This document shows positions 1-64,000 of a stretch of DNA of 64,000 nt, piece by piece. A program made the translations under genes and the position numbers. Source of the stretch: Fibrobacterota bacterium (GTDB lineage Bacteria > Fibrobacterota > Fibrobacteria > UBA11236); the NCBI GenBank assembly GCA_028287465.1, contig JAQBPO010000010.1:1-64000 (forward strand). The letters are read 5' to 3'. Numbering within the stretch: the stretch's first letter is position 1; every line of letters begins with the position of its first letter. A model generated the notes under the pieces. It was not told the origin of the DNA. It saw only the letters and a list, made by a program, of their open reading frames with translations, and did not search any database.

Positions 1-1
1 G

Positions 2-772
2 ATCCGGATCCTATCGTGGAACGTCAATGGGTTCCGGGCGGTGTACAAGAAGGGGTTCATGGATTGGCTCCATAAGGAAAGCCCGGATATCCTCTGCCTG
101 CAGGAGACCAAGGCGGAAGAGGGGCAAATCCAAAAGGAGCTGAAGGACGTGGAAGGCTACCATTGGGTCTTCTGTTCTTCCCAGAAGAAGAAAGGCTATA
201 GCGGGGTCGCGATCTTCTCCCGGGAAAAACCCATCGAGGTGGCCAAGGGATTCGGCCACGATCCCTTCGACAGCGAAGGCCGCACCTTGGTCGCGACCTT
301 TCCCGGATTCACCTTGTGCAATGTGTATTTCCCCAACGGCGGCTCCGGCCCGGAGCGGCTCCAGTACAAGATGGATTTCTACAAGCACTTCCAGGAGTAC
401 ACCTCCAAGCTGCGCAAGAGCGGCAAAAGCGTTCTGGTATGCGGCGACGTCAATACGGCTCATAAGGAAATCGATCTGGCGCGGCCAAAGGAGAATTCCA
501 AGGTTTCGGGCTTCCTGCCGGAGGAGCGCGCTTGGGTGGAAGGGTTCATCGGAAGCGGATTCATCGATACCTTCCGGATGTTCAACCAGGAGCCCGGCCA
601 GTATTCCTGGTGGGACATGAAATCCGGCGCCCGTGCCAGGAACGTGGGATGGCGCATCGATTATTTCCTGGCGAGCGAGGATATGCGTCCCAGAATCACT
701 AATGCCTTCATCATGCCGGAAGTGCTCGGCTCGGATCATTGCCCCATCGGCATCGAACTCAATGTGGAATGA
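2..772 (+). CDS. xth: Exodeoxyribonuclease III (5'-truncated by window edge)
   Basis: AP endonuclease/3'-5' exonuclease of the EEP (exonuclease-endonuclease-phosphatase) fold, acting in base excision repair. The reading frame is open from base 2 and reads IRILSWNVNGFRAVYKKGF, the usual ExoIII N-terminus, so only about the first residue or two is missing; the GTG at 41 is internal. Visible catalytic motifs are LQETKAEE (metal-binding Glu), GDVNTAHKEIDLARPK, GWRIDYFLAS and the terminal GSDHCPIGIEL (Ser-Asp-His). The size of about 256 residues is normal for the family. It stands alone; the next gene starts 275 bp downstream. Family assignment is firm, while the ExoIII versus ExoA subtype was not resolved. 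Confidence 0.95.
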   Translation: MRILSWNVNGFRAVYKKGFMDWLHKESPDILCLQETKAEEGQIQKELKDVEGYHWVFCSSQKKKGYSGVAIFSREKPIEVAKGFGHDPFDSEGRTLVATFPGFTLCNVYFPNGGSGPERLQYKMDFYKHFQEYTSKLRKSGKSVLVCGDVNTAHKEIDLARPKENSKVSGFLPEERAWVEGFIGSGFIDTFRMFNQEPGQYSWWDMKSGARARNVGWRIDYFLASEDMRPRITNAFIMPEVLGSDHCPIGIELNVE

Positions 773-1046
773 CAAGTGCCGGGATTGTAAAGAATACGCG
801 GTTCCGTCGGCGGTTTTTACGGGATAACCGACCCCAGAGCCTGAATCAGGGAATTTCCACCGGGTTCGCTTGGGATTTTTGAGGCATGGGCTTTGCAATG
901 GGAGGCGCTCGATCCGAGTAGAGTCAGACAAAGGTCAAACCTTGCGTCACGCGGCAGGAACGGGAGTTTCGGATGTGATGAGATGAGGATGCCGATCTAT
1001 ATTTTTCCGCTCTACCCGAATCGCTTCAGCCAAGAGGAGAGGGTCG

Positions 1047-1892
1047 ATGGATAGTGCGCCGGAATCCGATTGTTGGGACCGCATCCGCAAACTCGAGCGA
1101 GCCGTCAGTGAAAACCCCTTCGATGAGGACCCGGCCATCGAGCTCGGCCGATCCTATCTGGAGAACAGCTGCTATCCGGAAGCCGTGGCCGTTCTGGAAA
1201 GCCTGAAGTCCAGGAAGCCCGAAGCCCTCGAGCTTTATCCCTTGCTCGGCCTTTCCTACCTCAACAGCGATCGCGCCAAGGAAGCCATCGACCATTTCAT
1301 GGTGGCCATGTCCCATAGCCCGGAAGAGGGTTACCTGTACTGGTGCATGGGCGATTCCCTTTTCAAGGCGAAGCGCTATCCCCAGGCCATCGAGTATTAC
1401 AAGCGTTCGGCGGAGCTGGAGCCTGGGAACACCCTGCCCTTGCGCAAGATGGCCCAGGCCTTCTTCGACATGGGGAAGGTCGACGAGGCGATCGATATCC
1501 TCCAGGAAGCCTTGAAGTACGACGGAGGGGTCCCGGAACTCTGGAGCAGCCTGGGATGGGCTTACATCCATCTCGGCCGATACGCCGAGGCCATCGAACC
1601 CCTCAAGCAGTCCCTGGCCATCAAGCCCGACGATATCCAATGCATCAAAAGCCTGGGCCTCGCCGCCTTCGCCTTGGGACGCAAGGAATCCAGCTTCCAG
1701 TCCTATCAAATAGCCTTGAGCCTCAACCCCAAGGATGAAGAAGCGCTCTTCGGCCTGGGTATCCTCTTCGTTTCCTCCGGGGATCTGAAGTCCGCCTTCC
1801 GGCAATACGAGCAGCTCCAGTCCGTGAAGTCCTCCTTGAGCGAAGACCTGTACGCCAAGATCCTGGAGCGCAAGGAACTCCTCATGGCCTGA
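1047..1892 (+). CDS. TPR-repeat protein
   Basis: A 281-residue protein made almost entirely of tetratricopeptide repeats, about six units from residue 20 to 260, with typical W/L/G/Y/A/P spacing such as AYIHLGRYAEAIEPLKQSL and FDMGKVDEAIDILQEAL. TPRs are protein-protein interaction scaffolds; the partner cannot be inferred. There is no signal peptide or membrane segment, so it is probably cytoplasmic. The ATG at 1047 follows a GAGGAGAGGG Shine-Dalgarno sequence about 5 bases upstream. It is a stand-alone gene. Confidence 0.85.
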   Translation: MDSAPESDCWDRIRKLERAVSENPFDEDPAIELGRSYLENSCYPEAVAVLESLKSRKPEALELYPLLGLSYLNSDRAKEAIDHFMVAMSHSPEEGYLYWCMGDSLFKAKRYPQAIEYYKRSAELEPGNTLPLRKMAQAFFDMGKVDEAIDILQEALKYDGGVPELWSSLGWAYIHLGRYAEAIEPLKQSLAIKPDDIQCIKSLGLAAFALGRKESSFQSYQIALSLNPKDEEALFGLGILFVSSGDLKSAFRQYEQLQSVKSSLSEDLYAKILERKELLMA

Positions 1893-2053
1893 ACGGCCCG
1901 GAAAAATCCGTCCCGTTTTCCGACATCGTTCCATTCCCTTACGGCCCATCCCCGGAAACGTACCGGTTACCCCGCCTTCGCGCCGCGCTTGCGCGCGGCC
2001 CCTTCGCGCTTTATCTTAAAAGAGCACCCACACCGAAACCGAAGGAGTGGCAA

Positions 2054-2239
2054 ATGGGTAACACTGCGAAGATCATTACCGGACTCGGCGTACTTGCCGG
2101 AATTTCCTATTACGGCAAGAAAAAGATGACCACGGAAGAACTGGCCGCACGTGGCGGCGGGTTCCTTGGTTACCTGAAGGGAATGGGCCAGGGCTTCTAT
2201 ACCGGCGTCAAATCCGCATTCCGCTTCCGCCAGGCCTGA
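2054..2239 (+). CDS. Small hypothetical protein with N-terminal hydrophobic stretch
   Basis: A 61-residue protein of unknown function. Residues 6-19 (KIITGLGVLAGISY) form a short glycine-rich hydrophobic stretch, followed by a basic KKK and a GGGFLGYLKGMGQGFYTG segment. This suggests a small membrane-associated protein. Reality is supported by a good GAAGGAG ribosome binding site 6 bases before the ATG and by an intrinsic terminator 34 bp after the stop. No family was recognised. Confidence 0.7.
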   Translation: MGNTAKIITGLGVLAGISYYGKKKMTTEELAARGGGFLGYLKGMGQGFYTGVKSAFRFRQA

Positions 2240-2272
2240 CGGGAAATTACTTTCCCCCCGAAGGACGAAGAG

Positions 2273-2298
2273 CCGCTTGGAGACCCCAGGCGGTTTTT
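2273..2298 (+). terminator. Intrinsic terminator after the 61-aa gene
   Basis: CCGCTTGG and CCAGGCGG form an 8-bp stem (one T-G wobble) around a 5-nt loop and are followed immediately by TTTTT. It separates the small gene from the yceI promoter. Confidence 0.75.
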
Positions 2299-2332
2299 CC
2301 GGATTATACTGGTTGTGTCGGTATATGTCCTC

Positions 2333-2361
2333 TTGACAATATCTGTTACAACGAGTAATTT
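2333..2361 (+). promoter_or_regulatory. Sigma-70-type promoter of the YceI gene
   Basis: A perfect TTGACA (-35, 2333-2338) is separated by exactly 17 bp from TAATTT (-10, 2356-2361). It lies 30 bp upstream of the yceI start codon, giving a leader of about 25 nt. The -35 is consensus and the -10 matches only 3 of 6 positions, so the call rests on spacing and location. Confidence 0.6.
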
Positions 2362-2391
2362 GATCCCAAATCAATCCCCTCAGGAGGAATA

Positions 2392-3081
2392 ATGCGAAAT
2401 TCGGTACAATTCGGATCCTTATTGCTGGCTTCGGCCCTCGCCATCGCCGCCCATGCGGAAACCTACAACGTGGACACGGCCCATACGGACATCACCTTCA
2501 AGGTGCGCCACATGGGTATCAGCAATGTTACGGGTAAGTTCGAGAAATTCGGCGGGACCTTCGATCTGGATCCCAAGAACGTGAAGGCGACCAAGGGCAA
2601 TCTCACCATCGACGTGAACAGCATCAACACGTCCAACGCAAAGCGCGACGGGCATCTGAAGAGCGATGACTTCTTCGACGCGGCCCATCATCCTGAAATC
2701 AAGTTCGTATCCAAGGAAGTGAAGGACATCAACGAGAAGGATTCCACCGCGACCCTGGTAGGCGATCTGACCATGCGGGGCGTGACCAAGCCCGTCTCCC
2801 TGAAGATAAAGGGCGGCGGCATCATCAAGGACGGTTGGGGCAACGAGCGCGCCGCCTTCACCGCCACCGGCAAGATCAACCGTTTCGATTACGGCCTGAA
2901 ATGGAACAAGGCCCTGGAAACCGGCGGCATGGTGGTGGCCCCGGATGTCGACCTGATCCTCGCGTTCGAAGGCGTCCGCCCGCTTGCGCCCGCCGCACCG
3001 GCCAAGGCCGAGAAGGCCGAGACCAAGAAGACCGGCGAGGCCCATCCCGCGAAGCCCGCGGAAGCCAAGCCCGCCAAGTAA
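2392..3081 (+). CDS. YceI-family periplasmic protein
   Basis: YceI proteins are periplasmic lipocalin-like barrels that bind isoprenoid or other lipids. The sequence has a signal peptide (residues 1-22, cleavage after AHA) and then the typical YNVDTAHTDITFKVRHMGIS start. The DLDP, LKSDDFFDAAHHPEIKF and LTMRGVTKPVSL blocks of the family end near residue 195. An unusual 30-residue Ala/Lys/Pro/Glu-rich tail follows, resembling a flexible or wall-contacting extension. Start context AGGAGGAATAATG is strong. It has its own promoter and terminator and is thus monocistronic. Confidence 0.92.
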   Translation: MRNSVQFGSLLLASALAIAAHAETYNVDTAHTDITFKVRHMGISNVTGKFEKFGGTFDLDPKNVKATKGNLTIDVNSINTSNAKRDGHLKSDDFFDAAHHPEIKFVSKEVKDINEKDSTATLVGDLTMRGVTKPVSLKIKGGGIIKDGWGNERAAFTATGKINRFDYGLKWNKALETGGMVVAPDVDLILAFEGVRPLAPAAPAKAEKAETKKTGEAHPAKPAEAKPAK

Positions 3082-3104
3082 TCCGGAAACGGACCGCTAC
3101 GGAA

Positions 3105-3137
3105 AAGGCCCGCTCCGGAAACGGGGCGGGCCTTTTC
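3105..3137 (+). terminator. Intrinsic terminator of the yceI unit
   Basis: AAGGCCCGCTCC pairs with GGGGCGGGCCTT (11-12 bp with wobble) around a GGAAAC-type loop, followed by TTTTC. Confidence 0.75.
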
Positions 3138-3193
3138 ATTACCGGAGCGTCCGGCGTCCGCCCTCGCGGGCGAAGCGCCGGGCCCTGGCCGGA

Positions 3194-3826
3194 TTACTGG
3201 GTCAGGTGGAAGAGGATGCCGACCATGGCGCGGATATCGCGGGACTTCCAGTCGTCGATGTCGCCCACGGAATTCTCCAAAGCATTGGTGAAGCCGTGGG
3301 AATACCGAACGTCCGCGGACAGGTAGGTGAATTCGGCGACCTGGAACGCACCGCCGACGCCGACGTCGCCGGAGAAGACGACCGAGGAGGCCTCGTCCTC
3401 GAAATTCCCGGTGAAGGAGCCTACCTTGCCCTCCGTATTGACATTGATGCCCAGGCTCGGTCCGGCGAAGACGAATGCATGCGCCTTCATGGCGCCGAAT
3501 TTCGCCTTCAGGAGGACCGGGATTTCCAGGTAGTCGAAGTTGCCGCGAGTGGTCACGCCGAGTACGTCGAAACGCGCTCCCTTCTGAACGTACATGGGTT
3601 CGACCAGGAGGCTGTAGGGGCTGGTGACGCCGAATTCCGCCTGCGCGCCGAAGGCCAGGCCTTGGCGCTTCTCGGTTTCCTCGTGGTTTGAGATGCTGGC
3701 ATCGCCGAAATTCATCCCTCCCTTGAGTCCCAGGCCGAAGGACATGGCCGAGACGGTAGCGGGAGCGAGGGCCAGGCCCAGGCATAGGGAGGAAAGGGTA
3801 ACGAAGCTGGATCGGGACAAATGCAT
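3194..3826 (-). CDS. Outer-membrane beta-barrel protein (opacity/OmpW-like porin family)
   Basis: A 210-residue exported protein. Residues 1-27 form a signal peptide ending in VSA, followed by alternating beta-strands typical of an eight-strand outer-membrane barrel (GLGLKGGMNFGDASI, YLEIPVLLKAKF, HAFVFAGPSLGINV, YLSADVRYSHGF). It ends in RAMVGILFHLTQ, close to a barrel-sorting terminus. The start chosen, ATG at 3826, has GGAG 5 bases upstream; further upstream in-frame codons lack a signal peptide. It is divergently placed to the MFS gene. This resembles the outer membrane beta-barrel (PF13568) group; function unknown. Confidence 0.8.
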   Translation of the reverse strand: MHLSRSSFVTLSSLCLGLALAPATVSAMSFGLGLKGGMNFGDASISNHEETEKRQGLAFGAQAEFGVTSPYSLLVEPMYVQKGARFDVLGVTTRGNFDYLEIPVLLKAKFGAMKAHAFVFAGPSLGINVNTEGKVGSFTGNFEDEASSVVFSGDVGVGGAFQVAEFTYLSADVRYSHGFTNALENSVGDIDDWKSRDIRAMVGILFHLTQ

Positions 3827-3905
3827 GAATTCTCCTTTAGTTATTTTACCGAATGCTGAAGGCGTTCGGGATGGAACTCTGCCGGGAAAATAATTAGTAT
3901 GCGGT

Positions 3906-5159
3906 GTGAAGCCAGGAGGAAATCTGATACAGCAAAATAAGGCGGCGGCCCCGCAGGTGGCCAGCAGATTTCCCTTGCCCGCGCGCCAGGAACGCATTCT
4001 TTTATACGTCCTCGCGGCGATCCAGTTCACGCATATCCTGGATTTCATGATCGTGATGCCGCTCGGCCCGCGCTTGATGGAGATCTTCCGCATCACTCCG
4101 GCGCAATTCGGATTGATCGTTTCCACCTATACCTTCAGCGCGGGATTGTTCGGGCTGGTGGCGGCCTGGTTCCTGGATCGGTTCGATCGCAAGCAGGCCC
4201 TCCTTTGGCTCTATCTGGGTTTCGGAGCGGGAACGCTCGCTTGCGCCCTGGCTCCCAATTACCATTTCCTGATCGCGGCCCGGTTCCTGGCGGGCGGGTT
4301 CGGAGGCGTCGCCTCCGCGACCATCCTGGCGGTGATCGGCGATGCCATTCCGCCCCAGCGGCGCGGTCAGGCCATGGGCACCCTGTTCTCCTCCTTCTCC
4401 CTGGCTTCCATCGCGGGCGTGCCCGCCGGGCTGTTCCTTGCCAATCACCTGGGTTGGCACGCTCCCTTCTACCTGCTGGCGGGGTTGAGCGTAGCCATCA
4501 TCATCATGGCCGCCAAGGTCCTGCCCTCCATGCGCGATCACCTGGCCAAGGAGAAGGGCCGGCCCTGGGACGATATGAAGGCCGTTCTCGGCCGCTCCAA
4601 CCACTGGCTCGCTTTCGGTCTGACCATAGTCATGACCATGGCGGGCTTCATGATCATCCCCTACCTGAGCCCATCCCTGGTGGCCAACGTCGGGATAAGC
4701 AACGATAGCCTGCCGCTCATCTATCTCTTCGGGGGCGGCGCGAACTTCTTCTCCATGCGCTATATCGGACGCCTTTCCGATCGGTTGGGCCTGCTGCGCG
4801 TCTTCACCGCCGTCAGCATCATCGCCATGTTCCCGATCCTGATCATCAGCCACCTTCCCCGGGTTCCCTTATGGGCCGCCCTGATCACGAGCACGTGTTT
4901 CATGGTGTTCACCTCCGGCCGCTTCATCCCCGGCATGGCCATGGTGACCAACAGCGTGGAAGGGCGACACCGCGGGAGCTTCATGAGCCTCAACTCCGCG
5001 TTCCAGCAGTTCGCGTCCGGAATCGCGTCCCTGCTTGCCGGGGCCATCATCACCAGCGGAACCGGGGGGCGGCTGGAGCATTACGGTACGGTGGGAATCA
5101 TCGGGGCGGGATGCATCCTGATCAGCCTGTTCCTGGCCAAAAAGCTAAAGCCGGCCTAG
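3906..5159 (+). CDS. Major facilitator superfamily transporter
   Basis: About 410 residues with 12 predicted transmembrane helices beginning at residue 30 (LLYVLAAIQFTHILDFMIVM). The family signature DRFDRKQALL lies between helices 2 and 3 and the R-rich QRRGQAMG loop is visible. It looks like the drug-efflux/sugar-exporter branch of inner-membrane proton antiporters, but the substrate cannot be read. The start is uncertain. GTG 3906 has no ribosome site, while a strong AGGAGGA at 3914-3920 lies only 3 bases before an in-frame CTG (3924) and 6 before ATA (3927). Initiation may therefore use a non-standard codon. An intrinsic terminator follows the stop. Confidence 0.9.
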   Translation: MKPGGNLIQQNKAAAPQVASRFPLPARQERILLYVLAAIQFTHILDFMIVMPLGPRLMEIFRITPAQFGLIVSTYTFSAGLFGLVAAWFLDRFDRKQALLWLYLGFGAGTLACALAPNYHFLIAARFLAGGFGGVASATILAVIGDAIPPQRRGQAMGTLFSSFSLASIAGVPAGLFLANHLGWHAPFYLLAGLSVAIIIMAAKVLPSMRDHLAKEKGRPWDDMKAVLGRSNHWLAFGLTIVMTMAGFMIIPYLSPSLVANVGISNDSLPLIYLFGGGANFFSMRYIGRLSDRLGLLRVFTAVSIIAMFPILIISHLPRVPLWAALITSTCFMVFTSGRFIPGMAMVTNSVEGRHRGSFMSLNSAFQQFASGIASLLAGAIITSGTGGRLEHYGTVGIIGAGCILISLFLAKKLKPA

Positions 5160-5167
5160 CCCTTCCT

Positions 5168-5203
5168 CCCGGCCCCGGCATTGGGCCGGGCGGAATTTTT
5201 TTT
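5168..5203 (+). terminator. Strong intrinsic terminator after the MFS gene
   Basis: A perfect 8-bp stem, CCCGGCCC/GGGCCGGG with loop CGGCATT, is followed by CGGAA and eight T residues. It excludes dusA starts upstream of 5217. Confidence 0.9.
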
Positions 5204-5216
5204 AGATCCTATTCCA

Positions 5217-6191
5217 ATGCCCCAACTCTCCGTAGCTCCCATGATGGACTGGACCGACCGGCACTGCCGGTTCTTCCTTCGCCTGCTGTCCCGGCATGCG
5301 CGCCTCTATACGGAGATGGTCACGACCGGAGCCATCCTGCACGGCAGGGCGGAACGGCTGCTTGCCTACGATCCGGCCGAGCATCCCATCGCCCTGCAAT
5401 TGGGCGGAAGCGATCCTGCGGATCTGGCGGCCTGCGCCAAGGTCGGCGAGCGTTTCGGCTACGATGAAATCAACCTGAACGTGGGATGCCCGAGCGACCG
5501 CGTGCAGGAAGGGAAATTCGGGGCCTGCCTGATGGCGGAACCGGATCTGGTGGCCGCCTGCGTGCGGGCGATGCGGGAGTCCGTATACGTACCGGTCACG
5601 GTGAAGACGCGCATCGGCATCGATGACAAGGATTCCTACGAAGAGCTGGTCCGCTTCATCGGGACCGTTTCGGGCGCCGGCTGCCGGACCTTCATCATCC
5701 ATGCGCGCAAGGCCTGGCTGCAGGGACTCAGCCCCAAGGAGAACCGCACCAAACCCCCTTTGCGATACGACGTGGTGACAAGGCTCAAGGCGGATTTCCC
5801 TTCCCTGGAATTCGTCCTCAACGGCGGCATCACGACCTTGGAGCAGGTGGACGGCCATATGCGCGAGTTCGACGGGGTGATGCTGGGCCGGGCGGCCTAC
5901 GAGAATCCCTATCTGCTTGCCGAGGTCGACAATCGTTACTTCGGGGAAACAGGGGAGATACCCACCCGCGCAGGCATCATAGAGGCGTTCAAGCCTTACC
6001 TCGAGGCGGAACTGGCCCGCGGCCAACGCCTGCATTCCATGACCCGCCATATCCTCGGATTGTTCCAAGGCGTCCGCGGCGGCCGTACCTGGCGGCGTTA
6101 CCTGAGCGAGAATGCGGGACAGCCCGGCGCGGGCATCGAAGTGCTCGATAACGCTTTGCGCGCGGTCGAAGGCATCGCCGCGGCGGCCTGA
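5217..6191 (+). CDS. dusA: tRNA-dihydrouridine synthase DusA
   Basis: An FMN/NADPH enzyme that reduces uridine 20/20a in the tRNA D-loop. The 324-residue size is standard. Motifs: SVAPMMDWTDRHCR at the N-terminus, ALQLGGSDP, INLNVGCPSDRVQ with the catalytic Cys, VTVKTRIGIDD, IHARKAWLQGLSPKENR (DusA-type loop), FVLNGGI and GVMLGRAAYENP for FMN phosphate binding. ATG 5217 is chosen because longer in-frame starts fall inside the preceding terminator. No clear ribosome site is seen, which suggests a short leader. Assignment to DusA rather than DusB/C rests on the RKAWLQGLSPKENR loop. Confidence 0.95.
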   Translation: MPQLSVAPMMDWTDRHCRFFLRLLSRHARLYTEMVTTGAILHGRAERLLAYDPAEHPIALQLGGSDPADLAACAKVGERFGYDEINLNVGCPSDRVQEGKFGACLMAEPDLVAACVRAMRESVYVPVTVKTRIGIDDKDSYEELVRFIGTVSGAGCRTFIIHARKAWLQGLSPKENRTKPPLRYDVVTRLKADFPSLEFVLNGGITTLEQVDGHMREFDGVMLGRAAYENPYLLAEVDNRYFGETGEIPTRAGIIEAFKPYLEAELARGQRLHSMTRHILGLFQGVRGGRTWRRYLSENAGQPGAGIEVLDNALRAVEGIAAAA

Positions 6192-6346
6192 CCCGGCCGT
6201 AACTCCGCTTAAGCGCGCTCCCCTCCCAGATTCGCGTTTTCCTCCGGCCCGAATCCGGCCCAATCCGGCCAATAGGCCCATTCCCGGAAAAGTCCCGGCA
6301 AAAACATTGCCATCGGCCCTATAGGGCATAATTTCCAGGTATCCAT

Positions 6347-6369
6347 CGATCCCGATCTTTTCGGGATCG
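6347..6369. promoter_or_regulatory. Perfect 9-bp inverted repeat before the 6407 gene
   Basis: CGATCCCGA and TCGGGATCG flank a 5-nt TCTTT loop, 38 bp before the start codon of the next gene. It could be an operator, a leader hairpin or the terminator of dusA. No T-tract follows, which argues against simple termination. Confidence 0.4.
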
Positions 6370-6406
6370 GATGCCAAGGGTCTATCCCGATGAAAAGGAA
6401 TCCGCA

Positions 6407-7210
6407 ATGAGAAAACCGATTTTGCTCGCGCTCGCCCTGATGGGCTCCCTGCCGCTCCTCCGCTGCACGACCGAATCGGAGGAATGGAAACGGGCCAGCC
6501 TGACCGAACCGCCGGCGCTTCCTTCGGCGGCGACCATGTCCATTCCCGCCCTGGATGGGGCCGCGGCGGCGAAGGTTGCCGGGACCCAATCGACCGCGGC
6601 CTTCAATGTCGTGGCCGCCAGGCTCTCCGTCGATTTCTGGACCGCGGTGGTGGCGGTCAACCTGGCCGTTCCCGTCTCCCTATTCCTGCATGCGCATGAG
6701 GCGCATCCCGTTCCGCTTCCCGACAGCAGCGGCTGGCAATGGGTGGTGAACGACGGGGTCTTTTCGGCCCTGCTCACGAGCCAGGAATATCCGGGCGGCA
6801 ACGTGGCATGGAAGATGACCATCACCGGGATAGGCGGACAGCCCAAGACCTGGTTCACCGGCATTTCCAGCGGGGACGGCCGGACGGGAGATTGGACCTT
6901 CCTGGATCCCGATGCGGGAACCGCGCGCTATGGGTTCAGCTACGATCTGACCGGGGCGGATCAATCGGTCAAGGCATCGGTCGCGGACAAGGGCCAGGCG
7001 GGTTTCGGATCCTACCTGCAATGGAAGAGCGACGGGACCAGGTTGTCTTTCGAACGGTTCGATGCGGCCCGGAAGGACGCGATCCGGATCACCTATGATC
7101 CGTCGACGGGAGCGGGCCGATTCCAGGACGTGGACGGCGGCGTTTCGCGCTGCTGGGATACGAAGGCCAATGGGTTCTTCGACGTGGACTGTTCCAAACT
7201 GGGCTGGTAA
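6407..7210 (+). CDS. Secreted or lipid-anchored hypothetical protein
   Basis: A 267-residue protein with a hydrophobic N-terminal signal (PILLALALMGSLPLL) followed by Arg-Cys. The Cys at residue 20 is placed like a lipobox Cys, but Arg at -1 is unfavourable. The mature part is beta-rich with many W/G/D residues (GWQWVVNDGVFSALL, TGDWTFLDPDAGTARYGF). It ends in a Cys pair region GVSRCWDTKANGFFDVDCSK that could form a disulfide. No family was recognised. ATG 6407 has AAAAGGAA upstream. It is monocistronic, between dusA and a double hairpin terminator. Confidence 0.7.
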   Translation: MRKPILLALALMGSLPLLRCTTESEEWKRASLTEPPALPSAATMSIPALDGAAAAKVAGTQSTAAFNVVAARLSVDFWTAVVAVNLAVPVSLFLHAHEAHPVPLPDSSGWQWVVNDGVFSALLTSQEYPGGNVAWKMTITGIGGQPKTWFTGISSGDGRTGDWTFLDPDAGTARYGFSYDLTGADQSVKASVADKGQAGFGSYLQWKSDGTRLSFERFDAARKDAIRITYDPSTGAGRFQDVDGGVSRCWDTKANGFFDVDCSKLGW

Positions 7211-7225
7211 AAGCGGCCTTTCCTC

Positions 7226-7355
7226 CGGCAGGGTAACAAATAGGGTACCCTGCCGCATTCCCTTCCTGACGGAAAAGCCCGGAGGATACCGACCCTTTTC
7301 TCCGTCCCTTGCCGGGTCAAGAACCCCGCTCCCGACCGGAGCGGGTCTTTTTTTT
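7226..7355 (+). terminator. Inverted repeat plus intrinsic terminator
   Basis: Two structures lie after the gene at 6407. The first is a perfect 10-bp stem, CGGCAGGGTA/TACCCTGCCG (7226-7255), with no T-tract. The second is CCCGCTCC/GGAGCGGG (7325-7345) followed by eight T (7348-7355), a standard terminator. Confidence 0.8.
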
Positions 7356-7552
7356 GCATTTCAGCCATGCCTCGCCGATCCGTGGAAATCCCCTGATATC
7401 AAGGATTTACCCGATGAATTTCAGGGTCGATTCGGGACAGAACCTGACCCCGAGGGGGGCCTATCTTTGTTCCACCGCCGGACATTGGACCCAGCGCGAC
7501 GGAGCCTTTGGTGCGGTTCCGTGGATCGAGGAAACGAAAGCAGGAGGACGAC

Positions 7553-7894
7553 ATGTGGGTATTTACGAACAAGGCTTTTCTCTCCATCGTGGAATTCCCG
7601 GGCGAAACGGAAATGCTGTGGGTGCGGGCCCGCTTCCCCGGGCATATCGAGGCCGCGTTCCCGGGGGCCGCGGTCCGCGAGACGCCGGAATGCGATTACC
7701 GGTACCGGGCGGCGGTGGATCGGGACGCGGTGGGCCGGTGGCTATCCCGGGAGGTCAGGGACGTGCGTTACGGGAATTTCAAGCAGAGCATCGGCGAGAA
7801 CTTCTACCATGACGCCTGCCTGTCAGTATGGACGGAGATGTTCATCTGGTCCAAGAAACTCATGGGCATCCTGAGGCCCATGCGGGCGGCCTGA
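7553..7894 (+). CDS. Conserved hypothetical small protein
   Basis: A soluble acidic/aromatic protein of 113 residues starting MWVFTNKAFLSIVEF. It resembles a small conserved bacterial family of unknown function whose members start the same way and contain RARFPGHIEAAFP and YRYRAAVDRD-like blocks. The end is rich in HDACLSVWTEMFIW. ATG 7553 is preceded by AGGAGGA with good spacing; longer starts lack a ribosome site. No membrane segment or signal was seen, and function is unknown. Confidence 0.8.
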   Translation: MWVFTNKAFLSIVEFPGETEMLWVRARFPGHIEAAFPGAAVRETPECDYRYRAAVDRDAVGRWLSREVRDVRYGNFKQSIGENFYHDACLSVWTEMFIWSKKLMGILRPMRAA

Positions 7895-7914
7895 ATTGGC
7901 GGGCCGGGGAGCGG

Positions 7915-8172
7915 TCAGCCGCGATCCGGCCTGAACTTCGGACTGCCGGGAATCCGGTGGCGGCCCGGATTGGAGGAGCGGACCGCGGGGAGATTCCACC
8001 AATCGCTATAGGCCGACATCTGATCGATGATGCCGGATCCGGAATGCCAGTCAAGGTCTTCCTTAGGGACCGGGGGCTTCCGGGAGTCCCGGGAATCGGC
8101 GTGGAGGGCCTTCCGGCGCTGCGTAACGCCGCGCTCCGGAATCGATTGGGATTGGGGGGCTTGGTTTTCCAT
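7915..8172 (-). CDS. Possible small hypothetical protein
   Basis: An 85-residue hydrophilic reading frame divergent from the GGDEF gene and occupying the otherwise empty 7895-8214 gap. It starts MENQAPQSQSIPERG and contains a plausible folded-protein stretch, DLDWHSGSGIIDQMSAYSDWW. No clear Shine-Dalgarno sequence precedes ATG 8172 and no family is recognised. The plus-strand frame here is also open as an upstream extension of the next gene, so this may be chance. Confidence 0.35.
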   Translation of the reverse strand: MENQAPQSQSIPERGVTQRRKALHADSRDSRKPPVPKEDLDWHSGSGIIDQMSAYSDWWNLPAVRSSNPGRHRIPGSPKFRPDRG

Positions 8173-8214
8173 GTAAACATTAAACAATTCCCGGATCCGG
8201 GGGGCAAGACGATT

Positions 8215-9270
8215 ATGGGCGATTCCGGATATCGCTCCAATGATTCTATTTTAGGGACCATGCCAATTTTTTCCAATGACGAATGCGACATGATCGAGAA
8301 GTACTCGGAATCCTTCACCGAGTGGATGAAGAAGAACATCGTGGTGAAGCTGCAGGCCCAAATCGGCTACAAGCTCCCCTCGGAGGTGGACGGGATCCTC
8401 GCGAAATTGTCATCTCTTGGCAACCTGCTCAAGAAAAGGAATTCCGGCGGGGCGATGAAGGAGGAGCATAATATCCCCGATGACTACGCGCCCTTGATAA
8501 AGAGGCTGGTGATCCACCAGCGCCGCATCGTGGCCGCCAAGCTGGAAGAGCCCATGAGCAAGACCTTCCATCCCGAATTGATCGGGAACCTGGAAAAGGA
8601 ACTCGAGCCCATCCGCAAGATCATGGAAGCCCCCTGGTTCCAGGCGTCGCCTGCCCTGCGGGTGCCGCATCTCACCGAGTTCCTGTCCATCAAGTTCGTT
8701 GAGGATATGCACAATTCGTCCCTGACCCTGGAGAAGCGGGACTACGACGAGAAATTCCACATCCTGCAGACGCCGTCCCTGTTCATCAAGGACCTGCGTT
8801 ATTACCGGGAGAAGTGCGAGCTGCGCTCGAACGGGCTCATGGTGGCCTACCTGGACATCGACGATTTCAAGTCCTTCAATACGCGCCATACCGAAACCAA
8901 GATCGATCGGGACCTGCTGCCCCGCTTCATGGAGCTGATGGAGTCGCACCTCTACTCCCATGGCCAGGGGTATCGTTACGGCGGCGACGAGTATATCCAG
9001 CTATTGCCGAACTTCAGCCTGGCCATGGGCGTGGGCTTCATCAAGGAGTTCCAGGCCAAGCTGCGCATGATCACCTACCGGGGCATCGCGGAGAAGACGA
9101 CGGTCTCGATTGGCGCGGTGTGGATCCCCTATGATTGCTTCCTCACGGAGAGGGAGATCGAGGATCGCGCGAACCGCGCCAAGAATTTCGCCAAGAAGAA
9201 CGGCAAGAATTGCATCGCCACCTATAAAGGCGAATATTACTCGGAATCGGAATTGGTCATCGTAAAATGA
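8215..9270 (+). CDS. Divergent GGDEF-domain protein (GGDEY active-site motif)
   Basis: About 351 residues. An alpha-helical N-terminal half of some 190 residues has no recognised sensor domain. The C-terminal GGDEF-fold has VAYLDIDDFKSFN (metal-binding Asp), RYGGDEYIQLLPN at the active-site hairpin and TTVSIGAVWIP near the end. The Phe of GGDEF is Tyr, and the usual GHxxGD helix is replaced by TETKIDRDLLPRF. It may therefore be an active cyclase of altered specificity rather than a standard diguanylate cyclase. Start choices are ATG 8215 (G-rich site upstream), 8260 and 8290. No membrane segment was seen. Confidence 0.8.
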   Translation: MGDSGYRSNDSILGTMPIFSNDECDMIEKYSESFTEWMKKNIVVKLQAQIGYKLPSEVDGILAKLSSLGNLLKKRNSGGAMKEEHNIPDDYAPLIKRLVIHQRRIVAAKLEEPMSKTFHPELIGNLEKELEPIRKIMEAPWFQASPALRVPHLTEFLSIKFVEDMHNSSLTLEKRDYDEKFHILQTPSLFIKDLRYYREKCELRSNGLMVAYLDIDDFKSFNTRHTETKIDRDLLPRFMELMESHLYSHGQGYRYGGDEYIQLLPNFSLAMGVGFIKEFQAKLRMITYRGIAEKTTVSIGAVWIPYDCFLTEREIEDRANRAKNFAKKNGKNCIATYKGEYYSESELVIVK

Positions 9271-9280
9271 AAGGCGCACC

Positions 9281-9781
9281 ATGTTCACCGTAGAGGATTA
9301 CATCGCAGAATGGCGCAAGGAAAGCCTGATCTGCATCAACCTTTTTTCGAAGATGCCAGCGGGCGGCCTGGATTACCGGCCCACGCCAGGCCAGCGCAAT
9401 ACCGTGGAACTCCTGCGTTACCTCAGCTTCGGCCCTTACAACGGGCTGGCCAAGATCATCGCGGGCGATTGGCAGAAGGGACGCCCCACCGCCGAAGTCA
9501 CCGCCGGGATGCCGCCGTCGGATTTCCCCGCCCGCATGGCCTGGCAGATGGAGGCCATGGCCGTGGACATGCGTTCCATTCCGGTTACCTCCTTGTCCAC
9601 CGAGATGATGACCATGCCCTGGGGCGAGACCCTTAAGAAGGGCCTGGCCTTGAACTATCCCTACCGCTGGCTGGTCGGGTACCGGATGCAGCTGTTCCTC
9701 TACCTGAAGTCCGCCGGGGCCCATCAGTTGAATACCACGGATTGCTGGCGTCTTCCGGCCGCGCCCGCGGCGCAACCCTAG
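9281..9781 (+). CDS. DinB-like four-helix-bundle protein lacking the metal histidines
   Basis: A 166-residue protein with the DinB/YfiT layout: [22 protein letters not shown]-type opening (W/Y-R-P), then helix [12 protein letters not shown] where metal-binding families have an HL[AS] motif. The conserved His ligands are absent here, the only late His being GAHQL. It starts 10 bp after the GGDEF gene and ends 14 bp before the rubredoxin gene, so the three probably form one transcript. Function unknown; the fold assignment is tentative. Confidence 0.6.
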
Positions 9782-9795
9782 GCGAAAGGGAAGAG

Positions 9796-9996
9796 ATGTC
9801 CTCCGTCATTCCCGGGCAGCGTCGTTTCGTGTGCATGCTTTGCATGTATGTGTTCGACGAGGCTCTGGGGGACCCTGACTCCGGCATCGCGCCGGGAACC
9901 CTTTGGGAAGACGTCCCGGACGACTGGTACTGCCCGAAATGCGGGGCGGCGAAGGGATATTTCGAGCCGGAAGCCCGGTTCACCACGCCCGGTTGA
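9796..9996 (+). CDS. Rubredoxin
   Basis: A one-electron Fe(Cys)4 carrier of 66 residues. The two knuckles are [10 protein letters not shown] (CxxC) and [11 protein letters not shown] (CPxCG), separated by the usual [20 protein letters not shown] segment. ATG 9796 follows AAAGGGAAGAG. It is the third gene of the 8215-9996 cluster; the electron partner is not in the window. Confidence 0.93.
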
Positions 9997-10026
9997 CGGT
10001 GTCCCAAATCGAGGGCCCTGGAAGAG

Positions 10027-10057
10027 AAAAGCCCCGCGGGTCTCGCGACCCCGGGGC
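10027..10057 (-). terminator. Intrinsic terminator for the 10081 minus-strand gene
   Basis: Read on the minus strand, GCCCCG and CGGGGC pair around a GTCGCGAGACCCG-type loop and are followed by TTTTC. It lies between convergent genes and may act on both. Confidence 0.6.
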
Positions 10058-10080
10058 GTTCCCGTGCCGGCTGATCGGAC

Positions 10081-10440
10081 TCAGGTCGGCTGGAAGCGCT
10101 CCTGATTGGCCTGGGTCTTCATCTTATCGGCGGAATCCTTGGCTCCGTTCTTCACCTTGCCCATGATTTCCTGGGCGCGGTCCTTCATGCCGGAGCTTTC
10201 CCATTTGTTCTTGAGGTCCGCGCCGCAGCTGCTGCAGAAATTGGCGACCTCGGTGCGGTTGCGGTATAAGGCGACTCCCAAGGCGGTCAGGCCGGCCCCG
10301 ATGGCCATGTAACCGATGGGTGACATTCCGCTACCGTTGGTCCAGGGCTTGCGGAATTTCAACTCCTGCAACTGGTCCTTGATTTCGGAAATCCCGTCCG
10401 TCACTTGATCCATGTCCACGTTCTTGAAGAAGTTTTTCAT
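10081..10440 (-). CDS. Small membrane-anchored hypothetical protein with a CxxC pair
   Basis: A 119-residue protein. An N-terminal amphipathic coiled stretch (VDMDQVTDGISEIKDQLQEL) is followed by one transmembrane segment (GYMAIGAGLTALGVALY), then FCSSCGADL and a Lys/Glu-rich helical tail. The overall look is of YtxH-like envelope-stress proteins, but the CxxC is unusual and no family is claimed. ATG 10440 has an ideal AGGAGG site. Confidence 0.65.
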   Translation of the reverse strand: MKNFFKNVDMDQVTDGISEIKDQLQELKFRKPWTNGSGMSPIGYMAIGAGLTALGVALYRNRTEVANFCSSCGADLKNKWESSGMKDRAQEIMGKVKNGAKDSADKMKTQANQERFQPT

Positions 10441-10454
10441 CGCCCGGCCTCCTT

Positions 10455-10495
10455 TGGCATGATGCCAAGACAACCCCGCGCACGGCGGGGGTTTT
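10455..10495 (-). promoter_or_regulatory. Palindrome and GC hairpin upstream of the 10440 start
   Basis: TTGGCAT-G-ATGCCAA (10455-10469) is a perfect 7-bp palindrome directly before the ribosome site of the gene that starts at 10440. It fits an operator. The adjacent AACCCCGC/GCGGGGGTT stem (10472-10493) probably terminates the asparaginase transcript, although its T-tract on the minus strand is poor. Confidence 0.45.
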
Positions 10496-10551
10496 GAAAT
10501 GAAAATAGGTTCCGCTCGGGGGGGGCGCCAGGAAATGCGTGGGAGACCGCG

Positions 10552-11565
10552 TCAGAAATCGAGACGGATATCGCCGGCAGGGACGCCGCGTCGAGTGCTT
10601 ATTTTGGGCCACAGGGCGGACTTCATGGCCGCGGCGGTCGCGGCGGAGATGATTCCGGCCTTTTCCAGGGCACGGGTAAAGACCGGCCAGCGGGGAAGAG
10701 GGGAGCCATCGATGACCTTCATGGCGAAACCCAGGCCCAAGCCGGGGATGGCCGCGCAATGCAGGCCATTGGCGCCTCCTTTGGTCACGAATGCCGCCAT
10801 GGGCGCGCCGCCCGCCGTTTTCGCGGAAGCGGATTCCGGGGATTGAGGGGATTGCCGGAAAGCCCGCAAATCCGGTTCTCCCGTATGGCCTCCCGGATTT
10901 TCCGCCATCGCGAGGAGGATGCGGGCGGCCGGCCCTTTCCGCGCGGCGGATTCCCGGGCCAGGCGCGCGAAACCGAGGGCCATATTATAGACGGGCAGGG
11001 AGAAGGTGGGCGCGGAACAACCGTCCACGGCCATGGCGATTTTCCCGGGATCCGCGGCGCAATACTCGCATAGGGTCGTAAGCAAACGTTGTTGCCAGGG
11101 ATGGGCCGGATCCAGGTAGGAGTCGAGGGGCAGGCGCAGATGCTTGCAGGCCGTGAGCATTCCGGCATGCTTGCCCGAGCACATGTCCGCCAGACCGTCC
11201 CCGCAACCGAGCGCCTCGGGCGCGAGTCCGCTCTTGGCCAGGAGCGAACGCACCTGGTCGGCCTGCTCCGCGCCTCCCAGATGGGAGCCGCAAACGATCG
11301 CCAAATCACGATCATCCAGCCCCATGGCATCCGCCGCGCCCGACGTCAGCATGGCAAGGGCCTGCAGGGGTTTCGCCGAGGAACGGAAAAAGGCGACGGC
11401 ATGCGGATCGCCCAGGGACCAGAGTCGGTTACCGTCCGCGTCCACCAGGCAGGCGAATCCCGAATGGGCCATATCGGCTTCCCCGTTGCGCGTGACCGTG
11501 ACCAGGGGCACCGCCGCATCCTTGAGCGTGCCGCCTTCGCTTTCCGATCCGCAGGTCATTTCCAT
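10552..11565 (-). CDS. Class 3 (Rhizobium etli ReAV-like) L-asparaginase
   Basis: Hydrolyses L-asparagine to aspartate and ammonia. The 337-residue protein belongs to the asparaginase II family (PF06089), unrelated to the E. coli AnsA/B fold. From the ReAV structure, catalytic and zinc residues map to visible motifs: FRSSAKPLQ (Ser-x-x-Lys), CGSHLGG (second Ser), CSGKHAGM (Cys and Lys zinc ligands), DGCSAPTF (second Cys ligand) and FAMKVIDG (Lys). All are conserved, so the enzyme should be active. No signal peptide, thus cytoplasmic. ATG 11565 or 11559 may be used. It is transcribed alone, divergent from the MDR gene. Confidence 0.88.
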   Translation of the reverse strand: MEMTCGSESEGGTLKDAAVPLVTVTRNGEADMAHSGFACLVDADGNRLWSLGDPHAVAFFRSSAKPLQALAMLTSGAADAMGLDDRDLAIVCGSHLGGAEQADQVRSLLAKSGLAPEALGCGDGLADMCSGKHAGMLTACKHLRLPLDSYLDPAHPWQQRLLTTLCEYCAADPGKIAMAVDGCSAPTFSLPVYNMALGFARLARESAARKGPAARILLAMAENPGGHTGEPDLRAFRQSPQSPESASAKTAGGAPMAAFVTKGGANGLHCAAIPGLGLGFAMKVIDGSPLPRWPVFTRALEKAGIISAATAAAMKSALWPKISTRRGVPAGDIRLDF

Positions 11566-11688
11566 CTAGCGCTCCGTCCCGTCTTTCCCCGATGATACGA
11601 TGCCGAGGGCTCCCGAAGCAAAATACACGAAGTTGCCCGCCGGGTTCCCAGCAGCTACTTTAAAAATGCCGCGAAACCGGGAGCCGCC

Positions 11689-12699
11689 ATGTCGATTTCA
11701 TATCGGACCTTGACCTTGGAAGCCATCGGCGGCCCCCTGAGGATCAAAACCGCGGAGCTTCCGAATCTCAAGGCCGGGGAGGCCGTAGTCCGTGTGCGCG
11801 CCGCAGCTCTCAACCATCGCGATCTCTGGATCCAGAAGGGCCAGTACGCGGGCCTGAAATTCCCGTGCATCCCGGGTTCGGACGGGGCCGGGGAGGTGGA
11901 GAAGGTCGGGCCCGGAGTCGATGCGTCCTGGATCGGAAAGCGGGTGGTGATCAATCCGAGCCTGGATTGGGGGCCTTCGAGCGAGGCCCAGGGAAAGGAT
12001 TTCCGCATCCTGGGGTTGCCCGATCCCGGAACCTTCGCCGAGTACGTGAAGGTGCCCGCGGCGAATCTCGTTCCCATGCCGGCCCATCTTTCCTTCGAAG
12101 AGGCGGCCTGCCTGCCTTTGGCTGGAACGACCGCCTATCGGGCCCTTTTCACGCGCGGCCGGATCGCCGCCGGGGAGAAACTCCTGATCACCGGCATCGG
12201 CGGGGGAGCTGCCTTGTTCCTGTTGCGCTTCGGGCTGGCGGCCAAGGCCCGGGTTTTCGTCACTTCCGGTTCGGAGGAGAAGCTTTCCCGCGCAAGGGAT
12301 CTGGGCGCCGAAGACGGCGTCAATTACAAGCAGGAGGATTGGGCGGAGGCTTTGCAGGCGAAGGCGGGATTATTCGACTGCGTGATCGATTCGGCGGGCG
12401 GTCCCGGTTTCCAAAAGCTTTGCGATTTGAGCCGACCGGGCGGCCGTCTGGTCTTTTTCGGCGCCACGACGGGGAATCCGCCGGAGCTTCCCATGCGAAA
12501 GGTCTTCTGGCGCCAATTGAACCTTCTTGGAACCACCATGGGATCCCCGCAGGATTTCGCGGACATGGTCCGATTCGTCGAGGAGCACGGGATCAGGCCC
12601 GTGGTCGACGGGGTTTACGCCTTCGATCAGGCGGACGAGGCCTTGCGCCGCATGGACGCGCAAGGTCAGTTCGGGAAATTGGTGATCCGGATTTCCTGA
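11689..12699 (+). CDS. MDR-superfamily NAD(P)-dependent oxidoreductase (zinc-less)
   Basis: A 336-residue medium-chain dehydrogenase/reductase. A GroES-like N-terminal domain (ALNHRDLWIQKGQYAG, IPGSDGAGEVEKVGPGV) precedes a Rossmann domain with LITGIGGGAALFLLRFGLA for the dinucleotide and a LPLAGTTAYRALF helix. The catalytic and structural Cys ligands of zinc alcohol dehydrogenases are missing: Asn-His-Arg-Asp replaces the Cys site. It therefore fits the YogA/quinone-oxidoreductase-like branch. Substrate unknown. It is monocistronic. Confidence 0.88.
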   Translation: MSISYRTLTLEAIGGPLRIKTAELPNLKAGEAVVRVRAAALNHRDLWIQKGQYAGLKFPCIPGSDGAGEVEKVGPGVDASWIGKRVVINPSLDWGPSSEAQGKDFRILGLPDPGTFAEYVKVPAANLVPMPAHLSFEEAACLPLAGTTAYRALFTRGRIAAGEKLLITGIGGGAALFLLRFGLAAKARVFVTSGSEEKLSRARDLGAEDGVNYKQEDWAEALQAKAGLFDCVIDSAGGPGFQKLCDLSRPGGRLVFFGATTGNPPELPMRKVFWRQLNLLGTTMGSPQDFADMVRFVEEHGIRPVVDGVYAFDQADEALRRMDAQGQFGKLVIRIS

Positions 12700-12731
12700 A
12701 GCCTCAGGATGGGGAAGGCCTGATTCAAGGC

Positions 12732-12926
12732 TTATAGGGGGACGGCGAGCTCGTCGGGGCTGATGTCGTAGCCTTCCTGGCGCAATACGAATCCGATCGC
12801 GGTCTCGCGATCCACCCGGCCGCGCGTCAGTTCCATCACGGCCTGGAGGCCGGTGGGGGACACCTGGTACACCGTCCGGCGAAAAGCCACGATGGCGGTC
12901 TTGGCGCGTTTCGGTTGCGGATCCAT
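12732..12926 (-). CDS. Small hypothetical protein
   Basis: A 64-residue protein, basic at the N-terminus (MDPQPKRAKTAIVAFRRTVY) with a compact helical C-terminal part (ETAIGFVLRQEGYDISPDEL). Convergent with the oxidoreductase gene, its stop lies 33 bp beyond that gene's stop. A GGAAGGGC element precedes the ATG. No family recognised. Confidence 0.5.
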   Translation of the reverse strand: MDPQPKRAKTAIVAFRRTVYQVSPTGLQAVMELTRGRVDRETAIGFVLRQEGYDISPDELAVPL

Positions 12927-13084
12927 CCCATGCCCTTCCGCCCGATGCTTGGATCGGGCAGCCGAATATTATTTAAAAGCGGGACTCGTTCCAAGGATGG
13001 GCAGGGCGGATCGAGGCGGATCGCCCCAGAATGTGCTTACCGTTACGTTCGCGGGGGAGGCAGCCGACGCGGGGGGCTGCGCCG

Positions 13085-14656
13085 TCAGTCCAAGGGCTTC
13101 TTTTTCCCTGCCGGATCGACGTAGAACCACTGGTCTCCGATGCGTACCCGGGCCAATCCTTTGAAAAAGTTGTAGGCCTCGTCGAATTGCGGCGGGATGG
13201 CCATGACGCCCTTCCCATCGATGTAGCCCCATTGGGTTCCCACGCGGACGACCGCAAGGTTCTCGGCGAACCAGGAGACGTATTCGAATTGGGGCTTGAT
13301 GACGTAATTGCCGTTCTTGTCGATGAATCCCCAACGGCCGCCCTGAACTTCGCCTGCACGGCCGTGGCGGCCACCCATATTGACGCGTGCCAGGCCTTCG
13401 GCGAACGGATAGGCGAAATCGAAGGCGGGCTTGATGACGGTTTCCCCGGAGCGGTTGATATAACCCCATCGTGTGGCCAATCCCAACCAGGCGTGGACCT
13501 TGACGGCGGCTAGGTCTTCGCTGAAGGAACCGGCCATCAGGTAGCGGGCCGGAATGGCCACTCCGCCCTGCGGATCGATATAACCCCATCGGGGTTTGGC
13601 GATGGCTTCGGAACGGGGCATGTCCAGATCGGCTGCATCGATCGCCTTGGCCGCATCCACCTTGATGGAGGCGAGACCCAGGTAGAAATGCCCGGCTTCT
13701 TCATATTTGGGCGGAATGCAGAATGCGTAAGAGCGATCGACGAATCCCCATTTACCGTCCACCAGGGTACGGGCGCGGCCTTCCGAAAAAAGGAGATGAT
13801 CGCGATGGCTGACCGGAATGAGCATATGGCCCGCGGAATCCAGGTGGCGCCAATCGCCCCCCAGGAACTTGACGCGAGCGACTCCTTGCTGGAAGTCCTC
13901 GGCTTCATGGTAGCGCGGCTTCACGATCCAATTGCCCTGTTTGTCGATAAACCCGTATTTGCCGTGCGGATAGGCGCCGGTGACCACGCGGGCGCGGGAT
14001 TCCTGGAAGGGGAAAGCCTTGTCGAAAGTGGGCGGCACCACGGTGACGCCTTCGGTATCGATGTAGCCCCAGCCTCCATGGGAGGCGGGTTTTACCGCAG
14101 CCAAGCCTTCCGAAAAGGACTCGGCTTCGGGGAACCCGGCCGGATGCTTCGGTCGTCCATGGCGGTCGACGTGGGTCCAGGACCCGTCGGCAAGGCGCAC
14201 GCGCGCGAGTCCGCCCCGGAACGCATCGGCATGGGTGTACCGGGGTTCGATGAGGGTGCGTCCTTCCGTATCCAGGTACCCGGCCTTGCCGTCCTTCCAG
14301 ACCACGGCCAGGCCTTCGGAGAATTCCCCGACCTTTTCGAAATCGGGAGCGATGACGAGGGATCCGGATCGGTCGATGTAACCCCAACGTGACGCAGGGG
14401 CGCCGGTTTCGGCGGCCTCCGTCCGTACGGCCGCCAGATCCTCGTGGAAATCCATGGCCTCCTGGAAGCGGGGGGCGATGACGATCTCGCCCGTCTCGCC
14501 GATATAACCCCAGGCCTTGCTGGCGGGTCCTAGGACCGCAACGGCGGCCAGGCCCTGGGAGAAGCGGGAGGCGAGGGCGTAACGGGGCGGGATGACGGCA
14601 TGGTTATGCTCGTCGCAATAGCCCCATTTCCCCTCTTTTTTGAATGGTTTAAGCAC
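13085..14656 (-). CDS. WG-repeat protein (about 14 repeats)
   Basis: A 523-residue protein built of tandem WG repeats (PF14903-like), each roughly 35-45 residues with a W/Y-G-[YF]-[IV]-[DN]-x-x-G core followed by VIxPxF/Y and a FSEGLAAV-type strand. I count about 14 cores, for example WGYIGETG, WGYIDRSG, WGYIDTEG, YGFIDKQG, WGFVDRSY, WGYIDPQG, WGYINRSG, WGFIDKNG, WGYIDGKG and a final WFYVDPAG. The repeats are expected to form a propeller or solenoid. No signal peptide was found, so the location is unclear. The start is GTG with no good ribosome site. It is monocistronic. Confidence 0.88.
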   Translation of the reverse strand: MLKPFKKEGKWGYCDEHNHAVIPPRYALASRFSQGLAAVAVLGPASKAWGYIGETGEIVIAPRFQEAMDFHEDLAAVRTEAAETGAPASRWGYIDRSGSLVIAPDFEKVGEFSEGLAVVWKDGKAGYLDTEGRTLIEPRYTHADAFRGGLARVRLADGSWTHVDRHGRPKHPAGFPEAESFSEGLAAVKPASHGGWGYIDTEGVTVVPPTFDKAFPFQESRARVVTGAYPHGKYGFIDKQGNWIVKPRYHEAEDFQQGVARVKFLGGDWRHLDSAGHMLIPVSHRDHLLFSEGRARTLVDGKWGFVDRSYAFCIPPKYEEAGHFYLGLASIKVDAAKAIDAADLDMPRSEAIAKPRWGYIDPQGGVAIPARYLMAGSFSEDLAAVKVHAWLGLATRWGYINRSGETVIKPAFDFAYPFAEGLARVNMGGRHGRAGEVQGGRWGFIDKNGNYVIKPQFEYVSWFAENLAVVRVGTQWGYIDGKGVMAIPPQFDEAYNFFKGLARVRIGDQWFYVDPAGKKKPLD

Positions 14657-14777
14657 GATTCATCATAGGACATTCGCTTCCGCCCCTGCAATGGATTTCC
14701 TCGGGTCCAAGGGGAACGGAAGGTCTTAGGGGGGTATGGGAGGGTCGTCCCGGATGCGGTGGCCCCGCGGCCTGCAT

Positions 14778-15188
14778 TCAGTGGTTCTGGCGGGCTTCCG
14801 CGTGCTCCAGGGATTTCTTCACCGCTTCCAGTAGGCCGGTGGGCGTGAACGGTTTTTTGAGCAGATCCGCCGTCCCGTGACCGACCTCCCTCACCACGAT
14901 TTCGCTGGCCGGAAAGGCGGACATGTAGAGGACCTGCATTTCCGGGCGCAGGACCCGGAGATGTTGGGCCAGCTTACAGCCGCTCATATGCGGATCCATG
15001 CGGACGTCGGTGAGGAGGAGGTGGATCCGATCCGGCAGGTTCTTCGCCGTCCGCATGGCCGCTTCGCTATGCGGTGAGGCGATGACGCGGTATCCCTGCA
15101 TTTCCAGGATATGCGTCGCCAGTTTCAGCAAGGATTCCTCATCCTCGACCAACAGGATGTTGGTTTCCGATGGTTTCAGATTCGTCAT
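14778..15188 (-). CDS. Single-domain response regulator (CheY-like)
   Basis: A 136-residue receiver domain without an output domain. It shows ILLVEDEESLLKLATHILE (acidic pair), LLLTDVRMDPHMSG (phospho-acceptor Asp), LYMSAFP (switch Ser/Thr position) and LLKKPFTPTGL (invariant Lys). ATG 15188 has GGAG upstream; the longer frame runs antisense to the neighbouring receiver and is rejected. It is divergent from a second receiver 154 bp away; the sensor kinase at 16601 is a possible partner. Confidence 0.9.
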   Translation of the reverse strand: MTNLKPSETNILLVEDEESLLKLATHILEMQGYRVIASPHSEAAMRTAKNLPDRIHLLLTDVRMDPHMSGCKLAQHLRVLRPEMQVLYMSAFPASEIVVREVGHGTADLLKKPFTPTGLLEAVKKSLEHAEARQNH

Positions 15189-15342
15189 TTGGAGTCTCCC
15201 CTCCCAGCGAATATAAACTCTTAGCAAGGCCGGCGGAATTGTTTCGCCCTGGCGCGCGATTTTCGCCATCGGGTCCAAAGCCCCCGAAAGACGGGTGCTG
15301 GAGGGATGGACTCGGCCGATCGGAGGATCGTAACATTTCTCC

Positions 15343-15744
15343 ATGACAAAGACGGTATTGTTCGTCGAAGACGAGGCCCAGGTGATGCGGCTCGTGGTGA
15401 AGGTCCTGGAGATGCGCGGGTACTCGGTGCTCCAGGCCGAAAACAGCGTGGACGCGGTTATCGTTTCCGACTCGCACCAGGGGACCATCGATCTGCTGCT
15501 CGCCGACGTCGAGCTGGACGAAATCATGAACGGGCACGAGCTCGCCAAGGTCCTAAAGCGATCCCGCCCGAAAATGCGGGTACTCTATACTTCCGGCTAT
15601 CCGCTGGATTGCTGCATCGATCACGGAGGCGACAGGATCCGCATGGAGATCCAGGAGCTGATGGCGGCTTTCATGCCCAAGCCCTTCACGCCTTCCGTGC
15701 TGACGGAGAACGTGCGGCGCGCGATCGAAGAGCTCCCGGTCTGA
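15343..15744 (+). CDS. Single-domain response regulator (CheY-like)
   Basis: A 133-residue stand-alone receiver: TVLFVEDEAQVMRLVVKVLE, LLLADVELDEIMNG (phospho-acceptor Asp), VLYTSGYPLDCC and FMPKPFTPSVL (Lys). It is a paralogue of the receiver on the opposite strand, sharing the PKPFTP ending and the GY/ASF region. It is probably the other arm of a phosphorelay. The ribosome site is weak. Confidence 0.9.
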   Translation: MTKTVLFVEDEAQVMRLVVKVLEMRGYSVLQAENSVDAVIVSDSHQGTIDLLLADVELDEIMNGHELAKVLKRSRPKMRVLYTSGYPLDCCIDHGGDRIRMEIQELMAAFMPKPFTPSVLTENVRRAIEELPV

Positions 15745-15766
15745 CCGGGCGAAGGCGGCAGGGACC

Positions 15767-16462
15767 CTAAAAGTCCGAAGCGGCATCCCTCGGGGACACT
15801 ACCTTGATCCGGCCCAACGCGGTCCGGACGATCCGGGGCTTGAGGATGTTCTTGGGGGTGCGGGGTTTGGCCGTGGCCACCGAACGCAGGCATTCGTATT
15901 GGAGATGGTAAAGGAAATCCGAGACGAGCTGGCCCTGCTCGAAGGCCAGGCCTTCGATCCTTTCCCCGGCCTTGACGGCCTCGGGCGGGTCGGACTCAAG
16001 GGTCTTGAAAACCTTTGAGAATCCTTCGTGCAGTTCCATCTGGCGGAACCACATGGCCTTGATGGCGGGGTTGAATTTCTCCAACAGGGTGTCGTACTCC
16101 TCGAGCTTGGAGAGCCAGAGCTGGTTCCGCTGATCGACGAACAGTTTCCGCATCCTGTTCAGTTCGAATTGATCCTGCGCGGAATCCTGGATATAGGCCG
16201 GGATCAAATCGGTCTTCCACAGGGCGAACTCGCCGGAGACGGTGGTGAGCCACTCCATGTAGGCGGAGAGGGGTCCCTTGATGTCCTTGCGCGCATTGTC
16301 CAGGACCTTGCTCTTGAACAGGCGCTGGGAAAAGATATAGGAGGTGATCGCGGCGGCGAGGCCTCCGATCAGGCTTCCGATGAGGCCTCCCATCAACGCG
16401 GCGGTCATGAACACGCCTTCCCCGGGTCCTGCCAGGAAACCGAGGATATGCGGAAAGCCCAT
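15767..16462 (-). CDS. Hypothetical membrane-anchored helical protein
   Basis: A 231-residue protein. Residues about 14-45 form one long hydrophobic segment (FMTAALMGGLIGSLIGGLAA, then AITSYIFS). The rest is predicted soluble and mostly helical (KGPLSAYMEWLTTVSGEFAL, LYHLQYECLRSV), ending in a basic tail. It lies 138 bp downstream of the sensor kinase on the same strand, so it may be the last gene of the flagellar array or a separate unit. No family recognised. Confidence 0.6.
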   Translation of the reverse strand: MGFPHILGFLAGPGEGVFMTAALMGGLIGSLIGGLAAAITSYIFSQRLFKSKVLDNARKDIKGPLSAYMEWLTTVSGEFALWKTDLIPAYIQDSAQDQFELNRMRKLFVDQRNQLWLSKLEEYDTLLEKFNPAIKAMWFRQMELHEGFSKVFKTLESDPPEAVKAGERIEGLAFEQGQLVSDFLYHLQYECLRSVATAKPRTPKNILKPRIVRTALGRIKVVSPRDAASDF

Positions 16463-16600
16463 GCAAAGACCACCTTCCCGTGGGGAACAGCCGAAGAGGT
16501 CCCATTTTACTTTAAGTTCGGCCGATTTAGCCAGGGGAAATGAAGCCCGTAATCCATGGAACCCGGGTCAAAACGGCCTTTTACCCCATAAACGGGCTTT

Positions 16601-18652
16601 TCAGCCGACCAGGAGGTTATAGCCCAGGGCCTCTTCCGCGATCTTGGGAAGCCGGACCGTGAAGCACGTGCCCCGCGATTCCTGGCTTTCCACCTCGATG
16701 GTGCCCCTATGCTCCTTGATCAGCCCATAGCTGATGGAAAGGCCCAGGCCGGTTCCCATGCTCTTGGTGCTGAAGAAGGGCTCGAAGATGCGGGAGATGT
16801 TCTCCTGAGCGATACCCACCCCGGAGTCCCGCACGGAAGCCATGACCATGCCGTCCCGGACCACGGTGGCGATTTCCAGGACGCGCGGTTCCTGTTCCAT
16901 GGCATGGATGGCGTTCATCATCAGGTTGATGAAGACCTGCTTCAACTGGTTCCTGTTCCCCAGGACGCGGGTGTTTCCGGGCTCCAGGGCCAGCCGCACG
17001 TCCACCTGGTTGGAGATGAGCTGGTGCTGCAAAAGGGCCAGTACGTCCTTGACGGTATCGTTCATGGACATGGGCGACAGCGAGGTTTCGCGCTTTCCCT
17101 GGCGGGAGAAGTCCAGCAGGTTCCGGACTATGTCGCGGATGCGGAGCACTTCCTCGGTGACGAGGTTGAGCTCGTCCTTCAGTTTGGCCTTGCCCGCCGG
17201 TTTCTTGTCTTCGGCCATCATCTGGATCATCTGGATCCGGCCCAGCATGATCTGCAGGGGGTTGTTTATCTCGTGCGCGACGCCGCCCGCCAGCTGGCCC
17301 AGGGCGGCCATCTTGCCCGAATGGACCAGCTGCCATTGCAGGGCGGTCAGGTTGCGGTTGGCTGCCAAGAGGGAATCGTAGAGATCGATGTTCTCCGCGA
17401 CCACCCGCGCCTGCGAGGCGACCGCCTGGAGCAGGTTCTGCAGAAGGGGGATGCGCTGCATGTCCTCGGTGGTAAGGGGCAGGAGCAGGTACGCTGCCCG
17501 CTTCTCGCCGCCGAATTCCTCCCCTGGCGAGAATGCCAACAGGGCCAGGCCCGCCGAGCCCAGGGCATCGGCCACGTGCGGGTACGCGGACTGGAAGAAA
17601 TCCCCGGCTTCCAGGCGGACATGTTCCTTGTCCGCCGAGCGCAGCAGCCTGCGGATTTCAGCGTGCTCCAGGAAAGGGGCGGAGTCGATGGGCCCCAGGG
17701 GAGGGTGGATGGACAGGTCCGTGGGTTCCGGTCCGCCCGTAATCAGGTAGCCTTCGCCCAGCTTGAGCTCCTTGGCGACCAGTCGCTGGAATTCCCGAAA
17801 GAAGGCGTGCAGGCTTCCCGATGCCCCGATTCCGCCTTGCGAGTCGCGGTCCTCCTCGCGGGGAACCCTCCTGCGCAGGGTCTCGCCTTTCAACGCGTTG
17901 ATCGAAGTCAGGAGCTTCAGTTCGTTGATCTGTTCCTCCATGCGCTGCCGATGAAGGCAGTTCATGATGGCGATGGAAGCGTGGCTGGAAAGGACCCAGA
18001 TCAGGTTGGTGGTTTCCGGTGTCACGTCCTCCTGCGTTATGGTGCAGGCGATCCAGATGAATCCGTAGTTCGCGTCGTTGTCGTTGAGCGGGATGACCGC
18101 GAAGTCACCGTTCGCCCCGCCGTCGGAGGAGCGATCCTCGAAACTGGGGATCAGGCAAACGCGGCGTTCGTTGAGGATCCACCTGATGATGCCTTCCTCG
18201 TGATGCTGGGCCAGGATCTGCTGGAGCTGGGGCGTGAAGTTGCTGGCCAGCAGGGGGGAGGTGCCGATGGATTTTTCCGGGGAGCCGCCACGGTTCCCGC
18301 CCACGAATACCGCGCAGCCCCGGGACGGCAGGATCTCGCTGAGCAGGAAAAGGAGATGGTGGAGGATATCCTTGAGATCGAGCGAACTGGAGATGACCCT
18401 GCACAGGTCGAGGATCTTCTGCAGCTCGCTCAGGGAGGACTTGTACTGTTCCTTTTCCAGCTTGGCGCGGTTCAGCGAGGCGCTCGCGGTGCGGATCCTG
18501 CGCCTTGCCTGGGTGTCGAGGCGCGAGTAGCGCTTGGCCAGGTCGAGGGCGAGGCCGGAGAATTCCCCGGTCTCGAACTTCAATTCCGAAACGTCCCGCC
18601 CTTCGGCCAGGCCCGCCTTCAGGATTTCCATGTCGCGTTTCAGGCCTTCCAT
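16601..18652 (-). CDS. GAF-domain sensor histidine kinase
   Basis: A cytoplasmic kinase of 683 residues with no transmembrane segments. An N-terminal coiled coil (about 1-75) precedes a GAF-like domain (about 75-240), a second GAF-like region (about 275-430) and HisKA with LAGGVAHEINNPLQIM (phospho-His). The HATPase has the N box (FINLMMNAIHAM), G1 box (VRDSGVGI), F box (IFEPFFSTKS) and G2 box (GTGLGLSIS). The upstream HDOD gene ends 16 bp before it, so the two are co-transcribed at the tail of the flagellar array. Likely partners are the two orphan receivers next door. Confidence 0.92.
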   Translation of the reverse strand: MEGLKRDMEILKAGLAEGRDVSELKFETGEFSGLALDLAKRYSRLDTQARRRIRTASASLNRAKLEKEQYKSSLSELQKILDLCRVISSSLDLKDILHHLLFLLSEILPSRGCAVFVGGNRGGSPEKSIGTSPLLASNFTPQLQQILAQHHEEGIIRWILNERRVCLIPSFEDRSSDGGANGDFAVIPLNDNDANYGFIWIACTITQEDVTPETTNLIWVLSSHASIAIMNCLHRQRMEEQINELKLLTSINALKGETLRRRVPREEDRDSQGGIGASGSLHAFFREFQRLVAKELKLGEGYLITGGPEPTDLSIHPPLGPIDSAPFLEHAEIRRLLRSADKEHVRLEAGDFFQSAYPHVADALGSAGLALLAFSPGEEFGGEKRAAYLLLPLTTEDMQRIPLLQNLLQAVASQARVVAENIDLYDSLLAANRNLTALQWQLVHSGKMAALGQLAGGVAHEINNPLQIMLGRIQMIQMMAEDKKPAGKAKLKDELNLVTEEVLRIRDIVRNLLDFSRQGKRETSLSPMSMNDTVKDVLALLQHQLISNQVDVRLALEPGNTRVLGNRNQLKQVFINLMMNAIHAMEQEPRVLEIATVVRDGMVMASVRDSGVGIAQENISRIFEPFFSTKSMGTGLGLSISYGLIKEHRGTIEVESQESRGTCFTVRLPKIAEEALGYNLLVG

Positions 18653-18668
18653 CAGGCGTTCCGCGTTC

Positions 18669-19544
18669 TCATGCGGCCTCCATCATGAAGCTGCTGGCCT
18701 TGTCGTACTCGGCGAATAGGCCGCCGCGGTAGCCTTCGAGGCTTTCCGGCGTGAGGGAGAGGCACTTACGGGCCAGATCCATGATGGGGGCGGGGACGGC
18801 CTCGATGCCTTTGGAGCCGCTCTTGCCCAGGTTGCATTTGACGGAGAGGTAGTCGCCCAGGTAGACCAGCAGGGGCAGTTCCGCGTTGCGCGGGCACAGT
18901 TCCGGATGCTGGTGGTAACGGATGGCTTCCACCAGGATCTCGGGCAGGTTCCAACGCTCGGCCAGCCACGCCCCCACCTCGGCGTGGGTGACGCCCAGGA
19001 TCCGCTGCTCCGCCTCGTCGCAGGGGATCCCGCCCTCGAAGATCAAGGTCTGGATCTCGGCGAACTCCTTGGGCAGGTATTGGTTGAGCACCACCTTGCC
19101 GATATCGTGAAGCAGGCCGGCCACGAAGGCCTCGCCCGCCAGGCGATAGCAGGTTTCGCGGGCGAGCATGCGCGTGCAGGCGCCCACGGAGACGGAATGC
19201 TGCCAGAACATGCTGGTGTCGAAATGCTTGTTGTTCTCGCCCTTGAACGAGTTGAGCACGGAAAGGCTCAACGCCATCTCCTTTACGTTCTCGAACCCCA
19301 GAACAACCAGGGCCAGCTTCACCGTGGCGATCTGGCGCGGGAAGGCGTAGAACGACGAGTTGGCCATCTTCAGGATCTTGGCGGTGAGCACCTGGTCCCG
19401 CATGATCAGGTTGGAGAGGGAGCTGGCGGAGGTCTTGGGGTTGTCCACCAGCTCGAGCATCTTGGCGATGACGGTTGGCAGGGTGGGAAGCGAGATTAAG
19501 GAGTCGGTGATCCGCTTGACGCGTTTGGCTTGATCAAGGGACAT
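18669..19544 (-). CDS. HDOD-domain signalling protein
   Basis: A 291-residue HDOD protein (HD-related output domain). It shows the usual SLPTLPTVIAKMLELVDNP start, ANSSFYAF helix, FVAGLLHDIGKVVLNQYLP and HAEVGAWLAERWNLP blocks. HDOD proteins lack phosphohydrolase activity in most cases and act in motility, biofilm or c-di-GMP signalling. It sits 12 bp after fliA and 16 bp before the kinase, tying it to flagellar expression. Confidence 0.93.
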   Translation of the reverse strand: MSLDQAKRVKRITDSLISLPTLPTVIAKMLELVDNPKTSASSLSNLIMRDQVLTAKILKMANSSFYAFPRQIATVKLALVVLGFENVKEMALSLSVLNSFKGENNKHFDTSMFWQHSVSVGACTRMLARETCYRLAGEAFVAGLLHDIGKVVLNQYLPKEFAEIQTLIFEGGIPCDEAEQRILGVTHAEVGAWLAERWNLPEILVEAIRYHQHPELCPRNAELPLLVYLGDYLSVKCNLGKSGSKGIEAVPAPIMDLARKCLSLTPESLEGYRGGLFAEYDKASSFMMEAA

Positions 19545-19556
19545 GGTGGCCGCGGT

Positions 19557-20321
19557 TCAGGCGTTGATCTTCTGGAGGAGCTTGGCCTTGAGCTTGAGCA
19601 TCGCCTTGGAATGGATCTGGGAGACACGGGACTCGGTGAGGTTGAGCACTTCCCCGATTTCCTTGAGGGTCAGTTCCTCATAGTGGTACAAGGCCACCAC
19701 GAGCTTTTCCTTCTCGGGCAGCTGGGCTATCGTCTCCTTGAGGATCTTTTTGACTTCCTGGTAGCCCAGTTCCTTCAAGGGATTGGTGCCCTGGGGATCC
19801 TCGATGGTATCGATAAGGCTCAGGGACTTGTTCTCGTCCCCGCGATCGGGAAGGGCCTCCTCAAGGGAGAGGATGGTGGCCGGGGCCACGTCGGAGAGCA
19901 TTTCCTCGAATTCGGTGGGGGAGAGATTCAGATGGGCGGCGACTTCGTCGTCATAAGGCATGCGCCCCAATTCGTTCTCAAGCTTGGTATAGGCCTTTTG
20001 CAGGAGCTTGTTCTTCTGACGCACCGAACGGGGGACCCAGTCCAGGGAGCGCAGTTCATCCAGGATGGCCCCGCGGACCTTGTGGGTGGCGAAGGTCTCG
20101 AATTTGAGGCCGCGTTCGGGCTCGAACATCTCCACGGCCTTGATCAGGCCCATGATTCCCGCGCCCACCAGGTCATCGAACTGGACGGAAGCCGGCAGAT
20201 TCATGGAAACGCGCTGGGCGATGTATTTCACCAATCCGGCGTATTCCACCAACAGCTTGTCCTTGCAGGCCTTGCTTCCCGTGGCACGGTACTCGGTCCA
20301 CAATTCGGTCAGTTCGGGCAT
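19557..20321 (-). CDS. fliA: RNA polymerase sigma factor FliA (sigma-28/WhiG)
   Basis: The sigma factor for late flagellar and chemotaxis genes. Its 254 residues include region 2 (DDLVGAGIMGLIKAVEMFEP, FETFATHKVRGAILDELRSL), region 3 (DWVPRSVRQKNKLLQ) and region 4 with helix-turn-helix (LTLKEIGEVLNLTESRVSQIHSK split over the DNA-binding helices). Its place after flhF is canonical. An anti-sigma factor (flgM) is not in the window. Confidence 0.95.
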   Translation of the reverse strand: MPELTELWTEYRATGSKACKDKLLVEYAGLVKYIAQRVSMNLPASVQFDDLVGAGIMGLIKAVEMFEPERGLKFETFATHKVRGAILDELRSLDWVPRSVRQKNKLLQKAYTKLENELGRMPYDDEVAAHLNLSPTEFEEMLSDVAPATILSLEEALPDRGDENKSLSLIDTIEDPQGTNPLKELGYQEVKKILKETIAQLPEKEKLVVALYHYEELTLKEIGEVLNLTESRVSQIHSKAMLKLKAKLLQKINA

Positions 20322-20342
20322 TGGGCTACGCTATCTCGATTT

Positions 20343-20675
20343 TCATTTGGGATTCACGATTTCCGATTTCACCGGCGCCCCGTCTTCTGTCACCTCGCCG
20401 GGATCCGGTTTGAGGAAGTGGTAGAGCATGCCCCCGTCTTTGCGGCTGGCGCGCGCTTCCAGGGCGGAAGAAGCGATGGATTTCACCATAGTGTCCGATA
20501 GAATGAGGATGAAGATCCAGCCGAATACCAGGGTAAGGAATCCCTTGCCCAAAGCGAAGCCGATTTGGGTCGCGTCGATTTCCGGGGCGAGCAGAAGGGA
20601 GAATCCGATGACTGAAAGCACCAATGCCCCCAGGATGGCCCGGGTTATCGCTTTCGCTATGGACATTGCGTCCAT
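20343..20675 (-). CDS. Small hypothetical inner-membrane protein between flhF and fliA
   Basis: A 110-residue protein with two hydrophobic segments (about residues 10-32 and 40-62: ILGALVLSVIGFSLLLAP and LTLVFGWIFILILSD). A soluble basic C-terminal part contains KPDPGEVTEDGAPVK. A strong GGAGGA site precedes ATG 20675. It occupies the position where flhG (fleN) usually sits and bears no ATPase motif. Co-transcription with fliA (21-bp gap) is likely. Function unknown. Confidence 0.75.
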   Translation of the reverse strand: MDAMSIAKAITRAILGALVLSVIGFSLLLAPEIDATQIGFALGKGFLTLVFGWIFILILSDTMVKSIASSALEARASRKDGGMLYHFLKPDPGEVTEDGAPVKSEIVNPK

Positions 20676-20718
20676 TCAAGTTCCTCCAATTACGTGTACC
20701 GTGTAATTATGGACCCCG

Positions 20719-20840
20719 CCCGCCGGATTTGACAAGGGGGATAAGCGTCCGGCGGGTAGGCCCGCCGGATTTGACAAGGGGGATAAGCGTCCGGCGGGTT
20801 CGCCTGCCGGATTTGGCAATAGGGATAAGGGTCCGGCGGG
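20719..20840. repeat. Three tandem 42-bp hairpin repeats downstream of flhF
   Basis: The unit starts CCCGCCGGATTTGACAAGGG and ends CGTCCGGCGGG. The copies lie at 20719-20760, 20761-20802 and 20803-20840; the first two are identical apart from the last bases and the third is diverged (CCTGCCGG, TTGGCAATAGGG). Each contains a 9-bp inverted repeat, CCCGCCGGA/TCCGGCGGG, with a 20-nt loop. The array would place three successive stems in the flhF 3' region of the transcript. Confidence 0.9.
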
Positions 20841-20869
20841 TTTGGGTTTTTTCATGCGGGTCGGATCGA

Positions 20870-22498
20870 TTACCGGGAGACCCTGGAGCCGGCCAGGGAG
20901 GCGCGGGCGGCATCGGCGATGGCGGACGCGACGGTATCCGTGCGGGCGAGCATGATATGGTCCGGGATGACCTGGCCATTGCACAGGTAGGATAGGGGGG
21001 CTTCGGCGCGGCGGGCGAGATTGTAGAGGCAGCCCAGGGACAGGCATTCGTCGAGCTTGGTGAAGATGATGCTGGCCGCGCCGAGATCGCGGTACAGGCC
21101 GTATTGGTGCCAGAGTTCGCGCATGCGCGTGGGACCCGACAGGACAAGGTGGACCTCGTCCGGGGCCAGGCAGTGGAGGAGGCCCTGCAGTTCCCGCCAC
21201 ATTTCCTTGTGGGTGTGGCTGCGCCCGGCGGTGTCGACCAGGATGAGATCGAAGTCGGCGAATTCGCGCTGGGCCTGGGCCACGTCGGCGGGGGAGAAGA
21301 CGGGTTTGACGGGGATGCCGGCGGTGCGGCCGAAGAGTTCCAGCTGCTCGTTGGCGCCCATGCGGAAGCTGTCAGCGGAAATGATGCCGACCTTCTTGCC
21401 CTGCTGGATTTTGGCCAGGGCGGCGAGCTTGGCCAGGCTGGTGGTCTTGCCGACGCCGGTGGGGCCTACCAGGGCCACGGTGGTGGGGCGGCCGGGACGG
21501 AGGCGGATGCCGCCGGTCACGCGGATGCGCTCGGCCAGGTTGCGGGCGAGCAGCGCGGATTCCCTTTCGCCGGGTTCGTTGGCCGCGGCCTCGGCCGGGC
21601 TTTCCTGCTTGAAGGCCATGCGGAATTCGCTATAGGCCGCGCCGATGGCCTCGGCGGCCAGGGCAGGCTCCACTTCCATTTCGATGAGGCTCTCCTGCAG
21701 GGCCTGGAATTCCGTATTGGGGATCCAGGCGGTGGCCGGGGACATGGCGGAACGGGCGAAGGCCTTGGTCTCCATCTGGCGCGAGCCCGTCTGGGCGGCG
21801 GATGCGGCGGCCGCCGCGGCGGAGGTCCGGGCCGCGGCCGATTCCATCATGGCCTTGATCTCGTCCTTCAGATCCTTCATCTCGCGGGAGGGTTGTTCCG
21901 AACGCGCCTTCATCTCCTTCAATTCGCTGCGTAGCATCTCGACCAGGCTCAGGTCGGCGGCATCCTCGCGGGACTCGGCAACGGTCTGGGGGGCGCGGCG
22001 TTCCGGAGCCTGCGCGGATTGCGGCCCGGAACGGCGATCGGCGGCGGGATCGGCAGGCGGGCGGCGCGCATTCTGGATGGCGGCGGCGGCGGCTTCGGCG
22101 GAACCGCGGGCGGCCGGGGCGTTCTGGACGGAATTGCCTTCCTCATCGACGCGGCGCAGGGTCCCGCGCCAATCGTATTGCCCGGGCGCGGCGGGGACCG
22201 CGGGCGCGCCGGCCCGGCGGGGCGCGGGTTGGGACGGATCGGGGATGCGGCCGGCGGGTATGAATCCCCGGGACGGAGCGGCTTCCCGCGCGGGTTGGCG
22301 ATCGGAGGTGATGGGCGCGGGGCGGGCGAACAGGCTTTCCTCGAGGGCCGCGGTGACTTCGAAGCAGGCCTGGGTCTTTCCGCCCACCTTGCGGGTGGCG
22401 CGGCGGGACTTCAGGATCACGGCGTCCGGTCCCATCTCATCCTTGACCAGGGCCAGGGCCTCCTGCATCGTATCCGCTTGGTAAGACTTCATCTTCAC
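20870..22498 (-). CDS. flhF: Flagellar biosynthesis GTPase FlhF
   Basis: An SRP-type GTPase that sets flagellar position and number. It is 542 residues, with a B domain at the N-terminus (YQADTMQEALALVKDEMGPD), a long Ala/Arg/Pro-rich linker (about 60-260), an N domain and a G domain. The G domain shows the P-loop GPTGVGKTTSLAKLA, ISADSFRMGANEQL, LILVDTAGRS and TKLDE motifs. Its start overlaps the flhA stop by 4 bp (GTGA); ATG 22492 is an alternative. The usual partner flhG does not follow. Confidence 0.95.
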   Translation of the reverse strand: MKMKSYQADTMQEALALVKDEMGPDAVILKSRRATRKVGGKTQACFEVTAALEESLFARPAPITSDRQPAREAAPSRGFIPAGRIPDPSQPAPRRAGAPAVPAAPGQYDWRGTLRRVDEEGNSVQNAPAARGSAEAAAAAIQNARRPPADPAADRRSGPQSAQAPERRAPQTVAESREDAADLSLVEMLRSELKEMKARSEQPSREMKDLKDEIKAMMESAAARTSAAAAAASAAQTGSRQMETKAFARSAMSPATAWIPNTEFQALQESLIEMEVEPALAAEAIGAAYSEFRMAFKQESPAEAAANEPGERESALLARNLAERIRVTGGIRLRPGRPTTVALVGPTGVGKTTSLAKLAALAKIQQGKKVGIISADSFRMGANEQLELFGRTAGIPVKPVFSPADVAQAQREFADFDLILVDTAGRSHTHKEMWRELQGLLHCLAPDEVHLVLSGPTRMRELWHQYGLYRDLGAASIIFTKLDECLSLGCLYNLARRAEAPLSYLCNGQVIPDHIMLARTDTVASAIADAARASLAGSRVSR

Positions 22499-24600
22499 TG
22501 GGTACCACCTTCATTGTCGCTGAGAACCACGGTTCCCGTCGCTTTTACGTTCACGCCGTTGGCGATTTCGCTATAGGAGATGAGCGCGAGATTAGGGAAG
22601 GAACCTTCCATGATCTTGCGCAGTTGGAACCGGATGCCGGGCGAGCAGAGCAGGACCGGTTGCATGTTCTGGGCCACCATCCGCTCCACCAGGGCCGAAA
22701 GGCGGCCTACCATGCGGCCCACGAGTTCGGGCCGTATGACCAGGCGGGGGCCGCGGTCGGTGTTCTGGACCGAGGCTTCCAGCATCTGCTCGAGCTTCGG
22801 CTCCAGGCTGATGACGTGGATGCAATCGTTGGCGTCCTTGTAGGCCTTGCATATCTGCCGGGAGAGCGCCTGGCGGCATTGTTCCGTCAGGTAGGCCTCG
22901 GACTTGGAGACCTTGGCGGCGTTGGCCAGGGCTTCCAATACCGTACCCAGATCCCGGATGGAGACCTTTTCGTTGAGCAGGTTGATCAGCACGCGCTGGA
23001 CCTCGCCCACGCCCAGCAGCCCGGGGATGAGTTCCTCCACCACGGTCGCGTTCGTCGCTTTCATGTTGTCGATCAGGGACTTCACGTCCTGGCGGGTCAG
23101 GATTTCGCCCGCATGGTTGCGGATGAGCTCGGTGAGGTGGGTGGCGATTACGGCTGGGAGCTCCACCACGGTATAACCCGCGATGTCCGCGGCTTCCTTC
23201 TGGGACTGGGTGATCCAGATGGCGGGCAGGCCGAAGGCCGGTTCCACCGTGGGGATGCCTTGGATCTTCTGGCTGGTCCCGCCCGGGTCCATGGCCAGGA
23301 AGCATCCCGTCATGAGCTCGCCATGCCCCACCTCGATGCCCTTGATCTTCACCACGTACTGGTTGGCCTTGAGCTGGATATTGTCGCGGATCCGGATGGG
23401 GGGCACTATGACGCCGATTTCGGTGGCGCATTGCCTGCGCAACATGGTGATCCGCTCGAGCAGGTCACCGCCCTGGTTCACGTCCACGAGGGAGATGAGC
23501 CCATAGCCGATCTCGAGCTCCATCTGGTCGACCTGCAGGTAGGATTCGATCTTGTCCGGATTGGCCGCGGTCTCTTCCTTCTCCTCCTTTTCGACCTTTT
23601 CGACCTCGGCCTTGGCGAGCTTGGCGGCCTTGCCCCTGCCGACCATGACGGCCAGCCCGACGATCGCGGCCGAGAGGAGCAGGAAGGGGATGGTGGGCAT
23701 TCCGGGGATGAGGCCGGCGCAGCCCATGAAGATGCCGCCGGTGTAAAGGGCCTTGGTGCTCTGGGTCAGCTGGGCCATGACTTCCTCGCCCAGGTTCTGC
23801 TTGGAGGCCGCGCGGGCCACGATGATGCCGGAGGCGGTGGAAATCATCAGGGCGGGCATCTGCGTCACCAGACCGTCGCCGATGGTGAGGATGGTGAACC
23901 GCTTCAGGGAGTCCTGGAAGGAAAGGTCGAGCATGGTCATGCCCACCACGAAGCCGCCGATGATGTTCACCACGGTGATGATGATTCCGGCGATGGCGTC
24001 GCCGCGCACGAACTTGCTCGCGCCGTCCATGGCGCCGTAGAAGTCGGCCTCCCGGCCGATGTCGCGGCGGCGGGTCTTCGCCTCGGCCTCGGTGATGATG
24101 CCGGCGTTGAGATCCGCGTCCACGGCCATCTGCTTGCCGGGCATGGCGTCCAAGGTGAAACGGGCGGCCACTTCCGCGATGCGGCCGGCGCCCTTGGTGA
24201 TGACGATGAATTGGATGATCACCAGGATGATGAAGATGACCGCGCCCACCACCATATTGCCCTTGGTGACGAAGGTGCCGAAGGTGTGGATGACGGCGCC
24301 CGCCTCGCCTTCGGTGAGCACCAGCCGGGTGGTGGCCACGTTCAGCCCCAGCCGGAAAAGAGTGATGATGAGCAGCATTCCGGGGAAGACCGAGAAATCC
24401 AGCACATTGTCGATATACATGGAGATCAGCATGATGATGATGGCAACGGCGATCATGACCGTGAGCAGGACGTCCAGCATGAAGGCGGGAACGGGCAGGA
24501 TCATCATGGTGATGACCCCGATGAGGACCATGGCGATCAAGAGGTCCTTGTTCGCTACGAAGGCCCCGGCAATCTTCTTTGTTTCGCTCGCTGCGCTCAT
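22495..24600 (-). CDS. flhA: Flagellar type III export protein FlhA
   Basis: The nonameric export-gate protein of the flagellar type III secretion system. It has 701 residues: eight transmembrane helices in the first 330 residues, with FHIPEP-family loops (FSVFPGMLLIITLFRLGLNV, MPGKQMAVDADLNAGIIT) including conserved charged residues. A 350-residue cytoplasmic domain binds export chaperones. A 239-bp non-coding interval separates it from flhB, the largest gap in this part of the array, and may contain an internal promoter. Confidence 0.97.
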   Translation of the reverse strand: MSAASETKKIAGAFVANKDLLIAMVLIGVITMMILPVPAFMLDVLLTVMIAVAIIIMLISMYIDNVLDFSVFPGMLLIITLFRLGLNVATTRLVLTEGEAGAVIHTFGTFVTKGNMVVGAVIFIILVIIQFIVITKGAGRIAEVAARFTLDAMPGKQMAVDADLNAGIITEAEAKTRRRDIGREADFYGAMDGASKFVRGDAIAGIIITVVNIIGGFVVGMTMLDLSFQDSLKRFTILTIGDGLVTQMPALMISTASGIIVARAASKQNLGEEVMAQLTQSTKALYTGGIFMGCAGLIPGMPTIPFLLLSAAIVGLAVMVGRGKAAKLAKAEVEKVEKEEKEETAANPDKIESYLQVDQMELEIGYGLISLVDVNQGGDLLERITMLRRQCATEIGVIVPPIRIRDNIQLKANQYVVKIKGIEVGHGELMTGCFLAMDPGGTSQKIQGIPTVEPAFGLPAIWITQSQKEAADIAGYTVVELPAVIATHLTELIRNHAGEILTRQDVKSLIDNMKATNATVVEELIPGLLGVGEVQRVLINLLNEKVSIRDLGTVLEALANAAKVSKSEAYLTEQCRQALSRQICKAYKDANDCIHVISLEPKLEQMLEASVQNTDRGPRLVIRPELVGRMVGRLSALVERMVAQNMQPVLLCSPGIRFQLRKIMEGSFPNLALISYSEIANGVNVKATGTVVLSDNEGGTQ

Positions 24601-24839
24601 GTTCCGTTTTTCGCGATTAAAGTTCCGGGCCCAATCCGCCGATGAATGGAAGATCGGGCCGCGTCAGGGTTTCTTAAGCAAACGGCGGGCCTGAATCCGG
24701 GATGCCCCTGGAGCAGGGCTTTTTGGGGCTCGCCGCCGTACCTCGGGCCGCGCGCCGAAGCGGGAAGCTTCGCGCAATCCTTAAACCGGATTGTTTTGGG
24801 GGTTCGCTACCGGCACCGGTACGGGAAAGGTCAAAAGGG

Positions 24840-25907
24840 TCAGGCCGCCCGATTCCCCTTGAGGCTGTACACATAGGCCAAAATTTCCGCCACCGCGGCA
24901 AAGAATTCCTCGGGAATCGCCTCCCCCGGCTCCACCACGTCGTACAGGCCTCGTGCCAGGGGCTTGTCTTCCACGATGGGGATATCATGCTTGCGGGCCT
25001 CGTCGCGGATGCGCTCGGCGATCAGCCGCTTCCCCTTGGCGACCACCACGGGAGCCTCGTCCTCGCCCTGGGTATACCGCACGGCGATGGCGATGAAGGT
25101 GGGGTTGGTGATGATGACGGTGGCCTTGGGAAGCTCCTTCATCATGAAATTCTTGTGCATCTGCAAGCGGAGGCTGCGGATCTTGCCCTTCACGTGGGGA
25201 TCGCCCTCGGATTGCTTGGCTTCGTCCTTCACTTCCGTCTTGGACATTTTCAGCTCGTTCTTCAGCTTGCGCTTCTGGTAGACCAGGTCGGCCACGCCCA
25301 GGAGGATGAGGACGATGGTGGATTTGAGGATGACCTCCAGGCTTACGTTCCACAGCATGGAGCAGAATTGGATCAGGGACATGTCCGCCAGCGAGAGGTA
25401 TTCCGCGTAGTGGTTGGACACGGCCCGATAGGCGATCAGGGAGACGATGAACATCTTGGCCACGCTCTTGCCGATTTCCACGAAGGAGGCCGGGGAAAAG
25501 AGCTTACCCAGGCCGCCGAAGCTGAAGACCTTTCCGAAGTCGGGGCCCAAAGCCTCCCAGCTCCACAGGAATCCGCCTTGGGCGATGTTCATGGCGAGGG
25601 ACACCACGGTGATGCCGCATACGACGGGCATGAGCATCAGGAGGATGCCGATATAGCCCTGGCGCCCCATGTCCTGGAGCATTCCGGGGATATCCTCGAA
25701 ATTGCCGATGGCGCGGAAGCTTTCGATCATGGTATTGCGCATGCCGTCCATGAGGCGGTCGGAGAACATCCAGATGAGCACCGTTCCCGCGAGCAATACC
25801 ACCGAGGAATTGAAATCATTGCTCTTGCCCACCATGCCTTTATTGCGGGCCTCGTTGAGCTTTTTCCCTGTAGGGTCCTCTGTTTTCCCGTCGTCTTCAG
25901 CGGACAT
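24840..25907 (-). CDS. flhB: Flagellar export protein FlhB with NPTF cleavage site
   Basis: The substrate-specificity switch of the flagellar export gate, 355 residues. There are four transmembrane helices in the first 215 residues and a basic cytoplasmic domain (MHKNFMMKELPKATVIITNP). The autocleavage tetrapeptide is NPTF instead of the near-universal NPTH. The cyclising Asn and the Pro are kept, so cleavage is probably possible. The upstream stop of fliR is 2 bp away, consistent with coupled translation. Confidence 0.96.
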   Translation of the reverse strand: MSAEDDGKTEDPTGKKLNEARNKGMVGKSNDFNSSVVLLAGTVLIWMFSDRLMDGMRNTMIESFRAIGNFEDIPGMLQDMGRQGYIGILLMLMPVVCGITVVSLAMNIAQGGFLWSWEALGPDFGKVFSFGGLGKLFSPASFVEIGKSVAKMFIVSLIAYRAVSNHYAEYLSLADMSLIQFCSMLWNVSLEVILKSTIVLILLGVADLVYQKRKLKNELKMSKTEVKDEAKQSEGDPHVKGKIRSLRLQMHKNFMMKELPKATVIITNPTFIAIAVRYTQGEDEAPVVVAKGKRLIAERIRDEARKHDIPIVEDKPLARGLYDVVEPGEAIPEEFFAAVAEILAYVYSLKGNRAA

Positions 25908-25908
25908 G

Positions 25909-26739
25909 TCAGGCGCCTCCGCCCATCATCCGCATCAGCACGATCCAATAGCCGTGCAGATCGTCCTGCTCCTTCAGGAAGGCCTGCCACATCATGGGAA
26001 GCGCGAACATCATGGTGAGCATCCCGAGGGCCAGCTTCATGGGCATGCCCACCATCCAGACGTTCATCTGGGGCATGATGCGAGCGATGATGGCCAGGCC
26101 GACGCTGGAGACGAACAGGGTCGTTACCACGGGCGCGGCCACCTTCATGCCGAGCAGGAAGGCGTTCACCGTGAGCTTGAGGAAAACCGCGACCATGCCC
26201 GCCGAGGCGGCATTGGCCCCCGCCAGGGGGATCAAGCGGAAGGACTCCGCAATGGCCTGCAGGTAGAACATGTAGCCGCCCGTGGAAAGCAAAAGCAGGA
26301 TGAAGAGGATGAAGAGCAAGTGCGCTATGGGCGTATCCTCTTCCTGGGCGATGGGATTCATCATCTGGGTCATGTTGAAACCGGTCTCGGCGTCGATCCA
26401 GGCTCCCGCGAACCGCAGCCCGGCGAATACGAACGTGCCGGCGAACCCCATCACGAGCCCGATGTAGATTTCCTTCACGGCCAGCATGATATAGGCGGGC
26501 ACGCTCCCGGGGACCTCGATGGCCATATGCGGCAGGGTGGGGAACAGTATAAGGCTGAGGAAGAAGGACATTGCCGCTTTCAGGCGCATGGGGACTTCGT
26601 CGGTATTCAGGATGGGGAGGAGGAAGACCAGCACGCTGACGCGGATCAGGACCAGCAGCCAGAGCTCGATCTGGAGGACGGTGAAGTCCTGCAGGGCCGG
26701 GATGCCGTCGAGGGCGGTGGTGACGGGAACGGAGGTCAT
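25909..26739 (-). CDS. fliR: Flagellar export protein FliR
   Basis: A core component of the FliPQR export gate, 276 residues with about six membrane helices (LWLLVLIRVSVLVFLLPIL, FFLSLILFPTLP, EIYIGLVMGFAGTFVFAGLR). It ends 2 bp before flhB and begins 17 bp after fliQ. Confidence 0.95.
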   Translation of the reverse strand: MTSVPVTTALDGIPALQDFTVLQIELWLLVLIRVSVLVFLLPILNTDEVPMRLKAAMSFFLSLILFPTLPHMAIEVPGSVPAYIMLAVKEIYIGLVMGFAGTFVFAGLRFAGAWIDAETGFNMTQMMNPIAQEEDTPIAHLLFILFILLLLSTGGYMFYLQAIAESFRLIPLAGANAASAGMVAVFLKLTVNAFLLGMKVAAPVVTTLFVSSVGLAIIARIMPQMNVWMVGMPMKLALGMLTMMFALPMMWQAFLKEQDDLHGYWIVLMRMMGGGA

Positions 26740-26755
26740 CGTGTGGTATCCGGTC

Positions 26756-27025
26756 CTAGCGGAGCATGCTCGGGATCATCTCCAGCAATTCCACGAAGAA
26801 CCCCTTGTAAAGCTGCAGCATCCAGGGAAGGAACACCAGCAGTGCCAGGCCCATGGCCACGAGCTTCGGGATGAAGGTCAGGGTCATTTCGTTGATCTGG
26901 GTGGCGGCCTGGAAGACGCTGACGATAAGGCCCACGATCAGGGAGAGGACGAGCATGGGGCCGCTGAGGATGAGCACCATCATCAGCGTTTTGCGTCCCA
27001 GGTCGATGATCATCATTTCGCTCAT
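26756..27025 (-). CDS. fliQ: Flagellar export protein FliQ
   Basis: An 89-residue, two-helix export-gate protein. It starts MSEMMIIDLGRKTLMMVLIL and has the family stretch VSVFQAATQINEMTLTFIPK. A GAGGAATGG region precedes the ATG. The canonical fliP-fliQ-fliR order is kept. Confidence 0.95.
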   Translation of the reverse strand: MSEMMIIDLGRKTLMMVLILSGPMLVLSLIVGLIVSVFQAATQINEMTLTFIPKLVAMGLALLVFLPWMLQLYKGFFVELLEMIPSMLR

Positions 27026-27064
27026 GGCGCCATTCCTCGTATGTCTCTCGGCCGGCCTTCAGGG

Positions 27065-27949
27065 CTAGCGGAAGCTCAGTACCAACTGCTGGATGACCAG
27101 GTTCCACCCGTCCACCAGCACGAACAGGATGAGCTTGAAAGGCGTGGATATCATTACGGGCGGGAGCATCATCATGCCCATGGACATGAGCACGGACGAT
27201 ACCACCATGTCGATGACCAGGAACGGGATGTAGATGAGGAATCCGATGATGAAGGAGGACCTCAATTCGCTGATGCAAAAAGCGGGAATGAGGGTGAAGT
27301 TGCTCAGATCATCCACGTTCTTGGGGGTGGGCGATCGGCTGATTCGGACCATCAGGGCGAGGTCCTTCTCGTTGACCTGCTTGAGCATGAATTCCCGCAT
27401 GGGCGCCATGCCCTTTTCGATCGCGACCTTGTAGTCGAGCTTCTCGGCCAGGTAGGGCTGCAGGGCCTCGTCGTTTACGCGCTTGAATGTGGGCCCCATG
27501 ATGAAAAAGGTGAGGAACAGGGAGAGCCCCATCAGCATCTGGTTCGGCGGCGCGTTCTGGGTCCCCAGGGCCTGCTTCAGGAAGGTAAGGACGACCACCA
27601 CGCGGGTGAAGCAGGTCATCATGATCAGGATGGACGGCGCAAGGCTCAGGATGGTGAGCATGGCCACCAGCTCGAGCGTGACCGCCACGTCCTTGGGGCC
27701 GTTCGCCTTGTCGAAGCCCAAGGAGACCTTCGGCAGGATTTGGGAGACCGCGGGGAGGGACGCGAAGAGGACGATCAGGATCGGCAGGGCGAATGGAAGC
27801 AGGGAGCGAGGGGGCGCTTCAACACGGCTCCCGGCTCCCGCCATTTCTCCGCCACGGACCCCGAAATTCCCGACTTCGGATCCGTTCCCGGAAATAGCCC
27901 TAAAGAATCCTTCAGCCGGCTCCGATATGGACGATAGCCCCGGTCTCAT
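27065..27949 (-). CDS. fliP: Flagellar export protein FliP
   Basis: Export-gate protein with family blocks LTILSLAPSILIMMTCFTRV, TFFIMGPTFKRVND, LRSSFIIGFLIYIPFLVIDM and GWNLVIQQLVLSF. As given it has 294 residues with an unusual 45-residue polar leader before the signal-like helix. The ATG at 27949 overlaps the fliO stop (ATGA), which favours it. An internal ATG (residue 36, MAGAGSRVEAPPRSLL) would give the usual 259-residue length. Confidence 0.95.
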   Translation of the reverse strand: MRPGLSSISEPAEGFFRAISGNGSEVGNFGVRGGEMAGAGSRVEAPPRSLLPFALPILIVLFASLPAVSQILPKVSLGFDKANGPKDVAVTLELVAMLTILSLAPSILIMMTCFTRVVVVLTFLKQALGTQNAPPNQMLMGLSLFLTFFIMGPTFKRVNDEALQPYLAEKLDYKVAIEKGMAPMREFMLKQVNEKDLALMVRISRSPTPKNVDDLSNFTLIPAFCISELRSSFIIGFLIYIPFLVIDMVVSSVLMSMGMMMLPPVMISTPFKLILFVLVDGWNLVIQQLVLSFR

Positions 27950-28626
27950 GCCTGGCCTTCGTCCAGCAGATCGGAAACCTTTTTCGGCTTCTTGAAGCGT
28001 TCCAGCAGCTTGTTCAGGTTGTCCGAGAAGGCGGCCGAATTGCTTTCGCCTGCGCGGGCGCGGCGCAATTCCTCGACCGGTTCCTTGAGCATGGTGAGAA
28101 GGGAAATGCCCTGCTGGGTCACTCCCAGGATGCCGACCTCGTCATTCAGGCGCATGGCCACCACGCGCTGATGGGGTCCCAGATGACAGGTTTCCAGGAC
28201 CTCGAAGATGTCGCCGCCGCCCCTGCCGGGCTTGGACAGGAGACGTCCCTGGATGCGCTTCAACCCGCGGATGGACACCACCGCCAGCAGGAGCACGAAG
28301 GCCAGGCCGAAAAGGATTTGCAAACCCAGGGTGCCCACGCTGACGCCTCCGGAGGGGGAGTTCTCCGGGCTTTTGGCCGTTTCCGCCGTGGCGCCGGACT
28401 TTCCCCCGGGATCCTTGCGTTCCATCTCCTTCTGGAGCTTGCGGAACTTGTCCTCCATGGCGGGGGTGGGAGGGGAGGGCGGGAGATCGGCCAAAGGGGC
28501 CGCGTTCATGGATTCGCCTTGGGCTGCGGGTTTGGCGCTCGCCGCGTAGAGGGATTTCCCGGGGAAGGCTTGCGCCGCCGAGACGGCCAGGCTCAGCCCG
28601 GCCAGGATGTAAATCGCGCGTTTCAT
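27946..28626 (-). CDS. fliO: Flagellar assembly protein FliO
   Basis: Assists FliP assembly. The 226 residues include an N-terminal signal-type helix (1-20), a Pro/Lys-rich periplasmic linker, one transmembrane helix near residues 100-120 (LGLQILFGLAFVLLLAVVSI) and a cytoplasmic FliO domain (LETCHLGPHQRVVAMRL, VGILGVTQQGISLL). It overlaps fliY upstream and fliP downstream by 4 bp each. Confidence 0.88.
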   Translation of the reverse strand: MKRAIYILAGLSLAVSAAQAFPGKSLYAASAKPAAQGESMNAAPLADLPPSPPTPAMEDKFRKLQKEMERKDPGGKSGATAETAKSPENSPSGGVSVGTLGLQILFGLAFVLLLAVVSIRGLKRIQGRLLSKPGRGGGDIFEVLETCHLGPHQRVVAMRLNDEVGILGVTQQGISLLTMLKEPVEELRRARAGESNSAAFSDNLNKLLERFKKPKKVSDLLDEGQA

Positions 28627-29588
28627 TTAAGCTGTTTGATCCTCTCCTCAGGGGAGACCAGGGAGATGATGCGGATGCCGAAATATTCGTCCACCACCAC
28701 CACCTCGCCTTTTGCCACCACCTTGTCGTTTACCAGCAGATCCACGGGTTCACCGGCGAGCCGGTCCAGTTCGATGATGGAACCCGGGCCCAGTTCCAGG
28801 ATTTTCCGGATGGAAAGCCGGGTGCGCCCGAGTTCTATGGTGACGTTGAGATTGATATCCAGGAGCATCTGGATATTCGGCGGGCTGTCTTCGAGATTCC
28901 GGGCGAGGGAGGTATCGTAGTCGCCCAGGTTCGAGAGCGGATTGTCGCCCGCTCCGCCTTGCGCATCCGAGCCCGCGGTACCGCCCAGTTTGGCGGCCAA
29001 GGCGGGGGAGAGCATCAGGAGGAACATGGAATCCGGTGAACCTTCGATGGAAAGCCCCGCTTCGACCAGGGCGGCGCCTCCCAATTCGAATGGCGGCTGG
29101 CGGGGATCGAATACCGCGGTATGCGCCTGCGCCGGCGATACGGATACCCCGTAGCGCGAACCCAGGCTGGTGCAGACTGCCCCCATGAACTGGTTGCCGA
29201 ACTCGTTCAGGGCGTCCATGTCCTCATCCTTGAAGGGGGCGGTGCCGTCGCCGCCCATCATCAGGCCGCAAAGGAGGGCTGCCGTCTCCTGGCGGACCAG
29301 GAAGCACAACTCGCCGGGAAACCCGTGTTCAAGGGCGAGCCGGACGATTAGTCCCTTTTCCCCCATGCCTTCGGACAAGGAGGTCGCGTCGGCTTCCTTG
29401 ATTTCCCGCATCGACATCGTCGCCTGGCGGTTCAACAGGGTCCCCAGGACGGACGATCCCTGATCCAGGATGGCGTCCACTTCCGGACGCAGGGCCATCA
29501 CGTCCACGTTCTCGGAGGATGCGTCGCCGAGCAGACCCGCGGTAAGCGCGTCGATATCGGCCTGGCTCAGCGGACCTTCTTCAGCCAT
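28623..29588 (-). CDS. fliY: Flagellar motor switch protein FliN/FliY (CheC-like domain plus SpoA)
   Basis: A C-ring protein of 321 residues, much longer than plain FliN. The N-terminal LSQADIDALTAGLLG peptide resembles the CheY-P-binding segment of FliM. A CheC/FliY-type phosphatase domain (about 40-200) contains DALNEFGNQFMG, matching the D-x3-E-x2-N active-site pattern. The C-terminal SpoA domain (about 240-321) has LLDINLNVTIELGRTRLSI and ILELGPGSIIELDRLAGEPV. This suggests phospho-CheY phosphatase activity at the switch. Only one CheC motif is seen. Confidence 0.9.
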   Translation of the reverse strand: MAEEGPLSQADIDALTAGLLGDASSENVDVMALRPEVDAILDQGSSVLGTLLNRQATMSMREIKEADATSLSEGMGEKGLIVRLALEHGFPGELCFLVRQETAALLCGLMMGGDGTAPFKDEDMDALNEFGNQFMGAVCTSLGSRYGVSVSPAQAHTAVFDPRQPPFELGGAALVEAGLSIEGSPDSMFLLMLSPALAAKLGGTAGSDAQGGAGDNPLSNLGDYDTSLARNLEDSPPNIQMLLDINLNVTIELGRTRLSIRKILELGPGSIIELDRLAGEPVDLLVNDKVVAKGEVVVVDEYFGIRIISLVSPEERIKQLK

Positions 29589-30612
29589 CTTCCCCTACTT
29601 CCCGATCGATGATCGATGTAATCTGGATGCATTTGTTGCGGCCCACCACGCCGACCTTGCCCAGGAACTTGGGCTTGTCCCCGATCTTGACGACCAGGTC
29701 GCTTTGGGCGAGCTTGTCCAGGACGACCACGTCCCCGTTCTGGAGCTGCAGGAGGTCGCGGATGCTGAGGCTGGTCTCGCCGATCACGGTGGTGGCGGAC
29801 AATTCGGTGGTGGCCAGTTCCGTCTCCAGCAGGCGCCTGGTTTCCTGGGTGGTGGTGCGTTGGCCGGAGATCCAGGATTCGCCCGAAAGCTTGGTGATGA
29901 CCGATTCGAGCAGCATGTACGGAAAGCAAAGGCTGATCAGCCCCGAACCGTGCTTCATGCGCACTTCCAGGGAGATGAGGATGACGGTCTCGTTCGGCGG
30001 GGCGATTTGGACGAATTGCGAATTGGTCTCGTAGCTCTCGATCTTCGGGGTGAAGATGCCGACGTGCTCCCACACCTCCTTGAGGTTGAGCAGGGCGCGC
30101 TCCACGATCTTGGTGAGGACGTTCTTTTCGATGTCGGTGAGTTCGCGGTTGTGCTCGGAGGGCTTCCCCTGGCCGCCGAAAAGCCGATCGACTATGAAGA
30201 AGACCAGGCTGGGATTCACCTCGAAGATGGCGGCGCCTTCCAGCGGTTCCATCTGGAATACGTAGATGCAGCTGGGGTTCGAGATGGACATCATGAATTC
30301 GGAATAGGTGAGCTGATCGACGGATACGATGTCGATCTCGACCAGGGTCCGCAGATACGAGCTGAGGGTCGTGGACAGCAGGCGCGCATACCCGTCGTGC
30401 AGGTTCTGCAGGGTCCGCATCTGATCCTTGGAAACGCGGTCGGGCCGGCGGAAATCGTAGAGGAGGACGGATTTCTCCTTGCCCGATTCCTCCAGGGCGG
30501 CGCCGCCGTCCATGGGCATCGATTTCTCGGCGTTCCCTTCCGGCACCAGGCTTCCGGTGGAGACCGCGTTCAGGAGGGCATCCACCTCCTCTTGTGACAG
30601 TATGTCGCTCAT
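29581..30612 (-). CDS. fliM: Flagellar motor switch protein FliM
   Basis: The C-ring subunit binding CheY-P, 343 residues. It starts with the CheY-binding peptide MSDILSQEEVDALLNAV and has the middle-domain motif LQNLHDGYARLLSTTLSSYL. A C-terminal SpoA domain has GETSLSIRDLLQLQNGDVVV. It overlaps fliY by 8 bp. Confidence 0.96.
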   Translation of the reverse strand: MSDILSQEEVDALLNAVSTGSLVPEGNAEKSMPMDGGAALEESGKEKSVLLYDFRRPDRVSKDQMRTLQNLHDGYARLLSTTLSSYLRTLVEIDIVSVDQLTYSEFMMSISNPSCIYVFQMEPLEGAAIFEVNPSLVFFIVDRLFGGQGKPSEHNRELTDIEKNVLTKIVERALLNLKEVWEHVGIFTPKIESYETNSQFVQIAPPNETVILISLEVRMKHGSGLISLCFPYMLLESVITKLSGESWISGQRTTTQETRRLLETELATTELSATTVIGETSLSIRDLLQLQNGDVVVLDKLAQSDLVVKIGDKPKFLGKVGVVGRNKCIQITSIIDREVGEDG

Positions 30613-30639
30613 GGTTCCTTGATGGCCTCGGCTGGCGGA

Positions 30640-31308
30640 TTATTGGACGATGAATTCCGTGAAAAAGGCGTTGCGCAGCTTTCCGGAAGGCGCCGGGCCG
30701 TCGTGCTCTTCCTTTTCCTCCCCCTCGGCCGGCGTCGGTTCGGGGAGGATGGCATTGATCTCGGTGACGATGGCCTCCTTCATCTTCTGCTTTCCCGATG
30801 GCTTCAGGAGGTCCTCGTAGGTCTGGCTACTCAGGATATTGATGATGATGTCGGTTATCTTGGGCATGCGCTTTTCGATCTCATGCCCCACTCCCGTGAG
30901 GGGTCCCGCGGCTCCGTGCTCCCCGCCGCCTCCGCCGGGAGCCTCATGCGCGTCCCATTCCAGTTGGATGGCGCATTTCAGGTAATGGCTGTTGGTGCCG
31001 CCGGCGATGTTCACCGTGAAGGGGAGGGGTTTGGGGAGCACCATGCCGATCTTGGTCAGCTGATGCTTCTTCTCCTTCTCCGCCTCTTCCTGTTCCTTTT
31101 GCGCCTCCGCGACCGGATCCACGGTCTTGCCCTTCAGCTTCCCCACGATGAAGAAGCCCAATCCCGCCATGATGCCCAGATCGGCCACCAACACCCCGGC
31201 GATGATGATGATCTTCTTGTTCATCGGCTTTTTGGCCGGCTTATTGTCGCCGGCCTCGCCTTTTTCCGCGGGCGCGGATTCGCCGCCCTTGGGTTTTTCT
31301 TCAGCCAT
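30640..31308 (-). CDS. fliL: Flagellar basal body-associated protein FliL
   Basis: A 222-residue single-pass protein: a charged Lys/Glu-rich cytoplasmic start, then a transmembrane helix at about 32-54 (IIIIAGVLVADLGIMAGLGF). The periplasmic FliL domain has LPFTVNIAGGTNSHYLKCAI and IVTEINAILPE. FliL sits next to stator units, yet no motAB is found beside it. The Gly/His-rich insert EAPGGGGGEHGAAG is unusual. Confidence 0.92.
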   Translation of the reverse strand: MAEEKPKGGESAPAEKGEAGDNKPAKKPMNKKIIIIAGVLVADLGIMAGLGFFIVGKLKGKTVDPVAEAQKEQEEAEKEKKHQLTKIGMVLPKPLPFTVNIAGGTNSHYLKCAIQLEWDAHEAPGGGGGEHGAAGPLTGVGHEIEKRMPKITDIIINILSSQTYEDLLKPSGKQKMKEAIVTEINAILPEPTPAEGEEKEEHDGPAPSGKLRNAFFTEFIVQ

Positions 31309-31355
31309 TTTCCCTCATTCCGCCCTTCGGCCCCTGCCGGGCGCTGCCAATCCCA

Positions 31356-31580
31356 CTAGACCGATCCGGCCGTTCCGGGCCCGAGACGCGGCCCGTTGCC
31401 CATCCGGATGTTGCGTTGATACTCAATGACCCTGCGCACGATCTCGGGAACCTTTTCCCGGACGACGATCCGCTTGCCATTGTTCAGCACCAACGCGGTA
31501 TCGGGCTGCGCTTCCACCGATTCGATTTGATCGGCGTTGACGATGAGCTTTTCGCCGTTCAATTTCGTCACTTCGATCAT
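31356..31580 (-). CDS. flbD: FlbD-family flagellar protein
   Basis: A 74-residue protein of the small FlbD family (PF06289; not the Caulobacter sigma-54 activator of the same name). MIEVTKLNGEKLIVNADQIE and the LNNGKRIVVREKVPEIVRRV block are diagnostic. Elsewhere it is followed by motA and motB; here fliL comes next, 48 bp away. Confidence 0.9.
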   Translation of the reverse strand: MIEVTKLNGEKLIVNADQIESVEAQPDTALVLNNGKRIVVREKVPEIVRRVIEYQRNIRMGNGPRLGPGTAGSV

Positions 31581-31940
31581 GGCCGCTTCATCCCGCTTCC
31601 CATTCTACCTTACCGGTCCGCGTGAATTCAATAACCAGCCCCGCCATACGCCCCGGAGGGTCTTGCGCCTGCATTCCAGGGACCAGGCCCCCAGGCCCGG
31701 CAGGGAACGCAGCTCGGAGGCCGCGGCCGCTCGTACGGCTGAAGGGTTTTTCGCGAGGGGGGAGAATTCGCCGGCATAGGTTCCGGGAGAGCCGGGCACC
31801 CCGGTAATCGCGGGAATTCCCGGTTTTGCGGCGGATAGGGGCCGGACTGGGCCCTGAACGGGAGAGGTAAAGGGAAGGGAAAATCCCGAGGCTTGCGCCC
31901 CTGGGACCCTCCCCGCCCGGTTCGGATTCTTCACTGGCTA
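31581..31940. other. 360-bp interval between flgE and flbD
   Basis: No recognisable gene is present. A 109-codon minus-strand frame (31934-31605, GTG start) fills it exactly but has no ribosome site and a low-complexity Pro/Gly/Ala/Ser composition, so I do not call it. I see no convincing sigma-54 or sigma-28 box, though a promoter for the flbD-fliA segment would be expected here. Confidence 0.5.
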
Positions 31941-34085
31941 TTACCGTTTCAGGTTGACGAGCTCCTCAAGCAGGCTGTCGCTCACGGTGATGACGCGCGC
32001 GTTGGCCTGGTACCCTCTCTGGGTCGTGATCATGTCCGTGAACTCCTGGGCCAGTTCCACGTTGGAAAGTTCCAGCGAACCGGGCTTGATGACGCTCGAG
32101 CTCTGCTTTCCGGCCGCGCCGAAAATCGGGTCGCCGCTGTTCGAGCTCGTGGTGTACACGGAATCCTTCACCCGCTGCAAGCCGCCCGGATTGGTGAAAT
32201 CCGCGACCAGGATCTGGGCCAGGTTCTTGGTGGTGCCGTTGGTGAAGGAGCCGGAGATGATGCCGTCCTCGCCGATGGAGATTTCGCGCAGGCGGCCCAT
32301 GGTATACCCGTCCTGTCCCACCGCGGTGGCGGTGGTGGCCGAGCGGAACTGGGTCAGGCCGGTGAAATCGCGCGGGCCGCCTACCGACAGGTGCAGATGC
32401 ACGTCGGGAGCGCCATTGCGGGGATCGAATTCGAGTTCCGAGCTGCCGTCGGCGTAGGTGAAGGAGGATACGGAGCCGTCCTGGCCGAAGGAGATCTCGC
32501 CCTTCTGGCCCTTGATGAGGGTCTCTTGCCCGGCGAGCTTCATTTCCCAGAGCCACTGGCTGGGCTGATTGGTGGGGATGAAGCGCATGGTGGCCGTATG
32601 CTCCTTGCCGATATTGTCGTAGACGGTGATGGAGCTTTCCGCCACCTGGGTGTCGGTGGCGTCGCGCAGGGTTGTCGCGTTCATGTTGGTATTGAAGAAG
32701 TTGGGCGAAGGCTTGGAGTTGTTCGAATCCGTGGCGCGGATGGCCAGATCGCGGATGGCGAACGCCGTTTCCGGCTGGCCGCGGACCACGATCGATCCAT
32801 CGGCGATATTGTCGTCGCTGCCGGCCGCGTTGAGGGACACCGAAAGGTTGTTGTTCACGGTGCCGTCGCGGTCCGGAAGCTTGAAATTGTCCTTTATCTT
32901 GGCCAGGATGTCCGACATCTTGGTGCCGCCCGCGCCGGCCACGTAGGTTATGGGGGTCACGTTCAAGGCGGGCACCCCGCCGACGCTGCCGCCGAAGGAG
33001 ATTTGATCGCCGGGTTCGAGGCCCAGATCGCTTCCGTTGGCGTCGAAGAGTTCGCTGAGGGCGTCGCCATTGTTGGCCGGCGCGCGCAGGGTATCGGTGA
33101 CGACGCTCATGAGGGTGGCGCCGGCCGGGATGGTGGTGGGCACGGCGAAGGCCTTGGTCACCTTGGGTCCGGAGATAGGCCGGTCGCTGGTAACCTGGAA
33201 ATTGCTGACGGCGGCGGTGTTCCCGAAGATTTGGATGGCTCCGCGCAAGGTAGCGCTTTCTGCGGAGGTGACGGTTCTGACTGTGGTACCCAGTCCCGCG
33301 CCGACGCCGGCGCTGCGCAGGAAGGTCTGCATGGCGGTTGTCACATCGCTGACTTTCGTTGTGTCCGTAACCGTGAAGTTGGTGGATACCGTGGAGGCGC
33401 CGCTGGAGGCCGAGAAGGTCAGGACGTCCCCGGACTGGATGTCCAGGCCGTTTCCGGAATGGTCGGACATGCCCAGGAGGGAATCGGCGTCCTCCGCATG
33501 GTGCATGTACTTCTGGGTATACAGGATGGACCCCTTGGCCATGGAATCGGAATCCAGGTTGCGCGCGAAATTGACGTCCGTGGTCGCCTTGGCGGGCGCC
33601 TGGTCGTTGAAGGGCACGCGGATGTTCCCGATCAGGGAGCTGGACGCGAAGCTGCCGTTGGAATCGGCGAGCTTGCCCTGCAGCACCATGCCGTTGGTGG
33701 GGAGGACCATCTGGCCCTGGGAATCGAACTGGAAGGCGCCGTTGCGGGTATAGTAGGTGCCGTTGCCGTCGGATACGGCGAAGTAGGCCTTGCCTTCCAG
33801 GGACAGATCCGTGATGAGGCCGGTGGATTCCAGGTTGCCCTGGCTCATCCGCGTGTCGACCGAACCGATGTTCATGCCCAGCCCCACCTGCATGGGATTG
33901 GTGCCGCCGCCGCCGTCGACGCCGCGGGAGGCGCCGGCCAGCATCTGGGAAAGGGACTCCTCGAAAGTCACGCGGGAGGACTTGTATCCCACGGTGTTCA
34001 CGTTCGCGATGTTGTTACCGATGATGTCCATGCGGGTCTGGTGGTTCCGCAAGCCCGATATCGACGCGTAAAGTGACCTTAACAT
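31941..34085 (-). CDS. flgE: Flagellar hook protein FlgE (long form)
   Basis: The hook subunit. The N-terminal rod signature MLRSLYASISGLRNHQTRMD with GNNIANVNTVGYK, a central FlgE D2-type domain, and the C-terminal ELAQEFTDMITTQRGYQANA helix are all visible. At 714 residues it is far longer than the about 400-residue enterobacterial hook, with extra surface domains in the middle. ATG 34085 is chosen because GGAGGA lies 7 bases upstream and the protein then begins exactly at the family start. Confidence 0.94.
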   Translation of the reverse strand: MLRSLYASISGLRNHQTRMDIIGNNIANVNTVGYKSSRVTFEESLSQMLAGASRGVDGGGGTNPMQVGLGMNIGSVDTRMSQGNLESTGLITDLSLEGKAYFAVSDGNGTYYTRNGAFQFDSQGQMVLPTNGMVLQGKLADSNGSFASSSLIGNIRVPFNDQAPAKATTDVNFARNLDSDSMAKGSILYTQKYMHHAEDADSLLGMSDHSGNGLDIQSGDVLTFSASSGASTVSTNFTVTDTTKVSDVTTAMQTFLRSAGVGAGLGTTVRTVTSAESATLRGAIQIFGNTAAVSNFQVTSDRPISGPKVTKAFAVPTTIPAGATLMSVVTDTLRAPANNGDALSELFDANGSDLGLEPGDQISFGGSVGGVPALNVTPITYVAGAGGTKMSDILAKIKDNFKLPDRDGTVNNNLSVSLNAAGSDDNIADGSIVVRGQPETAFAIRDLAIRATDSNNSKPSPNFFNTNMNATTLRDATDTQVAESSITVYDNIGKEHTATMRFIPTNQPSQWLWEMKLAGQETLIKGQKGEISFGQDGSVSSFTYADGSSELEFDPRNGAPDVHLHLSVGGPRDFTGLTQFRSATTATAVGQDGYTMGRLREISIGEDGIISGSFTNGTTKNLAQILVADFTNPGGLQRVKDSVYTTSSNSGDPIFGAAGKQSSSVIKPGSLELSNVELAQEFTDMITTQRGYQANARVITVSDSLLEELVNLKR

Positions 34086-34140
34086 TGCATTCCTCCGTTG
34101 ACTGTATTGATTTGGAAATCTTTCCCCGGGACGCGCTCGT

Positions 34141-34932
34141 TCATATCGCGGCCGTTTCCGGTTCGCCGACATGGACCACCTGATCCAGGCCCACGGCCTG
34201 GCCGCGGACCTCGAGGCGCACGCCCGTCTTGGTATAGTTGAGGCCCTTCACCTTGTCCTCGAAGAAGGTGTAGCCGGTTTCCTTGGTCCCGTCCCTGGAG
34301 GTGACCTTCAGGGCGTACTTGCCGCCGGGAACCTTGGTGCCGTCCATCTTGAGGCCGTTCCAGGAGACCTTGAGCTCCCCGGATTTGGTCAAGGGCAGGG
34401 CATTGACGATGGTGCCTTCGCTGTCCACCAGGGTAAGCACCGAGGTCGCGTCGTCCACGTGGACGTTGATGTCGATGGGGGCGGTCTGGGCAGGGTCGTA
34501 GACGATGTCGCTCGCCATGACCCGCACGGACTTTCCGATCAAGCTGGTGGCCGATGAATTGCTGATGGAGGTGGCGCTGTTGGCCTGGCCCGAGACCATG
34601 GATTCCAGCTTCTTGGAAAGGTCCTCGACCGATTTCGTGATGTTCTGGGTGCCTTCCAGGCTGGAGAACTGGGCCAGCTGGGCGATGAACTGCTGGTTGT
34701 CCTGGGGAGCCAGGGGATCCTGGTAGCGCATCTGGGTCACCAGCAATTGCAGGAAGTCCTGCTTGCCGAGCTCCTTGGTCCCGTTCTGGAAGATCTTCTG
34801 ATCCCCTTCCGACGTCACCGCGGAGGAGACCTCGGAGCCGGACAGATCGGCCGTGACCTTGCGGGGCGTGGCGGAAGCCGGGTGCAGGATGCTGTTGATA
34901 TCGGTCGCGAGAGGTTTGGTCACGGTGGTCAT
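34141..34932 (-). CDS. flgD: Flagellar hook-capping protein FlgD
   Basis: A hook assembly scaffold of 263 residues. The N-terminal export region contains LGKQDFLQLLVTQMRYQDPL and NQQFIAQLAQFSSLEG. FlgD tudor/Ig domains follow, with VSWNGLKMDGTKVPGGKYAL. It is located between fliK and flgE, the usual order. Confidence 0.95.
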   Translation of the reverse strand: MTTVTKPLATDINSILHPASATPRKVTADLSGSEVSSAVTSEGDQKIFQNGTKELGKQDFLQLLVTQMRYQDPLAPQDNQQFIAQLAQFSSLEGTQNITKSVEDLSKKLESMVSGQANSATSISNSSATSLIGKSVRVMASDIVYDPAQTAPIDINVHVDDATSVLTLVDSEGTIVNALPLTKSGELKVSWNGLKMDGTKVPGGKYALKVTSRDGTKETGYTFFEDKVKGLNYTKTGVRLEVRGQAVGLDQVVHVGEPETAAI

Positions 34933-34946
34933 GATGGGTCCCCGGG

Positions 34947-36884
34947 TTAACCGATGTATTCCATGGTGTTGTATCCGAGGCGCCGTCCGGTATCGCTCTC
35001 AGGGGCGCTTTCGAACGGGGCGGTTTCCTGGATGCCGTTCGCCCCCTGGGCGCCGCGGCCGTTCCGGTGGAAGAAGGATTCCGAATTGCTGCCGTCCGGA
35101 TTGAAGAGGGAGGATTGGCGCTGGTCCACCGAGACCTCCAGGCCTTGTAGCTTGATGCCCTGGTTCTCGAGGGAGTCGCGCAGGCCCGCGAGGCCCGCTT
35201 CCACCTGCTGGCGAACGTTGTCGTTCTCCACCGAGATGCGGGCGGACATGGCGCCTTCCTTCATTTCCAGCGCCACCCGGACCTTGCCCAGATGCTCCGG
35301 GGAAAGCTGGATGCTGATTTCGTCGCCGTCCTTGCGGCCCAGGCCGGTCATCTTCTTCGCGATTTGGTCCATCACGCCCGCTTCGGCGGCGGGGCGGGGT
35401 TGCCAGGCGCGTTCTACGCCCGGGCGGTGCTCGACCGAACGCGCCTGATCGAGGGTGGCATGGAATTGAGGGCCGGTCGCGCCGTCCTTGGCGACCAGGG
35501 GGCCTTCCTTTCGCGCGGAGGTTTCCGCGTTCCGGGCGGTGTCCCCATTCCGGCCGAAAAGGTCGGCTTTCGCGTCGTCTTCTTCCGCCGTGGCGGAATC
35601 CCGGTCCCCGGCCGTAACCTGGGCGATACCTGATTCCGGCGCCGTTTCCGCGGTTCCGGAGTCGCCGGGCAGCTCGAAGGACGGCTTTTCCGATTCCCGG
35701 CCCGAGGCGGCGGCCTGCAGGGCGGATGCCTGCATCACGCGCAGGCGATCGAGATCGGCCATGGGGAGGGGGTCGGTCATGATGGATTCGGTCTGGGGAC
35801 GCACCTTGACGCCCTGCCATCCCGCGGGGGTGGTCACGGGAGTGGTCTCGGGGCGGACCATGCTGGTCTGTTGCGCGGATGCGTCGCCGGCCAGCTTGGC
35901 CATGCGGTCCATGATGAGGGCCGCGACTTCTTTCTGGGAAACGGTGCGGTCCAATTGGGCGGATTGGGCCTGGGGCTGTTTCGGATCGAGGGAGGCGGGC
36001 GCTTCCGGGGCGGGTTCCGCATCGGTCGCATCGACCGTCATGGCGGAGGCACCGGAACCGGTATCGACTTCGCCTTCGCCTTCGCCTTCGACTTCGCCGG
36101 CAAGGGCGGCGGCTTCCACGCCGTCCGACCCGGGCATGATTTCCGCCTGGACCGGCTCCGTTTCCGCGGCCGGTTGGGCCATGAGGTTCTGGATCATCTG
36201 GAGGATATCGGCCAGCACGTTCGGATCGCGCAACTGCTCTTCGCTCGCGAAGATGCCCGCGTCTTCCAGACCCTGTTTCAAGGCCTGATCCGCGGCCGCC
36301 TGGTCCTCCTCGGACGCCTCATCCAGATCCCGGTTATCGTTCATGGGCTTGATGCGCGCATTATCGAGGGATGCGTTCCCGTCGGCCTGTACTCCGTCCT
36401 TATCGAGGACCGGCTTAGCCTCATCGGCGTTTTCTCCCGGCTCGCGCATGGCGCGGGACTGGGATTTGCCGTGATTCGCCTGATTGGCCCGGTTGTTCCG
36501 TTCGGCCTTGTCCGCCTTGTCCGCATGGTCGGCACGGTTGTCCTGCCGGGCTTCCGCGCGGGCGGCGTTCGGTTTGGATTCCGCCTTTACCGGCTTCGTC
36601 TCCGGGGTCTTGTCCTGGGGCATGCGGTTCTGGACCTTGGCGGCCAGGTTGGCGCGGCTTTCCTTGATCTTGGCCTGGAAGCTCGGGGCTTTCCCATTGC
36701 CCGCTTTCCCGGCCTTTCCGGCGACGCCGGCATTATCCAACGGAAGCAGGTCGCTTCCTCCGCGTTGGCCGGCGGACCGGTTCTTCGCATCCGCGCTAAG
36801 CTTGGACTGGGCCGCCTTTTCCTTGGCCAGCGCGTCCTTACGGTTGTTCGCGAACATATCGAGGAGGTTGGGGGCTTGCAGCAT
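34947..36884 (-). CDS. fliK: Flagellar hook-length control protein FliK
   Basis: A 645-residue molecular ruler. A long Asp/Ala/Glu/Lys-rich disordered part precedes the conserved C-terminal domain, which has DEISIQLSPEHLGKVRVALE, an ISVENDNVRQQVEAGL-type helix and LENQGIKLQGLEVSV. ATG 36884 (GGAG upstream) starts at MLQAPNLLDMFANN; longer frames run into motE. The large size goes with the long hook protein. Confidence 0.9.
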   Translation of the reverse strand: MLQAPNLLDMFANNRKDALAKEKAAQSKLSADAKNRSAGQRGGSDLLPLDNAGVAGKAGKAGNGKAPSFQAKIKESRANLAAKVQNRMPQDKTPETKPVKAESKPNAARAEARQDNRADHADKADKAERNNRANQANHGKSQSRAMREPGENADEAKPVLDKDGVQADGNASLDNARIKPMNDNRDLDEASEEDQAAADQALKQGLEDAGIFASEEQLRDPNVLADILQMIQNLMAQPAAETEPVQAEIMPGSDGVEAAALAGEVEGEGEGEVDTGSGASAMTVDATDAEPAPEAPASLDPKQPQAQSAQLDRTVSQKEVAALIMDRMAKLAGDASAQQTSMVRPETTPVTTPAGWQGVKVRPQTESIMTDPLPMADLDRLRVMQASALQAAASGRESEKPSFELPGDSGTAETAPESGIAQVTAGDRDSATAEEDDAKADLFGRNGDTARNAETSARKEGPLVAKDGATGPQFHATLDQARSVEHRPGVERAWQPRPAAEAGVMDQIAKKMTGLGRKDGDEISIQLSPEHLGKVRVALEMKEGAMSARISVENDNVRQQVEAGLAGLRDSLENQGIKLQGLEVSVDQRQSSLFNPDGSNSESFFHRNGRGAQGANGIQETAPFESAPESDTGRRLGYNTMEYIG

Positions 36885-36924
36885 GGTTTCTCCGTTGCGT
36901 CCTGTATCGCGTCTTCCGGGGGCC

Positions 36925-37668
36925 TCAGGCCTTGCCGGGAGCGCCTTTCTTCGTACCCGTCTTGTCGTCGGCCTTGGGCGCCTTCGCGTCCTTGGCCTTG
37001 TCAACCGCCGGGGCGGCATCCTTCTTATCCGAGGCCGGTTCCACCTTGGGCGCGGCGCCCTCGGGAACGGACGCGGGATTCCTGGAGCGGACCTTGCCGC
37101 CCAACAGGGTCGTGATTTCCGCGGCGCGCTTGACGTTCAAGGCGGCCAGGGAGGCGAGCAGCTTGGACTCGGCGCGCGTTTCCGGGATCTTCTTCATGAT
37201 GCGGACCACCATGGCATTGTCGAGGCTGAGCAGGATGGGCGCGGCCTCGTCCGGGCGCATGGCCCCGTAGACTTCCGCCAGGGACGCGATCTGCTTATCC
37301 TGGATTTCCGAGCTCTTGCCCACCAACTCCTCGATCTTGCGGCGGTGTTCGGCGATTTCGTCCTTCGCCTTGACCGTTTCCAGCTTCAGGTTCTCCAAGC
37401 GCTCGATCTCGACGTTGACCTCGGCTTCCTTATCCTTGAGTTCCTTCTCCTTGATTTCCAGGGCCTTGTAGGACTTGAGCTGCTTGGCTTCGGCCTCTTC
37501 CTGCTTCACCAGGTCCTCGCCGGAGAACGCGGTCTTCAGGCGTTCCTTGTCCTTGCCGTCCCCGAATTCCAGGTGCACCACGCCGGCGGCCAACATGATG
37601 CCGACGAGGATCACGGGGAAGAGGAAGATCGAGACGAGCGATATTCCAAGGAGATCTTTGAGTTTCAT
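36925..37668 (-). CDS. MotE-family flagellar protein
   Basis: A 247-residue periplasmic or membrane-anchored protein: an N-terminal transmembrane helix (ISLVSIFLFPVILVGIMLA), a long Glu/Lys coiled coil (about 50-130), an MgtE-N-like helical domain (about 130-190: YGAMRPDEAAPILLSLDN, VVRIMKKIPE) and a Lys/Ala/Pro-rich tail. This order matches the MotE/YlxF group found next to fliK, where it supports motor function. It is the first gene after the sigma-54 promoter. Confidence 0.85.
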   Translation of the reverse strand: MKLKDLLGISLVSIFLFPVILVGIMLAAGVVHLEFGDGKDKERLKTAFSGEDLVKQEEAEAKQLKSYKALEIKEKELKDKEAEVNVEIERLENLKLETVKAKDEIAEHRRKIEELVGKSSEIQDKQIASLAEVYGAMRPDEAAPILLSLDNAMVVRIMKKIPETRAESKLLASLAALNVKRAAEITTLLGGKVRSRNPASVPEGAAPKVEPASDKKDAAPAVDKAKDAKAPKADDKTGTKKGAPGKA

Positions 37669-38047
37669 GTCAGGTTCCGTTTCATGGCGTCAAGTCCCTT
37701 ATTGCAACAAGCGTGCCGGTCTGAAACATGGGAATAAAGGGCCTAAAGGGCGGGAAAGGGCGGCGGTAGAGGAAAGTAGGGGAATTAGGCGGGGCAACAA
37801 TTGCTCCGCCCGGCAAGGGATGGCCGGAAGATAATTCCCGGTAAAGCGGAAGTTGAAGCTGACCTTCAGGCTTTGCTGAAGGGAAGACGAGGTGGATAAA
37901 ACGAATCGATATGGTCGCTATGGTGCATTCCATTGTACGGGGCGAACATTGTCCGGAGGTCATCTCCTTGTTACGTTTCGGCAGGGATCTTTTATCCGTC
38001 CGGATTCTTTACCCAAGAACGCGAATTCCCTAACCGAAGGTTCCTTC
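37669..38047. other. Divergent intergenic region between motE and the lipoprotein gene
   Basis: 379 bp without a gene. It contains the sigma-54 promoter of the flagellar operon at its left end. The right half must hold the promoter of the lipoprotein gene, but no clear -35/-10 pair was recognised. Confidence 0.6.
37703..37717 (-). promoter_or_regulatory. Sigma-54 promoter of the motE-fliK-flgDE operon
   Basis: On the minus strand the sequence GGCACGCTTGTTGCA matches the -24/-12 consensus GGCACG-N4-TTGC exactly, with GG and GC 10 nt apart. The predicted start site is near 37692, about 24 nt before the motE ATG. Middle flagellar genes are commonly RpoN-dependent, so the location fits. A bacterial enhancer-binding protein gene is not in the window. 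Confidence 0.8.
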
Positions 38048-38926
38048 ATGAAGATGCATGCTTCATTGCTTCTACTGCCGTTTTTGCTGCTTGGTTGCGA
38101 TCCCGGCGAAACGGCGCAACCGTCCCAAAAGGGGAATGAGCTTTCCTATGGGTTCCAAATCGATTATACCTGGTGGGTCCCTTTCTCTTGGGGCGACCGT
38201 GAAATCGGGACAAACCGGTTGCAAGGCGTGGCGGTCATCGATAACCCATACATCTATAAATGGATGGGGAGCTACGCTTCGGGCTATTGGAGGAACATCG
38301 GGAGCGGGGCTTCCAAAATCACAATGGAAACCAACGGCAACCCCGTCGTGACCATGCCTGACGGTAACGCATGGCGATACAACATGCTTACCAGCGCTTG
38401 GGAGATGATGAATTTCGGGTACTTGGTGAGGGACGTATCGATCTCTTCGGATGGGGCCGTCTGGATCCAGTCGACGCAGCTGCAGACCACGGGGAATTAC
38501 TGGATCGGCTTCAAGAATCCCAACGGAACCATTTCCTGGGCGGGCGGGGCAAAGAAAGTAGCGGCGGATAGGAAGGAGTATCAGGCGGAGTATACCTATA
38601 ACCACGCCTGGGCCATCAGCGCCGCCGGCGACTTATCCTTTTACCTTGCGTCGGGCGCTTGGCTCGCGAAACCCCCGACCGGTCCCGTGGTCGGTACCAA
38701 GCTTTCGGACATCTCCGTGGGAGGGAACAGCATCGTATACGCGGTCGCCAATGATTTCGATGCGGCCGGGAACGCCACCGTCTGGTGGGTACGCAACGAT
38801 GGAGCCATCTGGGAGAACGTGGCGGGCGCAAGGGGCGTCAGAGTCGCCTTGGGGGATGACCAGGACATTTTCATTATCCAGGCGAACGGAACCACCCTGC
38901 ACCATTACATACCGCACAGCATCTGA
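38048..38926 (+). CDS. Secreted lipoprotein with tectonin-like beta-propeller repeats
   Basis: A 292-residue lipoprotein: signal LLLLPFLLLGC with the lipobox LLGC (Cys about residue 17). The mature part repeats a tectonin-like pattern in which a strand with hydrophobic/DG motif is followed by W or Y: ITMETNGNPVVTMPDGNAWR, VSISSDGAVWIQ, ISVGGNSIVYAVAND, VALGDDQDIFIIQANGTTLH. Tectonins are lectin-like propellers that bind surface glycans; that role is an inference. ATG 38048 or 38054 may be used. A strong terminator follows. Confidence 0.7.
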   Translation: MKMHASLLLLPFLLLGCDPGETAQPSQKGNELSYGFQIDYTWWVPFSWGDREIGTNRLQGVAVIDNPYIYKWMGSYASGYWRNIGSGASKITMETNGNPVVTMPDGNAWRYNMLTSAWEMMNFGYLVRDVSISSDGAVWIQSTQLQTTGNYWIGFKNPNGTISWAGGAKKVAADRKEYQAEYTYNHAWAISAAGDLSFYLASGAWLAKPPTGPVVGTKLSDISVGGNSIVYAVANDFDAAGNATVWWVRNDGAIWENVAGARGVRVALGDDQDIFIIQANGTTLHHYIPHSI

Positions 38927-38966
38927 AGTTTCCGACCCGCCCCGCTTCCGGGGCCGGCTTCCAGCG

Positions 38967-38995
38967 GGCGGACGCCTTGCCGCGTCCGCCTTTTT
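38967..38995 (+). terminator. Intrinsic terminator after the tectonin-like gene
   Basis: A perfect 9-bp stem, GGCGGACGC/GCGTCCGCC with loop CTTGCC, is followed by TTTTT. Its T-tract abuts the stop codon of the convergent DUF1015 gene. Confidence 0.88.
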
Positions 38996-40149
38996 CAGCG
39001 CTTGGTGTGTTTGTAGAGTACCAGGCCGGACAGGATCTTGGGCGCGAAGAAGGTCGACTTCTCCGGCATCACGATCTCGGGGTTCTTGAGGCCGGCATTG
39101 GCGACCGCCATCAGTTCATCGATGGATACCGGGCAAAGGGCCACGGCCAGATCGTATTCGCCGCTGTCGACGAGCGCTTTCATGGTCCCGAGATCGGATT
39201 CGGGGTAATAGTCGAAATGGCGCTTTTGGAGGATCATGGAATGCTCCACGCCCAAGGCGGGATAAAGCTCCTTCTCCAGGATGCTGCAGTCGAGCCGGCC
39301 CACGACGTCTTCGGGAACGTTCTTCGCCTTGAGGGTGAAGGCGCGGTCCTTGGTGTAGAGGCGGAAGGAATGCTTTTCCGGCGTCGTGAACGCGGAGGCG
39401 GGCTGGAGGTCCAGGCCGGACAGGATGTCCTTCATCTTGTTCTTACCGTTGATGACGCGGTTATAGGCGAGGATGCGCGCCTTCTCCACGATGTAGGCCA
39501 TGGCATGGGTCTGGCCGTTCAGGAGGGCCGCATGATAGCGATGATGGCCGTCTGCGATGTAGAGCGGGTTCTCGGAGACCGCGCGCTTCAGGGATTGGCC
39601 CGCGGCGGAAGCCTCGGGAACGCGGAAGAACCGGCTGGCGATGCCGTGCAGATCATTCCATCCCTTGAAGTCGCTCTGGATGGAATATTCCGGCTGCTGT
39701 TCGGCGCGCACCTTTTCCAGGATGGGCTGGATGGGGGACTTGGTCAGAAGGAAGATCGGTTCCAGGGTATAGCCGGTTTCGTTGGTGACCTTGAGGCGTC
39801 CCTTGACCTTCTCGTCGAAGGTCTTTTCGTGGCGGACGATATTGCCTTCCGCATAAGCGCTCACGGCCACGGCGGCGAAGAAACCCAGCCGTTCCCCTCC
39901 GTTCCACTTCTGCTCATAAACGTAGAAGCAGGGTTCGGCGTCGGGGATCAGAACGCCCTTGGACGTCAGGTTCTTCAGGGCCTCGGCGGGGTTGGGGCCC
40001 AGGGTAACATGGAAAAAAGAGTCCGGGTTCGCGCTCAGGAGGCTCTCCAGGGGAGACCCCTCCTTGATGACGTCATAGGGCGGGGTGGCCAGCGCCTCCG
40101 CCTTGTCCTTGGAAGCCCTGAGTCCCTGCAATCCCGCTATCTCGGCCAT
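38995..40149 (-). CDS. DUF1015 family protein
   Basis: A 384-residue cytoplasmic protein. It shows the family landmarks ATPPYDVI, FFHVTLGP, FYVYEQKW, VRHEKTF and the most conserved YIADGHHRYHAALL. The function of DUF1015 is not known; its genes often lie near serine/phosphoglycerate metabolism, but nothing of that kind is adjacent here. It is monocistronic. Confidence 0.9.
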   Translation of the reverse strand: MAEIAGLQGLRASKDKAEALATPPYDVIKEGSPLESLLSANPDSFFHVTLGPNPAEALKNLTSKGVLIPDAEPCFYVYEQKWNGGERLGFFAAVAVSAYAEGNIVRHEKTFDEKVKGRLKVTNETGYTLEPIFLLTKSPIQPILEKVRAEQQPEYSIQSDFKGWNDLHGIASRFFRVPEASAAGQSLKRAVSENPLYIADGHHRYHAALLNGQTHAMAYIVEKARILAYNRVINGKNKMKDILSGLDLQPASAFTTPEKHSFRLYTKDRAFTLKAKNVPEDVVGRLDCSILEKELYPALGVEHSMILQKRHFDYYPESDLGTMKALVDSGEYDLAVALCPVSIDELMAVANAGLKNPEIVMPEKSTFFAPKILSGLVLYKHTKR

Positions 40150-40252
40150 GTTCCGTCCCGTCCCGTTTGCTCTCCCCGGTTGTTGCTCCGGGGGCCAAAA
40201 AATAAATCTTTATTATGGAATGGATGGCGTGGGCCGGGGGTATTATTAGGGT

Positions 40253-40567
40253 ATGCTGCTTCTGAATTGGCTCGGAATCGCATTTTCAACCGCCGCCTAC
40301 CTGGCCGGTCTCCGCAAATGGATATATCAGGGAAACCTGATCCTGGGGCTGGTCTCCATTTTCGTCTTTTTCCCGCTTTTGATCTGCCTGACCATGACCT
40401 TCCCGGCCACCATCCTCAGGGCCATGCCCCTGGTCGGCGTGGGCATGTTCGTGCACCATTACGGGAGCCGGCTGCTGATGCAGATCAAGCTCCTCTGGTT
40501 CACCACCCTGAGCGTGATCGTGGTCCAGTTCTACTATGCCTTGTACGGGCATTTCATGCTGCGCTGA
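40253..40567 (+). CDS. Small hypothetical integral membrane protein
   Basis: A 104-residue protein with three to four hydrophobic helices (LLNWLGIAFSTAAYLAGL, LILGLVSIFVFFPLLICLTM, FTTLSVIVVQFYYALYGHF). Few charged residues, mostly in the second loop (HHYGSRLLMQIK). Ribosome site is poor. No family recognised. Confidence 0.65.
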   Translation: MLLLNWLGIAFSTAAYLAGLRKWIYQGNLILGLVSIFVFFPLLICLTMTFPATILRAMPLVGVGMFVHHYGSRLLMQIKLLWFTTLSVIVVQFYYALYGHFMLR

Positions 40568-40644
40568 ACCGGGTAGGACACGCGCCCGCAGGGGAAGGGG
40601 CCCTCTCTACCTGACCGGTAACCCGCTCCCGGATCCCATTCCCT

Positions 40645-40977
40645 TCAACCCCGGCTCGCCAGCAACCATTCCTTCGCCTTCAGGTAGGCCGTGCATAGGG
40701 CGTTGAATCTCGCCATGCCGTCCTGCCCCGTCTGCATGCCCAGGAAGATCTGCCCATGCCCATGGAATTCGCTGCGCACCTCCCGCCAAGGAGAGTCCCC
40801 GGCGGTTCCGGCATAGTCCAGCACCTCTTCGGTTTCCCGGAAGCGCAGGCCGGCCGTTTCCAGCTCATCCCGCAGTTCGAAGTATTTGTTTTGCAGCAGG
40901 GTCTTGAAATTGGGGGCTTTTTCGGCTTCAGCCAGCCAATCCCGGAGGCTGTCTTTGACCCTTTGGATACCTTGCAC
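40645..40977 (-). CDS. Hypothetical helical protein
   Basis: A 110-residue soluble, mostly helical protein (VKDSLRDWLAEAEKAPNFKT, KYFELRDELETAGLRF), ending QTGQDGMARFNALCTAYLKA plus a short tail. The frame is open up to 41091, inside the tRNA gene, so I prefer GTG 40977, which has GGAG 5 bases upstream. No family recognised. Confidence 0.55.
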   Translation of the reverse strand: MQGIQRVKDSLRDWLAEAEKAPNFKTLLQNKYFELRDELETAGLRFRETEEVLDYAGTAGDSPWREVRSEFHGHGQIFLGMQTGQDGMARFNALCTAYLKAKEWLLASRG

Positions 40978-41086
40978 CCTGGCTCCGATCCATGGAAGGG
41001 GATGGATTCCCGGGGAAAATAAGTTTTGCCTGAGGGCTCCGGGTAACTTGTTTTTATGCCGGAAAAGGCTACTTTTCCCCCACCAC

Positions 41087-41159
41087 GCCACTTTAGCTCA
41101 GTTGGTAGAGCGGCTCATTCGTAATGAGTAGGTCATCGGTTCAATTCCGGTAAGTGGCT
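41087..41159 (+). tRNA. tRNA-Thr (anticodon CGT)
   Basis: A complete cloverleaf of 73 nt: acceptor GCCACTT/AAGTGGC fully paired, D arm GCTC...GAGC, anticodon stem GCTCA/TGAGT around loop TTCGTAA (anticodon CGT), variable AGGTC and T arm ATCGG-TTCAATT-CCGGT. The discriminator is T and CCA is not encoded. Its 3' half is duplicated at 46906, marking it as the integration target of the island. Confidence 0.95.
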
Positions 41160-41166
41160 CTCTTTT
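41115..41166 (+). repeat. attL: left 52-bp direct repeat in tRNA-Thr
   Basis: It begins TCATTCGTAATGAGTAGG in the anticodon arm and runs through the tRNA 3' end to CTCTCTTTT. It is identical base for base to 46906-46957. The sequences diverge immediately outside on both sides, as expected for site-specific integration. Confidence 0.9.
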
Positions 41167-41342
41167 TTCAGCGTATTTCACGGTATTTGCCCATCAGCCC
41201 TATCAAGGGGCCATGGGAAATATAGTCTTACTACCGAAAATCTACCTCGACAGCCACGAGTTTCACCCTTCTACATTCCATTGTTAAAGGGGACGTCCAA
41301 TGAAACCCTTTACCCAATCCTCCATAGCCAAAAAAGCCACGG

Positions 41343-41927
41343 TCATGAGATACGGGGTTCGTACCTAAAAATGTCATTCACTACATCCTTAATTGTAGAC
41401 GTGAAGCCGCCACGGCTCAGGATTAGGTTACAGTTCTCAGGGCTATGCCCTAGGTATTGGAAAATATTTTTAAACATTTTTTCCCAATAATTATTGGGCC
41501 ATACCTCAAAAACTGAATCAAGATTCGGTCTTGTCAATGGGGTCCCCCAATACTTGGCATCAGGCCCTAAAGCAATTGTTTGATACAAGTCGCGGTGGGT
41601 GCCGAAATGGACATAATCGCTTGGGGCAAGGTTTTCCATTAGATGAATGGATAGGGGCAGTGCATCCAAAACAGAATCTCTTATCACATAATCAGGAAGA
41701 AATTTTGGGTCTTCCGATTGACAGCTACGAAGCAAATCAACAATTTTATGCCCCTTGCTTCTTACCAAATTCGCATCGTTCAATAAAGAAAAGAGAACTC
41801 CTTTCAAGTAGAGTTCCAGGGCATGGCCTACAAGAAAAAGCCGGGATTGATCTAGCCCATTGGGTAAGGCGTAAAAGGCAACAAGGAAATCATCGCCTGT
41901 TAACGCATAGTGCTGCCATTTAGTCAT
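41343..41927 (-). CDS. HEPN-like hypothetical protein (island)
   Basis: A 194-residue protein. The N-terminal half resembles HEPN-type helical domains: SRLFLVGHALELYLKGVLFS followed by RSKGHKIVDLLRSCQ, as in the many GHALEL...GHdL families. The C-terminal half (RDLYQTIALGPDAKYWG, WPNNYWEKMFKNIFQYLG) is specific and recurs in a decayed copy at 43404. HEPN proteins are often RNases of toxin-antitoxin or defence loci; the canonical R-x4-6-H motif is not clear here (RSKGH) and no nucleotidyltransferase partner is adjacent. Role unproven. Confidence 0.6.
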   Translation of the reverse strand: MTKWQHYALTGDDFLVAFYALPNGLDQSRLFLVGHALELYLKGVLFSLLNDANLVRSKGHKIVDLLRSCQSEDPKFLPDYVIRDSVLDALPLSIHLMENLAPSDYVHFGTHRDLYQTIALGPDAKYWGTPLTRPNLDSVFEVWPNNYWEKMFKNIFQYLGHSPENCNLILSRGGFTSTIKDVVNDIFRYEPRIS

Positions 41928-42565
41928 TGCGGAAAAGATAAGTTTTCTTGGTAAGGCTCGGACACACGAACCAACTCCCAGCTAAAAACAAAAGCTGTCT
42001 TACTCCTGGCCACCCCTCTTCCTGGCATAGTGGTTACTTCATTCAACAATGGTACCATGACCATTAATAATGGTGGTATTGCATCATCGTGGGGTAGGGG
42101 TATGCCAGTCTCCCTGTTCATTGGCACCTATGAACACTTCGGAATATCTATCGGTGGGGCAGGCAGGCATAAACTTGGGAGTGAAGGAACGTCCACTCCC
42201 ACGGGCTCAAACTTCCAGCCTATAAAACGAAAATGGAGGCTATCAAGCCTCCCTCTCTCTTTCCCTGTGTATTGTGCCGGCTAGGCAACGACCTTCATAT
42301 GCTTACCTGCATTCTTGCCATTGTAAAAATCCCGGATGGTGCCTGTTGTTCCAACCCTTGCCCTTACGGGTGGGGGTGCCGAATTCATTCAAGTAATTAA
42401 AGATTCCTTTGGTATGGGCGTAAAGGGGGGCGCTATTTAAACAATGGTTTTATCTGAATCTTGTGGTGTAAATTACTCCGACACTTAAATCAAAATGAGA
42501 TATTGGTTACTATGGTTTTTAAATTGAGCCACTAATTCATTTTCAACCAAAGTTTCGAAAGCCAT
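41928..42565. other. AT-rich interval in the island without a confident gene
   Basis: 638 bp. Short frames of 67-84 codons exist on both strands (41924-42127 minus, 42030-42284 plus) but have no ribosome sites and no recognisable families. The minus frame may be a gene remnant. The last 100 bp, very AT-rich, probably hold the promoter of the first PEP-CTERM gene. Confidence 0.5.
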
Positions 42566-43216
42566 ATGAAAAAACTATTTCTCGCTTTATTGGCCTTCAG
42601 TTTCTCACCTGCATTGGCAACTTATTTCACTTTCACAGGCATAGTCACAAGTGTTTACACTTCCGATGAATTTTCAAGTCTAAGGGGATATGTCGGAAGC
42701 CCTGTAGAATATGTTTACTTCGCTGACTTTGCTATTACTCCGTATTACATTAAAGGACCTCTAGGCGATACTAATTGGGTCACAAGCCAGCCAGGGTTTT
42801 ATTCGGAACTTGTTTCTGGCCCGACCATTCTTCCAGAATTTGGCTACCAAAATGATCCAAGTGGAGTAATTGAAGGTCATGTTGGTCTATATAGGACAGG
42901 CGAACTCAAACTATGGGGGGAGACAGAATTCAATTCCAGAATAAATGGACACTACCGGCATATTTTTATGAACGCCTGGAGTCCAGGTGTCACCCTAAGT
43001 GGAATTGGTTCCATTGCAGATGGTTCGGAGATATCATATTACGAATATGACAAGGCCCTTATGGTAAACACTAGTTTAACCCTTACTGGTATCTCGGAAT
43101 CAAACCCGATGGTCCCAGAACCAAAGACATTTGCACTTTTTGGATTGGGCTCACTCGCATTCTTTTTCGTAACTGCAAAAAGAAAATCCATGATCAAAAT
43201 CAGTCAGGCTAAATAG
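42566..43216 (+). CDS. PEP-CTERM sorting-domain secreted protein 1
   Basis: A 216-residue protein with a signal peptide (1-18, ending ALA) and a mature domain beginning YFTFTGIVTSVYTSDEF. It has the C-terminal sorting signal VPEPKTFALFGLGSLAFFFV followed by basic TAKRKS. PEP-CTERM proteins are cleaved and anchored by exosortase, usually with exopolysaccharide. It is a diverged paralogue of the genes at 43804 and 44498 (shared F.G.V.S......GS.V.YV...DF pattern). No exosortase in the window. Confidence 0.85.
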   Translation: MKKLFLALLAFSFSPALATYFTFTGIVTSVYTSDEFSSLRGYVGSPVEYVYFADFAITPYYIKGPLGDTNWVTSQPGFYSELVSGPTILPEFGYQNDPSGVIEGHVGLYRTGELKLWGETEFNSRINGHYRHIFMNAWSPGVTLSGIGSIADGSEISYYEYDKALMVNTSLTLTGISESNPMVPEPKTFALFGLGSLAFFFVTAKRKSMIKISQAK

Positions 43217-43403
43217 TAGGCTACAACCTTAGTACGACATTTTCTAAAAATAAGTTTGGACACGTGCGCTAAATGCCTGCATAAGTCTTTTGGCCATTAG
43301 CCCCTGGCCTCCCACCGAGGTTTAGGTGAAAATCGAGGCTATCAAGTCTTTGTTGACCTGGGATATATTTCCAACTCCTAAGAGTCCCAAGGCCCGCTCC
43401 CCC

Positions 43404-43618
43404 TTAGTAATCAACATGCTTGGCGATTTCATGGAATAAGTCTCTCCAATAGTTAAGAGAGTAGGGCCAATCTTCACCGGCAAAATGAATCTCTGGCCGG
43501 ATGAGCGTTCCCAGGTATTTCGCATCCCGTCCCAAGCCAATAGATTGGTATAAATCGCCATTTGATGGGCTGAAGACCCTGCGCCAACTATTCTGGTCAT
43601 TTATAACGGAGTAATAGA
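43404..43618 (-). pseudogene. Decayed paralogue of the HEPN-like gene at 41343
   Basis: A minus-strand frame ending at TAA (43404-43406) reads GDLYQSIGLGRDAKYLGTLI and SLNYWRDLFHEIAKHVDY. These align with RDLYQTIALGPDAKYWGTPL and PNNYWEKMFKNIFQYLG of the intact gene. No start codon or N-terminal HEPN half is present, so it is a C-terminal remnant. The boundary near 43618 is approximate. Confidence 0.75.
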
Positions 43619-43803
43619 TGTTCAGTGATACGGTCTATAGAAGGTCCACAGGCCATTCTAGGGTCAACGTGATAGGGGACAAGAGATATGACAAAGGAAG
43701 CAGCCCCCTGACGGAGCCCTTAACAGGTTTCTTTTGGAAACCTTAAAACATCCCACTATTTGACCATTTTATGACCGGCTTGCTTATTGCTTTAATTCCC
43801 CTC

Positions 43804-44493
43804 ATGAAAACTCTCAAAGCTGTCGTCCTCTCCATCATTGCCCTTTCAATGTCTACACTGGCGACACCCATTTTCTACCAATTTAAAGGAGTAGTTACCG
43901 AATCAAACGTCACGGATCGACAAGTGGGAAGCGAGGTCCAATACGTTTTTATGCTGGACTTTCAAGAGTTTGGCCTATTTTACGACTACACTGGAAGGAG
44001 TGATCCACGTTACCCCACTTTGATAAGGGCGGAAAACTATGGCCCGTACCAACAGCGGGGATATCTCGCTGAGTACGCAGGTGGAAATGTGATTCCATTC
44101 TCAGAAGGAAGTGCAAGTTCCGGATCGCATTATGGGTATGACAACTGGTTTTCCGGGAATGTGTCAAGTTACCTTCAGACGGATTATGGTAGTCCTACAC
44201 AAAATGGAAAAATTGGATTGGGTAATACCGGAAGTCACGCACATGACTGGAAAATCGTACCGAGTCCATACAGCTTGGACACGGTCCACGCTCCAATTTG
44301 GCATGTTGGACAAAATGACTTCTACGGCATCAACAGTAATGGTGCAGGCGATGTTGTTAGATCCCAACTGACTTTGTGGTCTATTTCTATGGATAACCCT
44401 GCTCCAGCTGTTCCTGAACCGTCTACCTTTGCTTTGATGGGGTTCGGTCTAATTGGACTTTTCACGGTATTCAAGAAGTTGAAGAAGGTCTAA
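43804..44493 (+). CDS. PEP-CTERM sorting-domain secreted protein 2
   Basis: A 229-residue protein (240 if ATG 43771 is used) with a signal peptide (VVLSIIALSMSTLATP). The mature start FYQFKGVVTESNVTDRQVGS and SEVQYVFMLDFQ are followed by the C-terminal VPEPSTFALMGFGLIGLFTV with basic KKLKKV tail. It is strongly similar to the next gene, especially in VVTESNV.DR, NTGSHA.D, P.WHVGQ.DFYG.N.NG and LTLWSIS.DNP. It is preceded by AGGTTTC-TTTTG-GAAACCT (43725-43743), a perfect 7-bp hairpin. Confidence 0.88.
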   Translation: MKTLKAVVLSIIALSMSTLATPIFYQFKGVVTESNVTDRQVGSEVQYVFMLDFQEFGLFYDYTGRSDPRYPTLIRAENYGPYQQRGYLAEYAGGNVIPFSEGSASSGSHYGYDNWFSGNVSSYLQTDYGSPTQNGKIGLGNTGSHAHDWKIVPSPYSLDTVHAPIWHVGQNDFYGINSNGAGDVVRSQLTLWSISMDNPAPAVPEPSTFALMGFGLIGLFTVFKKLKKV

Positions 44494-44497
44494 ACCA

Positions 44498-45286
44498 TTG
44501 GGTATCATTCAAACTGTGAATAAAGCCAAGTTGGTATTCATTTCCATCCTCGGCCTCGCCATGACCTCCATGGCGACTCCCATGTACTATGCCTCCATGG
44601 ATGTTGTTCCCGATTACTACTTCTCCATGGCAAACCCCATTTACTACCAGTTCAAAGGTGTTGTGACCGAATCAAACGTCGCGGATCGATCTTTGGGAAG
44701 CGAGGTACAGTACGTTTTCGTGATGGACTTTCAGAGGTTTGGTCTTCAAGTCTTCGTGGAAAATGTGAATTATCCGGAACACTGGTATACGCACTACAAT
44801 CCGCTCGGGGGGTCATTTTCCTCTATTGGAGATCCTCTGTTTCGTGAATGGGCGGCTGAGTTTGTCGGTGGAGATGTTGTTCCTATCTCTGAAGGTAGTG
44901 CAGAGCGTTCAATAGGAGATTTTTTTGGAAATGACATGTTGCAGAGTGGAAGGATTACTAGCGGAATAAGTACAGACTATGGCGACCCTGTACAAAAAGG
45001 GCGTGTTTCCGTGAGTAACACTGGGAGTCACGCACTTGACCGACATTTCATACCTGATCAAAATACCATGGACACGGCGCGCATTCCCCTATGGCATGTT
45101 GGACAGAGCGACTTCTATGGCGTTAATACGAATGGTAGAGGTGATATTGTTAGGACCCAGCTAACCCTTTGGTCAATCTCAATTGATAACCCAGTTCCCG
45201 CTGTTCCTGAACCTTCAACGGTTGCTCTAATGGGGCTGGGTCTAGTCGGACTCTTCACCGCATACCGGAAGTCGAAGAAAGCTTAG
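44498..45286 (+). CDS. PEP-CTERM sorting-domain secreted protein 3
   Basis: A 262-residue paralogue of the preceding gene, starting 4 bp after its stop, so the two are co-transcribed. Signal helix LVFISILGLAMTSMA, mature YYQFKGVVTESNVADRSLGS and C-terminal VPEPSTVALMGLGLVGLFTA plus RKSKKA. Start is TTG 44498 or GTG 44516. An insertion of about 20 residues after the signal (YYASMDVVPDYYFSMANP) repeats the YY motif, suggesting a small internal duplication. Confidence 0.87.
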   Translation: MGIIQTVNKAKLVFISILGLAMTSMATPMYYASMDVVPDYYFSMANPIYYQFKGVVTESNVADRSLGSEVQYVFVMDFQRFGLQVFVENVNYPEHWYTHYNPLGGSFSSIGDPLFREWAAEFVGGDVVPISEGSAERSIGDFFGNDMLQSGRITSGISTDYGDPVQKGRVSVSNTGSHALDRHFIPDQNTMDTARIPLWHVGQSDFYGVNTNGRGDIVRTQLTLWSISIDNPVPAVPEPSTVALMGLGLVGLFTAYRKSKKA

Positions 45287-45309
45287 GGCAGATGGACAAA
45301 GGGTATGGC

Positions 45310-46197
45310 ATGATTCGATTTATTCTGTTATTTGCAGCTTCAAGTGCATTTGGGGCTGGATATTGTGACCTAATCGGGACCGAAATTTATGCTCAAGACA
45401 AGGTTGGGACCTTTCTTGGAGTGGTGACGGACAACCCCTATTTATCGGAATCCATCACAAATCAGTATGGGACCTATGGATCGAAGTACAATGCTAAAAG
45501 TGTTTTAAACGAGTACGGTTCCTTTGGCGGGAAGTATTCTTCTCACAGCCCGTACAATCCATATACGACAACCCCTCCAGTCTTGATGGAATTTGATGCA
45601 ATCTCCAAGAAGTACGCCCCTGTGGCCTACTTAACGAAAAACAAATACATCGGCGGGGTAATAGCCGACCCTGATTTGCTTTTTGCGACACTCCTCTCAG
45701 GTGATTGCGGCGGGATCTATAACCCCCCAACCATTACGAAAGCGGATTTGATCGTGGACTCTTTGGAAGCATTCCTTTCAGATGACAAAGATTCGATTTA
45801 TGTTTCCTACATCGTTGCGAACATAGGGACTCTTAATTCTTCCGCATTTTCGGTTGGCGTGGCTGTAAGGAACTCTAGGTCGGATACGGTTAAGTTTCCA
45901 CCAATTCTTCCCAACAAGTACCTCGGTGATTTTCGGGGCTTCAAGATAACTGAGGACACTACAAGGATCGGCATTTTTGCTGACTTTTTTGATTCAACCG
46001 TCGAATTCTTGGAGGACAATAACCTCGCCTTTGCGGACTATTTGACTCCAAAAACAACTTCGGCAAGAATTCAATTCCGGTCTAAAGTGTCTTCGATTCC
46101 CAAGGAATTCAACATCCTTGGGCGCAAATCCCTCGGTTCCAAGACAATTACACTCAACCGCAAGCTCCAGGCTGGTTTATTTCGATTCTCCGAATAG
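45310..46197 (+). CDS. Secreted protein with YG-repeat segment and CARDB-like domain
   Basis: A 295-residue protein. The signal peptide MIRFILLFAASSAFGA is followed by a segment with NQYGTYGSKYN, NEYGSFGGKYSS and SPYNPYTTTPP, the pattern of a widespread bacterial family with N-x-YG-x-YGSxYS repeats. The C-terminal half (about 140-250) looks like CARDB adhesion: KADLIVDSLEAFL, VSYIVANIGTLNSSAFSVGV and FFDSTVEFLEDNN. It lacks a PEP-CTERM signal although it follows two genes that have one. ATG 45292 is an alternative. Confidence 0.75.
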   Translation: MIRFILLFAASSAFGAGYCDLIGTEIYAQDKVGTFLGVVTDNPYLSESITNQYGTYGSKYNAKSVLNEYGSFGGKYSSHSPYNPYTTTPPVLMEFDAISKKYAPVAYLTKNKYIGGVIADPDLLFATLLSGDCGGIYNPPTITKADLIVDSLEAFLSDDKDSIYVSYIVANIGTLNSSAFSVGVAVRNSRSDTVKFPPILPNKYLGDFRGFKITEDTTRIGIFADFFDSTVEFLEDNNLAFADYLTPKTTSARIQFRSKVSSIPKEFNILGRKSLGSKTITLNRKLQAGLFRFSE

Positions 46198-46304
46198 GTA
46201 GTGAGCAATAACCCGGTCTAAATGGGTCAACTTAGTTCAGGGGCCTGATCACTTTTGACGTTTCGCACCAAAGCGGCCCACTCAGGGAGGGGCACCCTTT
46301 TGGA

Positions 46305-46791
46305 TTAAGGTAGGTTAAGTGTTCCATGGGCAAGGACGTGATCGATAGCCACTGTTACCAAGTCGGGCCATTCACTATGACCGGGGAAGTAGGGGCCAAA
46401 ATGGTTATGCCCTCGAAGGCGGGTGTATTGTGCTACAACGTCAGAGAGTGGCACTTGGACAGGTTTTAGGAATGGTTCCATGGGGCCAGCGATTGAAGCC
46501 ACTGAGGGATCTTTCTTTGCTTCCCCTAGGTCTCCGGTACGGTTCAAGAACGCTGCCCCATGCCCTCCTAGGGTGCCTGAAAAGGGCTTTTACTGCCCTT
46601 CCAACCCACTTTAAGGATAGCTGTCTTCGCGGTTTGTCGTTTAGCTTGTCCAGGAAAATGAAATCGTGAACCCCAAGGGCTACGCTATGTAACTGGGGGT
46701 CCTTGGTGCATATGCCGTAGACAAGCGGTTTCCCGATGTAGGGGAGGGCTTTATTTTCCCTAATGCAATTTTCGTTGAAGATGCGGGCCAT
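46305..46791 (-). pseudogene. Probable frameshifted gene at the right end of the island
   Basis: Two overlapping minus-strand frames look like halves of one protein. The first, from ATG 46791, reads MARIFNENCIRENKALPYIG and IFLDKLNDKPRRQLSLKWVG. A second frame, from about 46565 to 46305, reads HGAAFLNRTGDLGEAKKDPS and GHNHFGPYFPGHSEWPDL. Joining them needs one frameshift near 46560-46600. No family recognised; sequencing error cannot be excluded. Confidence 0.4.
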
Positions 46792-46905
46792 GATACCTTG
46801 TCTGGACTACGGAATAACTACCGGTGTCCTGTTTCGTTTTCGGTTTCATAGGCTGTCTAAATCGTGGAATTATCGCTGAAAACAAGGTTGTGGCCTACTC
46901 TCCTA

Positions 46906-46957
46906 TCATTCGTAATGAGTAGGTCATCGGTTCAATTCCGGTAAGTGGCTCTCTTTT
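46906..46957 (+). repeat. attR: right 52-bp direct repeat (tRNA-Thr 3' fragment)
   Basis: An exact copy of 41115-41166 without the tRNA 5' half, so it is not a functional tRNA. It marks the right end of the island; GC-rich host sequence resumes after it. Confidence 0.9.
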
Positions 46958-47097
46958 CCTCCTCCCTTCGGTGCTCGGCCCTTAGCGGGCCTAGGCAAGC
47001 CTCCGGCTGGCATATTCTGCAACGTTCCCGGGCTTCCCCCGACTTACCTCTCGTGGCGCATAATCCCAACTATCCCGCCCCACGAAAGGACCTCTCC

Positions 47098-47439
47098 ATG
47101 AAGACGACCTCCCAGACCCTCGCCCATCTCGCCATCGTCGGCATCGCCGCCGGCTTCCTGTCCAATGCCGCCTTCGCCGGCGACAAGGACGCCATGCCCG
47201 CGAAGGACAAGGATACCTCCATGAGCAGCCCCGCTCCCGGTGACTCCGCCATGGCCACCCCCCATGAACACGGATGCAAAGGCATGAACGAATGCAAAGG
47301 CATGGGCGGCTGCAAGATGTCCAAGAAGGATCTCAAGAAAGCCGCCAAGAAGATGGAGATGGGTATGGACAAGGCCGGGAAGGCCCATGATTGCAAAGGC
47401 AAGAACGAGTGCAAGGGCCTGGGAGGCTGCAAGGGCTGA
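47098..47439 (+). CDS. Small exported Cys-rich protein with CKG repeats
   Basis: A 113-residue protein: signal peptide (1-27, ending AFA), an acidic Asp/Met/Pro/Ser linker and two Cys-rich modules, HGCKGMNECKGMGGCK and HDCKGKNECKGLGGCKG, around a Lys/Met helix (KKDLKKAAKKMEMGMDKAG). Each module has three regularly spaced Cys. Such Cys-Lys-Gly repeats occur in small exported proteins, some modified by MNIO (DUF692) enzymes to copper-handling peptides. No such enzyme gene is next to it, so that link is only a possibility. ATG 47098 follows GAAAGGA. Confidence 0.75.
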   Translation: MKTTSQTLAHLAIVGIAAGFLSNAAFAGDKDAMPAKDKDTSMSSPAPGDSAMATPHEHGCKGMNECKGMGGCKMSKKDLKKAAKKMEMGMDKAGKAHDCKGKNECKGLGGCKG

Positions 47440-47535
47440 AGGTCGTGGAACCATTCCCTTTCGGGGATGCCGGCTCCGCGATTGATGCGGGGCCATTCCA
47501 ATTCCAGCCTTATCGGCTGGACCCCGAGACCGGAC

Positions 47536-49122
47536 CTAACGACCGGGAATCGGGGACGAAGCCCGGCCGGCCGCATTCCAGGTGAGGCTGGCCTTCGCGT
47601 CCGCACCGGCTCCTGAATGGCGGAAGGTGATCCCGCCATTAAGACCTTCGCGCATCGGGATCAGGGATGCTTCCCCATGGCCGCGGCCCATCCAGCGGGC
47701 CAGCACGCCGGTGATGTTGTAGAGGAAGGTCGGCGCATCGGCGTTCACGGTGATGAAATTCCCGTCCGCCAGGGATTTGATGGGTTTGCCCAGGATGGTC
47801 AGGTTCTCGATGGTGACGCCGGTGACCCGGTGGCTCCCGTCGAAGCCGCTGATGCGGTTCCGCAGGGTGCGGCCGCCGGTCATGTTGATGTTCTTGAAGG
47901 TCACGTTGTTGACCTTACCGCGTTCCGCATCCTGGGTCCATACGCCCGTCCCGATCCAGATGTCGATCAGCAGGTTGTCCTCCTGGACATTGTTCAGCCG
48001 GGCGTCCTCCACCCGGATGTCCTCGTAATGGATGTCCGAGATGGTGGCGCGGTCGCCTACGTGTATGCTCATGACCGGCTTATGGAAGGCGTGGATCACG
48101 TCGATGTTCTTGAAGGTGATGTTGCTGATGACGTCGGAGCGGGTCTCGTAGCCGATCTCCATGGACTGGGCCAGATCGGTCCAGATGGTGCATCCCTGGA
48201 AGGCGATGCCGTTGCTGTTGCCGGTATTATCGGTCTTGACGCACAGGCAATCGTCCCAGGCGCGCACGAAGCATCGGTCCACGGTCGAATTCTGGCAACC
48301 CACGAAATCCATGCCGTCCGAGTTGGGGCGCGCCCCGATGATCTTCACGTCATTGATATGCATCCCGGTGGTCTGGCGCGTATTGATGTTCCAGGTGGGC
48401 GAATCGAACAGGATGATCCCGTTCAGGTTGATGTTGCTGCTGCCGCTGTGGACGTTGATCAGGTTCTGCCAGCCCTTGTCGCGCGGTATCTTGCCGCCGT
48501 TCAGGATGCCGCGCCCGCGAACGGTGGCGTTGTTGATGCTTCCGCCGCGGATGGCCCCGTATACCATGGCGCCGCCGGCGATGTAGATGGTCTGGCCTGT
48601 GCCCAGGTTCATTTCCCCCGCGTCATGGACGCCGGGCCCGAAATAGCGGACGTTCGCGTCCCCGTTATGCGCGGGATTGGCCTCGATGGAATCGGCGAAC
48701 AAATGCAGGGCGCGGTTGGGGAGGTTGTTCAACTCCAGGGTGAGATGACCGGGTTTGGTCAGGGTGAAGGTCAGCTTGTCGCCGGAAATGGTCGGTTGCA
48801 CTCCGTAGGACAAGGGACGGATGACGGCGGTGGTGATGGCGACGCCCGGGGCCGTAACGGTCACGGTGACGGAACCGGAGAAATCGAAGTAGGAAACCGG
48901 GGTTGTGGCCAGGGTAGGGGTGAGGCTGAACACGCGGTTGAAGTTGACGGGCGCTTCGTAGACGAAGACGGCCTGTCCGTCGGCCGTCACCTGGCGGTCC
49001 GAAGCTTGCGTGATCCCGGGAGGCCCGGGATAGAGGACGACCTTGGCCGCGGCCTGGCCGATGAGAGCGGTCGAGGCCAGCGCGATGAGTCCCGCGAGTC
49101 CCGAAACGGACCGTTCCTTCAT
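47536..49122 (-). CDS. Secreted parallel beta-helix glycoside hydrolase (GH28/GH49-like)
   Basis: A 528-residue protein with a signal peptide (LIALASTALIGQAAA). An N-terminal beta-sandwich (about 30-170) precedes a right-handed beta-helix (about 190-480). Catalytic-looking motifs are PNSDGMDFVGCQNSTVDRCF and WDDCLCVK, matching the NxDG and DD motifs of polygalacturonase-type enzymes; the YFGPGVHDAGEMNLGTGQTI block resembles GH49 dextranases. Likely substrate is a plant or microbial polysaccharide such as pectin or dextran. No C-terminal sorting domain. ATG 49122 has GGGGG upstream. Confidence 0.75.
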   Translation of the reverse strand: MKERSVSGLAGLIALASTALIGQAAAKVVLYPGPPGITQASDRQVTADGQAVFVYEAPVNFNRVFSLTPTLATTPVSYFDFSGSVTVTVTAPGVAITTAVIRPLSYGVQPTISGDKLTFTLTKPGHLTLELNNLPNRALHLFADSIEANPAHNGDANVRYFGPGVHDAGEMNLGTGQTIYIAGGAMVYGAIRGGSINNATVRGRGILNGGKIPRDKGWQNLINVHSGSSNINLNGIILFDSPTWNINTRQTTGMHINDVKIIGARPNSDGMDFVGCQNSTVDRCFVRAWDDCLCVKTDNTGNSNGIAFQGCTIWTDLAQSMEIGYETRSDVISNITFKNIDVIHAFHKPVMSIHVGDRATISDIHYEDIRVEDARLNNVQEDNLLIDIWIGTGVWTQDAERGKVNNVTFKNINMTGGRTLRNRISGFDGSHRVTGVTIENLTILGKPIKSLADGNFITVNADAPTFLYNITGVLARWMGRGHGEASLIPMREGLNGGITFRHSGAGADAKASLTWNAAGRASSPIPGR

Positions 49123-49217
49123 GTATCCCCCTTGTCGAAAAGTGACCAATCTATGGGTGGAACTTATCCCGTCTCCGGGGATACCGCCTGACGGGGGAGG
49201 CGGGGTAAGGTAAATTG

Positions 49218-49237
49218 GGTTCTCTGCGGAGAGAACC
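49218..49237. promoter_or_regulatory. GTTCTC hairpin copy 1
   Basis: GGTTCTCT-GCGG-AGAGAACC is a perfect 8-bp stem with a 4-nt loop. It lies between the divergent glycosidase and SGNH/TPR genes, 52 bp before the latter's start. Related copies occur at 51381, 54346 and 60191. Confidence 0.6.
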
Positions 49238-49288
49238 TTTCCCGAAAAGCCCGCCTGCGGGGCCCGGAAGGGGCCTTAGTTTGCGGGT

Positions 49289-51364
49289 ATGGGGAATATG
49301 GCCGAGGGTGGAGACACGGGTAAAGGACAGGTAAAAAACGGCCCCAAGCTCCCGTTTCTGGGCGCTGCTCTGCTTTCCATCTGCCTTTTCTTCCCCGCCC
49401 TGGAAGGCCTTCTCAAGGTTTGCGGTTACGGGTATCATGGCGGATACCTCTTGCCGTTGTCCCGGGACGGTAAGCGGTACGGAATGGTCAATCCCTCCCA
49501 TCTTCGCGCCTTTTTTCCGGGACGGTTGGTTCCATATGCCGATCCAGTCTTGATTCCGGATCGGAAGGATTCCGGCGTCTACCGGATCTTCATCCTCGGC
49601 GAATCCGCCGCCGCGGGGACGCCGGACCCGTCCTTCGGGTTCTCCCGCATGCTGGAGCGCATGCTCGAAGCCCGCCATGCCGGTATCCGTTTCGAAGTGT
49701 TCAACCTGTCCGTAACGGCCATCAACTCCCACGTGCTGCTTTCCATGGCCAAGGAGGCGGCCCGCCATCGGCCGGATCTTTTCATCGTCTACATGGGCAA
49801 CAACGAGGTCATCGGCCCTTTCGGTCCCGGCACCGTATTCGTTCCCTTCTTGGGCCGGAATGCCTTCATCCGGCCGGTGGCGGCCCTCAGGGCCACGCGC
49901 ACGGGGCAACTTCTCGAGGGGTTCCTGGCCGGGATGCGCGGATCCGCGGGAGGAGCCCCGCAGAAATGGGCGGGCATGGAAATGTTCCTTTCCCGCACGG
50001 TCACCCGGGACGACCCCCGCCTGCCGACCGCCTACGCGAATTTCCGGGGCAACCTGGAAGGGATCGTGGCTGCCGCCCGCTCCTCGGGGGCCCAGGTGAT
50101 CGTCGCCACCGTGGCCACGAACCTCCGGGACAACGCGCCCTTCGCCTCGAGCCATCGCGCCGGGATCTCTCCGACGGACAGTCTGGCGTGGAGCGCCCTG
50201 TTCGACTCCGCTGCCGTTTTGGCCCAAGCGGGCCAGGCTGAAAGCGCCCTATCCGCATTCCGGCGGGCCGCGGCCATCGACGATCGGCCGGCGGAAATCC
50301 ACTTCCGTCTGGGACGCCTCTTGCTCGGAATGGACCGGCCCGGCGAAGCCGCCATCGAGTTCCAATTCGCCGAGGACGGGGACGCCTTGCGCTTCCGGGC
50401 GGATTCCCGCATCAACGGCGCCATCCGGGAAACGGCGCGCGCGCATGGCCCCGGGCGGACGGGGGGCGTATGGCTCGCGGACGCGGACAGCGTCTTCCGC
50501 GCCAACGCGCCGGATCATGCGCCGGGACGGGAGTTCTTCTACGAGCATGTCCATCTCCGGCACGAAGGCAACCACCTCCTCGCGGGCCTGATGGTGCCGT
50601 TCGTGGATTCGGCCCTGGCCGCGACCGGACGGTTACCGGAAACCAGGGGATCCGTTCCCGGCCCGGAAGCGGTCCGCCTTTCCCTGGCCCTGACGGGTTG
50701 GAACAAATTGGGAATGGCGGAAAAGATCCTGGCCCTGGCGGAGCGGCCGCCCTTCGCCGGAACCAGCGACCATGCCGAAAGGGTCGCCCTCCTTAAGCAC
50801 GAAGTGGATTCCCTTCAGGTCTATGCGTCCAACGATTCCCTGCAGACGGCTTTGGCGGAATACCAGGAAGCCATCGGATCCCATCCGGACGACGCCTATC
50901 TGCATCGCAATCTCGGCGAACTGTTCTATGCCTGCGATTACCTCCCCGAGGCGGCGGACGCCTTCCGGAAGGCCTTGGATATCCTGCCCCAGGACTCGCG
51001 CACCAGCCAACGCCTGGCCCGGACCCTGATCGAACTCAAGGACGCGCCGGCCGCCATCCTGGAGTACCGGAAGGCCCTGGCGTTCTCTCCGCGTTCCGGA
51101 GAACTCCATAACGGCCTGGCCAATGCCCTGGCCGGAATGGGAGAACATGCCGAGGCCGTCCGGCATTACCGGGAGGCCTTGAAAGGGGAATCACCCCTTC
51201 CCGAGGTCCGCTTCAATCTGGCGCGGACCTATATTGCCCTGGGAAAGGCCTCCGAAGCGGTTGCGCAATTGGAGGCGGCTCTCATGCAGGAACCCGGTTT
51301 CGAGGCCGCGGCCCGCGAATTAAGGCGCCTGAAGGCGGCGGGAGCCAAGGGGAACGGCCCCTAG
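49289..51364 (+). CDS. Membrane-anchored SGNH-hydrolase/TPR protein
   Basis: A 691-residue protein with one N-terminal transmembrane helix (about 22-42, FLGAALLSICLFFPALEGLL). The following SGNH/GDSL-like domain has FILGESAAAGTPD (catalytic Ser), IVYMGNNEVIGPF (block with Asn) and EFFYEHVHLRHEGNH (Asp-x-x-His replaced by Glu-His-x-His). A TPR-like stretch (SALSAFRRAAAIDDRPAEIH) is inserted inside the hydrolase domain, and a longer TPR array (about 520-690) follows. Such proteins often act in surface polysaccharide O-acetylation; that is an inference. The start codon could lie a few residues downstream (MAEGG). Confidence 0.8.
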   Translation: MGNMAEGGDTGKGQVKNGPKLPFLGAALLSICLFFPALEGLLKVCGYGYHGGYLLPLSRDGKRYGMVNPSHLRAFFPGRLVPYADPVLIPDRKDSGVYRIFILGESAAAGTPDPSFGFSRMLERMLEARHAGIRFEVFNLSVTAINSHVLLSMAKEAARHRPDLFIVYMGNNEVIGPFGPGTVFVPFLGRNAFIRPVAALRATRTGQLLEGFLAGMRGSAGGAPQKWAGMEMFLSRTVTRDDPRLPTAYANFRGNLEGIVAAARSSGAQVIVATVATNLRDNAPFASSHRAGISPTDSLAWSALFDSAAVLAQAGQAESALSAFRRAAAIDDRPAEIHFRLGRLLLGMDRPGEAAIEFQFAEDGDALRFRADSRINGAIRETARAHGPGRTGGVWLADADSVFRANAPDHAPGREFFYEHVHLRHEGNHLLAGLMVPFVDSALAATGRLPETRGSVPGPEAVRLSLALTGWNKLGMAEKILALAERPPFAGTSDHAERVALLKHEVDSLQVYASNDSLQTALAEYQEAIGSHPDDAYLHRNLGELFYACDYLPEAADAFRKALDILPQDSRTSQRLARTLIELKDAPAAILEYRKALAFSPRSGELHNGLANALAGMGEHAEAVRHYREALKGESPLPEVRFNLARTYIALGKASEAVAQLEAALMQEPGFEAAARELRRLKAAGAKGNGP

Positions 51365-51380
51365 GACGATCCGATGGGGG

Positions 51381-51404
51381 TTCTCCAAAGGGTGAACCCT
51401 TTGG
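51381..51404. promoter_or_regulatory. GTTCTC-type hairpin copy 2 (variant)
   Basis: CCAAAGGG-TGAA-CCCTTTGG is a perfect 8-bp stem (51385-51404), directly preceded by GGGGTTCT. The block GGTTCTC...GAACCCTTT resembles the other hairpin copies. No T-tract follows, but it may also end the preceding transcript. Confidence 0.45.
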
Positions 51405-51470
51405 TCGCCCGGGGAGTGGAAAGGGGTGTCGGAATGGGTTTCCACCCGTACATTTTGATAGAATACGAGG

Positions 51471-51491
51471 ATAAGGATAGCATGTCCTTAT
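51471..51491. promoter_or_regulatory. Operator-like palindrome before the TIGR02147 gene
   Basis: ATAAGGA-TAGCATG-TCCTTAT is a perfect 7-bp inverted repeat centred about 18 bp before the start codon. It is in an AT-rich stretch (TTTTGATAGAATACG) that could be the -10 region. It fits an autoregulatory operator. Confidence 0.55.
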
Positions 51492-51498
51492 AAAGCCA

Positions 51499-52326
51499 AT
51501 GCCCAATCTCTTCGCCTACCTGGATTACCGTCAGTACCTCAAGGACTACTATGAGGAGAAGAAGGCCGCTAGCTCGGTCTTCTCTTATAAGAGTTTCGCC
51601 AACAAGGCGGGGTTCAAGACCAAGAGCTTCCTGAAGATGGTGATCATGGGGAAGAAGAATCTCTCCGATTCCTCCCTCCAGAAAGTGGCCCAGGCCCTGA
51701 AGCTGGACGACAAGGCCACGTCCTACTTCGAGGACCTGGTGGCCTTCAACCAGGCGAAGTCCCTGAAGCTGCGGAACCAATTGCTCGAGAAGCTCCTGAT
51801 CCACAAGGTCCAGGGCGTGGGGCGCGTGATCCAGCAGGCCCAGTACGAGTTCTATTCCCAATGGTTCCACAACACCATCCGCGAGATCCTGCCCAATTAC
51901 GACTTCAACGGCGATTACGAGAAGCTGGGCAAGCTCCTCTTCCCGGCCATCTCCAAGGAGGAGGCCAAGCGCTCCGTGGACATGATGACGCGCCTGGGCC
52001 TGATCCAGAAGCGTGAAGACGGCAAATACATCCAATCGGATCCCATCATCACCACCGGCGACGAGGTGATTTCCATGGCGGTCCGCAATTTCCACCTGGA
52101 AAACTTCCTTTTGGCCGCGAAATCGCTGGAAAGTTGCCCGGCCCCGCTCCGGGATCTATCTTGCTTGGTCGTGCGCCTTTCCGACGGGGGCTTCCAGTTG
52201 TTGAAGCAGGAAATCCAGGGTTTCCGCAAACGGTTGCTGGAGCTCACCGAGAGCGACAAGAATTTCAAAAGGGTCTATCACATATCCTTCCAGATGTATC
52301 CGACCACCCAGGAGATCCCTTCATGA
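51499..52326 (+). CDS. TIGR02147-family putative DNA-binding regulator
   Basis: A 275-residue member of the TIGR02147/DUF4423 family, first described as a paralogous family of Fibrobacter succinogenes. It starts with LFAYLDYRQYLKDYYEEKK, then a helix-turn-helix-like region (FSYKSFANKAGFKTKSFLKM, LSDSSLQKVAQALKL) and the C-terminal DUF4423 part (EEAKRSVDMMTRLGLIQK, FQLLKQEIQGFRKRLLEL). Its stop overlaps the ATG of the downstream lipoprotein gene by 4 bp (ATGA), so the two are translationally coupled. Expected to be a transcriptional regulator, possibly autoregulated. Confidence 0.9.
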   Translation: MPNLFAYLDYRQYLKDYYEEKKAASSVFSYKSFANKAGFKTKSFLKMVIMGKKNLSDSSLQKVAQALKLDDKATSYFEDLVAFNQAKSLKLRNQLLEKLLIHKVQGVGRVIQQAQYEFYSQWFHNTIREILPNYDFNGDYEKLGKLLFPAISKEEAKRSVDMMTRLGLIQKREDGKYIQSDPIITTGDEVISMAVRNFHLENFLLAAKSLESCPAPLRDLSCLVVRLSDGGFQLLKQEIQGFRKRLLELTESDKNFKRVYHISFQMYPTTQEIPS

Positions 52327-54104
52327 CAGGCATGCGCCCGTCGGGGGGACGACGGACGCCAGCAGGACGGTTTAATCCACCGTGCTTGGCGTTTCCGGGC
52401 CTCTTGGCCGCCTCGGCTCTACTGGTCTCAGGGATGCTGCTCTCCTGCGCGCAGAAGGACGGCGATCTCGCGGGCTCCGAGATCGGGAATCCCACCGTGG
52501 CGGTTTCCGGTACGGCCTTGTATCCGGACGGCAGCGTGGCCGGCGGGGCCAGGGTCACCCTGCGCCGCACGGACTACCTTGCCGAAGACAAAGGGTTCAA
52601 GCTGCTTTCCTCCACGGCATCCGTGGGCCTCGCCAAGATCTCGGTTTCGCTCGCCAACGTCTTCACGGACAGCAAAGGCTATTTCCGCATCGACTCCGTG
52701 GACGCGGGCGCCTACCGGATCGAAATCAACGATGACCAGAACCAGGGGGTCCTGATCGATTGCGCGGTGAAGGGCAAGAAGGATACGGCCCTTCCGACGG
52801 AGTCCCTGCGCGCCACCGGTACCGTGCATGGCGTGGTCAAATGGGATTCCCCGCCCACCAGTCCTTACCTGGCCCTGGTCTACGGATTGGAACGGGTCGC
52901 CTTGGTCGACGGCTCCAACGGCCATTTCACCATGAACGACCTGCCTCCGGGGAACTATACCTTCAAGGTCGGCTGCCTGGGCCGCGGATGCCTGTCCAAG
53001 GATGTCGAGAATATCCATGTCACCGCCGGCTCGGATACCACCCTGGATACCGTTTCCATCGCCTCTTTCGTGGCGGAAGACTACTCCAAGTGGGGCAAGT
53101 CCGCGAAGGTGGAAATCAATACCTCCGCCTCCGGGGCGGATGTGGCCGAGGACCTGTACGACTTCCCTTTGCTCGTCCGCCTGGACGCGTCCAACTTCGA
53201 CTTCTCCCAGGCCGAAGGCCGGGGCCGGGATATCCGGTTCGCCGGGTCCGCGGGCCAGCACCTCCATTACGATATCGAGCGCTGGGACAGCCTGGAGCGT
53301 AAGGCCGAAATCTGGGTGCGGGTGGATACCGTCCACGCCTCAAACGCGACCCAGTCCCTGACCCTGTATTGGGGCAATCCCCTCGCGGCCTTCTATACCG
53401 GCGGCACCCAGGTCTTCGCGGCCTCCGAAGGCTTCCGCGGCGTATGGCACCTGGGCGAGGAAGGGTCTTCTACTCCCAACGGGTTCCGGGACGCCAGCGG
53501 GCATGGGAACCACGGAACCGGCCAGGGCATTTCCCCTGTGTCCTCTCATACCTCCGTGGCGGGCCAGGGCCTCAATTTCGACGGCACCACCGCGGTCACG
53601 GTCAACCCGGATTCGTCTCTGCATTCCAAGGATTCCCTGACCTTGGAATTCTGGGTGAACTTCGCGGCCTTGGGGCCGTTCAAGCGCATCGTCAGCAAGG
53701 CGTATTTCACCCCGGCCACCCCCTGGAGCGAATACGATATCGAAACGAACAGCACGGGCACCATGCTGGCCTTCTCCGTGGCCCTGGGCGGAAGCCTCTC
53801 GAGCGTCCGGAGCACCACCAAGCCGGTTCTGGGAACCTGGTATCACGTGGCGGGCACCTATGACGGCGAGATCCTGCGCATGTACGTCAACGGCGTCGAG
53901 GAGGCCGTGACGGTCAAATCCGGCGTGATCACGGACTACGGCCGGGGCCTCACCTTCGGCAAGTACGAGTATGACGATGTGAGCAATTTCCGCGGGAAGC
54001 TGGACGAGGTCCGGGTATCCGGAAAGACCCGTTCCGCGGCCTGGCTCAAGCTGAGCTACGAGAACCAGCGCACCGGCTCCGCAATCCCCTCCATCAAGCC
54101 CTAG
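52323..54104 (+). CDS. Lipoprotein with DUF2341 and LamG-like domains
   Basis: A 593-residue lipoprotein. The signal FPGLLAASALLVSGMLLSC places the lipid Cys near residue 41. Two carboxypeptidase-regulatory-like Ig repeats follow (GTALYPDGSVAGGARVTLRR; YFRIDSVDAGAYRIEINDD), then a DUF2341 domain (about 250-360: LYDFPLLVRLDASNFDF, TLYWGNP) and a LamG/concanavalin domain (about 370-590: VWHLGEEGSS, LTLEFWVNFAALGPFKRIVS, GKLDEVRVS). Such domains bind extracellular glycans. It is coupled to the TIGR02147 regulator. Confidence 0.88.
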   Translation: MTGMRPSGGRRTPAGRFNPPCLAFPGLLAASALLVSGMLLSCAQKDGDLAGSEIGNPTVAVSGTALYPDGSVAGGARVTLRRTDYLAEDKGFKLLSSTASVGLAKISVSLANVFTDSKGYFRIDSVDAGAYRIEINDDQNQGVLIDCAVKGKKDTALPTESLRATGTVHGVVKWDSPPTSPYLALVYGLERVALVDGSNGHFTMNDLPPGNYTFKVGCLGRGCLSKDVENIHVTAGSDTTLDTVSIASFVAEDYSKWGKSAKVEINTSASGADVAEDLYDFPLLVRLDASNFDFSQAEGRGRDIRFAGSAGQHLHYDIERWDSLERKAEIWVRVDTVHASNATQSLTLYWGNPLAAFYTGGTQVFAASEGFRGVWHLGEEGSSTPNGFRDASGHGNHGTGQGISPVSSHTSVAGQGLNFDGTTAVTVNPDSSLHSKDSLTLEFWVNFAALGPFKRIVSKAYFTPATPWSEYDIETNSTGTMLAFSVALGGSLSSVRSTTKPVLGTWYHVAGTYDGEILRMYVNGVEEAVTVKSGVITDYGRGLTFGKYEYDDVSNFRGKLDEVRVSGKTRSAAWLKLSYENQRTGSAIPSIKP

Positions 54105-54345
54105 CCGGGCTTATTCCCGGGCCGCCCCTTCCGGGCCGCTCTCCGCGTACCTGAAGTCCCTTCCAGGTTACCTGCGGCCCGCCCGGGACCTATCGCCTCT
54201 TGCGCCCTCCTTTCGGATGCGCCGATACGGCCCCTTCGGACCCCGATCCCGGCGCGACCTCGGCCGACCCGTTGCCAAGGTATCACCCGCGATTCCCCAT
54301 CCCTCGGAAACCCCGTAAAATAAGGCCGATACGGTGGTTACGTAC

Positions 54346-54363
54346 GTTCTCTCCCCAGAGAAC
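54346..54363. promoter_or_regulatory. GTTCTC hairpin copy 3
   Basis: GTTCTCT-CCCC-AGAGAAC, perfect 7-bp stem with a 4-nt loop, inside GTACGTTCTCTCCCC and followed by CCCTTTAGGG. It shares GTACGTTCTC and GAGAACCCT with copy 4 at 60191. Confidence 0.6.
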
Positions 54364-54435
54364 CCTTTAGGGTCCGGAAGGGGGGTAGCCAAGGCGCGGA
54401 GCGGAGAGGGGGGATAGATTTGTCTCACCGAACGG

Positions 54436-54467
54436 CAGCCGTGTCCCCTGAGAGGACATGTACGGCC
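54436..54467 (+). ncRNA. Group II intron domain-V-like hairpin (possible remnant)
   Basis: The segment starts CAGCCGTGTCC, has a GAGA tetraloop-like apex and ends GGACATGTACGGC. It carries the AGC triad, a GNRA-type loop and the CATGTACGG strand typical of class C group II intron domain V. No reverse transcriptase frame or intron 5' end (GTGYG) is found nearby, so it would be a fragment or a coincidental regulatory fold. Confidence 0.35.
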
Positions 54468-54621
54468 GGCGGCAGGGAGAGCGCGGTTCACGGGTTCTGG
54501 GTCGGTTGGCCCACGGAAGCCCGGGAATGGCGAACTCCCCTCCGGTAGTCCGGAAACCGCCTTACGCATGAAAAGGGCGGTCATGGATTCCCGAGAGCAG
54601 GGGGACATCGAGGGAGGAATG

Positions 54622-57600
54622 ATGAAGGTTTCTGGGGGCAGCAAAATAGGGTTTTTCGTCCTTTTCGCCCTGCTTGGGATGCAGTCGGCATTCTCGCAGG
54701 CGCTGGTAACCTACAGGGTCCACTTCTACTCGGTATGGAAGGATAACCCCAAGCGCAATGCGCCTCCGGCCCGGATCCACATGGAAGGCTCCGGCGGACC
54801 CATCGCCAACCGCGGACCCGAAATGGTAGCCGAAGGCGGCGACTGGTTCGTGCAGTCGGTGACCTTCAATCCCGGCCCTCCCGGCACCGGCGACGGCTAT
54901 CGCAACTTCACCTTCCACAACTTCGTTCCCAATGCGAGCGACAACTGGGCCAACGACACCACCTACAGGTACGGCGACAAGGATTTCACCCTCGACGACA
55001 TCTTCTTCAAAACGGGGTTCAAGAACGACGTCTGGATCATCCCCCAGGGACCGGGAAAGCTTCCCATCATCACGGACATCCCGCCCAATACCAAGGTCGT
55101 GTACCTCTTCAATCCCTGGAACCTGGGCGCGCCCGATATCAAGACCGGCAAGGTCGATTGGACCCACATGCGCTTCGCCCCGGACAAGTCCCGCTGCGGC
55201 TGGTTCGTCTATTACATCACGGACGGCAACTACTCCGTAACCTTCAAGAACCAGATCGGCGGGGAGCTCTACGGCGCCGGAGGCGCCAAGGACGCCGGCA
55301 TGATCGACCTGTCCGGGTATTTCACGGCGGCCGATCAGGATACCGCCTATCTCGTCCCCACGCCCTATCCCGTAGGCGCGCCCAAGATCACCAATACCTA
55401 CCCGATCGGGGTCCTCGGCATCTGCAAATTCGACCTTGCCGTCACCGTGCGGGATTTCGTCGCCGCCCATCCGGATTTCGAAGTGGACAACCGCGCCGAG
55501 GATGGCATAAAGGGAACCAAGGGCATGGTGCTGCCCACCTTGGGCGCCGACAAGAAGCCCAAGCGCAATCCGGCCTCGACGTACAAGTACTCCACCCAGC
55601 TCGACAACTGGTTCGTGACGGATTCCCTGAACGCGAATCCCGCCCTCCGCAATTGGCAGACCTGCTATGACCTTCCCATCTCAAAATCCATCGACGGGTA
55701 TTGGCAGTACAGCTCCCTGGACGAGTTCACCACCGGCTTCTTCCCCCTGGGCGACCCGGCGACCGGCCATTCGGCGGCGGATCCCAAACACGCCAACTGC
55801 TATACCACCGACATCGACGTGAAAAGCTGCATGGGAGCCCCCGCGGACAAGCCCACGGCGGTCTCCAACCAGAACTTCAATTTCTGCATGGAGATGCACG
55901 CCAATTTCAAATACGAGAAGGGCCAGCGCTTCTCCTTCATCGGCGATGACGACGTCTGGGTGTTCATCAACAACAAGCTCGTCATCGACCTGGGCGGCGC
56001 GCATTGGCCGATCAAGGATTCCGTATCGCTCGATACCGTCACCGGGCTCACGGCCGGGCAGAAGTACGACTTCGACCTGTTCTATTGCGAGCGCCAGTTC
56101 AGCGGTTCCAACCTGCTGATCAAGACCTCCATCTTCTTCGAACAGAAGCAGTCCATCGAAGCCCATCTCACCCAGGCCGGCACGGTCAATACCTGGGACA
56201 TCACCGAGAACACCTGCGGCGACAAGAGCTGCGGCGCGGTCCTCAACGCCAGCGATACCTGCAAGGTCATCCCCGGCGTGTCCTCCTATAAGCTCACGGG
56301 CGGCGCCATCACCACCCCCGAAAACCTGCCTCCGGGAAGCACCACCCATGGCGGCATCGTGGTCGGTTCCAGCAAGACCCAGGTTTCCGTGGATACCTCC
56401 AAGATCACCGACCTGGCCCCCGGAATATACCGCATCGTATACACCAGCGAAAAATCCAACCGCGCCGGCTACGTGGAATTCGAAATCACCGGCAGCTGGG
56501 TGGTGGATTTCGCGGCCAAGTCCGGCCCCGGCGCCCTCGTGAACACGCCCGTCGGCGCCACGGTGCGCTCGACCTTGAACGGCAAGGCGGACCTGACCGG
56601 CCAGTCCTTCACCCTCACCCCGGCCGCCGGCCTGCTGGTCTTCGAGGATTCGGCCATGACCAAGCCCGTTCCCGCGGGCACCCAGCTCAAGACCGATGCC
56701 ACCGGCACCAAGCGCGTCTGGGTGACATCGGCCGCCAAGGGCCCGTATACCGTTACCGTGGCCGGGACCAAGGCCAAGGGCACGGACACGTTCACCGCGA
56801 CCTTCTTCGAGATCATCAAGGCCGCCGTTCCCGTGGCCGCGCCGCCGGGCAAGACCTTCAGCGCGCCCATCACCGTCGCGATCGCCTCGGCGACTCCCGG
56901 CGCCGCCATCCTCTACACCACGGACGGTTCCGTCCCGGATTCGGCCGGAGGCGGGACCACCAAGACCTATACGGCGGGCCTGCTCCTCGACAAATCGCAG
57001 ACCATCAAGGCCATCGCCATCAAGACCGGCTATTACAAAAGCGACGTCATGTCCGAGACCTACGTCTACGCCAAGCCCGCGAACGTCAAGCATGCCTACT
57101 ACCAGGACCTGAACGGCGACGGCCGCATCGAGACCGTGATCGTCGATTACGACGCGGACCTGTCCGCCGCGCCCGAAAAGCTTGCCTTCAAGGTGGGAGC
57201 TGCAGCGGACCAGCAGCTCATCGCCCGCAACGATACGAAGGAAATCGCCTTCGCGGCGGGATCCAAGTCCCGTATCGTTGTGACCTTATCCAAGCCCTTC
57301 CCGTTCGGGGTCACTTCAGTGGCGGACCCCGCCAATTCCGGAACGCAGTTCGCGCAGGAGAATATCCCCTTGCTGGACGGCGCCTTCCAGGTGGACGATT
57401 CGGTACCCCCCGTGATCGTGTCTGCCGTGGTCAAGGCGCCGGACAGCACCCAACCCTGGGTCAAGGTCCTCGTCACCTTCTCGGAACCGGTGACCCTGCC
57501 CTTGGGCAGCCAGACCGCCATCCAGTTCAAGCGGGACGGGGCCGAGATGGCGGCCGGCGACCTGAAGCTTTCCGGAACCACGGTTTCGGGGGACCGCTCC

Positions 57601-58266
57601 TTCGTACTGGCCGTCGACTCCACCTCTCCCAAGTTCCCCATCGTGGGCGACTCCGCCGCCGTGAATACGAACGGCGAAGTGGCGGACGCGGCCAAGAACT
57701 CGCCGTCCAGGAAGGCGTTCATCGCGCTTACCGGCGACGTCCCCAAGGCCAAGCCGGCCACGGTGTACATCACCTTCGCCAACGGTTCCAAGGACGGTAA
57801 GGGCGGATCCAGCGGCGCCGAACCCACCACCCCGCCCACGGTCGTCTTCGTTCCCTTCGACAAATCGGGAATGAGCCTGCCCGGCAACACCCAGGACGGC
57901 AAATTCCCGGGCGTCCAGGTCGGGACGGAAGGGCATTTCATCGGAACGGTCATCTATGTGGAAATCCCCGGGCCGATAGAATTCAACTTCAGGATTTTCT
58001 CCAATGCGGGCGAGTTCGTGGCGGACGGCAAGGGCAGGATCACCGAATCGGACCTTCCTTCCCTCACGCCCATCCACAATGGGACGGCCTACCTGGCCCG
58101 TATCGTTTGGACCGGCCGTACCTCCAAGGGCGGAAAGGCCGGGACGGGCGCCTACGTGCTCATTTCGACGGTCAAGACGGAAAAGAATTTCAAGACGGGG
58201 GCGCCTCCGGCATCGGAGACCAACAAGATCCGCTTCGGCGTGCTCCGCAACTACCGGGGAACCTAG
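54622..58266 (+). CDS. Fibro-slime-domain giant surface protein
   Basis: A 1214-residue secreted protein. Signal peptide GFFVLFALLGMQSAFSQA is followed by an N-terminal beta region (about 30-330). The fibro-slime (TIGR02148, PA14-related) domain (about 340-515) has FKYEKGQRFSFIGDDDVWVF, LVIDLGGAHWP and the YDFDLFYCERQFSGSNLLI core. A chitobiase C-terminal-like Ig domain (about 732-816) contains ILYTTDGSVPDSAGG. An EF-hand-like DLNGDGRIE and a C-terminal FlgD-like Ig domain (about 1118-1214, FNFRIFSNAGEFV, WTGRTSKGGKAGTG) follow. Such proteins are cell-surface adhesins of Fibrobacter. ATG 54622 or 54619 fits the GGGAGGA site; 54568 lacks a ribosome site. Confidence 0.9.
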   Translation: MKVSGGSKIGFFVLFALLGMQSAFSQALVTYRVHFYSVWKDNPKRNAPPARIHMEGSGGPIANRGPEMVAEGGDWFVQSVTFNPGPPGTGDGYRNFTFHNFVPNASDNWANDTTYRYGDKDFTLDDIFFKTGFKNDVWIIPQGPGKLPIITDIPPNTKVVYLFNPWNLGAPDIKTGKVDWTHMRFAPDKSRCGWFVYYITDGNYSVTFKNQIGGELYGAGGAKDAGMIDLSGYFTAADQDTAYLVPTPYPVGAPKITNTYPIGVLGICKFDLAVTVRDFVAAHPDFEVDNRAEDGIKGTKGMVLPTLGADKKPKRNPASTYKYSTQLDNWFVTDSLNANPALRNWQTCYDLPISKSIDGYWQYSSLDEFTTGFFPLGDPATGHSAADPKHANCYTTDIDVKSCMGAPADKPTAVSNQNFNFCMEMHANFKYEKGQRFSFIGDDDVWVFINNKLVIDLGGAHWPIKDSVSLDTVTGLTAGQKYDFDLFYCERQFSGSNLLIKTSIFFEQKQSIEAHLTQAGTVNTWDITENTCGDKSCGAVLNASDTCKVIPGVSSYKLTGGAITTPENLPPGSTTHGGIVVGSSKTQVSVDTSKITDLAPGIYRIVYTSEKSNRAGYVEFEITGSWVVDFAAKSGPGALVNTPVGATVRSTLNGKADLTGQSFTLTPAAGLLVFEDSAMTKPVPAGTQLKTDATGTKRVWVTSAAKGPYTVTVAGTKAKGTDTFTATFFEIIKAAVPVAAPPGKTFSAPITVAIASATPGAAILYTTDGSVPDSAGGGTTKTYTAGLLLDKSQTIKAIAIKTGYYKSDVMSETYVYAKPANVKHAYYQDLNGDGRIETVIVDYDADLSAAPEKLAFKVGAAADQQLIARNDTKEIAFAAGSKSRIVVTLSKPFPFGVTSVADPANSGTQFAQENIPLLDGAFQVDDSVPPVIVSAVVKAPDSTQPWVKVLVTFSEPVTLPLGSQTAIQFKRDGAEMAAGDLKLSGTTVSGDRSFVLAVDSTSPKFPIVGDSAAVNTNGEVADAAKNSPSRKAFIALTGDVPKAKPATVYITFANGSKDGKGGSSGAEPTTPPTVVFVPFDKSGMSLPGNTQDGKFPGVQVGTEGHFIGTVIYVEIPGPIEFNFRIFSNAGEFVADGKGRITESDLPSLTPIHNGTAYLARIVWTGRTSKGGKAGTGAYVLISTVKTEKNFKTGAPPASETNKIRFGVLRNYRGT

Positions 58267-58296
58267 GTGGGTACCGGTCGGGAGGATTTTTCAATC

Positions 58297-60093
58297 ATGG
58301 GGAAGACAATGCATATCTCGAAGTCTTTGTTGTTGGGGACCGCGGCGGTGGCCGCGGGTATCTCGCTCTCGAACGCCCAGACCGGAACCATCCTGGTCCA
58401 TAGCGACCTGGTCCTGAATCCGGCGTACACCCTTACGGAGGCCCATCCCGCCGGCTGGATCCCGCAAGTGGGGGACATGACCCTGATGCCGGACGGCAAG
58501 GTCGCGCTGCTTACCCACGAACTCGCGCTCTCCAGTTCCGAGAACACCACCAACGTTCCCCGCCTGAACGGCAAGGTGTACCTCATAGGGAACATCAAGT
58601 CGGCCGATCCGGAAAAGATCGATACCGTGCTGGTCGCCAAGGACCTGCGGGAACCCACAGGCATCTGCGTGGTGGACGGCAAGATCTACGTCGCCGAGAA
58701 GGTCGCCCTGACCGAGCTCACCCTGGGCGCGCCCGGGACCCTCGCGACCTCCCGCAAGGTTGCCGATATCGCGGTCGATCCCCTCGGCATCGCGAACTTC
58801 CAGGAATACGCCTTCGGCCTGCTGTACAAGGACGGGTATTTCTACACCGCTACCGGTGGCGGAGTGAAGATAGGCGGCCTCTCCTATGCCGATGATCTCA
58901 GCAAGATCACCGAGCCCAACCGGGACGGCATCCTGAAGATCAAGGCTTCGGACGGCACCACGGAACTCCTCAATGGCGGCCTGCGCGCCCCCAACGGCCT
59001 TGCCTTCGGGCCCAACGGCACCATGTGGGTAACCGACAACCAGGGCGCCTTCCTCCCCGCCTGCAAACTCATCAATGTGGTGCCCGGCCGCAACTACGGG
59101 TATCCCAACGGTCCCAGCAAGTTCCGCGGCATGGCCGAAACCCCTCCCACGGTCTGGTTCCCTTACGCGGAAATCGGGAAATCCCTCTCCCATCCCGTCT
59201 ACGTCAAGACGGGTCCTTTCGCCGGGCAGTTCCTCATGGGCGATATCTGCTTCGGCGGCACCATGCGCGCCGCGGTGGAAATGGTCAACGGCGAGTACCA
59301 GGGTTCCGCGCATTCGCATAGCGGCGGATTCGCCGCCGGAATCGAAGCGACCCTGGAGCTCGACGACGGGAGCTTCCTGCTGGGCGGACTCGGCAAGGGC
59401 GACGTGGCCAATTGGGGTTGGCGCGCCAAGGTGCGTTCGCTCCAGAGAATCACCCCCAAGCCCGGAGTCGCAAACTTCGAAATGCTGGCCCTCCATTCCA
59501 AGAGCGACGGCATCGAGATCGAGTTCACCAAGCCGGTGGGCGCCGGGGCCGAACTGGCCTCCTCCTATACCATGTTCCACGGGACCATGGCTCCCGGCCC
59601 CAAGTACGGGGAAGGCAATATGCAGACCAAGACCCTCATGGCCATCAAGAGCGTGAAGGTCTCCCTGGACAAGAAGCGGGTCCTGCTCGAGACCGATGCC
59701 ATGGTCCCCAAGACCGTTGTGGCGGTCAAGGTGGCCGGAGTCAAGTCAGATGCCGGGGATTCCCTGTACCGTCCGGCGGCCTGGTATACCCTGAATTCCG
59801 TTTCCACCGTCAAATGGTCCGAGGCCACCGGCCTCAAGGAGCGTACCCGCATCCAGGGCCTTTCCTCGGAAAGCATCCTGGCCGAACGCGCCGGCCGCAG
59901 CCTGGCCGTCACCGTCCCCTTCACCGGGAACCATCAGCTCACCCTCCGCACCTTGCGCGGGCAGGCTCTCGAGTCCCATTCCGGGAACGGCGCGGGCAAG
60001 TACCTGCTCGGAAGGGCCGGCCTGGCCCAAGGCGTCTACCTCATCGACGTAAAGGTGGGCGATCAGGTCATGCGGAAGAGCGTGGTGTTCTAG
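58297..60093 (+). CDS. Secreted glucose/sorbosone-dehydrogenase-like propeller with type-IX-like tail
   Basis: A 598-residue protein with a signal peptide (LLLGTAAVAAGISLSNA). A beta-propeller of the soluble-aldose/L-sorbosone dehydrogenase type is shown by MTLMPDGKVALLTHE, GLLYKDGYFYTATGGGVKI, LRAPNGLAFGPNGTMWVTDN and GRNYGYPNG. The C-terminal 80 residues (LTLRTLRGQALESHSGNG, GLAQGVYLIDVKVGDQVMRK) resemble Por_Secre_tail/type IX secretion sorting domains, which Fibrobacter uses. It begins 30 bp after the fibro-slime stop with GGGAGGA, so it is in the same operon. Cofactor and substrate unknown. Confidence 0.85.
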   Translation: MGKTMHISKSLLLGTAAVAAGISLSNAQTGTILVHSDLVLNPAYTLTEAHPAGWIPQVGDMTLMPDGKVALLTHELALSSSENTTNVPRLNGKVYLIGNIKSADPEKIDTVLVAKDLREPTGICVVDGKIYVAEKVALTELTLGAPGTLATSRKVADIAVDPLGIANFQEYAFGLLYKDGYFYTATGGGVKIGGLSYADDLSKITEPNRDGILKIKASDGTTELLNGGLRAPNGLAFGPNGTMWVTDNQGAFLPACKLINVVPGRNYGYPNGPSKFRGMAETPPTVWFPYAEIGKSLSHPVYVKTGPFAGQFLMGDICFGGTMRAAVEMVNGEYQGSAHSHSGGFAAGIEATLELDDGSFLLGGLGKGDVANWGWRAKVRSLQRITPKPGVANFEMLALHSKSDGIEIEFTKPVGAGAELASSYTMFHGTMAPGPKYGEGNMQTKTLMAIKSVKVSLDKKRVLLETDAMVPKTVVAVKVAGVKSDAGDSLYRPAAWYTLNSVSTVKWSEATGLKERTRIQGLSSESILAERAGRSLAVTVPFTGNHQLTLRTLRGQALESHSGNGAGKYLLGRAGLAQGVYLIDVKVGDQVMRKSVVF

Positions 60094-60125
60094 GCCTTCG
60101 ATTCCCTATCCTTTCCTCCCGGAAA

Positions 60126-60149
60126 ACCGCCGTCCCCCCGGCGGTTTTT
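60126..60149 (+). terminator. Intrinsic terminator after the 58297 gene
   Basis: ACCGCCG/CGGCGGT, 7-bp stem with a TCCCCC loop, followed by TTTTT. It ends the fibro-slime operon. Confidence 0.88.
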
Positions 60150-60190
60150 CCATTTCCAGGTTTTCTTCCCGCGATCCCCCCGTGCGGTAC

Positions 60191-60208
60191 GTTCTCCCCT
60201 CGGAGAAC
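60191..60208. promoter_or_regulatory. GTTCTC hairpin copy 4
   Basis: GTTCTCC-CCTC-GGAGAAC, perfect 7-bp stem with a 4-nt loop, in the context GTACGTTCTCCCC...GAGAACCCT. It lies 135 bp before the start of the next secreted protein. Confidence 0.6.
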
Positions 60209-60343
60209 CCTATCGGCCCGCGATCCCATAGATGACGTGGCCCCAGGGCGCGCGGACATTAAGTTTGGTGCAAGCATCGGGCGCGCGACATCCTCGTGGG
60301 GAGGAGTGGTTGACGCCGGGAATCACCTCAAAGGAGCCAAGCA

Positions 60344-61834
60344 ATGTTTCAGTCCAACCAAAGAGCGAACGGGAAGAAGGCCTTGTCGGCCGGTCTCTCC
60401 ATGGTCGCCTGCGTCACCGCGGCGGCCCTGTCCATCGGCCATGCCGCGGACCCCGTATACACCGTAGGCGCGCGCACGACCGTTCTGGGCAATGGCGCCG
60501 GCGGACTGACCCAGTTCCCGGAAACCCCCATCGTCATCCTCCAGACCACGCCCGATTACCGCGTGCTCATCAGCAACGGCCTGAAGACCTCGTTCTGCAC
60601 CGGGCCGAGCATGGACAAGCTCACGGCTTCCCCCCGCGTGGCCTTGGCCCCTTCCGGGCAGAAGGGATACGATGAAGTCTCCGCCCATATCACCAGCATC
60701 TGGAAGGATCCCGGATCCACGGACATCTATGGCGTATTCAACGCCAATGATTCCGATCAGGTTCCCCGCATCCCCGGCCCCGGCATCGGATTCCGCGGCC
60801 GCCTGTTCTCCGCCGGTCTCGCCAAGTCCACCGATGGCGGCGTGACCTTCACCAAGATCGGGCCCATCCTCAGCGTTCCCAAGAACGCGACCGCCGATCC
60901 CCTCCAGGGCGACGCCTACGCCACCGTGGTCATGGATCCCACCAGCACCTACCTCTACCTGTACTACGGCGACATGTACAACGCCCAGCTGCGCCATGGC
61001 GTGCAGACCTGCGTGGCCCGCGCCACCGTGGCTTCCAAGGGCCTGCCCGGTTCCTGGAAGAAATACTACAACGGCGACTTCGTGACCCCCGGCAACTCCA
61101 TCCTCGACACCCTCACCTACACGGGCGCCGAGACCGATCCGGTCGTCACCTTCCCCGGTCTGGATTCAGGCTACAACGGCGACGCCATGTACCCCCATGT
61201 CGTCTACTCCGCCAAGGCCAAGTGCTACATCATGGTCTACGCGGTCAACTTCTTCGACGAAATCCCCCCCGCGGATTCCCTCGGCAAGTTCCCCCCGGCG
61301 GATCGCAGCGGCATCTGGGTTTCCTACTCGGTCGACGCGGTGCACTGGTTCGGCCAGCATCAGCTCATCAAGGCCATCAGCATCGATTACCCCGGCCGCG
61401 AAGTGGCCATGCATCCCACCATCGTCGTGGACGAAGCGGCTTCGACCGCCACCTCCATCAAGGCCAAGGTCTACTACGGCTATAACCCCAACATGTGGCT
61501 GGGAACGCCCGTCACCCAGTATCTTGTCTCGCAGACCGTTGACGTCAGCGGCCTCGGCGACCTGTTCTCCGCCGGCATCGTGGCCCCGGATACCAGGCAT
61601 GCGACCCCGGGCTACTCCATCCTTCCCGGCGCTTCCGGCCAATGGCTGATGCGCTTCGCCAACGGCGACGTGGACGGGATCCGCATCGTCGGCATCGACG
61701 GCGCCGCGGCCGGCAAGGCCCTGCGGGTGGGTGAAGGCCGTTACCAGCTGCAGGTCTCCCGCTCCGCCGGACCCGTGTTCCTCCAGGGCAAGCAGGCCGG
61801 GCGGACCTTCTCCAGCGTATTGCGCCTGCCTTAA
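60344..61834 (+). CDS. Secreted sialidase-like/five-bladed beta-propeller protein
   Basis: A 496-residue protein with a signal peptide (about 1-34, ALSAGLSMVACVTAAALSIG ending AA). The repeated strands with AKSTDGGVTFTKIG (Asp-box-like S-x-D-G-G-x-T-F), VVMDPTSTYLYLYYGDMY, PHVVYSAKAKCYIMVYAV and WVSYSVDAVHWF are typical of sialidase/exo-glycosidase propellers. Only one clear Asp box is seen. Enzymatic or binding role is undetermined. AAAGGAG precedes ATG 60344. It has no obvious type-IX tail but ends in a short beta-strand QGKQAGRTFSSVLRLP. Confidence 0.75.
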   Translation: MFQSNQRANGKKALSAGLSMVACVTAAALSIGHAADPVYTVGARTTVLGNGAGGLTQFPETPIVILQTTPDYRVLISNGLKTSFCTGPSMDKLTASPRVALAPSGQKGYDEVSAHITSIWKDPGSTDIYGVFNANDSDQVPRIPGPGIGFRGRLFSAGLAKSTDGGVTFTKIGPILSVPKNATADPLQGDAYATVVMDPTSTYLYLYYGDMYNAQLRHGVQTCVARATVASKGLPGSWKKYYNGDFVTPGNSILDTLTYTGAETDPVVTFPGLDSGYNGDAMYPHVVYSAKAKCYIMVYAVNFFDEIPPADSLGKFPPADRSGIWVSYSVDAVHWFGQHQLIKAISIDYPGREVAMHPTIVVDEAASTATSIKAKVYYGYNPNMWLGTPVTQYLVSQTVDVSGLGDLFSAGIVAPDTRHATPGYSILPGASGQWLMRFANGDVDGIRIVGIDGAAAGKALRVGEGRYQLQVSRSAGPVFLQGKQAGRTFSSVLRLP

Positions 61835-61860
61835 TCCGGGATACGACCCAAGATCAAAAG

Positions 61861-61887
61861 GGGAAGCCGGCGACGCCGCCGCTTCCC
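61861..61887 (+). terminator. GC-rich hairpin after the 60344 gene
   Basis: GGGAAGC/GCTTCCC with an inner GGCG/CGCC stem. It is a very stable hairpin but no T-tract follows, so factor-dependent termination is equally possible. Confidence 0.4.
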
Positions 61888-62056
61888 GTCCTCCGGGCTT
61901 TCCCTCAGGGAAGGCAAGCCATGGCGGACAGACGCATTCACGAGCCCAAGACGGAACCGGGGACCCATCTCACCCCTCTGCAATGTTTCCGGACCTTCGC
62001 CTTGGGATTCTCTCCGTGATCCGCGTCTGTTCCGCCCCTCTTACCCGCCGCCCACG

Positions 62057-63277
62057 CTACTTCCCCTTCTTCGAATCCCCTTCGGCATCCTTCTTCCCCG
62101 CCTTTTTTTCCCCCTCGATTTTCTTGACGTCGGACTCCTTGATGCCCGACTGCTTCCCGCCGGTCACGTCCTCGAAGCCGACCGAATGGGTGAGGTTGGG
62201 CCGCAAGGCGCTGATGAAGGCGTTCCGCAAGAGGTAGCCGACCGAACGCCAGATGCCCGCCTGCGGGTTGGAGAACTTCCCGGCGAGGGGGACTTGCGTC
62301 GCCACCTGCTGCTTCGGCTTGTTCTCCATGATATTGGTCACGCCGGCAACCATGGCCTCCCAGATCGTTTCCAGAACCCCCCCTTCGTCCTTTTTGCCGG
62401 GTGAGAAGATCTTCACGTCCTTGGCCAGGGGTTTCACGTACCCCTTGAAGCTGCCTTTGTTGGCGGCCATTTCCGTATACAGGGAAAACGTTCCTCCTTC
62501 GGCGTCCACCTTGGCGTAGGCCTTGAGGAAATCGTTCAGGGCCGTCAGCTTCAATCCGGTCAGCTCCGCGTCCAAATCGAAGGTGGGATCCTTGGCCATG
62601 GGATTCAGCTTGAGGTCGACCCGCAGGTTCGCGTGGTTCATGGCCCGACCCGTGGCATGGAAGGTGGCCGGCAGGGCTTCCCCGGCCCGGGGACGGGTGG
62701 TCAGGCCCTTGGCGAGGGCTTCGAGGTGATCCAGGTGGATGTCCACCTTGGGGGTCCGGGTCAAATCGCGGAAATGGACCTCGCCCTGGTGTACCTCGAA
62801 ACGGTTGATATCCAACGGGAACATCTCCTTGGACCGGTCCTCCCAGGAGGAGTCGATGCTGGTCTGGGATTCCTTCTTCGACTTCGCCACCACGAAGTTG
62901 AGTTTGGGATTCCAGAGCTCGACCTCGCCCACCAGGGATCCATGCATCAAGGCTCCCCATTCCACGGAAAGGTCGACCATTTCGGCCGAGAAGAAGGGCG
63001 CCCGGGACGCGCCATTGATCTTTTCAAGGGAGACGCCCTCGATCTGGTAGGCGCCCCGTAAAATCGCGAGATCCACGTCATCGATATGTCCCCGGTATTC
63101 CGGGATCTGGTCCAGCTTCCGGTTCACGATGTGGAGGATCACAGGGGGCATGGCCGCCCGGATGCCGATCAGGATGAGGAGGATGGCCGCGATCCAGAGC
63201 GCGGTTTTGCGCAAACGGCGCTTTCCGGCCGGAAGCCTTTCGGACCGGTTCTTTCGGGGGGAATCGGGTATGATCAT
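62057..63277 (-). CDS. DUF748/AsmA-like envelope protein
   Basis: A 406-residue protein with an N-terminal membrane anchor (about 24-45, ALWIAAILLILIGIRAAMP) and a periplasmic DUF748/AsmA-type body (DDVDLAILRGAYQIEGVSLE, EMVDLSVEWGALMHGSLVGE, FRDLTRTPKVDIHLDHLEAL). It ends in a Lys/Glu-rich tail. AsmA-like proteins form lipid-transfer bridges between membranes. ATG 63277 is chosen because it places the anchor near the start; a 40-residue longer frame exists. No ribosome site is obvious. Convergent with the propeller gene. Confidence 0.8.
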   Translation of the reverse strand: MIIPDSPRKNRSERLPAGKRRLRKTALWIAAILLILIGIRAAMPPVILHIVNRKLDQIPEYRGHIDDVDLAILRGAYQIEGVSLEKINGASRAPFFSAEMVDLSVEWGALMHGSLVGEVELWNPKLNFVVAKSKKESQTSIDSSWEDRSKEMFPLDINRFEVHQGEVHFRDLTRTPKVDIHLDHLEALAKGLTTRPRAGEALPATFHATGRAMNHANLRVDLKLNPMAKDPTFDLDAELTGLKLTALNDFLKAYAKVDAEGGTFSLYTEMAANKGSFKGYVKPLAKDVKIFSPGKKDEGGVLETIWEAMVAGVTNIMENKPKQQVATQVPLAGKFSNPQAGIWRSVGYLLRNAFISALRPNLTHSVGFEDVTGGKQSGIKESDVKKIEGEKKAGKKDAEGDSKKGK

Positions 63278-63479
63278 GCATAGAAAAAACGGGATTACGG
63301 GCAGGGGCGCAAGGGGGGCGGCCGTTGGAGCGATCCGGTTCCCAAATCCGGGTTTTACCGTTCCCCGATTTTCGTTTTTTGGCGTGTCCGGGGCCATTCG
63401 GGCCCGCCGGGTCGGAATGACCCCGTGACCAAGGGGTAAGGGGCATACCGTGGCCAGGGGTAAGGCTTAGATTCGGAAG

Positions 63480-64000
63480 ATGCGAATCCTCCCCCTTGCC
63501 TTGATCTGCCTCGCCATGTACGGCCAGGGCTTCGGCCAGGCAAGAACGGGCCAGGCCTGGCCCCACGATGGGAAGTATGGCTTCGGCACGCGCCACCTGC
63601 ATATCCGGAACCACCTTCCCTCCGACATCTACGTCCAGGTCCTGAGCGGGGGGAGTTCCGCCCTCAAGAGCGACCATTTCAAGCTCGCGCCGGGCGCCGA
63701 CACCGTGTATGAAACGCCCAATGAATGGCGCGCAAGCCGGCTTTGGGCCAGGACGGAAGCGGTGCAATCCGGTCCCAGCACCTTGATCGAATGGACCATG
63801 GGCAGCCGGGATTGGTACGACATCAGCCTGGTGGACGGATACAATCTCCCGGTCACGGTCTCGCCGGTGCCGGGCACCTACGTCAAGAACGATCCCAACG
63901 ATCCGTTCCAATGCGGGAGCATCAGTTGCGTGGAGGACCTGCTGCCGGGGTGTCCCGAGGCGCTGCAAAAGCGGGATGGATTGGGCCTGGTCCGGCAATG
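63480..64000 (+). CDS. Thaumatin-like secreted protein (3'-truncated by window edge)
   Basis: 173 residues visible. A signal peptide (ILPLALICLAMYGQGFGQA) is followed by HLHIRNHLPSDIYVQVL, a Trp-Arg block (ETPNEWRASRLWART) and the diagnostic thaumatin core STLIEWTMGSRDWYDISLVD followed by GYNLPVTVSP. A Cys-rich end matches GSISCVEDLLPGCPEAL. In plant thaumatins the Arg, Glu and Asp positions of the acidic cleft lie in these same blocks. The Cys-rich loop between W-A-R-T and T-L-x-E is missing, as in other small variants. Such proteins bind or cleave beta-glucans; bacterial cases are few. The gene continues past 64000. Confidence 0.85.
   Translation, partial: MRILPLALICLAMYGQGFGQARTGQAWPHDGKYGFGTRHLHIRNHLPSDIYVQVLSGGSSALKSDHFKLAPGADTVYETPNEWRASRLWARTEAVQSGPSTLIEWTMGSRDWYDISLVDGYNLPVTVSPVPGTYVKNDPNDPFQCGSISCVEDLLPGCPEALQKRDGLGLVRQ

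Follow-up and report, generated by a model that had tools for sequence, protein, structure and literature searches.

Cis-mobilizable elements (CIMEs) have kept their att sites and lost their genes for recombination and transfer; they are known at the tRNA-Lys(CTT) gene of Streptococcus agalactiae, and the classical CIMEs of S. salivarius span 1.2-13 kb (PMC5704250, PMC7563491). Among the islands catalogued by Islander, an anticodon-centred class of attachment sites is counted, mostly with 3' fragments, and an integrase gene is required within the island (PMC4383910). PICI-like phage satellites form another related group, with integrase and regulatory genes and packaging genes such as a small terminase. 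Here, we analyzed a 64,000-nucleotide stretch of a Fibrobacterota genome (the window), in which 5.8 kb are enclosed by two copies of a 52-bp repeat matching the 3' part of tRNA-Thr(CGT). We estimate a probability of about 0.7 that this Thr island is what remains of a small integrative element that has since decayed, with its att sites and cargo kept and its integrase lost, as in CIMEs. It comprises the following features, in window coordinates.

41087..41160, +: tRNA-Thr(CGT), read as the target gene, its 3' part being attL (Rfam tRNA, 69 bits)
41115..41166, +: left copy of the 52-bp repeat, read as the attL core (exact repeat)
41343..41927, -: 194-aa protein, weakly HEPN-like
42566..43216, +: PEP-CTERM protein 1, with signal peptide and C-terminal sorting tag
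43407..43634, -: broken partial copy of the HEPN-like gene (47% over 51 aa)
43771..44493, +: PEP-CTERM protein 2
44498..45286, +: PEP-CTERM protein 3, tandem paralogue of protein 2 (54%)
45292..46197, +: 301-aa secreted CARDB-like protein (probable signal peptide by eye, sub-threshold CARDB match)
46308..46806, -: two overlapping open frames adjoining attR, apparently parts of a single broken gene
46906..46957, +: right copy of the 52-bp repeat, read as the attR core, a displaced tRNA 3' half (exact repeat)

The two repeat copies lie in direct orientation with a spacing of 5791 bp and are 100% identical, and the sequences part at the first base outside them at either end (left, C/A; right, T/C). 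Their local alignment scored 104, whereas none of 200 shuffles exceeded 27, and a 31-mer of the repeat, searched with up to three mismatches, occurred at just these two places in the 5.8-Mb genome assembly. The left copy runs from the anticodon stem of tRNA-Thr(CGT) to a few bases beyond the gene end, and the crossover probably took place in the anticodon loop (TTCGTAA, 41118-41124). The DNA between the repeats has a foreign composition, with a GC content of 45.7% versus 61.9% in the rest of the window and a tetranucleotide distance of 0.61, whereas other segments of equal size reached at most 0.195, a threefold difference. The five clear genes of the island had GC3 values of 0.36 to 0.50, as opposed to 0.82 to 0.85 in neighbouring genes. 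Intact genes account for 64% of the interior, and the remaining 36% or so holds broken frames, which supports a decayed element. A first-pass annotation of this DNA had described exact 52-bp ends from the 3' half of tRNA-Thr(CGT) some 5.8 kb apart, flanks that diverge at once and an AT-rich interior, all of which agreed with the repeat, GC and k-mer analyses.

The same genome provided an internal control. We surveyed approximately 46 tRNA genes and up to 15 kb downstream of each, some of these stretches being shortened by contig ends, and two tRNA genes, tRNA-Thr(CGT) and tRNA-Gly(CCC), had a duplicated 3' half. The tRNA-Gly(CCC) gene, located on contig C88, has an exact 53-bp repeat that starts just upstream of the anticodon stem and reaches the CCA end, with copies 6221 bp apart that form the ends of a 6.2-kb element (L037:2902-9199, G000:C88). 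Its genes encode an integrase (immediately next to attR), a helix-turn-helix protein resembling excisionases and a small terminase subunit; no capsid genes were recognised in it, and it looks like a phage satellite. In this host, a repeat arranged in this way is thus associated with a tyrosine integrase, and the Thr repeats are best read as attL and attR of a tyrosine-integrase element. Both elements are of similar size (5.8 and 6.2 kb) and have exact repeats of like layout, but they share no similarity beyond a short tRNA match. Whereas the tRNA-Gly element has the gene set of a PICI-like satellite, a PHROGs scan of seven frames of the Thr island detected no integrase, regulatory or packaging family.

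We then compared the locus with those of four congeners (G002 to G005), all of which had tRNA-Thr(CGT) with a single 3' half and without the island. In G002, the tRNA is identical and gene order is kept to the left and right of the site, with approximately 1.1 kb of unrelated AT-rich DNA between the tRNA and a small Cys-rich gene (at 47.1 kb in the window). Genes of both flanks are also present in G005, with a different 1.3 kb between them, while G004 has only the tRNA and the Cys-rich gene in common with the window, 1.4 kb apart. In G003, similarity covers the genes to the left and the tRNA and ends there. The absence of the island from these genomes was in line with the first-pass expectation of an empty site with one repeat copy; however, an exact junction of the tRNA with base 46958 was not found in any of the four, since other DNA stands behind each tRNA. 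No eroded second att copy was detected above chance in these segments, and no second copy of the island, as judged by its HEPN-like gene, was found in 168 genomes of the phylum. Among the genomes compared, the 5.8 kb were thus found in this one alone, and the position behind tRNA-Thr(CGT) varied across the whole set.

Several other features of these loci were observed. The AT-rich stretch of G002 (L029:11734-12830, 45% GC), in which no second att copy was detectable, is possibly the remnant of an older island. The tRNA-Thr(CGT) genes of G004 and G005 (L030:6697-6772 and L032:6480-6555) are identical to their counterparts elsewhere in the genus as far as the D arm but differ throughout the 3' part, anticodon stem included, as would be seen after replacement of the 3' half by an integrating element. 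The Cys-rich gene (47099-47439 in the window) encodes a small secreted protein with repeated CKGxNECKGxGGCK motifs, which is conserved in the genus and has further copies per genome.

The search for a recombinase covered the island, with six-frame fragments screened against integrase profiles and transposases and other families sought in the listed open reading frames, as well as the rest of the genome. No PF00589 match was found in the island, nor any recombinase or transposase family in its listed reading frames. Four PF00589 proteins are encoded in the genome, namely two of the Xer type, an integron integrase and the tRNA-Gly integrase. One Xer-type protein is XerC-like, and the other, on contig C76, is taken as the second Xer recombinase since its best-scoring counterpart is present in every relative searched. 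The single PF00239 match of the genome is a resolvase-domain protein on contig C25, outside the island. No resident PF00589 protein belongs to the tRNA-Thr site. A tblastn search with 19 integrases gave one match in the island (46558-46779, minus strand, E=0.001, Z=7.0), equalled by 2% of shuffles, where the sequence weakly resembles the core-binding part of one tyrosine integrase. We regard this as an insecure lead: a profile of the matched integrase's family gave E=0.037 on the frames adjoining attR, Pfam gave no match for them and their best plasmid match was DUF1403 (E=0.1). No secure integrase remnant was therefore found in the island by tblastn, profile or Pfam searches. The same frames were also considered as a third HEPN copy, and the similarity was not significant.

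The cargo comprises the three PEP-CTERM proteins, the secreted CARDB-like protein and the weakly HEPN-like protein. The PEP-CTERM family of the island is genus-restricted: outside the island, this genome has a single member (G000:C43), as does each of the four congeners, at 28 to 32% identity. When the genome contigs were scanned with the PEP-CTERM alignment, only the C-terminal sorting-tag part was matched. The GC3 of 0.83 of the chromosomal homologue on C43 argues that the island genes are not recent local duplicates of it. Exosortases have an established role in the processing of PEP-CTERM proteins. One exosortase (TIGR02602) was found in each of the six genus genomes searched, including this one, and in none of seven relatives outside the genus, and the host enzyme probably processes the island proteins. 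The 194-aa protein resembles PF05168 below threshold (E=0.018, 15.6 bits for a cut-off of 22) and had no relative in the collections searched; its gene and the broken copy are 1.5 kb apart. Structure predictions were poor, with mean pLDDT values of 45 (HEPN-like) and 35 (PEP-CTERM).

These results bear on several claims of the first-pass annotation. It had found no integrase or transposase gene in the island, as we did, and had proposed a search of the rest of the genome for a tyrosine recombinase with the tRNA-Thr att site, to which none of the four PF00589 proteins belongs. The secreted PEP-CTERM cargo was borne out by three genes. The decayed second copy of the HEPN-like gene is real, while the HEPN likeness itself proved weak. 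The combination of cargo genes, thought unusual at first, seems less odd with the PEP-CTERM family present in five species of the genus, each with an exosortase. Finally, the annotation had left two options for the missing integrase, loss or mobilisation in trans; the former is now better supported by the broken frames and by the lack of a resident integrase for the site, and we obtained nothing positive for the latter.

Mobilisation in trans would make the island a live satellite, free of an integrase by design and moved by a non-resident helper that targets tRNA-Thr(CGT). Helper-dependent elements are common (PMC11389934), and several of the cargo genes are intact. The perfect identity of the repeats is also compatible with this explanation, as attR lies outside selection on the tRNA and its unchanged state suggests either a recent insertion or continued use. 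Nevertheless, the assembly has no integrase with a tRNA-Thr att site, the att core was absent from the viral contigs searched, none of the 168 genomes of the phylum had a second island to judge by its HEPN-like gene, and no relaxase or packaging gene was among the matched families. We consider such a satellite unlikely, and its fuller version, in which an unseen helper would still deliver PEP-CTERM surface proteins to new hosts and rely on the exosortase of each, quite improbable. A phage parent was also sought with the att core: no viral contig matched, and phage records gave tRNA-like matches alone (80-90% identical or short exact). The evidence favours loss of the integrase over mobilisation in trans, as no resident integrase serves the site, viral contigs lack the att core, and frames near attR and in the gaps between genes are broken.

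Two other routes would require no integrase of the element's own. Incoming DNA that already carried the 3' half of tRNA-Thr may have been captured by homologous recombination, for which the identical 3' halves of G002 and G003 could have offered one-sided homology and no integrase would be necessary. However, homology on one side would not yield two exact ends, and the repeat starts in the anticodon stem, like that of the integrase-bearing tRNA-Gly element, making this origin very doubtful. Hardly credible is a CALIN, an array of cassettes that lacks an integrase and would have been supplied by the integron integrase of contig C13 (TIGR02249, 380 bits), a gene that does adjoin AT-rich small genes. 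Tandem attC sites would not make tRNA half repeats, the GTTATAC core read from C13 is absent from the island, and no attC-like pair was found there with a strict pattern that also missed the host's own sites. The C13 locus itself (L035:1-2888, G000:C13), at a contig end, combines the integrase gene with AT-rich small genes and GTTATAC/GTATAAC motifs and is probably a sedentary chromosomal integron. Some relatives have large PF00589 proteins close to contig ends, which may represent the same thing.

The decayed, CIME-like element is thus the reading supported by the exact and unique repeat, the foreign composition, the absence from four congeners and the lack of a matching integrase. A tyrosine integrase would have inserted the element into the chromosome by recombination within the anticodon region of tRNA-Thr(CGT); the tRNA 3' half brought in by the element would have rebuilt the tRNA-Thr gene, and the displaced 3' half would mark the right end of the element. 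That the repeats are still perfectly identical suggests that this happened fairly recently. The integrase and any transfer or packaging genes would have been lost later, leaving attL, cargo and attR, and exit or movement would require the arrival of an integrase with matching specificity to act on these att sites. Export and sorting of the PEP-CTERM proteins would fall to the host exosortase.

As in CIMEs, the Thr island lies at a tRNA 3' end, retains both att sites as exact 52-bp repeats and its cargo, and has no recombination gene of its own and no conjugation or mobilisation genes (relaxase and T4SS families were absent among the island ORFs scanned). Unlike them, it stands alone rather than in tandem with another element and belongs to another bacterial phylum. 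Formal CIME membership includes descent from an ICE or IME, whereas the ancestor here may equally have been a phage satellite; regarding ICE/IME ancestry, the island showed no relaxase remnant, and its integrase likeness is a weak lead alone. With an intact tRNA gene at one end and, at the other, a 3' fragment displaced without change of orientation, it also matches the anticodon-centred class of Islander, but has no integrase gene, and tools that require one, such as Islander, would miss it. The Thr island is a further example of an already known type of element and involves no new mechanism. Its interest lies in the presence of two tRNA islands in one genome, one complete and one without an integrase, and in its cargo of PEP-CTERM surface proteins, found in a genus where every member searched encodes an exosortase. 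The different DNA behind tRNA-Thr(CGT) in every species examined indicates that tRNA-targeted islands turn over in this little-studied lineage.
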